Part shown: in pieces, positions 1 to 25,916 of the stretch
How positions within the stretch are numbered: the stretch's first letter is position 1
How the letters are laid out: each line of letters opens with the position of its first letter
Source: a virus
Strand: one strand, 5' to 3'
Length of the DNA: 25,916 nucleotides
IMG/VR virus record: IMGVR_UViG_3300008448_000551
Location: 1 to 25,916 of that record
The notes under the pieces: generated by a model
The model's input: the letters and a program-made list of their open reading frames with translations, nothing else
What the model was told of the DNA's origin: nothing
Database searches by the model: none
Made by a program: the position numbers and the translations under genes

Positions 1-162
1 CTTTTGGATAGAAAAGTCAACGGGTTGTTGTTTACGTTTGTATACTTGCTTCTTATAGATGAGATTTCTTGGGAGCATGAACTGTACAACATACGCTCCT
101 GCGTTTTGTTCTGTAATCTTGTTTTGAAGAACGTCGATCATTAGGTTCCAATTGTGGTTCAT
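1..162 (-). CDS. Hypothetical phage protein, 3'-truncated by window edge
   Basis: The gene starts with ATG at 162 and stays open for 54 codons to the left edge, so its C-terminus is missing. A GGAC element lies 8 nt upstream of the start. The visible peptide begins MNHNWNLMIDVLQNKITEQN and ends in a basic stretch (YKKQVYKRKQQ). It starts 8 nt after the stop of the upstream HTH-domain gene (171-683) and is probably cotranscribed with it from the 712-740 promoter. No family recognised. Confidence 0.6.
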   Translation of the reverse strand, partial: MNHNWNLMIDVLQNKITEQNAGAYVVQFMLPRNLIYKKQVYKRKQQPVDFSIQK

Positions 163-170
163 ATAAGTCC

Positions 171-683
171 TTATTTTGTAAACTGTTTGAAAACGCGACT
201 AACATAGTAATATGCATTTGCGTATGTGATGTCAAGTTCTGATGCAATGATCTTTGCAATATCAGAACCACTCTTGCCTTGCTCTCGATTGAAGATATCG
301 AGCGCTAGAGTCTTCTTATCTCCACCCTGCTTGGTTTTTGGAGAAGTTTTGCGTACAATGTCACCTTGCTCATTGGTAACATCAAAAATGTATGGCATTA
401 CACGTTTGATCTTTTCGTGTTTCTCGTTAGCAACGATTTCAGCCTTTTTGGCATCATACAGATCACCAAGGAGAACAGCTTGTTCAATCAGAGACTTTGC
501 AAAGATATCAGCAACAATTGCGTTACCGACTGGCTTGGAGCCAAACTGAACAATAATCCGGTTCGCCGCGGCTAATGGATCTCTACTTTCACTGATATCT
601 AGCCCTACTTTCGTAATAGCACCAGAGACGGACATACCTGGTCGGAGACCAAGTTTATTAAGCTGATATATTGCATCTAACAT
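171..683 (-). CDS. HTH-like C-terminal domain protein, paralog A
   Basis: A 170-residue protein. Roughly the last 48 residues form a compact helical domain (KKTLALDIF...SDIAKIIASELDITYANAYYYVSRVFK) that recurs at the C-termini of the proteins at 2119-2514 and 22901-23281. The pattern, two helices, a turn and a helix ending in YANAYYYV, looks like a helix-turn-helix nucleic-acid-binding fold. This is inferred from pattern, not from a database hit. The N-terminal 115 residues differ from both paralogs and contain a basic linker (KTSPKTKQGGDKK). It is the first gene behind the promoter at 712-740, which suggests a regulator or DNA-binding accessory protein. No enzymatic motif is visible. Confidence 0.75.
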   Translation of the reverse strand: MLDAIYQLNKLGLRPGMSVSGAITKVGLDISESRDPLAAANRIIVQFGSKPVGNAIVADIFAKSLIEQAVLLGDLYDAKKAEIVANEKHEKIKRVMPYIFDVTNEQGDIVRKTSPKTKQGGDKKTLALDIFNREQGKSGSDIAKIIASELDITYANAYYYVSRVFKQFTK

Positions 684-711
684 TTTTATTCCTATCTAAG
701 TAAGTATGACT

Positions 712-740
712 ATTGTACAACATTTCCGTTAACCTTACAA
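712..740 (-). promoter_or_regulatory. Leftward sigma70-like promoter for 171-683
   Basis: Read leftward: -35 TTGTAA (740-735), 17-bp spacer, -10 TACAAT (717-712). It is a weaker match than the other promoters here, but it carries the TAATAACC-type block directly upstream (745-756 on the + strand as AGGGTTATTATTA). The block is at the same short distance from -35 as in the promoters at 2541-2569 and 14213-14241. On the + strand the same DNA also reads TTAACC-16-TATTAT just before the ATG at 762, so it may serve both directions. Confidence 0.5.
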
Positions 741-761
741 CGCGTAGGGTTATTATTAAAT

Positions 762-1520
762 ATGACACAAATGAAGCACTTTATTACTGACCTTCCAGCG
801 TTTGCAATTGTAGTACGGGGGAACGAGACATCAGAATATTATTATAGCAAAATCGAACCTGTGTGGAAATCGATTGAGATTGATCTGCAACGTGTAGATG
901 CTGTGACACCGGCAACATTACCGGAAGGACCGCTGAAATTTGGCAGGAATACACTTCGTAAGTATACTCGCCTCAATCCAAAAGGAAAAGCGTTTACAAA
1001 CACCGAGAGAGCGGTCTGGTATAGTCATTACAAGCTGTGGTGTAAATGTATTGATATGGATGAGCGTATTTTGATCATGGAGCATGATTGTGTTCCTGTT
1101 TTTCTAGAAAAGCTTTGGTATACCGACGACCTTCTTTTTAAGAGTTTTGATAAGGGTGCACTTGGTTGTTATACTATTACACCTGAGATTGCAAAAATGT
1201 TTAAAAAGCATCTTGAAGGTAACTACATTATTACAATGGGTCCTTTGGGTACGCTTGTTAATTTGGTTTACACTGTTGAAAACGATAAGACCAATCGTCG
1301 TTGGAATTTAATTGAGGGTGTTGATAATAGATATGATCCAGGATGCACTCAAATCATTCATTCAAAGTTTGGAACAACTATTCAACACTACAAAGGAACT
1401 GAAATGGAGACTGTCAAAAACCTTCCGCAGTTTGGATATTACATACAAATAGACGACCTACCAAACCAATTGAGTGTGGATATATTGAAGGCCAACTGTA
1501 GGGTACTAAAACATGGATAA
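762..1520 (+). CDS. Glycosyltransferase, family-25-like
   Basis: A 252-residue protein. Residues 78-113 (FTNTERAVWYSHYKLW...ILIMEHDCVPV) match the core of family 25 (LPS-type) glycosyltransferases, where a GExGCxxSHxxxW segment precedes the EDD metal/nucleotide-sugar motif; here that motif is EHD (107-109). By family it would transfer a sugar from a nucleotide sugar to a glycan or protein acceptor. It is one of few rightward genes and overlaps the following dioxygenase by 8 nt (ATGGATAA), so the two are translationally coupled. No clear ribosome site precedes ATG 762; ATG 771 is an alternative. The acceptor is unknown: host surface glycan, virion protein or modified DNA are all possible. Confidence 0.65.
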   Translation: MTQMKHFITDLPAFAIVVRGNETSEYYYSKIEPVWKSIEIDLQRVDAVTPATLPEGPLKFGRNTLRKYTRLNPKGKAFTNTERAVWYSHYKLWCKCIDMDERILIMEHDCVPVFLEKLWYTDDLLFKSFDKGALGCYTITPEIAKMFKKHLEGNYIITMGPLGTLVNLVYTVENDKTNRRWNLIEGVDNRYDPGCTQIIHSKFGTTIQHYKGTEMETVKNLPQFGYYIQIDDLPNQLSVDILKANCRVLKHG

Positions 1521-2106
1521 GTGGATCCAAATGGGAAAAATTGACCCTGATGATTTACAAATTATTCTTAGCGAATGTAATCCATTGTTTGCTAATGATA
1601 AGCGTTTTGGGATGAGTAGTATTTCTTCAAAAGATCCTGAGAAAATTAAAAACATTAGGTCATCGCGAAGTTTTTTTCCTTTACCTAAACAAACGAGCCA
1701 GACGTCTCAAGTCGCATTTTTTATTTTAGAAGACTACTTCAAGACTTTAGGGGTGAGGTTCGAATGTCAATACCCACAAATCCAATTAATTAAATATGTG
1801 GATGGTGACTTCTACACATGGCACACAGACTTGACTAGTAGGGAAGGAGATGTTCGCTTAATTTCCATGTCTATTACACTAAACAAAGAGTTTAGCAGTG
1901 GTGGACTTCTTGTAAGGAGCAGAACAACCAAAGAAGAGGTTTCTCTTGCTAACGAGGCAGGGGCCTATGCTATATTCACATCACTACACGAGCATACCGC
2001 ACTACCCGTCACAGGCGGTGAACGCAGAGCAATCACGTTTTGGTTTATGTCCAATAAAACGGAATTACAGCGAATGCAAAGTCAGCTAAAAAAACAGCCC
2101 CTGTAG
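1513..2106 (+). CDS. 2OG-Fe(II) dioxygenase, PKHD/prolyl-hydroxylase type
   Basis: A 197-residue protein with a full 2-oxoglutarate/iron site: HxD at H104/D106 (YTWHTD), distal His at about H161 and the 2OG-binding Arg at 171-172 within HTALPVTGGERRAITFW, the usual C-terminal signature of PKHD-type hydroxylases. It should hydroxylate a peptide or other substrate using O2 and 2OG. It overlaps the glycosyltransferase upstream by 8 nt. Its 3' end overlaps the terminator of the convergent gene at 2119. Hydroxylation followed by glycosylation of the same substrate is an attractive idea (inference). It is distinct from the two other dioxygenases in the window. Confidence 0.85.
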   Translation: MDKWIQMGKIDPDDLQIILSECNPLFANDKRFGMSSISSKDPEKIKNIRSSRSFFPLPKQTSQTSQVAFFILEDYFKTLGVRFECQYPQIQLIKYVDGDFYTWHTDLTSREGDVRLISMSITLNKEFSSGGLLVRSRTTKEEVSLANEAGAYAIFTSLHEHTALPVTGGERRAITFWFMSNKTELQRMQSQLKKQPL

Positions 2107-2112
2107 GGGCTG
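2088..2112 (-). terminator. Rho-independent terminator of the 2119-2514 gene
   Basis: A perfect 7-bp stem, CAGCCCC (2095-2101) and GGGGCTG (2106-2112), with a 4-nt loop, is followed leftward by seven T (2094-2088). It lies just past the stop of the leftward gene and inside the last codons of the convergent dioxygenase gene. Confidence 0.9.
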
Positions 2113-2118
2113 CTCAGC

Positions 2119-2514
2119 TTAAGCCAATTTCTTGGCGTTGTAGTAGTAAGTGGTTGCTCCAGCTGGAGACATATCCAATTGCTCGCGGATGATTGCAATC
2201 ACGTTATCTTTTGATAACTTGATGTTAGCACGGTAGATCTCAATAGCACGCTCTTGCTTAGTTGGACCTTCGCCAGCCTTACGAACACGTTTAGCTTTGA
2301 CAGCCTTAACCTTTGCAGGTTTGACTTCTTTAGCCTTAGCTTCGTACTTAGCAGTAGCTTCTGCAATTGCAGACTTACGCAGGCTTTCAAGTTTGACGTC
2401 CTCAGGGAAACCTTTGTAAGGACCATCCTCAACTTTACGCTTTGGATTCAACAACCATGAGTTGTAGTGATCAAGCTTGCGTTGCATGTAATCGTTATCG
2501 TGATATGATACCAT
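2119..2514 (-). CDS. HTH-like C-terminal domain protein, paralog B
   Basis: A 131-residue protein. The middle (about 55-88) is an Ala/Lys-rich linker with repeated KAKEVKPAKVKAVKAKR-type basic runs. The C-terminal domain (KQERAIEIYRANI...NVIAIIREQLDMSPAGATTYYYNAKK) aligns with those of 171-683 and 22901-23281. It stands alone as a transcription unit, with a perfect TTGACA-17-TATAAT promoter upstream and an intrinsic terminator directly downstream, so it is probably abundant. A strong AAAAGGAA ribosome site precedes ATG 2514. A basic linker plus HTH-like domain suggests DNA binding; the target is unknown. Confidence 0.8.
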   Translation of the reverse strand: MVSYHDNDYMQRKLDHYNSWLLNPKRKVEDGPYKGFPEDVKLESLRKSAIAEATAKYEAKAKEVKPAKVKAVKAKRVRKAGEGPTKQERAIEIYRANIKLSKDNVIAIIREQLDMSPAGATTYYYNAKKLA

Positions 2515-2540
2515 TATGAATTCCTTTTGTTAATATACCA

Positions 2541-2569
2541 ATTATACATCAAATCAATAACCATGTCAA
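2541..2569 (-). promoter_or_regulatory. Consensus sigma70 promoter for 2119-2514
   Basis: Leftward TTGACA (2569-2564), 17-bp spacer, TATAAT (2546-2541): a perfect consensus. An ATGGGTATC block lies 5 nt upstream of -35, matching the short-distance block of the promoters at 712 and 14213. Confidence 0.92.
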
Positions 2570-2590
2570 CAGTATGGGTATCGTAGCACT

Positions 2591-3013
2591 TTATAGTCGC
2601 TCTACAATAACCTTATCTTTCATATCTTCCCCAAAAGACATATTCTCGCGATAGACCTTTACAAGACCCTTGCGGGCGAGCGACTCAATAACTAAGAATG
2701 ATGTAAAAGCGTTGGTGCGGTTAGTGAGGATATCAATATCCCCTTCATCCTCGCCTTCTGCACGGGCCAACATTTCTGCAATCAACAATAGCTCTGCATA
2801 CCGGCTACCCACTTTATCCTCATCCTCTTCAACAAGATCCATTAGGATTTCCAAATTGGAATCAGACAAATTTTTGAGGAACTCGCCTACCGACATATAG
2901 GGGTTTGTAATTAGATCGAATGCAAGCAATCTCGTCACATCTAGCATATCCTTACTTTGAGCAACTTTGTCATATATCACAGAGAATGTACCTTCGTTTC
3001 CCTCTTCGCTCAT
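2591..3013 (-). CDS. Hypothetical acidic phage protein
   Basis: A 140-residue, strongly acidic protein, predicted mostly helical, with acidic clusters (VEEDEDKVG, AEGEDEGDIDI). No catalytic motif or membrane segment is visible. Its ATG overlaps the stop of the upstream gene by 4 nt (ATGA), so it is the last gene of the operon from the 5899-5926 promoter, possibly also served by a weaker promoter at 3458-3487. Function unknown. Confidence 0.7.
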   Translation of the reverse strand: MSEEGNEGTFSVIYDKVAQSKDMLDVTRLLAFDLITNPYMSVGEFLKNLSDSNLEILMDLVEEDEDKVGSRYAELLLIAEMLARAEGEDEGDIDILTNRTNAFTSFLVIESLARKGLVKVYRENMSFGEDMKDKVIVERL

Positions 3014-3426
3014 GCCCAGTACTCCTCTGATGGACTAGTTTCAATATGTACGTTATGGATACGAATACATCCATCCCAATCTTTACTGTAACGACCACCA
3101 GAGCAATCGAAGTCGCTCGTGAACTCGATAATATGACCACCCTTAGGGACATTACCTGAGTTATTAAAATCAATGTCTTTCACAGCAATACAACCAATCA
3201 AACCAGCATCCACACCGTAAGCACGGCCATGCTGATCAAAGTACTCACCGTCACCGTAGCGAGTGTTATACGACACAAAGCGGCGACCATCTTTGAGGTT
3301 AAATTCACCCTCATTGCATCCGTTATCATCACGACCCTGGAACATCAAACCACAAACCTCATCCCACTCGTCATGCATTACGTAGCACAGGTCACCCACC
3401 CAATATTTTCCAGCTGGCATTGTCAT
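3010..3426 (-). CDS. Conserved phage hypothetical protein (GDLCYV type)
   Basis: A 138-residue beta-rich protein beginning MTMPAGKYWVGDLCYVM, followed by Gly/Asp-rich repeats (RYGDGEYFDQHGRAYGVDAG and IGCIAVKDID). I recognise the AGKYxVGDLCYV start from hypothetical proteins of many tailed phages, but no function is known. ATG 3426 has a GGAG ribosome site 7 nt upstream; ATG 3420 is an alternative. It overlaps its neighbours on both sides by 4 nt. Confidence 0.75.
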   Translation of the reverse strand: MTMPAGKYWVGDLCYVMHDEWDEVCGLMFQGRDDNGCNEGEFNLKDGRRFVSYNTRYGDGEYFDQHGRAYGVDAGLIGCIAVKDIDFNNSGNVPKGGHIIEFTSDFDCSGGRYSKDWDGCIRIHNVHIETSPSEEYWA

Positions 3427-3611
3427 TTGTAATCTCCATTAAATTGTTGATAAAGGTATTGTACAACCATTTCGGGGTTTCGGTCAAGTATCTCTTTTGG
3501 ACTACTTTTGTCAAATGCTTTGTTAGGACTTTCCCACCACTTTTCAATTAGATGGGGCTGGTTAGGGAATAGCGATTGCAGCAATATATCGCAACGTTGT
3601 CTGTTATCCAT
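3423..3611 (-). CDS. Small MbcA/ParS-like (DUF2384-like) domain protein
   Basis: A 62-residue protein consisting almost wholly of a domain that resembles the toxin-binding part of Xre/MbcA/ParS antitoxins: LFPNQPHLIEKWWESPNKAF followed by SSPKEILD and a V-rich helix. In that family the pattern is a Trp, an SPN-A-G stretch, then SP-x-x-L-L. No DNA-binding half and no RES-type toxin is next to it. Start chosen at ATG 3611 because it forms the 8-nt ATGGATAA overlap with the kinase gene upstream, a junction type used repeatedly here. It could be a solitary antitoxin-like decoy or simply a divergent fold relative. Confidence 0.6.
   Translation of the reverse strand: MDNRQRCDILLQSLFPNQPHLIEKWWESPNKAFDKSSPKEILDRNPEMVVQYLYQQFNGDYK
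3458..3487 (-). promoter_or_regulatory. Possible internal promoter for 3010-3426
   Basis: Leftward TTGACC (3487-3482), 18-bp spacer, TACAAT (3463-3458), inside the small MbcA-like gene, about 32 nt before ATG 3426. The -35 matches the phage's usual promoter; the spacer is one base long and the -10 is off by one. Confidence 0.4.
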
Positions 3612-4353
3612 AGATCTCTCCGAGCGTAGGCGCATACACACCTAAATGTTGAACGGTTACTGCTGCAGCCTTGTTAGCAAACCCAATTGCACGGGACATA
3701 TCGTTTGTGAGCAAATACATGTATACGAGTGCAGCAAGGAAACTATCCCCAGCACCGCACACATCACGCACCTCCACACGGTCAGCTGGATATACTTCTG
3801 ACTGGTAAGTTGCTCCGTCGCCACCATGCGTAACAATCAGATCCGTGCACGTCGTCTCTAACCGATTGAACTCCGTACTGTTGATTTTCACAATACATCC
3901 TTCGAAGTTATGGAGAAGGTGCTTCTTTGTATCAATGAAGATTGGAACATCTACTTCGTTACGAAGATCGCGAACCATCTCATAATTAATTGTTCCTTTA
4001 TTGTAATCGCTGATCACAATCGCATCATACTTGATTGGCAGCTCAACATCGAAGTACAATGGATCAGATATTACGTCTTGATCAAGCCTAACGACTTGTT
4101 GGTGACTTCTATTATCAATCAGACGCGTTTTTATAGATGTCTTACCGTGAAGGTAGTTAACTTGACATCCAAGAGCTTTTAGGTTTTCATATACATTACC
4201 AGCCATCCCAGGTCTTTCCTCTTTATGTGAAAGAGAGAAGATTGGAACAGGGGCTTCAGGACTCAGCCGATCGACGTGGCCATATTGATAGACGTCTAAC
4301 CCGTGATCACCGAGTAATAATACGTTGAATTGTTTTGGTTGTGGAGTATTCAT
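3604..4353 (-). CDS. PfkB-family sugar kinase, HldE kinase-domain-like
   Basis: A 249-residue protein similar to the kinase half of HldE/RfaE (D-glycero-D-manno-heptose-7-phosphate 1-kinase). Visible signatures: GDHGLDVYQYG (15-25), RLSPEAPVPIF (29-39), RPGMAGNV (47-54), SDYNKG (115-120), IDTKK (140-144), and the catalytic VCGAGDSF (198-205) with the PfkB base Asp203. It is shorter than the bacterial domain (about 310), mainly in the middle. Its start overlaps the nucleotidyltransferase gene upstream by 47 nt; no internal start would preserve the first beta strand, so the long overlap seems real. In bacteria the two activities are usually fused in the order kinase-transferase; here they are separate and reversed. 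Likely role: phosphorylating a heptose or related sugar for activation. Confidence 0.8.
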   Translation of the reverse strand: MNTPQPKQFNVLLLGDHGLDVYQYGHVDRLSPEAPVPIFSLSHKEERPGMAGNVYENLKALGCQVNYLHGKTSIKTRLIDNRSHQQVVRLDQDVISDPLYFDVELPIKYDAIVISDYNKGTINYEMVRDLRNEVDVPIFIDTKKHLLHNFEGCIVKINSTEFNRLETTCTDLIVTHGGDGATYQSEVYPADRVEVRDVCGAGDSFLAALVYMYLLTNDMSRAIGFANKAAAVTVQHLGVYAPTLGEIYG

Positions 4354-4702
4354 TATCTCTTTCGAAAAACACTAGATTCTTTGCAAACTCACTACCAATC
4401 ACGGTCTTGTCTTTATAGTCGCTACCGACGACCATAAACTGCGGTCTGATCTTTTGTACAGTCAGCCGCAACTCTTCATCACTACTGAAAATGATTACCT
4501 CATCCACCGCTTTAAGATTGAGCAGCATGTTCATTCTATTCCACACATCATTAACAGGTCTTGTTGGACCTTTCAGTTGCTTGACGCGTTCGTCGCTATC
4601 AATGGCCACAAATAGATGTCCACCTAAACCTTTTGCATAGTTCAGGAGAGCAAGGTGAGCGGGATGGAGAATATCGAACGTGCCATTGACGAACGCACTC
4701 AC
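4307..4702 (-). CDS. Nucleotidyltransferase, HldE/TagD cytidylyltransferase-like
   Basis: A 131-residue protein of the short cytidylyl/adenylyltransferase family that activates sugar or polyol phosphates with a nucleotide. Visible motifs: VNGTFDILHPAH (5-16) with the HxGH motif written HPAH, RPV (48-50), VVGSDYKDKTVIGSE (91-105), and STTKTIQRI near the end. The length fits a single-domain enzyme. Start is GTG 4702, which overlaps the cupin stop by 4 nt (GTGA) and has a GGAG ribosome site 7 nt upstream. With the kinase downstream it forms a two-gene equivalent of HldE. Whether it uses ATP or CTP, and which sugar, cannot be read from the sequence. Confidence 0.82.
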   Translation of the reverse strand: MSAFVNGTFDILHPAHLALLNYAKGLGGHLFVAIDSDERVKQLKGPTRPVNDVWNRMNMLLNLKAVDEVIIFSSDEELRLTVQKIRPQFMVVGSDYKDKTVIGSEFAKNLVFFERDNEYSTTKTIQRIITR

Positions 4703-5055
4703 TGACTGTCTCCTGGAGCAATACGGTAGTTATCCTCAACACTATCGGCTGTTGATGCTTCCATGATCTTACCTAGCTCAATGCAAATTAATTGGTGTGG
4801 AAACAACGGAGGGTTATGCCATGTCATTCCTTCGGTCAGAATGGTTTCATGTGTAGATGCATCTCTTGTGTCAATCCACTTGACAATGAATCTCCCACTC
4901 AGCACATACCACGTCTCGTCTTTGATGGCGTGGAAGTGCATGGAAAACTTAGCGCCTTGATCGAAGCTTAGGATCTTACCACAGTACCCGTTATTCTTTG
5001 TCCAAATGAACTCGTGTCCCCATCCCTTGGAGACATAACCGTAGTGTGCTGTCAT
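4699..5055 (-). CDS. Cupin-fold protein, phosphomannose isomerase-like
   Basis: A 118-residue single-domain cupin. The first cupin motif is clear (MHFHAIKDETWYVLSGRF, about 39-56) with His/His/Glu metal ligands, and a second is at WHNPPLFPHQLICIE. This pattern is shared with the C-terminal domain of type II mannose-6-phosphate isomerases and small sugar-metabolism cupins. It is the first of three coupled genes (cupin, nucleotidyltransferase, sugar kinase), which suggests isomerisation or epimerisation of the same sugar. ATG 5055 overlaps the upstream stop by 4 nt. Confidence 0.8.
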   Translation of the reverse strand: MTAHYGYVSKGWGHEFIWTKNNGYCGKILSFDQGAKFSMHFHAIKDETWYVLSGRFIVKWIDTRDASTHETILTEGMTWHNPPLFPHQLICIELGKIMEASTADSVEDNYRIAPGDSQ

Positions 5056-5549
5056 TCCTCATCCTCTTCCTCTTGTTCTGACTCATTATCAGCCATATGC
5101 TCACTAATGGCAAACATATCATCGATGTCAGCAGGAATCTCTTCCAGCACCTCATCAGAGGTGTCGGGCACGTCATAATATTCATCACCGTAGCCTGTTG
5201 TGTACTTGCCGCAAAACGACATACCCGGTTCGTAGTAATACGCCTCAACCTCCCAACCGAGCTCTTCCATAATTTCATAGAAGCCAATTGGAGGACTCCA
5301 TGCAGTATCAAATGTCACCATAATCATATCTGCTGTCTGCTCGTGGATACTATCGGCAGTGCCGCCTGTGTCCCACTTTGTACCCCACTCATTAATGTTA
5401 TGGGCATACCAATCCTCTGAGTCCTTGCCGTTAGGGTTAGGGGCAAACTCAGAAAACAATTCGTCACGCTCGAACGCCTCTTGGAGACGAGATATCTCTT
5501 TAGGATTAATGTTTTTAAACGTGACGGTATTCATGCACCAATTAGGCAT
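5052..5549 (-). CDS. Api92/YubB-like ferredoxin-fold protein
   Basis: A 165-residue protein beginning MPNWCMNTVTF, the signature of the Api92/YubB-like family (DUF1281) common on phages and plasmids. The central WGTKWDTG and TAWSPPIGFYEIMEELG segments and the late aromatic stretch EAYYYEPG fit that family. It ends in a very acidic tail (NESEQEEEDEE). Molecular function in the family is not established. It overlaps the upstream gene by 8 nt (ATGCCTAA) and the cupin downstream by 4 nt. Confidence 0.8.
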   Translation of the reverse strand: MPNWCMNTVTFKNINPKEISRLQEAFERDELFSEFAPNPNGKDSEDWYAHNINEWGTKWDTGGTADSIHEQTADMIMVTFDTAWSPPIGFYEIMEELGWEVEAYYYEPGMSFCGKYTTGYGDEYYDVPDTSDEVLEEIPADIDDMFAISEHMADNESEQEEEDEE

Positions 5550-5868
5550 ATTGATTCTCCAAAGTTAAAACACGTGCGGGGAACATGATCCTGCCATCGT
5601 ACTCCAGCTGGCTCTCCTCATACTCAGTCAGGTAGTCGTCAGCAACGATCTCCCAACCAAGCACGCTTTCGCGGTAGCCTTCGTTATCGCTCTCACATTG
5701 AGCACGGACGGCCTCGAACGTCTCCGCAGCTCGGTTGACGTCGACATTCAAGACGACATAATCCAAACCACCCTTAGCCTTCCAATACTGGGGGCACTCA
5801 CCTTCGCCGTCCCAATCGTGGGCGCCGTAGTTTTCGTATACTTGAGTTGTAATCAGAAGTTTAGACAT
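5542..5868 (-). CDS. Conserved phage hypothetical protein (TTQVYENYG type)
   Basis: A 108-residue protein beginning MSKLLITTQVYENYGAHDW, with GECPQYWKAKGG soon after; this start is shared by hypothetical proteins in many phages. No function is known. An upstream in-frame start at 5907 is rejected because it lies in the -10 box of the promoter at 5899-5926. The leader before ATG 5868 lacks a ribosome site and resembles the leader of 14006-14179. First gene of the operon running to 2591. Confidence 0.78.
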   Translation of the reverse strand: MSKLLITTQVYENYGAHDWDGEGECPQYWKAKGGLDYVVLNVDVNRAAETFEAVRAQCESDNEGYRESVLGWEIVADDYLTEYEESQLEYDGRIMFPARVLTLENQYA

Positions 5869-5898
5869 AGTAGTGTGTGTTGTTTGACAGTACAGCCT

Positions 5899-5926
5899 AT
5901 TATACACGTTTAAACCATTTGGTCAA
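5899..5926 (-). promoter_or_regulatory. Sigma70 promoter for the 5868-2591 operon
   Basis: Leftward TTGACC (5926-5921), 16-bp spacer, TATAAT (5904-5899). It sits in the 3' end of the Cys-rich gene upstream. A pyrimidine-rich tract (ACTTTTTG) lies just upstream of -35 instead of the TAATAACC block. Confidence 0.88.
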
Positions 5927-6025
5927 CCTAGCAAAAAGTGTTACTTCTTTTCGTAACGGACACGTTCTACCTTGGTTACAATTCTGATTGCAGGGGGGAC
6001 ATATCTTTAGTGTATTTTCACTCAC
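5900..6025 (-). CDS. Small Cys-rich protein (CPxCNxNCNQGRxCP motif)
   Basis: A 41-residue protein from GTG 6025. The GTG overlaps the preceding stop by 4 nt (GTGA), with an AGAGGA ribosome site about 8 nt upstream. The N-terminal half holds four cysteines in CPPCNQNCNQGRTCPLR, a motif I recognise from many small phage proteins. The second half is a short basic, hydrophobic helix (VTLFARLTKWFKRV). The spacing suits a small metal-binding or disulfide knuckle. Its last codons contain the next operon's promoter, so it closes the 9143-5900 operon. Function unknown. Confidence 0.7.
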   Translation of the reverse strand: MSENTLKICPPCNQNCNQGRTCPLRKEVTLFARLTKWFKRV

Positions 6026-6216
6026 TTCTTTTTCCTCTTCTTTTCAGGAACATTCAGTGCAGCTTTGGCGCGGTCTAGCTCAAGGTTGTATTCTAGCGCT
6101 TCTTGCTCGAGCTTTTTATACTCTGCCTCAGAAACCTCTGTGTCGTTCCAATACATTCTATAGTCGCTCGTATCTAGCTTGGCAGGAAAAGTTGCTCGTT
6201 TAGCTTTGGTCGCCAT
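6022..6216 (-). CDS. Hypothetical small phage protein
   Basis: A 64-residue protein with a basic N-terminus (MATKAKRATFPAKLD), a charged helical middle and a very basic end (PEKKRKKK). It overlaps the zinc-ribbon-like gene upstream by 17 nt and the Cys-rich gene downstream by 4 nt. No family recognised. Confidence 0.6.
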   Translation of the reverse strand: MATKAKRATFPAKLDTSDYRMYWNDTEVSEAEYKKLEQEALEYNLELDRAKAALNVPEKKRKKK

Positions 6217-6385
6217 CTTCTACCCTTTCACCGGTAAACTGACTAGCCATATCAATCATGCAGGACAAGCATGTAGCGCAGAAGCTGACGGGAAGGATAC
6301 CAAAGTATCCCTCTGTCCCGCCTTCATCGTCGCTATACTCGCTGTTACAAACGGTACAGGTGTGGTTATAATAGACGGGATCCAT
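6200..6385 (-). CDS. Small zinc-ribbon-like phage protein
   Basis: A 61-residue protein with two CxxC pairs (HTCTVCNSEY near the N-terminus, VSFCATCLSCMIDM in the middle) separated by GGTEGYFGILP. The spacing suits a zinc ribbon, and the YFGILPVxFC segment is common in phage hypotheticals. Start chosen at ATG 6385, just after the stop of the upstream gene; an AAGGA touches the start, so the ribosome site is unusually close. Upstream in-frame codons run over the upstream gene and are not used. Confidence 0.65.
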   Translation of the reverse strand: MDPVYYNHTCTVCNSEYSDDEGGTEGYFGILPVSFCATCLSCMIDMASQFTGERVEDGDQS

Positions 6386-6389
6386 TCCT

Positions 6390-6671
6390 TCACACCATGA
6401 TTTTATCGTTGATATTGTCAGCAATCGTCTGACCCCAGTCAAAATTGACGTCCCAAGCTTCTCGCCACTCGTCTGTATCTTCATCTGCATCGATAAAACC
6501 TTCGATTGCGTAGGCAAACCACTCAGCAAACTGAGATGTATCGATGAAACCTTCGATAACGACGCCAGGCTTATCAAGGATTTCGCGGACCATACTGATA
6601 TTTGTCGTTCCTTCGAAGCACTCTTCGAGCTGATCGTCGGTAATTAATTTGTTAATACTATGTTTAGCCAA
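6390..6671 (-). CDS. Hypothetical acidic phage protein, TTG start
   Basis: A 93-residue acidic protein (many Asp/Glu, WREAWDVNFDWGQ near the end). The best start is TTG 6671: it has a GGAG ribosome site 6 nt upstream and an 8-nt TTGGCTAA overlap with the upstream stop, the junction type used elsewhere as ATGNNTAA. The first internal ATG would remove about 26 residues. No recognised function. Confidence 0.6.
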   Translation of the reverse strand: MAKHSINKLITDDQLEECFEGTTNISMVREILDKPGVVIEGFIDTSQFAEWFAYAIEGFIDADEDTDEWREAWDVNFDWGQTIADNINDKIMV

Positions 6672-6894
6672 TTTTAACTCCAAAGTGTTTGAGTACAACC
6701 TCACCATATGTGCCGCCACCCTGCTTATACACGCCGTTAACCGGCTTAGCACACTCCCTTACGATAAGTTCTGCCAGCTTGACAAGCTCTTTATCGTAGT
6801 TACTGCTCCAGTCGATCGGTCTTTTAGGGTCCTCCTCGGCGGTGAACCTCACAAAGCCCGCTTCATCTATCAGCTTGTCTAGTTTTTTGTTCAT
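6664..6894 (-). CDS. Small phage protein of the ELIVRECA...HFGV family
   Basis: A 76-residue protein with the layout MNKKLDKL, a variable part, LAELIVRECAKPV, then VLKHFGVKIG. The next gene upstream (6891-7106) and 11584-11847 show the same order. Such proteins are scattered through many tailed-phage genomes and have no known role. It overlaps 6891-7106 by 4 nt. Confidence 0.7.
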   Translation of the reverse strand: MNKKLDKLIDEAGFVRFTAEEDPKRPIDWSSNYDKELVKLAELIVRECAKPVNGVYKQGGGTYGEVVLKHFGVKIG

Positions 6895-7106
6895 TGTTCG
6901 ACTCCAAAATGCTCATTTATTGCTGTGACAATTGCAGTGTACTGTTTTTTCCACTTACTTTTTGTATTATCCGTCGTATCTTCAATAACGGCAACGCAGT
7001 CTTCAATAATTAATTCGGCGAAAATTTGGTAGACGGTGGGATTTTTGGTGTTGGTGCCAGCTTGTTGCTTGGCAAGAGTGTAAAGTTCGTCAATTCGCTC
7101 GTTCAT
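6891..7106 (-). CDS. Small phage protein of the ELIIEDCV...HFGV family
   Basis: A 71-residue protein: MNERIDELYTLAKQQAG, FAELIIEDCVAVIED, then INEHFGVEQ. It is a tandem paralog of 6664-6894 and a relative of 11584-11847. Start and stop overlap its neighbours by 4 nt each. Function unknown. Confidence 0.72.
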   Translation of the reverse strand: MNERIDELYTLAKQQAGTNTKNPTVYQIFAELIIEDCVAVIEDTTDNTKSKWKKQYTAIVTAINEHFGVEQ

Positions 7107-7267
7107 CGAGCGGGCTCCGGCTGTTTTTCGCAGTATCCAATGACGTTAGAAATCTCCTGTACGCGTTGCATCTCCATACACTGTTGTAAGGACAGGTTTC
7201 TAACCTCCATAATCTTGGTATGAGAGGCGCCACCGTTCAAAATCACAATCAAAAGCAAAGTATACAC
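7103..7267 (-). CDS. Small membrane or exported phage protein, GTG start
   Basis: A 54-residue protein from GTG 7267, chosen because AAGGA lies 6 nt upstream and the start follows the previous stop by 13 nt. A longer frame begins with TTG 7306 without a ribosome site. The N-terminus YTLLLIVILNG is a short hydrophobic segment (signal anchor), followed by a polar region with two Cys (LSLQQCMEM and IGYCEKQ). Role unknown. Confidence 0.65.
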   Translation of the reverse strand: MYTLLLIVILNGGASHTKIMEVRNLSLQQCMEMQRVQEISNVIGYCEKQPEPAR

Positions 7268-7280
7268 ACCAAATCCTTCG

Positions 7281-7532
7281 TTATAAGTGGGTTGGTTGGG
7301 AATCAATCAGGAATTGACGTATGTATCCAACAGCTTCAACGCCCTCTTGGTCGGTACAGCCATATTTTTCAACGAGAATTGCGACGACCTCAGAGTCAGG
7401 ATGCATCATCAACTCTGTAAGATCGCTATAAGTCCAGTCAAGGCACCCATCGATGCTGTACCACAACGCTAAACTATCGTCTCCACATGGGAAACAGTAC
7501 CAGCAAGATCCAGCCCACCTACTGTAACTCAT
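7281..7532 (-). CDS. Hypothetical Trp/Cys-rich small phage protein
   Basis: An 83-residue protein. The N-terminal third is rich in Trp and Cys (RWAGSCWYCFPCGDD), the middle has ALWYSIDGCLDWTY, and the C-terminal half is helical. WYCFPCG might bind metal, but there is no second clean CxxC. No family recognised. ATG 7532 is preceded by a modest GAG-containing site. Confidence 0.6.
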   Translation of the reverse strand: MSYSRWAGSCWYCFPCGDDSLALWYSIDGCLDWTYSDLTELMMHPDSEVVAILVEKYGCTDQEGVEAVGYIRQFLIDSQPTHL

Positions 7533-7562
7533 TTTGCCACTCGCTAAAAATTTTTTTATTCA

Positions 7563-7820
7563 TTAGTAATAGCAAATATTGGATTCTTTAAATATAACAG
7601 TCGTGTTCAACATCCCCTGAGCACGCTCAATTGCACGCTGCTGAGCTTGTTCCTGGTTACAATAGTGCGTGACATAACCGTTGCCAGGTTTATCGAATTT
7701 ATAACAACTATCGAAGCGCCAGAACAACCAGTTCCTGTAGTACACTTCATATTGTTGCAGATGTCCATTGTACTCTACTTTAACAGACTTGTATACACTT
7801 TTAGGAAATGTGAGTTTCAT
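7563..7820 (-). CDS. Hypothetical small phage protein
   Basis: An 85-residue basic, aromatic-rich protein (EVYYRNWLFWRFDSCYKF in the middle), with a predicted beta-rich first half and a helix of QAQQRAIERAQG type. No family recognised. Its ATG overlaps the membrane-protein gene upstream by 4 nt. Confidence 0.6.
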   Translation of the reverse strand: MKLTFPKSVYKSVKVEYNGHLQQYEVYYRNWLFWRFDSCYKFDKPGNGYVTHYCNQEQAQQRAIERAQGMLNTTVIFKESNICYY

Positions 7821-7999
7821 TTAGATCTTTCAGTACATAGTTTATGGACTTCTTCATATACCATTGTTTTGTTCTGATCCACGCACCTAGAGTAGATATC
7901 GCTTCGTGTAATCTTCATACCAACAGTTACACCTATCACCAAACCAATAGCCACCGCACCCAAGAACAGCAAGAAAAACAATTCACCATTCTCATGCAT
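7817..7999 (-). CDS. Small single-pass membrane protein
   Basis: A 60-residue protein with one strong transmembrane segment near the N-terminus (FFLLFLGAVAIGLVIGVTVG, about 8-27) and a polar C-terminal part with two Cys. GGGAG lies upstream of ATG 7999, one base after the previous stop. Probably an inner-membrane accessory protein; role unknown. Confidence 0.7.
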   Translation of the reverse strand: MHENGELFFLLFLGAVAIGLVIGVTVGMKITRSDIYSRCVDQNKTMVYEEVHKLCTERSK

Positions 8000-8000
8000 A

Positions 8001-8477
8001 TCAGCTCCCTGTCCCTAACAGACAAATATCACCAGCCTGGGTGAACCCCTCAATGAAGGGGTGGTCCAAGTCGTCTGCCTCATACAGGACCTGCTCTGCA
8101 TAATGCCACAGCTCCATGTATGTCTTATTACCGGGGTGCATCTTAATTGTTGCCTCACCCCACCCATTGTACTTCAGCTCGGTTGCAGTAATATCGGACA
8201 GTGCGTCAAAGTCATCGACGTCAAAGATAGACCAGGTCGTCTTCATCCCATGCTCCGACTTTGTATCAGAGTAGTAATTGTGACGCTTTTCCCACAGCTT
8301 ATCTTTTTGTGTGTTAACATCAACAAGCGCTGCGCGGATCTTGGTCTGCACCTTACGAATTTGTTGAAGCAGTTTAGGAGCAAGGATATCCTCCATGTCG
8401 TCGACGATACGCGACAGATCAATCTTGGCATTATGCAAAGACTCTACATCACCTGCGGCAATTCTAAATTTATCCAT
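8001..8477 (-). CDS. Hypothetical phage protein with coiled-coil-like region
   Basis: A 158-residue protein. Residues about 15-70 are a long charged helix (IVDDMEDILAPKLLQQIRK...VNTQKDKLWEKR), the rest mixed, ending in a Gly-rich tail. No catalytic motif is seen. It lies in the 9143-5900 operon, one base from the gene downstream. Confidence 0.65.
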   Translation of the reverse strand: MDKFRIAAGDVESLHNAKIDLSRIVDDMEDILAPKLLQQIRKVQTKIRAALVDVNTQKDKLWEKRHNYYSDTKSEHGMKTTWSIFDVDDFDALSDITATELKYNGWGEATIKMHPGNKTYMELWHYAEQVLYEADDLDHPFIEGFTQAGDICLLGTGS

Positions 8478-8478
8478 A

Positions 8479-8712
8479 TCAATAAACCCTTGTGAACTCT
8501 CTTACAACATCGATAATATCTTGAGCACATCCATGAGACTGATCTGGATCCCCACTATAGCAGGTCGTGCCATATGAGTCTATGCTAAGGATCAACCCCG
8601 TAACAAAAAGCCTTACGAATGTTTCAAGTTCTTTGGTCCTGGGAAGTCCGGACATCCTGCAGTAGTTGTCTATAGGATCCCAGGAAGCATCTTGCTTTGA
8701 ATGTTTTTCCAT
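8479..8712 (-). CDS. Hypothetical small phage protein
   Basis: A 77-residue protein from ATG 8712, which has an AAAGG site 6-7 nt upstream and follows the previous stop; a longer start (8739) lacks a good site. The central helix ETFVRLFVTGLILSI is amphipathic or hydrophobic, and two Cys lie in a CYSGDPDQSHGC loop. Function unknown. Confidence 0.6.
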   Translation of the reverse strand: MEKHSKQDASWDPIDNYCRMSGLPRTKELETFVRLFVTGLILSIDSYGTTCYSGDPDQSHGCAQDIIDVVREFTRVY

Positions 8713-8722
8713 AATTTGCCTT

Positions 8723-8950
8723 TTACGCCACCCTGTCATATATTCTCAACACGTCGCTACAATGAACGAGAGCGTATTCGCGCTCCTCTAAGAATCCGTC
8801 GATATGACGGGGGACGGGTTTATCTAACCGCACATAGTATTGTAGCTCCCCGCCATACTTGACGCGGCTTGATTCTACGATACCGGTTATATTACGGCCC
8901 CACTTGATAGCAGAGATTCTGCCGCCATCTTCAATACGGTTATGCGCCAT
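8723..8950 (-). CDS. Hypothetical small beta-rich phage protein
   Basis: A 75-residue protein from ATG 8950 with GGAGG about 8 nt upstream. A longer frame from 9055 has no site and would run over the upstream gene. Alternating hydrophobic residues (ITGIVESSRVKYGGELQYYV) suggest a small beta barrel. It overlaps the upstream gene by 11 nt. Role unknown. Confidence 0.62.
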   Translation of the reverse strand: MAHNRIEDGGRISAIKWGRNITGIVESSRVKYGGELQYYVRLDKPVPRHIDGFLEEREYALVHCSDVLRIYDRVA

Positions 8951-9143
8951 GATAGTATGCCTCCGCTGCGATTTCACGAATACGCTCAAGCGTATCAATG
9001 TCGCCGGCGATCTGGTTGATAACAGGACGGCATGCTTCGCGGGGGTATCCCTCATCGATCATCATCTGCTCGATGCTTTCGTAGCTAGCGCCCTGCTCAA
9101 CCATCTCAACAATCCCAATGTAAAATTCAGACATCTTAGACAT
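8940..9143 (-). CDS. Small helical phage protein, first gene of operon
   Basis: A 67-residue acidic helical protein beginning MSKMSEFYIGIVEMVEQG. Start at ATG 9143 with AGGAGA 7-8 nt upstream; the longer frame would begin inside the -10 box of the promoter. It leads the operon that runs to 5900. No family recognised. Confidence 0.65.
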   Translation of the reverse strand: MSKMSEFYIGIVEMVEQGASYESIEQMMIDEGYPREACRPVINQIAGDIDTLERIREIAAEAYYHGA

Positions 9144-9169
9144 AGTGTGTTCTCCTAAACAATATCCCA

Positions 9170-9197
9170 ATTATACACATTCTGACGAAAAGGTCAA
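9170..9197 (-). promoter_or_regulatory. Sigma70 promoter for the 9143-5900 operon
   Basis: Leftward TTGACC (9197-9192), 16-bp spacer, TATAAT (9175-9170). One base upstream of -35 begins a perfect 7-bp dyad (9199-9219). The AAGGTTATTA block starts 17 nt from -35. Confidence 0.9.
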
Positions 9198-9198
9198 C

Positions 9199-9219
9199 AA
9201 CCTTCTAAACATGAAGGTT
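9199..9219. repeat. Inverted repeat upstream of a promoter (operator-like)
   Basis: AACCTTC (9199-9205), 7-nt loop, GAAGGTT (9213-9219): perfect 7-bp arms. There is no T tract on either side, so it is not a typical terminator. A similar dyad of the same length (11565-11585) sits at the same distance from another promoter's -35, which favours a protein-binding site. Confidence 0.7.
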
Positions 9220-9220
9220 A

Positions 9221-9313
9221 TTACTCGTCTTTATTGTTATGCATGTCCCACAACACCACAGCAATAGTGACGAATGTTACAACAAAGAAAATAATGTCGC
9301 TATACTCTGCCAT
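9221..9313 (-). CDS. Tiny single-pass membrane protein (30 aa)
   Basis: ATG 9313 to TAA 9221. GGAG lies 7 nt upstream of the start and overlaps the previous gene's last codons. The peptide is MAEYSD, a transmembrane segment (IIFFVVTFVTIAVVLW), then DMHNNKDE. Size, topology and site suggest a real small membrane protein, perhaps acting with the membrane protein at 9317-9484. Last gene of the 11506-9221 operon. Confidence 0.6.
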   Translation of the reverse strand: MAEYSDIIFFVVTFVTIAVVLWDMHNNKDE

Positions 9314-9316
9314 CTC

Positions 9317-9484
9317 TTAACTCCACAGCTTAGATAACGCTTTGATAATATGGTATATGATCACAACGATGACCATCGACCAAAAAAGGAGGACCAATGA
9401 CATAAACAAATACTTGAGTGTCACAATCAGCCCGCTGAACAATCTATCTAACAATATTAACACCTTGTCGATCAGACCGCTCAT
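9317..9484 (-). CDS. Small membrane protein with two hydrophobic segments
   Basis: A 55-residue protein from ATG 9484, which overlaps the previous stop by 4 nt (ATGA). The longer frame from 9592 runs wholly over the upstream gene and is rejected. The N-terminal half is amphipathic (LIDKVLILLDRLFSGLIV); the second part (FMSLVLLFWSMVIVVIIYHI) is a transmembrane helix. Role unknown. Confidence 0.65.
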   Translation of the reverse strand: MSGLIDKVLILLDRLFSGLIVTLKYLFMSLVLLFWSMVIVVIIYHIIKALSKLWS

Positions 9485-9684
9485 CCATTCTTCTCTCTCA
9501 GCTTTGCTTCTAGTGCCGCGGCAAAGTCCATGTTGTTGGACCACCCCGCACGGTATAGCTCGCCTACCTCTGCAGCCGACAGCGGAACCCAATCACGCTT
9601 CTCTACTACTTCAACCGTTTCGTCAGCTATTCGGCTGTCGTAGCATGCGCACCCTCTATCAAAACAACCTTTGTCTATAATCAT
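9481..9684 (-). CDS. Small phage protein, FAxAxEAKLxEKN tail family
   Basis: A 67-residue protein. The N-terminus has two Cys (GCFDRGCAC), the middle reads DWVPLSAAEVGELYRAGW, and it ends FAAALEAKLREKNG. The combination of an L-S/T-x-x-E-I/V helix with a terminal FARAIEAKLKEKN-like helix is very common among small phage proteins. Function unknown. Confidence 0.7.
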   Translation of the reverse strand: MIIDKGCFDRGCACYDSRIADETVEVVEKRDWVPLSAAEVGELYRAGWSNNMDFAAALEAKLREKNG

Positions 9685-9736
9685 CTGCTATTCTCTTTTA
9701 TTGTTAATTTACTTTTTCTACACGTGATGGTTATTA

Positions 9737-10501
9737 TTACACCTGGTACCTTGAGTCGGCCGCGGCAGTAGCAACCCTTGCATCAAATGCAGGAGTACGC
9801 AGACCTGTAATTGTGATATTCGGTCTTGGATCCCTGCTAATGTTTGCTGTACTATGCGGAACGTTCAACGCATCGAAAATATGAACGTCACCAGCATGCC
9901 ATTGATGAAGAACACAATTTCCGTAGGTCATAAGCTGTCCAGGTTCCCAGTCTGCTAGTGTAATGACCATCCTTACAATCCTTGTAGGATCAGTTGGATT
10001 ACGGTGCCATAACTTATCAATATGGGTTCCAAAGAATTGTCCGGGCCACTGTACGTGCGCACGATAGGATGGCTTCTCCAAACACCAATAATCGACCATA
10101 GCTTTAATTTTAGGAAACTGGTCTAGATAATTTTCTAAAACAAGATTAGTTTGTTCAATTTTATCTAATCCGTGTGCTACTCGATCGTAATGTTCTTGCT
10201 CTGCCATGGGATTTTTTCCTGCAGGGAAGCCCGGCCGTAGACTTTGTTTAGTCTGCTCATCCCAACCTAGATCTTTTGACTTCTCAATGATTTTTATAAC
10301 GTCATCAGACCAATCACCAACGAAGCGCCCTAACTTGTGATACCATTCACCCTCATGTTCTTCTTTGAACTTATCAAAATGATAGTTGCTAAATGTCTTT
10401 GAGTAATCGTAATTGCTTTTATAATTTTTGCCATCTTGGTGATTGAAATCTGCCGGTAAACTTTTAAATTTTACTCTGTCTACGTATTGATTAATATCCA
10501 T
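9737..10501 (-). CDS. 2OG-Fe(II) dioxygenase (second type)
   Basis: A 254-residue protein. The C-terminal half carries the 2-oxoglutarate/iron core: FGTHIDKLW with H160/D162, distal H216 in NVPHSTANISRD, and a 2OG-binding Arg (R226) in DPRPNITITG. The N-terminal 140 residues are rich in aromatic and charged residues and have no recognised fold. It resembles phage-encoded 2OG oxygenases of aquatic myophages. The substrate is not predictable; protein or nucleic-acid hydroxylation are both known for the superfamily. GGAG lies 6 nt before ATG 10501. It sits in an operon of small accessory proteins. Confidence 0.8.
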   Translation of the reverse strand: MDINQYVDRVKFKSLPADFNHQDGKNYKSNYDYSKTFSNYHFDKFKEEHEGEWYHKLGRFVGDWSDDVIKIIEKSKDLGWDEQTKQSLRPGFPAGKNPMAEQEHYDRVAHGLDKIEQTNLVLENYLDQFPKIKAMVDYWCLEKPSYRAHVQWPGQFFGTHIDKLWHRNPTDPTRIVRMVITLADWEPGQLMTYGNCVLHQWHAGDVHIFDALNVPHSTANISRDPRPNITITGLRTPAFDARVATAAADSRYQV

Positions 10502-10521
10502 CTACTTCTCCATTTTTACAT

Positions 10522-10773
10522 TCATGGGCAGAGCTCCAGTCCCTTACCGGCATTCTTCATACTAAGCACAATCTCTACAGTTATTGCCACCGATCTAAGC
10601 AAGTCGCTGTATTGGTCATTACCGGCAATCTGCTTAAGCTCTGATTCTGTCAGCCCCTCCCATGGGAGCTGCGGGGGGGTCTCAACCTGCTGCTCTAATT
10701 GATTGCAGTAGTACTCCAAAGCCCGGGCGTATGCAACGTGGCTTGTGTAGTCGGATTCATTAGGTCGCATCAT
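10522..10773 (-). CDS. Hypothetical small phage protein
   Basis: An 83-residue protein with a helical N-terminus (YARALEYYCNQLEQQ), a PPQLPWEGLTESELKQIAG segment recalling the L-T-x-x-E-L phage family, and a hydrophobic helix (LLRSVAITVEIVLSM). ATG 10773 overlaps the upstream stop by 4 nt; ATG 10770 is equally possible. Role unknown. Confidence 0.62.
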   Translation of the reverse strand: MMRPNESDYTSHVAYARALEYYCNQLEQQVETPPQLPWEGLTESELKQIAGNDQYSDLLRSVAITVEIVLSMKNAGKGLELCP

Positions 10774-11048
10774 AGATCCCCCAAAAGTACACGTTCAATC
10801 TTCTGCATCTGCTCGGGGGTGATCTTCAGCCAGTTCGTCTGGCTGGCAGGCCGGTCGCCGGCGCTAGCGCACTTGATCTGCACATCGAACCCGTACGGGT
10901 AATGCTTGGCCTCATATAGAGGGAGCGGAGCGACCTGAAAAAGCTGTTGCTCCATGTAGTTGATTTCTGCGCGCCTATCAATTGCCGCCTGCAGCTTTGG
11001 TCGGTTGGCCTCGGCCTGTTCACACATATGTGCGAATTCACTAGACAT
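10770..11048 (-). CDS. Hypothetical small phage protein
   Basis: A 92-residue protein: helical N-terminus (MCEQAEANRPKLQAAIDRRAE begins it), an aromatic middle (YEAKHYPYGFDVQIKC) and a helical C-terminus. Codon use here is more GC-rich than in neighbouring genes. No family recognised. It lies in the 11506-9221 operon. Confidence 0.62.
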   Translation of the reverse strand: MSSEFAHMCEQAEANRPKLQAAIDRRAEINYMEQQLFQVAPLPLYEAKHYPYGFDVQIKCASAGDRPASQTNWLKITPEQMQKIERVLLGDL

Positions 11049-11060
11049 TACACATCTCCC

Positions 11061-11261
11061 TTAGTTATAAACACCGAGCTGAGCAAACACACGCTCTCTT
11101 ACGACCGTGTCCATCGCCTCAGCATACATCTCATCCTTAGCCAAAGCTTCGAGCATACCTAAGACCGCGCGATCTGACAACTGAGCTTTATTAGCCAAGT
11201 TGACCAGGTCCTGGATTACATAGTTGCCCAAATCTGAATACATTCCGAAGTTGAAGTTCAT
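11061..11261 (-). CDS. Hypothetical small helical phage protein
   Basis: A 66-residue helical acidic protein (VIQDLVNLANKAQLSD, then LEALAKDEMYAEAMD) ending VFAQLGVYN. Start overlaps the upstream stop by 4 nt. No family recognised. Confidence 0.62.
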   Translation of the reverse strand: MNFNFGMYSDLGNYVIQDLVNLANKAQLSDRAVLGMLEALAKDEMYAEAMDTVVRERVFAQLGVYN

Positions 11262-11506
11262 ACAGCCTCCTTAGCGTCCATCATCTCGCACAGGATAAAC
11301 TTGGCAATATTCAACTGCTTGCGGACAGCTTCTGGACGACCGCCCATGGCAACCATTTCCTGCACATCAGAAAGAATGCCCATCACAACCATCTCCTGGC
11401 CGGACAGCTTAGCAGTGATGCTGTTGATATACTGCATGCGGATACTGTCTACGGTCATGCCGTACATTTTGGTCTCTGCACGTACGGTCTCTGCGTAATC
11501 GGTCAT
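11258..11506 (-). CDS. Conserved small phage protein, first gene of operon
   Basis: An 82-residue helical, Met-rich protein beginning MTDYAETVRAETKMYGMTVD. Start at ATG 11506 with AAAGGA 6-7 nt upstream, downstream of the promoter at 11535-11563; the longer frame would start upstream of that promoter. Similar small proteins occur in other phages; role unknown. It leads the operon to 9221, which contains the second dioxygenase. Confidence 0.7.
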   Translation of the reverse strand: MTDYAETVRAETKMYGMTVDSIRMQYINSITAKLSGQEMVVMGILSDVQEMVAMGGRPEAVRKQLNIAKFILCEMMDAKEAV

Positions 11507-11534
11507 TTTATATCCTTTGTTTGTTGATAGGTCT

Positions 11535-11563
11535 ATTATAAACGATTTCCACAAACAGGTCAA
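11535..11563 (-). promoter_or_regulatory. Sigma70 promoter for the 11506-9221 operon
   Basis: Leftward TTGACC (11563-11558), 17-bp spacer, TATAAT (11540-11535). An imperfect dyad (11565-11585, arms AACCTTCT and AGAAGCTT) begins 2 nt upstream of -35, at the same place as in the 9170 promoter. Confidence 0.92.
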
Positions 11564-11583
11564 CAACCTTCTGAAAAAGAAGC

Positions 11584-11847
11584 TTACTCTTCTAGTCCAA
11601 ACAGTCTTTTTAAGTCGCCACCCAACAAATGGCCGTGCTCCCATGTACTGCGCGCATATTGATCACAGTCCCTGATGATAAGCTCTGCGAACTTAGATAC
11701 TGTGGCTTCCCACTTGGCCCTATCAGTACCCAGCCCGTATACATCAAGGTGCGATTCTCTAGCAAGCGTTCGAATACGATCGTTCATAATACTCATCCTG
11801 TTCTGAGTGATGCGGTCAATCTCCCGCTGTATATCTGAGGCTCTCAT
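11584..11847 (-). CDS. Small phage protein of the FAELIIRDC family
   Basis: An 87-residue protein whose later part reads MNDRIRTLARESHLD, FAELIIRDCDQY, then LKRLFGLEE, the same order as 6664-6894 and 6891-7106. It has about 20 extra N-terminal residues. ATG 11847 is chosen for its 4-nt overlap with the upstream stop; ATG 11787 would give the family's usual length. Last gene of the 12963-11584 operon. Confidence 0.7.
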   Translation of the reverse strand: MRASDIQREIDRITQNRMSIMNDRIRTLARESHLDVYGLGTDRAKWEATVSKFAELIIRDCDQYARSTWEHGHLLGGDLKRLFGLEE

Positions 11848-12113
11848 ACCTGCCCCCTTGCTCGGATGGCTTCAAGATAAGCGGCTGTGCCTTGACCCCA
11901 ACCTTCTTGATACGCCTCACCCCATGAACTGTTGCCAACAGGGGCTTGCACATCTTCGTGGCCATGCAGGGCTTCACACGCCTCACGCTCAGCCTTGGCC
12001 CCAGCGCACCACCCCTCCCATGCCCAATAAGCGGGCGTGTTCAGAGTGTAGGGGTTGTTTGCTTTTACAGGCGATTCATCCCACCATTGATTAAAGTCGT
12101 CGGTCATGCTCAT
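11844..12113 (-). CDS. Conserved phage protein (AYWAWEGWCAGAKAERE type)
   Basis: An 89-residue protein: MTDDFNQWWDESP near the start, NTPAYWAWEGWCAGAKAERE in the middle, and GWGQGTAAYLEAIRARG at the end. The AYWAWEGW-AGAKAERE stretch is common in phage hypotheticals from proteobacterial hosts. Trp-rich and acidic; no known function. It overlaps both neighbours by 4 nt. Confidence 0.72.
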   Translation of the reverse strand: MSMTDDFNQWWDESPVKANNPYTLNTPAYWAWEGWCAGAKAEREACEALHGHEDVQAPVGNSSWGEAYQEGWGQGTAAYLEAIRARGQV

Positions 12114-12331
12114 CCAATCAGCACGACTTCTTTGCGGGGCTCATCCTCATCATAGTCGTCTGCTAGGACGTGCTGACGGTGGTACTCTGCATACTTCACT
12201 GTGTTCTCAGACACCTGCGAAACCTCCGACGCTAATACAGTGCGCCAGTGATCATGGGACGGGTGCTCAAACATCACCTCCATCTCAGGGTCGAGGTTCT
12301 CTAAGCACTCAATTAATTCAGATACTTTCAT
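12110..12331 (-). CDS. Conserved small phage protein (MKVxELIECLxxLDP type)
   Basis: A 73-residue acidic protein starting MKVSELIECLENLDPEMEVM, a start shared by many small phage and bacterial proteins in which a leading helix precedes beta strands. The C-terminus has DDYDEDEPRKEVVLIG. Function unknown. It overlaps the upstream gene by 14 nt. Confidence 0.7.
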   Translation of the reverse strand: MKVSELIECLENLDPEMEVMFEHPSHDHWRTVLASEVSQVSENTVKYAEYHRQHVLADDYDEDEPRKEVVLIG

Positions 12332-12503
12332 TTTTAGCGTCCTGGGTTAGCTTGTGTGCAAGGTTAAAAGCGAGCATTGTATATTGATACGCAATAGCCT
12401 GCTCCCTCTGGGAGAGGTTCTTAATCATACAATCAAGCTCGTATGTAGACTCCGGTGTATGGAACAACCGGCAGTGGGGAATAGGGTCTGTCATTGCACT
12501 CAT
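12318..12503 (-). CDS. Hypothetical small phage protein
   Basis: A 61-residue protein: a Pro/His-containing start (TDPIPHCRLFHTPES), then a long helix (ELDCMIKNLSQREQAIAYQY) and a polar tail. ATG 12503 overlaps the upstream stop by 4 nt; ATG 12494 is an alternative. No family recognised. Confidence 0.6.
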   Translation of the reverse strand: MSAMTDPIPHCRLFHTPESTYELDCMIKNLSQREQAIAYQYTMLAFNLAHKLTQDAKNESI

Positions 12504-12748
12504 GCTGTCTCCAATGGAAAGAAGTATACATTCTGACGGATCGTACGGTTCAAGCGAACGATCTTCTGCACGTTCTCTTGCACGGCTTCGCTGAGCAAAC
12601 GGAACGTAGCTGGATCCTTCTCGGTATCCATCTTGTCCTGCATAGCCATAGTCGCAGCCAATAGCTGTTCCTTGCGGGTCATCTTACGGACCATGTCTTC
12701 GTCTACAAGAGCCCTGCGGCAGCCAATAATCATTTCAACTCTTCTCAT
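12500..12748 (-). CDS. Hypothetical small helical phage protein
   Basis: An 82-residue basic helical protein (VRKMTRKEQLLAATMAMQDK, later VQKIVRLNRTIRQ). ATG 12748 overlaps the upstream stop by 4 nt; ATG 12733 is a possible shorter start. No motif recognised. Confidence 0.62.
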   Translation of the reverse strand: MRRVEMIIGCRRALVDEDMVRKMTRKEQLLAATMAMQDKMDTEKDPATFRLLSEAVQENVQKIVRLNRTIRQNVYFFPLETA

Positions 12749-12963
12749 GCGAACTCTCCCATATCTTTAAAGTTGTTACATGCTTCGTTATCACGGAACC
12801 CTGCAGTATACTCAACAATCTCCGCAGCGGTCATCTGAGCGAGTTCAATGCGGGGGGTGTTATATGAGTCCCCTACAAAGTAGTGGGGGTTATAATCCCG
12901 GCGATAGTAACTATCAGCAGTGCCGCGGTCATATGGACCGCCGTGACGTTGATCGAAATACAT
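12745..12963 (-). CDS. Conserved phage protein (RHGGPYDRG type)
   Basis: A 72-residue protein starting MYFDQRHGGPYDRGTADSYY, followed by NPHYFVGD and MTAAEIVEYTAGF. I recognise RHGGPYDRG-x-ADSYY as a widespread small phage protein with no assigned function. ATG 12963 is chosen for its AAAGGA site 6 nt upstream; an in-frame ATG at 12987 sits at the expected transcript start and has no site. First gene of the operon to 11584. Confidence 0.78.
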   Translation of the reverse strand: MYFDQRHGGPYDRGTADSYYRRDYNPHYFVGDSYNTPRIELAQMTAAEIVEYTAGFRDNEACNNFKDMGEFA

Positions 12964-12993
12964 GTTAAATCCTTTGTTGTTTGCCATGAGTCT

Positions 12994-13022
12994 ATTATAA
13001 CGCGTTTCTGGAAATAAGTCAA
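12994..13022 (-). promoter_or_regulatory. Sigma70 promoter for the 12963-11584 operon
   Basis: Leftward TTGACT (13022-13017), 17-bp spacer, TATAAT (12999-12994). An ATGGATATTA block begins 17 nt upstream of -35, aligned with those at 9170, 11535 and 13548. Confidence 0.9.
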
Positions 13023-13048
13023 CAAGCTTCAAAAACGTATGGATATTA

Positions 13049-13240
13049 TCAGTACTTGCCGTTCTTCCGAGTGAACCGAGCAAACATCCGGTCGTCTTCC
13101 TCGCCAATGCGCATCTGCTGGCTAAGGTATGCCTCCCCACGCTGCCACGGGATCCGCTTGACCTTCTTCTCAGCATACACCTTAACAGTGACGCCGTCTT
13201 CATTGACGTACTCTTTGATTGGTTCGATTACTTTAGCCAT
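13049..13240 (-). CDS. Hypothetical small basic phage protein
   Basis: A 63-residue protein: a beta-like first half (IEPIKEYVNEDGVTVKVYAE) and a basic second half with KKVKRIPWQRGEAYLSQQ, ending FTRKNGKY. It overlaps the membrane-protein gene upstream by 13 nt. No family recognised. Last gene of the 13523-13049 operon. Confidence 0.62.
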   Translation of the reverse strand: MAKVIEPIKEYVNEDGVTVKVYAEKKVKRIPWQRGEAYLSQQMRIGEEDDRMFARFTRKNGKY

Positions 13241-13407
13241 GTCTGTGCCGATCCTTGGAATCTTGGTTTAGCTTTCGGGGGGGCTGCAGGAGTCTGCTTC
13301 CGCTTAAACAAAAAGCCGAAGCGCTCCTCGAAGTCGTGGAACACGCACCAGAACATCACCATCAACATGAAGGTGACCAGAAAAAAGTCCTTGATCATAT
13401 CAATCAT
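13228..13407 (-). CDS. Small membrane protein
   Basis: A 59-residue protein with a transmembrane segment near the N-terminus (FFLVTFMLMVMFWCVF) and a basic, Pro-rich tail (KRKQTPAAPPKAKPRF), so probably anchored with the tail in the cytoplasm. Start at ATG 13407, which shares one base with the upstream stop (TGATG) and has GGAG 8 nt upstream. Role unknown. Confidence 0.65.
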   Translation of the reverse strand: MIDMIKDFFLVTFMLMVMFWCVFHDFEERFGFLFKRKQTPAAPPKAKPRFQGSAQTWLK

Positions 13408-13523
13408 CACATCCACTCCAGTTTGCCTTCGAACTTAGCCAACAGCTCAACCAGCTTAGTCTCAACGTACTCCCCCACGACGTCGCAGGGATACATGAAT
13501 TTGTTGATAATTTGTTCTAACAT
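13407..13523 (-). CDS. Tiny acidic phage protein (38 aa)
   Basis: ATG 13523 to TGA 13407. An AAGGA site lies 6 nt upstream and the gene is the first after the 13548-13576 promoter. The peptide is helical: MLEQIINKFMYPCDVVGEYV, then ETKLVELLAKFEGKLEWM. The stop overlaps the next start. Function unknown. Confidence 0.68.
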   Translation of the reverse strand: MLEQIINKFMYPCDVVGEYVETKLVELLAKFEGKLEWM

Positions 13524-13547
13524 TTTAGTTCCTTAGTAGATGTGTCT

Positions 13548-13576
13548 ATTATCTGACAAAAACGTCAGATGGTCAA
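13548..13576 (-). promoter_or_regulatory. Sigma70 promoter with an internal operator-like dyad
   Basis: Leftward TTGACC (13576-13571), 17-bp spacer, GATAAT (13553-13548). A perfect 7-bp inverted repeat, ATCTGAC (13551-13557) and GTCAGAT (13564-13570), fills most of the spacer and touches -10. GAAGCTTATTA starts 16 nt upstream of -35. Confidence 0.88.
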
Positions 13577-13609
13577 CACCCGTATAAAATAGAAGCTTAT
13601 TAGGTTATA

Positions 13610-13807
13610 TCAAAGGAACGTTCTATTGCCACTATACCAAACAATCCTGTAACCCTCACATGCAGGGTACCTACTGGAAAGCTCAGCGGCCTCTCGCTTC
13701 ATCCCTTCGTCATCCCTACAATTCCACACGGTGGTGATGACCGCCCGCTCACATTGCTTGAAACGGCGATCGGTCTTCAGGACATACATTGTAAATGTCT
13801 GCTTCAC
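13610..13807 (-). CDS. Conserved small phage protein (TDRRFKxCER type), GTG start
   Basis: A 65-residue basic protein: MYVLKTDRRFKQCERAV, TTVWNCRDDEGMKREAAELS, RYPACEGYRI. Proteins with RRFKSGERxV...RDExxMKREVAEL occur in many phages, function unknown. GTG 13807 has GGGA 5-6 nt upstream; ATG 13789 is an alternative. Confidence 0.74.
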   Translation of the reverse strand: MKQTFTMYVLKTDRRFKQCERAVITTVWNCRDDEGMKREAAELSSRYPACEGYRIVWYSGNRTFL

Positions 13808-13816
13808 GTTGTTCCC

Positions 13817-13996
13817 TTATTCAAACATCATCATTTCGGGAACATCTTCTAGAGGCCAGCCCTTCTCCGAGGGAACGAACTCTAGCTGTGCTCTGATCCA
13901 ATTGATCTGAGCTTCTGTAAGAGGCTGAGAGCTTCTCACGGTGTAGGTGAACGGAGTACCTTCTGTCATCAACTCTTTAAGCATTACGTGATTCAT
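13817..13996 (-). CDS. Hypothetical small phage protein (59 aa)
   Basis: ATG 13996 to TAA 13817, with GAGGAG 5 nt upstream. The peptide starts MNHVMLKELMTEGTPFTYTV, has a predicted helix at LTEAQINWIRAQLEFVP and ends EDVPEMMMFE. It fills the gap between two operon members with 9-nt spacings. No family recognised. Confidence 0.7.
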   Translation of the reverse strand: MNHVMLKELMTEGTPFTYTVRSSQPLTEAQINWIRAQLEFVPSEKGWPLEDVPEMMMFE

Positions 13997-14005
13997 AACA
14001 TCTCC

Positions 14006-14179
14006 TCAAACAGGTGTTAACAATTTACGGAAATCGTTCATCGCGACACGGAAAGCACGCTGCTCGTTGTCGCTGAAGTCGTCTAGGTTATCCTGCATGT
14101 ACTGCAAAGTCTCCAAAAGACCCTCGCCGAAGTTCTCTTTGATCTCGCCGATGATAACCATAGCTTGTGTGAAGTTCAT
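14006..14179 (-). CDS. Conserved small helical phage protein
   Basis: A 57-residue protein starting MNFTQAMVIIGEIKENFGEG, then LLETLQYMQDNLDDFSDNEQ and AFRVAMNDFRKLL: two amphipathic helices typical of small phage hypotheticals. ATG 14179 is preferred because the leader before it (CAAACAACA...CTACTAT) closely matches the leader of 5542-5868; neither has a ribosome site. ATG 14206 is in frame and sits almost exactly at the expected transcript start, so leaderless initiation there is possible. First gene of the 14179-13610 operon. Confidence 0.65.
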   Translation of the reverse strand: MNFTQAMVIIGEIKENFGEGLLETLQYMQDNLDDFSDNEQRAFRVAMNDFRKLLTPV

Positions 14180-14212
14180 AATAGTAGGGGTGTTGTTGTT
14201 TGTCATAACCCA

Positions 14213-14241
14213 ATTATACAATAAAACAATAACCAGGTCAA
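14213..14241 (-). promoter_or_regulatory. Consensus sigma70 promoter for 14179-13610
   Basis: Leftward TTGACC (14241-14236), 17-bp spacer, TATAAT (14218-14213). The AAGGTTATTA block starts 5 nt upstream of -35, the short-distance arrangement also seen at 2541. Confidence 0.92.
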
Positions 14242-14262
14242 CTGTAAGGTTATTACGGGGGC

Positions 14263-14282
14263 AGTAGCTATTTCTAGCTACT
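14263..14282 (-). other. Perfect 8-bp hairpin with GAAA loop
   Basis: AGTAGCTA (14263-14270) and TAGCTACT (14275-14282) pair perfectly; in leftward RNA the loop is GAAA, a stable tetraloop. It lies 10 nt past the stop of the C-depleted gene (14293-14622), but the bases after it are GCCCCCG, not a T tract. It could be a 3'-end stabiliser or processing site rather than a normal terminator. Confidence 0.7.
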
Positions 14283-14292
14283 ATCTTTTATA

Positions 14293-14622
14293 TTACAATT
14301 TCAAATAAAAATAAACATAATATTCTTCTTCATTTAAAGCTTCATATACTACTTTATTATCTTCAACCCAACTACTACAATACTCTTCATAATGATCTTT
14401 ATAATCATCATCACCATCAATTTCTATATTCTCTTTAATCAACTCATCTTTATCTTTATATTCTAATTCATTACTCTCACCAATATACTCAATCTCTTCA
14501 ACAATATTTCTACTACCTAAAAATACCTTATACAAACCACTCTTCTCAAATTCTTCAATACCAAAAAAACTAATATCACTAATAAACTCAAAATCAACTT
14601 CAACCAATTTAACTTTTAACAT
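14293..14622 (-). CDS. Hypothetical protein with near cytosine-free sense strand
   Basis: A 109-residue acidic, aromatic protein (MLKVKLVEVDFEF..., IEIDGDDDYKDHYEEY, EEEYYVYFYLKL). No family recognised. The sense strand has two C in 330 nt (at 14339 and 14394). No C occurs from 14395 to 14664, which covers most of the gene and its whole leader. The protein has no Pro, Thr or Gln, one His, one Ala, one Arg (AGA) and one Cys (TGT), so amino-acid choice follows the base constraint. It has its own promoter (14668-14696), an AAAGGA site and a 3' hairpin. An intact frame with regulatory signals argues for a functional gene. The transcript could form almost no G-C pairs. Confidence 0.8.
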   Translation of the reverse strand: MLKVKLVEVDFEFISDISFFGIEEFEKSGLYKVFLGSRNIVEEIEYIGESNELEYKDKDELIKENIEIDGDDDYKDHYEEYCSSWVEDNKVVYEALNEEEYYVYFYLKL

Positions 14623-14667
14623 TTAATTTCCTTTTTAAAATTTTAACTTTTTTTCAACTTATAAGCT

Positions 14668-14696
14668 ATTATAAGTTATTTTGACAAACACGTCAA
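14668..14696 (-). promoter_or_regulatory. Sigma70 promoter for the C-depleted gene
   Basis: Leftward TTGACG (14696-14691), 17-bp spacer, TATAAT (14673-14668). The spacer-to--35 region holds a TTGAC/GTCAA inverted repeat (14681-14685 and 14692-14696). The expected transcript start is near 14661, just after the last upstream C (14665). Confidence 0.87.
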
Positions 14697-14885
14697 CTTT
14701 AAATTTAATAAGCTTCAACTTAGATGTGATACTTTTGCTCTAGTTGCCAACTCGTTCAATATCGAAGATAATGGGGGCATGATTCGAAGCAACAGCGGGG
14801 TGGACGGCAAGAGCGGACTACTGAACATCTATGGGTAGCATCACCCAGTTGACCTACTAAACCGTAAGGTTATTAAAACGCGTTG
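14697..14885. other. Divergent intergenic region with a stop-free peptide frame
   Basis: This lies between leftward and rightward promoters. Rightward, codons from 14701 to a TAG at 14836-14838 are open for 45 sense codons. From about 14722 they read like ordinary protein (RCDTFALVANSFNIEDNGG, then MIRSNSGVDGKSGLLNIYG), and this part is more GC-rich than the flanks. The only in-frame ATG is 14779, preceded by GGGGG. A small stem (TGGGT/ACCCA, 14832-14847) follows. It may be a gene remnant or a 19-residue ORF. No tRNA was recognised. Confidence 0.35.
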
Positions 14886-14914
14886 TTGACCAACACGTCG
14901 TTTTGACAGATAAT
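14886..14914 (+). promoter_or_regulatory. Rightward sigma70 promoter for 14945-15499
   Basis: TTGACC (14886-14891), 17-bp spacer, GATAAT (14909-14914). An AAGGTTATTA block lies upstream (14866-14875). The leader downstream (ACAAAGGATCTAAAATG) matches those of the leftward genes starting at 11506 and 12963, so the promoter-leader unit looks copied. Confidence 0.88.
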
Positions 14915-14944
14915 AGGGACATGTCAACGAACAAAGGATCTAAA

Positions 14945-15211
14945 ATGAATGCAACCACATACATCGCCCGGGCCACAGCAGCTCGCCGTGCAGCATCACA
15001 AGCTGCTAACGATATGGTCGAGACTATCCGTGACGTGCAGATTGCTGACGGTCTGCAGCCAATGGAAGCTTCTGCCTACACATTGGGCTACCTGGAATCG
15101 TTCTTGGTTAGCCAGATCTGCGAACTTCCAGTTAAGTATCGCGAGCAGATCATCAACGAGATGCGTCGTGTGACTACGGACAAGTTGAATTCTATAAAGG
15201 AGTTAGCATGA
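14945..15211 (+). CDS. Conserved small helical phage protein
   Basis: An 88-residue helical protein: an Ala/Arg-rich N-terminus (YIARATAARRAASQAANDMV), then YTLGYLESFLVSQICELPV and a basic end. ATG 14945 has AAAGGA 7 nt upstream; in-frame ATGs at 14903 and 14921 fall inside or at the end of the promoter. The stop overlaps the next start by 4 nt. Similar small helical proteins occur in other phages; role unknown. Confidence 0.7.
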   Translation: MNATTYIARATAARRAASQAANDMVETIRDVQIADGLQPMEASAYTLGYLESFLVSQICELPVKYREQIINEMRRVTTDKLNSIKELA

Positions 15212-15345
15212 GTTTCAAAGAACAATTAGACCTGTTCCAGGTCCCATCTGATCCAATCTGCGATCTTGCAGAATTGGATTCTGATCCTGCATATCAGGAT
15301 TGGTTGGCTCAACAATATTCAGAATGTGAGTTTGATTATGCTTAA
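15208..15345 (+). CDS. Tiny acidic phage protein (45 aa)
   Basis: ATG 15208 to TAA 15345, with AAGGAG 6 nt upstream and ATGA overlap with the gene before. Highly acidic: MSFKEQLDLFQVPSDPICDL, then AELDSDPAYQDWLAQQYSEC. Its end overlaps the membrane-protein gene by 8 nt (ATGCTTAA). Strong translation signals support it; function unknown. Confidence 0.75.
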   Translation: MSFKEQLDLFQVPSDPICDLAELDSDPAYQDWLAQQYSECEFDYA

Positions 15346-15499
15346 GACTGGTATATTCGGAGGCATTGCCTTCCTGATTGGTGAGTTCTGCTACAGAGTA
15401 CTCAAGGTGATCATCACTGCGGTCTTTGGTACTTTAGCAGTAGTATTTGCTATCGGTATCTTCTTCCTGCTAGTCAAGAGTGGGTTTCTGGTACTTTAA
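15338..15499 (+). CDS. Small membrane protein (53 aa)
   Basis: ATG 15338 to TAA 15499. Starts MLKTGIFGGIAFLIGEFCYR, then VLKVIITAVFGTLAVVFAIG and IFFLLVKSGFLVL: two hydrophobic segments, so probably a two-pass membrane protein. It uses the 8-nt ATGCTTAA overlap with the acidic gene. Extending the frame upstream to 15266 would put it inside that gene. Terminator-like hairpin follows at once. Confidence 0.7.
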   Translation: MLKTGIFGGIAFLIGEFCYRVLKVIITAVFGTLAVVFAIGIFFLLVKSGFLVL

Positions 15500-15500
15500 T

Positions 15501-15537
15501 GCTACTAGCCCCAGAGACGGGGCAAAGTAGCACTTTT
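15501..15537 (+). terminator. Terminator-like hairpin after the rightward operon
   Basis: Nested stem directly after the TAA at 15499: outer GCTACT/AGTAGC (15501-15506, 15526-15531), inner GCCCC/GGGGC (15508-15512, 15519-15523), then ACTTTTG. The short T tract makes it a moderate terminator. Its 3' side shares bases with the first 39-bp repeat. Confidence 0.65.
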
Positions 15538-15639
15538 GTGTTCAAAAAGATTTAGCTGGGTCAAAGTGACACTTTTGTGTTCAGAATATTTTAAAAGTAA
15601 CAAAGTAGCACTTTTGTGTTCAGAATGGTTCTGAAAGTA
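15523..15639. repeat. Three tandem 39-bp direct repeats (iteron-like)
   Basis: Units start at exactly 15523, 15562 and 15601. The conserved core is CAAAGTAGCACTTTTGTGTT, with TCAGAAT after it in units 2 and 3. Each core contains the dyad CAAAGT-AGC-ACTTTTG (unit 2 reads CAAAGTGACACTTTTG). The last 13 bp of each unit vary. The region is non-coding. Confidence 0.85.
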
Positions 15640-15967
15640 ACTATAGCTACATTTTACATTACAAAATGTCTTTTTACATTATAGGACGTTTTACATTGTA
15701 GGATGAATGACTTAGCACTTTTCAGCCACGTTCTGAAACGTATAGCAAGAATGAGGTAAAGTCAACGCTGACAAACTCCGTTGACTTCTGCCACGTTCTG
15801 CCGGGGGCTAATAGTATCAGCTAGTGGCTGAGTGTCGCTGTTGCCTTCTGGTAACCGGCCACGGACAAAGAAGGCCACCGGCAGCGGTATTTAAACGCAT
15901 TTCCTGTAATGTAAAATGATCAGGTAAACTGACTATAAACAAACGAGGTAACCGGGTTTTACAATAC
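15640..15967. other. Gene-free structured intergenic region
   Basis: No credible gene of normal size. It holds the TTTTACATT elements; two GCCACGTTCTG copies (15725-15735, 15790-15800); an inverted GTCAAC/GTTGAC pair (15761-15766, 15780-15785); and a long stem-loop in which CGCTG..GCCTTCT (15836-15849) pairs with AGAAGGC..CAGCG (15869-15886). A tiny ORF at 15703-15759 is not convincing. Candidate roles: replication origin, non-coding RNA or regulatory hub. Confidence 0.6.
15652..15698. repeat. Three TTTTACATT elements
   Basis: TTTTACATTA at 15652 and 15672 and TTTTACATTG at 15689, the last two followed by (A/T)AGGA. A fourth copy lies inverted at 15903-15918 (ends AATGTAAAAT) and a fifth, inverted, near 16360-16370. 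The first copy sits in a 7-bp dyad, ACATTTT/AAAATGT (15650-15670). Confidence 0.7.
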
Positions 15968-16008
15968 AAAAAAAGACCTCCAGGTAACGTGATTGCTACG
16001 CTGGAGGT
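15968..16008 (-). terminator. Rho-independent terminator of 16035-16277
   Basis: ACCTCCAG (15976-15983) pairs with CTGGAGGT (16001-16008), with GTA/TAC continuing past a one-base bulge. Leftward, the stem is followed after C by seven T (15974-15968). Confidence 0.9.
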
Positions 16009-16034
16009 AAATGGCTTCTGCAGAAAACTATTAA

Positions 16035-16277
16035 TTACTTGCGGGATGCTAGGTACTGTTCACATGCCTGGACATTGACTGCAAACTTCTGTCTCTTGTC
16101 TATCTTCTCTCTATAGACTATTGTGGGGGCTGTCTGGGGGATAATTGTACTAACTTGTTGATTCTTGTGGGAATCGTCTTTTGGTAGGATCTTTCTAATA
16201 ATTGCTTTGGCAATCGTTATTGTACCTACCGTCCCGGTGATGATTAGATATAAAGCTATCAATTCGTTTGTGTTCAT
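16035..16277 (-). CDS. Small membrane protein, apparently leaderless
   Basis: An 80-residue protein with an N-terminal transmembrane segment (LIALYLIITGTVGTITIAKA, about 6-25), a basic stretch (IIRKILPKDDSHK) and a polar C-terminus (KIDKRQKFAVNVQACEQYL). ATG 16277 is only 7 nt from the -10 box, so the transcript would begin at or next to the start codon, and no ribosome site exists. It stands alone between a promoter and a strong terminator. Role unknown. Confidence 0.72.
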   Translation of the reverse strand: MNTNELIALYLIITGTVGTITIAKAIIRKILPKDDSHKNQQVSTIIPQTAPTIVYREKIDKRQKFAVNVQACEQYLASRK

Positions 16278-16284
16278 AGAGTCT

Positions 16285-16313
16285 ATTATACTCTATATTG
16301 TCTATCCGGTCAA
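16285..16313 (-). promoter_or_regulatory. Consensus sigma70 promoter for 16035-16277
   Basis: Leftward TTGACC (16313-16308), 17-bp spacer, TATAAT (16290-16285). Upstream of -35 it reads AAAAAGCCTATG, almost the same as at the 23317 promoter (AAAAAGCTATG), a second class of upstream sequence. Confidence 0.92.
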
Positions 16314-16377
16314 CATAGGCTTTTTGTGTTAACTTTTAATTATTTTAATTAATATTTTATAATGTAAAATAATTCGA

Positions 16378-16941
16378 TTAACTTTTGTTTTTGTATCCAT
16401 CTAACACTAGGTGGACTCTATTGTCTCTTGACGCATTAATCGCTGTATGTTTCTGTTTTACATCTAATGTATACAGAGATCCTTTGTTAATCATCTGCTC
16501 TGCTTGCCCATTGATAATGAAGAATATACTATCGTTTGTGATAATCGGAATATGGAATCTTAGATCACTCTCTGCGTCATTATGATATGTCAGGCACATC
16601 TTGGGAGGCAATGTTAATAGCCTCACTCTTCCTATTTGTAGATTGTGATTATCTAATGCATGCTTCTCTACTTGCTTAATCGTGTTAATGATATCATAAT
16701 CGCTGAACGCACCAATGTAATCAGTATACTCATGCTGGAACTTTGTATATCTCCTAACACTATAATCATATAAAGACGTTGCTCCATATGTTAATCCTTG
16801 ATTATCTGATAAGTGATGTGGCTTCTTTAAGTTAATATGATTAACATCACCCCTTGCACTCGCATAATTCCTTATCGTCTGATACTGATTAGCAAGTAAC
16901 TGATAATCAAAACTTAGATCCTGCTCAATGATGTAATTCAT
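16378..16941 (-). CDS. Aspartyl/asparaginyl beta-hydroxylase-like 2OG dioxygenase
   Basis: A 187-residue protein. The C-terminal half matches the Asp/Asn beta-hydroxylase family (PF05118): HxD at H120/D122 (CLTYHNDAESD), RFHIPIITN (128-136), distal H165 (VKQKHTAINASRDNR) and a 2OG-binding Arg at 175 in RVHLVLD. By family it would hydroxylate Asp/Asn residues of a protein. It is the third unrelated dioxygenase in the window. It is AT-rich and last in the leftward operon, overlapping the PRTase-like gene by 4 nt. The substrate may be a host or virion protein. Confidence 0.82.
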   Translation of the reverse strand: MNYIIEQDLSFDYQLLANQYQTIRNYASARGDVNHINLKKPHHLSDNQGLTYGATSLYDYSVRRYTKFQHEYTDYIGAFSDYDIINTIKQVEKHALDNHNLQIGRVRLLTLPPKMCLTYHNDAESDLRFHIPIITNDSIFFIINGQAEQMINKGSLYTLDVKQKHTAINASRDNRVHLVLDGYKNKS

Positions 16942-17450
16942 CTAACCGCCCAATGCCTATTGAATCTCTCATAATAAAACATCAATTCGTGAGTATTATC
17001 ATCATAGTAACTACCAACATAATCACTCTTTGTTATTGAATAAACATTCTCACATAAAGCAATTAATGTAATATCCTCTCTCTTATACCCAAGTAGGTAA
17101 AGAGTTTCTAGTATCCACTTCCAATTACCACCCCTGATAATCCCTGCTTCAACCAATACTAACTTACTGAACGGTTTAAAATTATTCTGCTCAGCAATTA
17201 ATTTATTAATATATTCGTTATTATCCTCATCAGGATATGGGACATCGACCGGGATTATTGGAATTATTTCTCCATTAATAGACCAACTATGCGCTAAATG
17301 CATAGCGACAGTCGCGGAATAATCTGGTGAAACCATTAATACCGCAGTAGTATCACTATTAAATTGACTATTATCTACAATAGTCAATAATTTATTAATT
17401 AATTCCCACTCTTTATCTCTATTAATAAAAAATAATTCTCTACGACGCAT
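16938..17450 (-). CDS. Phosphoribosyltransferase-like phage protein
   Basis: A 170-residue protein. Two features suggest a PRTase/Rossmann-type fold: TTAVLMVSPDYSATVAMHLA (early strand and helix) and KLVLVEAGIIRGGNWKWI, which sits where PRTases have VDD-x-x-x-TG-x-T. The acidic pair is weak (VEAG), so catalysis is doubtful. It ends YERFNRHWAVR; a terminal aromatic-N-x-HW appears in phage PRTase-like proteins. Strikingly AT-rich. It overlaps the HAD gene by 11 nt and the hydroxylase by 4 nt. Confidence 0.45.
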   Translation of the reverse strand: MRRRELFFINRDKEWELINKLLTIVDNSQFNSDTTAVLMVSPDYSATVAMHLAHSWSINGEIIPIIPVDVPYPDEDNNEYINKLIAEQNNFKPFSKLVLVEAGIIRGGNWKWILETLYLLGYKREDITLIALCENVYSITKSDYVGSYYDDNTHELMFYYERFNRHWAVR

Positions 17451-17973
17451 TAATTGTCTCTCCGTTAATCCAACACTCTATCGTATACGTAGACCTCCAC
17501 TTCTCGTCCTTGATGTGTCTAATCCCTAGACCGCCATTTGCTGTGAATTGTTCCACATTGCTCAATGTATCGTCGATTAACGCTGTTTTACCGCTAGCAA
17601 ACGCAGCTTTGTACTGCTTCCCTGGTACAATGATAGATGGCCATGTGATTCCCTTATCACATAACCACTTAACCTTCTGCTCTCTTACTTCGTTATGCCT
17701 ATCAAGCCCGCCAGAAGACGATAGGATCGCTATATCAATCAATCCTTTATCCTTCTGCTTGTTCAACCAGATAACGAGCTGCGAGCCACCTTCAAACCAG
17801 TCTAGGCACGCAAATCCCTTGTTGTCAATGAAATTGTTCCACCTTGCAGAGTACTGCGCATAACTATCCTTCCTACCCTGAGCAGGAGTGATCCCAAAGA
17901 ACTGATGGTACTTCTTATCGAAATCCGTTAGTACACCGTCCATGTCAACATAGACTGTCTTTATTTTAATCAT
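17440..17973 (-). CDS. HAD-family 5'-nucleotidase-like phosphatase
   Basis: A 177-residue protein with HAD motifs in order: DMDGVLTDF (10-18, nucleophile and acid/base Asp), ILSSSGG (motif II Ser), a Lys in GKQYKAAFASGK, and LIDDTLSNV (motif IV acidic pair). The layout fits the 5'(3')-deoxyribonucleotidase/NT5C-type phosphatases seen in phages. It likely dephosphorylates a nucleotide or small phosphate ester. ATG 17973 is chosen because it forms an ATGA overlap with the small gene upstream; a start at 18000 would lie within that gene. Confidence 0.78.
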   Translation of the reverse strand: MIKIKTVYVDMDGVLTDFDKKYHQFFGITPAQGRKDSYAQYSARWNNFIDNKGFACLDWFEGGSQLVIWLNKQKDKGLIDIAILSSSGGLDRHNEVREQKVKWLCDKGITWPSIIVPGKQYKAAFASGKTALIDDTLSNVEQFTANGGLGIRHIKDEKWRSTYTIECWINGETINAS

Positions 17974-18134
17974 ATCCTCACCGGCCTTATAACTTGACAT
18001 ACAACGTCCAATTCGTTAATACTGATAGTTCCCCTTGCCACACACGTAGCTAATGCATCCAAATCTGTAAACGCAGAACCTACCCACATTCCAGCAAAGA
18101 ACGTGATTATGATAATAACGAAAGCTTTCTTCAT
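17970..18134 (-). CDS. Small exported or membrane-anchored protein (54 aa)
   Basis: ATG 18134 overlaps the previous stop by 4 nt. MKKAFVIIIITFFAGMWVGS is a signal peptide or signal anchor; the remainder (AFTDLDALATCVARGTISIN, then ELDVVCQVIRPVRI) has two Cys that could pair in the periplasm. Both ends form ATGA overlaps, strong support for reality. Function unknown. Confidence 0.75.
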   Translation of the reverse strand: MKKAFVIIIITFFAGMWVGSAFTDLDALATCVARGTISINELDVVCQVIRPVRI

Positions 18135-18403
18135 TCTTCTTTCCAGTTATCGATACCAGACCTAATCATCTGATACCATTGTTGCCTATCAGATGGATAG
18201 ACATACGAGTCGTGCCACAGCTTTGTGAATTTATCTAGGTCTTGCACAACAAACGTCACCTTGGTCTCCATGTAACCATTGAACTCCTCTCCTTCAACAT
18301 CCGGAGATGTCGACTGATATGATGTGACTGCTTGCTGCATTCTCTTTGGCATCATCAACATGCTGAGTAAATGACTATGACACATTGTTGTTTCGAATTT
18401 CAT
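18131..18403 (-). CDS. Hypothetical small phage protein
   Basis: A 90-residue protein: Met/His-rich start (MKFETTMCHSHLLSMLMMPK), a beta-like middle (ETKVTFVVQDLDKF) and a helical end (WYQMIRSGIDNWKEE). It overlaps the methyltransferase by 4 nt. No family recognised. Confidence 0.65.
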   Translation of the reverse strand: MKFETTMCHSHLLSMLMMPKRMQQAVTSYQSTSPDVEGEEFNGYMETKVTFVVQDLDKFTKLWHDSYVYPSDRQQWYQMIRSGIDNWKEE

Positions 18404-19272
18404 ACTATCAAACCTTTTCTTTGTAGGTAATTAACAATGTTATCACCAACTTCAATCTTCTCAGTAAACAATCCTTGATCGCTCTCTTTAGGAATAGCAA
18501 CCAAGTTAGTCTCAAACCTTCTACCAATAAACTTCTCTGTATTAGGAGAACCAGGCTCACACCATATATCCGATCCACCGTTAAAGTTATCAGGATTGAA
18601 CTTAGTGTACATATGCCAATAGCTATTGTACCCTAGTTCATCTAACAAACGCAACAGGTCATCATTCCCTTTGTGCATATTGAATTCAATGTACATCGAA
18701 GGTCTGTCTCTCATAATCATTGAACGACCAGACAGCAAAGCAGATACCTCATGCTCCTCAACATCCATCTTAATGAAGTTGATCTTCTTTCCAAATAGCT
18801 CAACATCATCTAGCTTGACGCATCTCACATCAATTCCATCCCCATCTGCTTTTGCTAGATTGAACTCACCATAGTTACGAATACCTTCACTCTTCGGTGG
18901 AGTAGCAGAGACGGAGATTGTTTGCACATCATTGGAGATGCCAACGTTATGTGGAATGACATTGATACAATCATTCAAGATTAGATTGGTACCCAACATC
19001 TGTGAGATAAAGAATTGTGGTTCAAACGAGAATACAATCCCTCCAGGACACATTTTAGAGAGAGCAACCGAGTGTGTACCAATATTAGCCCCGATGTCCA
19101 TACAGTTGGAATCCGGTCTAATCAGCTTACTAATGACATCAAACTCTTGTTCTGCCCACTCTCCATAGTACTCTAAGCAAGTACCGATCGGATTGTCGTC
19201 ACGGTAGAAACAAAACACTCCATGCTTTGTGCTTGCGATACGAGTATACTTTGTTTCATACAATACTGCCAT
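18400..19272 (-). CDS. FkbM-family SAM-dependent methyltransferase
   Basis: A 290-residue class I methyltransferase. Motif I is CMDIGANIGTHSVALS (57-72), with FSFEP (81-85) as the acidic strand, and FIKMDVEEHEV (about 166-176) matches the FkbM-type D-V/I-E-G/E motif. FkbM enzymes O-methylate sugars or other hydroxyls of glycans and natural products; phages often carry them beside glycan-modifying genes. Its neighbours here are small hypotheticals, so the substrate is open. It overlaps its upstream neighbour by 17 nt. Confidence 0.85.
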   Translation of the reverse strand: MAVLYETKYTRIASTKHGVFCFYRDDNPIGTCLEYYGEWAEQEFDVISKLIRPDSNCMDIGANIGTHSVALSKMCPGGIVFSFEPQFFISQMLGTNLILNDCINVIPHNVGISNDVQTISVSATPPKSEGIRNYGEFNLAKADGDGIDVRCVKLDDVELFGKKINFIKMDVEEHEVSALLSGRSMIMRDRPSMYIEFNMHKGNDDLLRLLDELGYNSYWHMYTKFNPDNFNGGSDIWCEPGSPNTEKFIGRRFETNLVAIPKESDQGLFTEKIEVGDNIVNYLQRKGLIV

Positions 19273-19468
19273 TATGTTCTTTCACTTCTACTATCTGTGC
19301 ATCTTGCTTTAAGATAATGTTCTTGTAACCACTAGGCTCACGACTCCAATAGAATGATCCTTTGGTATCCGTTCCTTCACCTAGCATCTCAGCCATCTGA
19401 CCAATTCGTTTGGCATACCACATCATACCATCAGAGCATCCGGTAATCAACAATGTCTTATTAGTCAT
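19256..19468 (-). CDS. Conserved phage protein (ITGCSDGMMWYAKRIGQ type)
   Basis: A 70-residue protein beginning MTNKTLLITGCSDGMMWYAK, then MAEMLGEGTDTKGSFYWSRE and GYKNIILKQDAQIVE. This combination (KCSD-x-MMWYA near the start, S-REP-x-GY-x-N later) recurs in phage hypotheticals. ATG 19468 gives an 8-nt ATGACTAA overlap with the gene upstream; the long upstream extension of the frame is shadow. Role unknown. Confidence 0.75.
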   Translation of the reverse strand: MTNKTLLITGCSDGMMWYAKRIGQMAEMLGEGTDTKGSFYWSREPSGYKNIILKQDAQIVEVKEHNGSIV

Positions 19469-19871
19469 CTCTGTCCTTAATCTCAAATATGTAGTGACCA
19501 CCTCGGCGAGACTGAACCCAACAGATGAACCATAACATACTGTTCTTCTCCATAGCTCTGATAATGGACTCATTGCCAGACCATCCAGCAGTAGAGACGT
19601 ACAAAGCAGTAACGTTCTTCTCATTGAAGATCTCATCAATCGCTTGTGCTTCCTTCCATCCCCAATCTCTCATATACCAAATTGATTTAATAAAGTCAAA
19701 CCATCCTCTTGGATCAGAAAAGTGCCAAAACCAAATCAGATCAAGGGCATACACAGTAGGATAACCATCATCATCTAATAGAAGATCGTGATTGATTAAT
19801 TTAACACGCTCCTTGTGATCCTCTGCATCTTGTTTATACTTCTGCAGTACTGCTTCTTTATCGAATTTCAT
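19461..19871 (-). CDS. Conserved phage protein (STAGWSGNES / QSRRGGHYIFE)
   Basis: A 136-residue protein. Conserved-looking blocks are DDGYPTVYALDLI, FIKSIWYMRDWGWKEAQ, STAGWSGNESIIRAMEKNSM and QSRRGGHYIFEI near the end. The STGGWSGNE...SRRGGHY pair is familiar from hypothetical proteins of many tailed phages, with no function assigned. Overlaps of 4 and 8 nt tie it to both neighbours. Confidence 0.78.
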   Translation of the reverse strand: MKFDKEAVLQKYKQDAEDHKERVKLINHDLLLDDDGYPTVYALDLIWFWHFSDPRGWFDFIKSIWYMRDWGWKEAQAIDEIFNEKNVTALYVSTAGWSGNESIIRAMEKNSMLWFICWVQSRRGGHYIFEIKDRDD

Positions 19872-20410
19872 CGAATGATACCTTGTTCATTTTGTTTGGG
19901 AGTACGAGGCTCAGCATCCGATTGCTTGTACACATACTCTTTCTTTGGTGTGTAAGGAAAGGTTACATACACTCTTGATTCGCGTCCAGTGTAGTATGAT
20001 TTGAATGTATCCATTCCAGGATACCCTTTCTCATCTTCATATAAAGGACGCTCAGCCCACTCCCAGAACACTTTGCCATCAATGTCATATGCTTGTCCAT
20101 CACCCTCTTTAAACACATGACTGCATCGTTTGTTCTGATAATGAATTGATCCATCTCCGTTATGACGAACATCTGACCATTCCCAGTCTTCTCCAGTCAA
20201 CGGGACAATTGGTTCGTACATCGCTAACTGCTTGAATAGGTTGATAGCATATGGAGCAGATGATCCACTATGACCTTCTTCTGAGAATACCATCAACAGT
20301 TTGAGAACTCCTTCACAAACGATTTGTTGCATCTCATCTTTCCAGTTGCCATCGTCATCAACCCATCCAGCAGCTCGGAACTCTAACAATGCGTGGTCTA
20401 GTGTTTTCAT
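19868..20410 (-). CDS. Conserved phage protein (EEGHSGSSAPYA / DGKVFW)
   Basis: A 180-residue protein. FSEEGHSGSSAPYAINLFK, PIVPLTGEDWEW, QNKRCSHVFKEGDGQAYDID and GKVFWEW, and VTFPYTPKKEY are blocks I recognise from a widespread phage hypothetical family. The many His, Asp and Cys invite the idea of an enzyme, but no known site can be named. A GAGGGG site lies upstream of ATG 20410. Confidence 0.78.
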   Translation of the reverse strand: MKTLDHALLEFRAAGWVDDDGNWKDEMQQIVCEGVLKLLMVFSEEGHSGSSAPYAINLFKQLAMYEPIVPLTGEDWEWSDVRHNGDGSIHYQNKRCSHVFKEGDGQAYDIDGKVFWEWAERPLYEDEKGYPGMDTFKSYYTGRESRVYVTFPYTPKKEYVYKQSDAEPRTPKQNEQGIIR

Positions 20411-20413
20411 TCA

Positions 20414-20767
20414 TTACCCCTCTAATGCTACTCGGCGCCACTCGTCACCCACTTGAATCCATAGCCTATTATCCTTACCAACAGTCATTGTAGCCCGATG
20501 GGTTGTCTTAGGGATCCCTGCAATGTAATATGATGATGTCCCAATACTAAAGTCTTTATGAGGTACAACAGCCACTGGCTTAGGTGGTTCACCATATGAT
20601 CCAGTAATCTGTAATGTAGTTGCACCTGGTGGAGGTGCTAGGTGACTAATGTCTTTGTTCTCATCAGCAATCTCTTTCACTTGTTTGTATGATGCAACAC
20701 CCACAACAAAGGCACTAACGATACCAGCACCTTTCAAAAAGCTACGACGTTGATTTACTTTCTCCAT
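20414..20767 (-). CDS. Tat-signal protein, phage hypothetical
   Basis: A 117-residue protein with a twin-arginine signal: NQRRSFLKGAG (5-15) matches (S/T)RRxFLK, followed by hydrophobic IVSAFVVGVAS. The mature part is Pro-rich (LAPPPGATTLQ, GEPPKPVAVVP) then beta-like, ending RLWIQVGDEWRRVALEG. It would be exported folded if the host Tat system accepts it. Its start overlaps the AbrB-like gene by 13 nt. A perfect TATAAT (20796-20791) lies just upstream but with a poor -35, so a private promoter is possible. Function unknown. Confidence 0.7.
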   Translation of the reverse strand: MEKVNQRRSFLKGAGIVSAFVVGVASYKQVKEIADENKDISHLAPPPGATTLQITGSYGEPPKPVAVVPHKDFSIGTSSYYIAGIPKTTHRATMTVGKDNRLWIQVGDEWRRVALEG

Positions 20768-20955
20768 AATTTTATCTTACTCCATAATTTATTATACCAT
20801 GTTGCCTTCTTGGTCAGCACCACACTACCATCCTCACGAACATCCCATATGAGGACATCCCCTATCTTCCAATCCATTGACTCCAACAGATCATCGGGTA
20901 GGGGAACAATTAAATCATCACCATCTTGTCTAACGTATGCAGTCCACACTTTCAT
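20755..20955 (-). CDS. AbrB/MazE-like swapped-hairpin protein
   Basis: A 66-residue protein. Residues about 6-50 (RQDGDDLIVPLPDDLLESM, WKIGDVLIWDV, GSVVLTKK) fit the SpoVT-AbrB/MazE fold used by transition regulators and antitoxins to bind DNA as dimers. A basic, aromatic tail follows (YNKLWSKIKLWRK). No toxin gene is adjacent, so a regulator role is more likely than a toxin-antitoxin pair. The start overlaps the small gene upstream by 4 nt. Confidence 0.68.
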   Translation of the reverse strand: MKVWTAYVRQDGDDLIVPLPDDLLESMDWKIGDVLIWDVREDGSVVLTKKATWYNKLWSKIKLWRK

Positions 20956-21080
20956 TCCTTATTCCTGAAGTACATAAACAACTTAACAATATAGGCAAAC
21001 TGTATTGGTTCATGCTCAATGCTGGGTAGTGGCTTATCATACCACTCAACAAGCTCTTGATACAACAGTTCAACGTTCAT
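20952..21080 (-). CDS. Small hypothetical phage protein (42 aa)
   Basis: ATG 21080 to TGA 20952, with ATGA-type overlaps at both ends. The peptide is helical and acidic: MNVELLYQELVEWYDKPLPS, then IEHEPIQFAYIVKLFMYFRN. Position and overlaps make it real; no family recognised. Confidence 0.68.
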   Translation of the reverse strand: MNVELLYQELVEWYDKPLPSIEHEPIQFAYIVKLFMYFRNKE

Positions 21081-22210
21081 ACAAATCCCATAGAGCGCTT
21101 ACGGTTCTTAGGTGCCTGGACTTGCTTATGGAACATATCAGCAACTGTGTACTGACTCTTTGTCTCATCAATACTGATACCAATCTTCTTAGCAAGTTTG
21201 ATTGCTTGTTCGTTATCCAATGGAGCAAAGTTAACGATATCAAAACAACGACCAGGACGAATCAAAGCAGGATCAATATCCTTGACAGATGGTAAGTTAG
21301 TTGAGAAGATAAGTTTCTTATTCTTTGTTGTGACAAGACCATCACCAACGTTTAAGAACTTGTGCATCATATCATTACCATCCGTACGAGCACCGAGGAA
21401 GTTATCTGCATCCTCAATCACCATTACGTTACGGTCACCTTCAATGAAGTCTGCAAACAGATGATCCTTACTAAGGATAGCAGCATCATATGTTACAATT
21501 GCACTCTCTTCAGTGTGTTGAAGTAGTCCACGAATAAACGTTGTCTTACCTGTACCAGGAGGACCAATCAAAAGGAGAATAGATGCTTCGCTATGCATGA
21601 ATCGATCGTAGTACTCAGTCAGAGTCTCTTTGCCCAACCAAGGATACATTTCATCAACAGGGATACGGTCACCACGAAGAGGGACTTCAATGCTTCGGCC
21701 ATCGTTACTGTACACCCACTCAATGACGTTCTTCACTTCTTCATATTGATCAGTGATCTTTGCAAACCACTTTTCGACAAACGTATTGTCACCAACAAGT
21801 TTAATGTTAACAGATGCAGAGCTGATCTCATAGCTAAAGTATGAGAGGGTCTCGTCTTCGACCAGCATACCACCACGATCATTGAACTTAACAATTCTCA
21901 GTCCAAGACTAGCAATGTATTTGTTCCAATCGCTACTAGAAGCAAGGACTGCTAAATCAACAAACTCTGTACTGATACAGTGATCGTTGCGAGTCATTTG
22001 GATCTCACTGGTGATGTAGTCCTCTACGTTACTAGCACCCAGGAATACGTCTTTTTGTTTTGTTTCCACGAATTTATTACTCACTTCAGTTGAATGGTGT
22101 ACGTATGCTTTTAATGTACGTTGCTTCATTAATCTACGTCGACGGCGAGTGATAAGTCCTTCACTCCTCGCCACCAACTCTTCCATAAACATTGACATAT
22201 CAGGAGTCAT
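21077..22210 (-). CDS. AAA+ ATPase, BCS1/FtsH-type core
   Basis: A 377-residue protein. The N-terminal about 200 residues are a phage-specific region. The AAA+ core has Walker A GPPGTGKTT (216-224), Walker B VMVIEDAD (262-269), a sensor-1 STN (303-305) and arginine finger RPGRCFD (318-324). The ED in Walker B and the RPGR finger resemble BCS1/FtsH-like AAA ATPases, which act as hexameric remodelling machines. The role in the phage (protein remodelling, DNA metabolism or assembly) is not known. Start at ATG 22210 shares one base with the upstream stop (TAATG), replacing a longer frame that overlaps the upstream gene. Confidence 0.88.
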   Translation of the reverse strand: MTPDMSMFMEELVARSEGLITRRRRRLMKQRTLKAYVHHSTEVSNKFVETKQKDVFLGASNVEDYITSEIQMTRNDHCISTEFVDLAVLASSSDWNKYIASLGLRIVKFNDRGGMLVEDETLSYFSYEISSASVNIKLVGDNTFVEKWFAKITDQYEEVKNVIEWVYSNDGRSIEVPLRGDRIPVDEMYPWLGKETLTEYYDRFMHSEASILLLIGPPGTGKTTFIRGLLQHTEESAIVTYDAAILSKDHLFADFIEGDRNVMVIEDADNFLGARTDGNDMMHKFLNVGDGLVTTKNKKLIFSTNLPSVKDIDPALIRPGRCFDIVNFAPLDNEQAIKLAKKIGISIDETKSQYTVADMFHKQVQAPKNRKRSMGFV

Positions 22211-22464
22211 TAATGTATATACTCTGTTTGTAAAACACGCTTTGCATCGTATGATGAACGACACACATCACGGTTGATTAGAATGAAATTAGGACCATAG
22301 ATCTTAATTGATCCACCTCTAAAGTTCAACAGGTAAAACGATTTACCCTTAGAGTCTGTTTCCTTTGTACGGATCTTACCCCAGTTATCAGATAGTCCAC
22401 CAAACTTCAGTGTATCTTCTAACTCCTCAGCAATGATACTACGAGACCAGTTCACGTTTTGCAT
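22210..22464 (-). CDS. Hypothetical small phage protein
   Basis: An 84-residue protein from ATG 22464 with AAGGA 5-6 nt upstream; the longer frame runs over the upstream gene. A helical start (SRSIIAEELEDTLKFGG) precedes a beta-like part (GKSFYLLNFRGGSIKIYG). Coupled to the AAA ATPase by TAATG, so possibly a partner. No family recognised. Confidence 0.65.
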   Translation of the reverse strand: MQNVNWSRSIIAEELEDTLKFGGLSDNWGKIRTKETDSKGKSFYLLNFRGGSIKIYGPNFILINRDVCRSSYDAKRVLQTEYIH

Positions 22465-22472
22465 AACAATCC

Positions 22473-22679
22473 TTACATTAGAGCATCTTCGTATTGTATA
22501 GGAACAGGAGTAAGTTGGCAACGAGTTTTGATATCCCATTCAGGGAATGGCCACAACGGGTTGTGGTATCTTATAGCTACTCTTGTTTCTGTGTGATAAG
22601 CATCAACAACAGCAACACGTAGTTCGTCTGTTACTACCTCGACCCCCATAGGGAGGTAGCCTTTGTTGTCACGCTTCAT
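22473..22679 (-). CDS. Hypothetical small phage protein
   Basis: A 68-residue beta-rich protein (MGVEVVTDELRVAVVDAYHT, RVAIRYHNPLWPFPEW). Overlaps the small gene upstream by 4 nt. No motif recognised. Confidence 0.62.
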   Translation of the reverse strand: MKRDNKGYLPMGVEVVTDELRVAVVDAYHTETRVAIRYHNPLWPFPEWDIKTRCQLTPVPIQYEDALM

Positions 22680-22855
22680 TCCCAGTCTCGTCTTGCAAAG
22701 AAGTTAGTATACTCTTCCTGTACAGCATACTTTTCTGCTTCTTGTTCAGCGGCACGTAGGTTAGCCGCTTCTAAAAGAATGATTGAGCCGTCTGTCATAA
22801 TAGCTTGATAACAACTAGCTTCGCGATTGAATTCAACTTCACTTACTTGTGGCAT
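22676..22855 (-). CDS. Small hypothetical phage protein (59 aa)
   Basis: ATG 22855 to TGA 22676, with GGAG 6 nt upstream. Starts MPQVSEVEFNREASCYQAIM; the second half is a charged helix (LEAANLRAAEQEAEKYAVQ). It follows a strong terminator with no evident promoter, so it depends on readthrough or a weak start. No family recognised. Confidence 0.7.
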   Translation of the reverse strand: MPQVSEVEFNREASCYQAIMTDGSIILLEAANLRAAEQEAEKYAVQEEYTNFFARRDWE

Positions 22856-22870
22856 AATAACTCCATAATA

Positions 22871-22896
22871 AAATTAAAAGAGACCCGAAGGTCTCA
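22871..22896 (-). terminator. Rho-independent terminator with TTCG loop
   Basis: Leftward: GAGACC, TTCG tetraloop, GGTCTC (22895-22880), then TTTTAATTTT. A classic strong terminator just after the stop of the gene at 22901-23281. Confidence 0.92.
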
Positions 22897-22900
22897 TTGC

Positions 22901-23281
22901 TTAACGCTTGAATGCGCGAGTGACGTAGTAGTATGCGTTAGCGTATGTGATCTCAAGCTCTTTTGAGATCAGTTGAGCAATCTCACCGTTGCCTTTGTCT
23001 TTGTTTGCATCAAAGATTAGCTTAGCTGCGACCTTCTTATCGTTAGTCTTAGGTTCTTTAGCAACCTTAACAGTTGCAGTCTTAGCTTTGACTTCCTTCT
23101 GTACAGATGTAACGACCTCATCAGCAGCCTCTTGTGCTCGTTCTAATTCAAGTTCCTTAGCGCGAGCTTCCTTGTCAAACAAATATTGACTGAAAGCATC
23201 ACGAACACCAGGAGATGCAACATAAGGACCGTTAGGGCACAATGGGTTGTTTTCTGTACCAGGGATAGCGTAACCGTTCAT
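22901..23281 (-). CDS. HTH-like C-terminal domain protein, paralog C
   Basis: A 126-residue protein. After a Pro/Gly-rich start (NGYAIPGTENNPLCPNGPYV) comes a charged helix (ELELERAQEAADEVV), a basic linker, then the shared domain (KKVAAKLIFDAN...EIAQLISKELEITYANAYYYVTRAFK), nearly identical around EITYANAYYYV to the protein at 171-683. Like 2119-2514 it is a solitary unit with a consensus promoter and strong terminator. It is probably an abundant DNA- or RNA-binding regulator (inference from pattern and paralogy). Confidence 0.8.
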   Translation of the reverse strand: MNGYAIPGTENNPLCPNGPYVASPGVRDAFSQYLFDKEARAKELELERAQEAADEVVTSVQKEVKAKTATVKVAKEPKTNDKKVAAKLIFDANKDKGNGEIAQLISKELEITYANAYYYVTRAFKR

Positions 23282-23316
23282 AATAAAATTCCTTTAGATA
23301 AGTTGTTGGAATCTCA

Positions 23317-23345
23317 ATTATAACTTAGTTTTTAACTTCGGTCAA
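23317..23345 (-). promoter_or_regulatory. Consensus sigma70 promoter for 22901-23281
   Basis: Leftward TTGACC (23345-23340), 17-bp spacer, TATAAT (23322-23317), in the last codons of the exonuclease gene. Upstream of -35 is AAAAAGCTATG, matching the 16285 promoter. Confidence 0.92.
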
Positions 23346-24038
23346 CATAGCTTTTTCGTGGTAGTTTTTGAAGAACTTGAACACATCCTCAGCATAATCT
23401 ATGGTCCTTTTGATGATTGGCTGCAGACCGTCTTCATCTGTAGCAATCATTAAGCAGATCTGCGGGCACCATGCACCTGTTCTTTCGTGCAGCATAATTG
23501 CATATGCAGTACACTGATAGAAGTAGTTAGTGATCCATTCTTCCTTCTTCCACTTCTTGGCAGTCTTAAAGTCACCAATTGTCCGAACCCCATGGATACG
23601 AGCAACAAGGTCACAACGACCAGCAGTCTTCAGTTTATGGGAGTAGAGAGGAATCTCATTACCATACACTACATCACAGTGTTCATCAAGATATGTTTGT
23701 ATTTGTTTGAATGTGGAATAGTTCGAAGGCATTGCACCTTCAGCAAAGTTATCATCATTCTGTAAGTACTTCTCGGCCAACAAGTGCACAGCAGTACCGC
23801 GTGTGGCTGCTTGTTGTGATATCTTCTTTGCCTCTTCCTCACCGACCTTTTGTTTCCATTTGGTCAGCACATCAGAATTCATTGTAGATAGAACAGTCGT
23901 CACGGAAGGATAAACTTCACCACTGGGAATGTTGTAGTGACGTTTACCATTCAGGTTTGTTGTAGATAAGTCGTATCCTAGATCAATGTACTCTGTTAAG
24001 TCAAAGTACTTTGACCGCGACTGTCCTTTATCCATCAT
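23325..24038 (-). CDS. PD-(D/E)XK exonuclease, RecB/MGME1-like
   Basis: A 237-residue nuclease. The longer frame, counted from TTG 24062, shows RGTAVHLLAE (88-97), a Glu in VYGNEIPLY, GRCDLVARI with D151, and GDFKTAKK (163-170), the D...(D/E)xK catalytic set of RecB-type and MGME1-like exonucleases; a Gln-containing YQCTAYAIM helix follows as usual. It should degrade DNA ends in recombination or host-DNA breakdown. ATG 24038 is preferred because it lies 13 nt past the PhoH stop; TTG 24062 is the alternative. It pairs with PhoH, as in other T4-like aquatic phages. Confidence 0.85.
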   Translation of the reverse strand: MMDKGQSRSKYFDLTEYIDLGYDLSTTNLNGKRHYNIPSGEVYPSVTTVLSTMNSDVLTKWKQKVGEEEAKKISQQAATRGTAVHLLAEKYLQNDDNFAEGAMPSNYSTFKQIQTYLDEHCDVVYGNEIPLYSHKLKTAGRCDLVARIHGVRTIGDFKTAKKWKKEEWITNYFYQCTAYAIMLHERTGAWCPQICLMIATDEDGLQPIIKRTIDYAEDVFKFFKNYHEKAMLTEVKN

Positions 24039-24051
24039 ATATGTGTCTTTA

Positions 24052-24780
24052 TCAGCTTTCAACAGCCATAATTAGTGCTTTAACAAAGTCCGAACGAACG
24101 ATGTCACTTTGAATAAAGTTAGTAGTTGCGAACCATTCAGGCATCTTTTCAGACACACCAACGAACCAGTCATAGCAACTCTTCTCTTTACGACCATCAA
24201 GGTCGGTTTGTTTTGTATCACCACAGATGATCAGTCTTGTACCTCGACCAGCCCGTGTCAATACACTATACAACTCATGCGATGTCATTGATTGAAACTC
24301 ATCAATGATTACAATAGAGTTCTCTAAAGTAATACCACGAACATAAGATGTTGTGATAAACTCTACCATATTCTTCTTTGTCAGAATGTCCCATGCTGTT
24401 CCGTTCTCACACAAATCATTGAAGATCTGTTTGTATGGAATAGTATAGACTTCTGACTTCTCTTGAAGTGTACCAGGCAAGTGTCCCATATCTCGTGTGG
24501 GAACAGCACTGCGCACAACCACAATCTTCTCTACATCCTTGCTGAACAATGAATTCAATGCTAAGTATGAAGCAATGAAGCTCTTACCCGTACCTGCCGA
24601 TCCAACTGCCACAATGTTTGCACCTCGCGCGTAGTTCTCAATCATGTCTGTTTGAGCCCACGTCATTGGCGAGATATGTCTCACCTTTAGCAATTCCTTA
24701 TTAACTGTTATTTTACGTTTTCTGTCTTTTTTTACAGGAACAAAATTCTCATCATTGACAAAGGCAAGTTTAACGTTCAA
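24052..24780 (-). CDS. phoH: PhoH-like ATPase
   Basis: A 242-residue P-loop protein of the PhoH family. It has Walker A GSAGTGKS (60-67), SAVPTRDMGHLPGTLQEK (91-108), IVIIDEFQSM (156-165, Walker B) and GDTKQTDL (187-194), in the order typical of PhoH. Bacterial PhoH proteins are ATPases linked to RNA metabolism and phosphate stress; the phage role is unresolved. Start is TTG 24780 with a strong AAGGAG site 7 nt upstream. It is a hallmark of aquatic myophages. Confidence 0.92.
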   Translation of the reverse strand: MNVKLAFVNDENFVPVKKDRKRKITVNKELLKVRHISPMTWAQTDMIENYARGANIVAVGSAGTGKSFIASYLALNSLFSKDVEKIVVVRSAVPTRDMGHLPGTLQEKSEVYTIPYKQIFNDLCENGTAWDILTKKNMVEFITTSYVRGITLENSIVIIDEFQSMTSHELYSVLTRAGRGTRLIICGDTKQTDLDGRKEKSCYDWFVGVSEKMPEWFATTNFIQSDIVRSDFVKALIMAVES

Positions 24781-24791
24781 TATACTTCTCC

Positions 24792-25031
24792 TTAGAACGT
24801 GTTAATGGAAGAAGGTGTATACACCTTATTGTGTTTTTTCTTTATGTTTCTTAAAATGTCTCTGAAGCCCTGGTCAGGTTTCCTATTCATTGTTCCATCA
24901 ATTGCTGCTGGAGCTCCGATAACAGATTCAAAATCAGGGTTGTCGATTAGGTACTGATCCTTCTCCGACATCTTCATAAACTTATCGAAGACCTCTTCAG
25001 TCTTCGTATTACGAAAAGAGTATGTTGGCAT
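24792..25031 (-). CDS. FmdB-like small phage protein lacking cysteines
   Basis: A 79-residue protein beginning MPTYSFRNTKTEEVFDKFMK, like the start of FmdB/zinc-ribbon regulators (MPxYxYxC), but with no cysteine anywhere, so no zinc site. The end (GFRDILRNIKKKHNKV) matches the tail of related cyanophage proteins. Found next to phoH in such phages; function unknown. ATG 25031 shares one base with the upstream stop (TAATG). Confidence 0.7.
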   Translation of the reverse strand: MPTYSFRNTKTEEVFDKFMKMSEKDQYLIDNPDFESVIGAPAAIDGTMNRKPDQGFRDILRNIKKKHNKVYTPSSINTF

Positions 25032-25300
25032 TACTTCTTCTTAGGAGCACGGGGCTTACGTGGCTTCTTAACAGGGGCAGCCTCAGCAGGAGGTGCGTCT
25101 GGGAATGGCCATCCACCTACTGGCATGCCTGCAGGAGCAGCCGGTGTAGGCACTATAACTACCTTTGCTTCTTCTTGCACAACAGGCGGCGGCGTAGCTT
25201 CTACAGGAGCAGGAGCTGGTGCAGCTTCCACTACACTTTGTGGCTTCTCTTCTACCTTGGCTGGATATGGTTTAAAAAAATCAATGATTGCTTTGAACAT
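25031..25300 (-). CDS. Pro/Ala-rich protein with basic tail
   Basis: An 89-residue protein: a short amphipathic start (MFKAIIDFFKPYPAKVE), a long low-complexity Ala/Pro/Val linker (VVEAAPAPAPVEATPPPVV), and a lysine-rich end (KKPRKPRAPKKK). The layout suggests a flexible tether with a nucleic-acid- or membrane-binding tail. AAGGAG lies 6 nt before ATG 25300. No homolog recognised. Confidence 0.72.
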   Translation of the reverse strand: MFKAIIDFFKPYPAKVEEKPQSVVEAAPAPAPVEATPPPVVQEEAKVVIVPTPAAPAGMPVGGWPFPDAPPAEAAPVKKPRKPRAPKKK

Positions 25301-25313
25301 AATTGTCTCCTTA

Positions 25314-25490
25314 TTAATAATCATCCGAATGAACTAACTTAGCGTAATCTTTACTTCGCAAGGCTCTATCCAAGTTTTTGAGAAACTTCTTTTCCTGCAA
25401 GTTCTTTTGGTACTTATAGTGATGACGCGATTGCTCATCTTGGCTACTAAAGTTCTGGCTCTGCTGAGTCTTACGAGTCTGCTTATTCAC
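25314..25490 (-). CDS. Small basic phage protein (58 aa), GTG start
   Basis: GTG 25490 overlaps the previous stop by 4 nt (GTGA). A basic, Gln-rich peptide (MNKQTRKTQQSQNFSSQDEQ, later YKYQKNLQEKKFLKNLDRAL) ending KLVHSDDY. Gap-filling position supports it. No family recognised. Confidence 0.68.
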   Translation of the reverse strand: MNKQTRKTQQSQNFSSQDEQSRHHYKYQKNLQEKKFLKNLDRALRSKDYAKLVHSDDY

Positions 25491-25916
25491 TTTACACTCT
25501 TTTCCTTTTCTTGGATTAGCCCCGGAAAGGCCGAATTGACAAGCGATGCTGTGATACCCTTATATGGCATCTTCTTGTCTTTTATGCTACACAACAGCTT
25601 TGCATCTTTAGGATCAATTCCCTCGATGAACTGAATGAATAAAGCTTCGCGTTTAATTGTATGCATGTCCGGATATGTTCCACCACGCACAAACATATTA
25701 ATCTTCCGAATGTTGTGGTACAGATTACCGTGCTGGTCAAGGTGTTCGTTAGGTTTATAAGGAGGTTCACCTCTTGGTAACAACCACTCTACACGTGGGT
25801 CCAATGCATACTTGAGGATACCACAAAGAGTATCACTCTGTTGCTGTTGGAGAAACGCTACGCGTTCTTTTGTTGAGGGGAGTTTGGAGCAGTGCTCAAG
25901 GATTTCAGATATACTA
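25487..25916 (-). CDS. DUF6433-like phage protein, 5'-truncated by window edge
   Basis: The frame stays open to the right edge, so the N-terminus is missing; about 142 residues are visible. The first in-window TTG (25804) is internal: residues before it (ISEILEHCSKLPSTKERVAF) belong to the same protein. LDPRVEWLLPRGEPPYKPNE, MFVRGGTYPDMHTIKREALF, IQFIEGIDPKDAKLL and KDKKMPYKGIT match the DUF6433-type protein of T4-like cyanophages, as I recall it. Function unknown; it is a good lineage marker. Confidence 0.75.
   Translation of the reverse strand, partial: SISEILEHCSKLPSTKERVAFLQQQQSDTLCGILKYALDPRVEWLLPRGEPPYKPNEHLDQHGNLYHNIRKINMFVRGGTYPDMHTIKREALFIQFIEGIDPKDAKLLCSIKDKKMPYKGITASLVNSAFPGLIQEKEKSVK

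Follow-up and report, generated by a model that had tools for sequence, protein, structure and literature searches.

A nearly cytosine-free transcription unit in a phage genome and its C-depleted counterparts in other phages and mobile elements

A 330-nt gene on the minus strand (14293-14622) of a 25.9-kb virus record, analyzed here over its full 25,916 nucleotides and hereafter called the window, has two cytosines in its sense strand (A123 C2 G78 T127), and the depletion takes in the whole transcription unit, not merely the reading frame. C-poor counterparts elsewhere show that the gene is one of a wider set. A C-poor homolog at 34% identity in another phage, the restriction of the loss to the sense strand, and the mixture of bases that stand in place of C speak for selection against C. 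We propose that its RNA was purged of C by selection because C in RNA is penalized during infection, an explanation that we hold with roughly even confidence.

The C-free transcription unit of the window

The window encodes, among others, a DUF6433 protein, an AAA ATPase, and a PhoH-like protein, on account of which we read it as part of what is probably a large T4-like phage. The features of the C-free gene and its surroundings are as follows:

14691..14696, minus strand: -35 box TTGACG of the gene's own promoter (11/12 consensus positions, spacer 17)
14668..14673, minus strand: -10 box TATAAT (consensus match)
14395..14664, minus strand: 270-nt stretch without C in the sense strand (G absent on the plus strand)
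14629..14633, minus strand: ribosome-binding site AAGGA, from its sequence
14293..14622, minus strand: C-free gene (2 C in 330 nt) for a 109-aa acidic protein (31 D/E, 11 K/R), homologous to L052:1358-1711(-)
14263..14282, minus strand: 3' hairpin AGTAGCTA-GAAA-TAGCTACT, from its sequence, with no T run on the minus strand
14213..14241, minus strand: promoter TTGACC-17-TATAAT, of the same type by its sequence, serving the C-normal downstream genes

The nearest C on the upstream side is at 14665, past the -10 box and short of the transcription start predicted at about 14661, and from that start to the hairpin (14282-14263) the RNA contains just the two C of the gene, one in a CAT (His) and one in a GCT (Ala) codon. 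The hairpin is the first point at which C becomes frequent again, with GCCCCC (14262-14257) directly past it. The leader is A-rich, and an Rfam search of the locus returned no match. Near-consensus promoters of the form TTGAC-17-TATAAT recur on the minus strand of the window at 16313, 14696, 14241, 13022, and 11563, and this series is probably an early regulon. Two further repeats were seen in the window, viz., AACYGTAAGGTTATTA near promoters at 14240-14255 and 14860-14875, and a 39-nt sequence (GGGGCAAAGTAGCACTTTTGTGTTC...) present in three tandem copies in a gene-poor region (15519-15635).

Our recount agrees with the preliminary description of this DNA in its two-C gene, its plus-strand stretch of 270 nt without G, and its protein with no Pro, Thr, or Gln and a single Ala and His. 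That stretch is the longest G-free run on the plus strand of the window, the runners-up being 61 nt (inside the same gene) and 60 nt, and the second lowest G count of any 330-nt stretch is 29, against 2 here. Measured by the codon use of the 46 other window genes, zero C in the avoidable codons of the 109-aa protein has a probability of 1e-20, and P, T, A, H, and Q together make up 2 of its 109 residues versus 22% in the other genes (P = 6e-10). A 192-nt C-free stretch following an ATG did not arise in any of 100 dinucleotide-shuffled versions of the window. Since the C-free state is confined to one gene within the window, whatever advantage it brings must concern that gene in particular.

The GC content of the gene (24%, with about 42% around it) and the C-poor codons of acidic residues would both suit an AT-rich gene for an acidic protein that was acquired by chance from a low-GC donor. 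However, G is not depleted (78 G vs 2 C), the codon-level probability is vanishingly small, several phages share homologous C-free genes, and AT-rich phages gave weak matches only, which together leave such an origin a very slim chance. The preliminary description also took the transcript to be nearly unstructured, a supposition for which we found no support beyond composition: the 400-nt transcript folds slightly more stably than its dinucleotide shuffles (z -1.83), and selection for loosely folded RNA was rejected on this basis.

C-free islands in other phages

We scanned viral contigs and genome contigs with a pattern comprising a -10 box, a ribosome site, an ATG, and 120 C-free bases, which matched 19 stretches in the former and 20 in the latter; the window gene, which could have been taken for a single curiosity, thereby falls into a wider class. 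More than a dozen other phage contigs carry C-free islands of 290-1959 nt with 0-7 C, set in flanks of approximately 10-25% C. They include the following:

L041: 1929 nt, 1 C
L043: 923 nt, 3 C
L045: 720 nt, 1 C
L049: 967 nt, 0 C
L050: 1493 nt, 0 C
L051: 742 nt, 1 C
L052: 1218 nt, 7 C
L054: 1959 nt, 1 C
L055: 561 nt, 1 C

Small genes are arrayed in rows within the islands, and ribosome sites accompany many of them; the leaders and intergenic DNA are likewise devoid of C. In the window and in three islands of contigs L055 and L109, the C-free stretch begins at the promoter start site. Across 57 ORFs (21.8 kb) 61 C are left, and P, T, A, H, and Q account for about 0.5% of the residues. We define the class by a sense-strand C content below about 2% that extends over gene, leader, and intergenic DNA, G and the flanks being normal, and the window gene fits this definition. 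Pattern matches in L069, L074, L079, L065, and L078 were set aside as simple repeats or generally AT-rich DNA. A promoter-anchored version of the pattern with a strict -35 box gave no further match, and a 100-nt C-free run was found in 0 of 19 related viral records (about 1 Mb).

An RNA-level, sense-specific depletion that includes leaders might also be read as escape from Rho-dependent termination of foreign or untranslated transcripts, given that Rho loads on C-rich RNA. Yet Rho needs several C, and 0 C in 1493 nt is far stricter than this; cyanobacteria, which to our knowledge lack Rho, still have C-poor genes, and the A-poor genes described below would not be covered, so that we regard Rho escape as very unlikely. 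The near-total loss instead makes each single C seem costly, a stricter requirement than either loose structure or Rho escape would impose.

The clearest relative of the window protein is a 117-aa protein encoded at 1358-1711(-) of L052 within the 1218-nt island, which shows 34% identity over 117 positions (E=2.6e-10 with composition correction); the match scores 44.7 bits, and the maximum among 500 shuffled queries is 26.6 bits. Members in L055 and L045 are weaker relatives that share a common GVY....GSRGE core, and the phage of L045 is closely related to that of the window (PhoH 80%, AAA 61%). C depletion is thus conserved in diverged homologs, with the proviso that the islands were found by a C-free pattern, which biases both the frequency of the class among phage families and its apparent conservation upward and may miss C-normal relatives. 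Protein searches free of this bias (exact peptides in viral contigs, phages, and plasmids) recovered no C-normal relative of the family: the exact-peptide search of viral contigs and the plasmid protein search gave no homolog of the window protein, and the phage protein searches gave nothing or matches with E of about 1 only. Among profile libraries, the best PHROG hit (E=0.0057, to an unnamed family) covers part of the protein and is not significant, the best Pfam hit (E=0.08) is below the cut-off, and PADLOC has no match. Structure prediction was unusable, with a pLDDT of 39 from the single sequence and 42 from a four-sequence alignment.

The same promoter and ribosome-site pattern applied to the other bases in viral contigs matched 19 C-free, 5 G-free, and 0 A-free stretches, the last being a weak zero since A-free genes need not have this promoter. 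The G-free control scan detected leaders and 5' ORF parts in four viral contigs (L143 319-525, L144 9295-9648, L146 3174-3521, and L147), where the leader and the first 45-60 codons lack G; normal G follows in L144 and L146, whose G-free-start genes adjoin a terminase-like gene. These G-free starts weigh against the selection proposed here. As a separate observation, the C-free island of L106 (1980-2923) lies between direct repeats GCGCGAATAAGAATGATTCTTATTTAGA, one at each end; immediately before the L055 island stands a C-normal ORF (L119 9624-9830) to which the 68-aa C-free ORF of L106 is similar.

Which strand is depleted and what takes the place of C

The C-free gene runs opposite to the PhoH and AAA core genes in L045 and in the same direction as them in the window, and the methyltransferase and endonuclease of a Flavobacteriaceae element (see below) are C-poor each in its own sense; both arrangements indicate that C loss follows the gene. 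Depletion of one DNA strand regardless of gene direction, as expected of replication-strand GC skew, was not what we found, with one exception: an antisense ORF of contig L046 (8-298), possibly a gene, is depleted of G instead, with 6 G among its 291 nt, and this would speak for a rule at the level of the strand there.

The bias toward the sense strand, its onset at the transcription start, and the totality of the loss would each suit a strong mutator, such as transcription-coupled C deamination or another C-directed activity on the coding strand, an alternative that the preliminary description had raised. The replacements argue otherwise. At codon position 2 the window gene has 53% A and 32% T, whereas the other window genes have 37% A, 19% C, and 27% T; the corresponding values for the phage islands are T 33%, A 46%, and G 22%, and plain C-to-T change would predict about 46% T. 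In C-free resolvases, compared with eight C-normal plasmid resolvases, Val takes the place of Ala in 1 of 16 cases and Ser that of Thr in 6 of 12, and all four Gln are retained; the deaminase pattern of Ala to Val, Thr to Ile, and Pro to Leu or Ser did not appear. Residual C often sits on unavoidable or catalytic codons. A and G as well as T have taken the place of C, a pattern that, with the position of the remaining C, favors selection acting on the C of the transcript over both C-to-T mutation and a low-GC donor. With the A-rich leader and the need for a second mutator to explain the A-poor genes, strand-biased mutation is already largely contradicted, and we consider it improbable. Selection for a C-free transcript, as the preliminary description had suggested, gains from the C-poor diverged homologs, the tie to the sense strand, the inclusion of leaders and intergenic DNA, and the start of several islands at transcription starts.

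C-poor serine-recombinase elements and the rarity of the class in cells

Contig L046, an 8.4-kb viral contig (1-8409), is nearly C-free throughout, with 33 C in 8393 nt (0.4% C on one strand). Its products include a 592-aa large serine recombinase, a resolvase of 233 aa, and a 562-aa, polymerase-like protein without family assignment. The Flavobacteriaceae isolate LSUCC0859 harbors an integrated element of about 7.8 kb (contig 5, L100, 8403 to about 16200) that combines the L046 gene set with an MvaI-like restriction enzyme and a methyltransferase. These last two genes, which are only partly depleted (methyltransferase, plus strand, 8.2% C; endonuclease, minus strand, 6.9% C), are perhaps recent arrivals. 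C-normal plasmid relatives of the recombinases reach 26% (large) and 37% (small) identity. Searches of 397 genomes of the family with the LSUCC0859 polymerase-like protein gave no second C-free relative, and the one weak match (G379) is without a C-free gene. Among 781 cyanobacterial and Bacteroidota genomes, five contain a GGA-N6-ATG with a C-free sequence behind it (173 nt in total), and as four of these look like simple repeats and one is the real LSUCC0859 element, the class is rare in cells.

A strand without C has no G:C-containing palindrome and hence no restriction site of that kind, and protection at the DNA level would accord with the MvaI-like restriction-modification pair and with an L046 that is C-free along nearly its entire length. 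Against this, a 400-nt island cannot shield a phage genome with normal C elsewhere, and a boundary at transcription starts is meaningless at the DNA level; we accordingly think it most doubtful that restriction shaped these genes.

C-poor oxygenases and A-poor neighbors in cyanobacteria

A 2OG-Fe(II)/AlkB-like oxygenase gene of Synechocystis salina has 2 C in 465 nt, both in the codons of its two conserved His residues, which we read as iron ligands. Six more cyanobacterial homologs (45-50% identity), recovered by an unbiased protein search, have 0.6-7.6% sense-strand C, as against 19-25% around them, whereas more distant homologs have ordinary C (11-22%). The depletion therefore arose within a C-normal family and was kept in a diverged clade of seven C-poor members. 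At six cyanobacterial loci (S. salina L102, where the A-poor gene lies at 9755-10423, and L160-L164) the C-poor oxygenase gene (0.4-7.6% C) is accompanied by an A-poor SLOG/DprA-like gene, in which A makes up 1.7-6.3% of the ORF versus 27-31% of the locus; the SLOG assignment is by motif reading, with Pfam DNA_processg_A at E=0.077 in one member only. The two depletions covary (Spearman 0.99, n=6, related sequences). The SLOG/DprA-like proteins end in QLSLF or QLSLL (QLSLFA in S. salina), a terminus resembling a possible sliding-clamp motif.

An A-poor gene beside a C-poor one implies a rule of the form 'this gene must lack this base', and suggests, as the simplest reason for such pairs, that the product attacks the base that its gene omits. 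A gene that leaves out the base depleted or modified by its own or its partner's product would stay expressible meanwhile; C-free genes would then encode C- or CTP-directed enzymes and A-free genes A- or ATP-directed ones. The tight covariation at the six loci favors such self-exemption, and a purely external C-directed agent leaves the A-poor neighbor unexplained. However, the phage islands showed no A-free gene, the C-free set takes in recombinases and possible replication proteins for which attacking C would serve no purpose, and the SLOG call has the limits given above. We consider self-exemption unlikely and, as it fails for the C-free recombinases, we weight an external attack on C higher for the window gene. 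Equally unlikely, in our view, is its generalization to a whole category of phage and mobile-element genes that each leave out a single base, the one that the gene's own or its partner's enzyme destroys or poisons. C is the one base required by neither start nor stop codons nor ribosome-binding sites, and this would account for C-free genes being the most complete and A-poor genes a near-complete second kind.

A possible penalty on C in RNA

Returning to selection against C in the RNA of the window gene, we envisage that something in the infected cell penalizes each C in RNA. Candidate agents would be CTP depletion, a chain-terminating CTP analogue (the product of viperin), a C-specific ribonuclease, or a C-modifying enzyme. 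If the 14293-14622 gene has to be transcribed, or its RNA to survive, under that penalty, selection at the RNA or NTP level would strip the affordable C from the transcript base by base. The gene would be a monocistronic phage gene, probably expressed early, and its product, which is small and acidic and belongs to a fast-evolving family, would most likely be a counter-defense or host-takeover factor. More broadly, base-depleted genes in unrelated phages and bacterial mobile elements suggest that some agent in the cell penalizes single bases in particular RNAs. If true, cells or phages are at war over single nucleotides in RNA, and C-free genes would give a sequence signature for locating the weapon. 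Natural genes and near-whole mobile elements that do without one base, and hence without five amino acids, are undescribed in the literature that we searched: no published account of C-free genes was found in open PMC papers, a scope that excludes preprints and most subscription papers.

Relation to known systems

In sequence, the recombinases of L046 and LSUCC0859 are ordinary large serine recombinases and small resolvases; they differ from those of other large serine recombinase elements in having nearly C-free genes and in apparently working with about 15 amino acids. Diversity-generating retroelements and hypermutation systems likewise impose a base-specific asymmetry on a defined gene segment, but no reverse transcriptase or repeat pair was seen at the window locus, and here one base is lost with the protein function conserved. 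Prokaryotic viperins (pVips), which make ddhCTP and related chain terminators, offer a closer parallel, in that only C-free RNA would escape ddhCTP, and this fits the strict loss of C. The window gene itself is not a viperin, however, and neither of the two cell genomes, LSUCC0859 and Synechocystis salina, has a viperin above the curated cut-off, a negative that says little about the hosts of the phages. Finally, the Alc protein of T4 terminates transcription on cytosine-containing DNA by sensing unmodified C in DNA, so that there too the presence of C decides the transcription of a template during phage infection. In the window, unlike in the Alc system, the template strand keeps a C opposite each G, and the coding strand and the RNA alone lack C.
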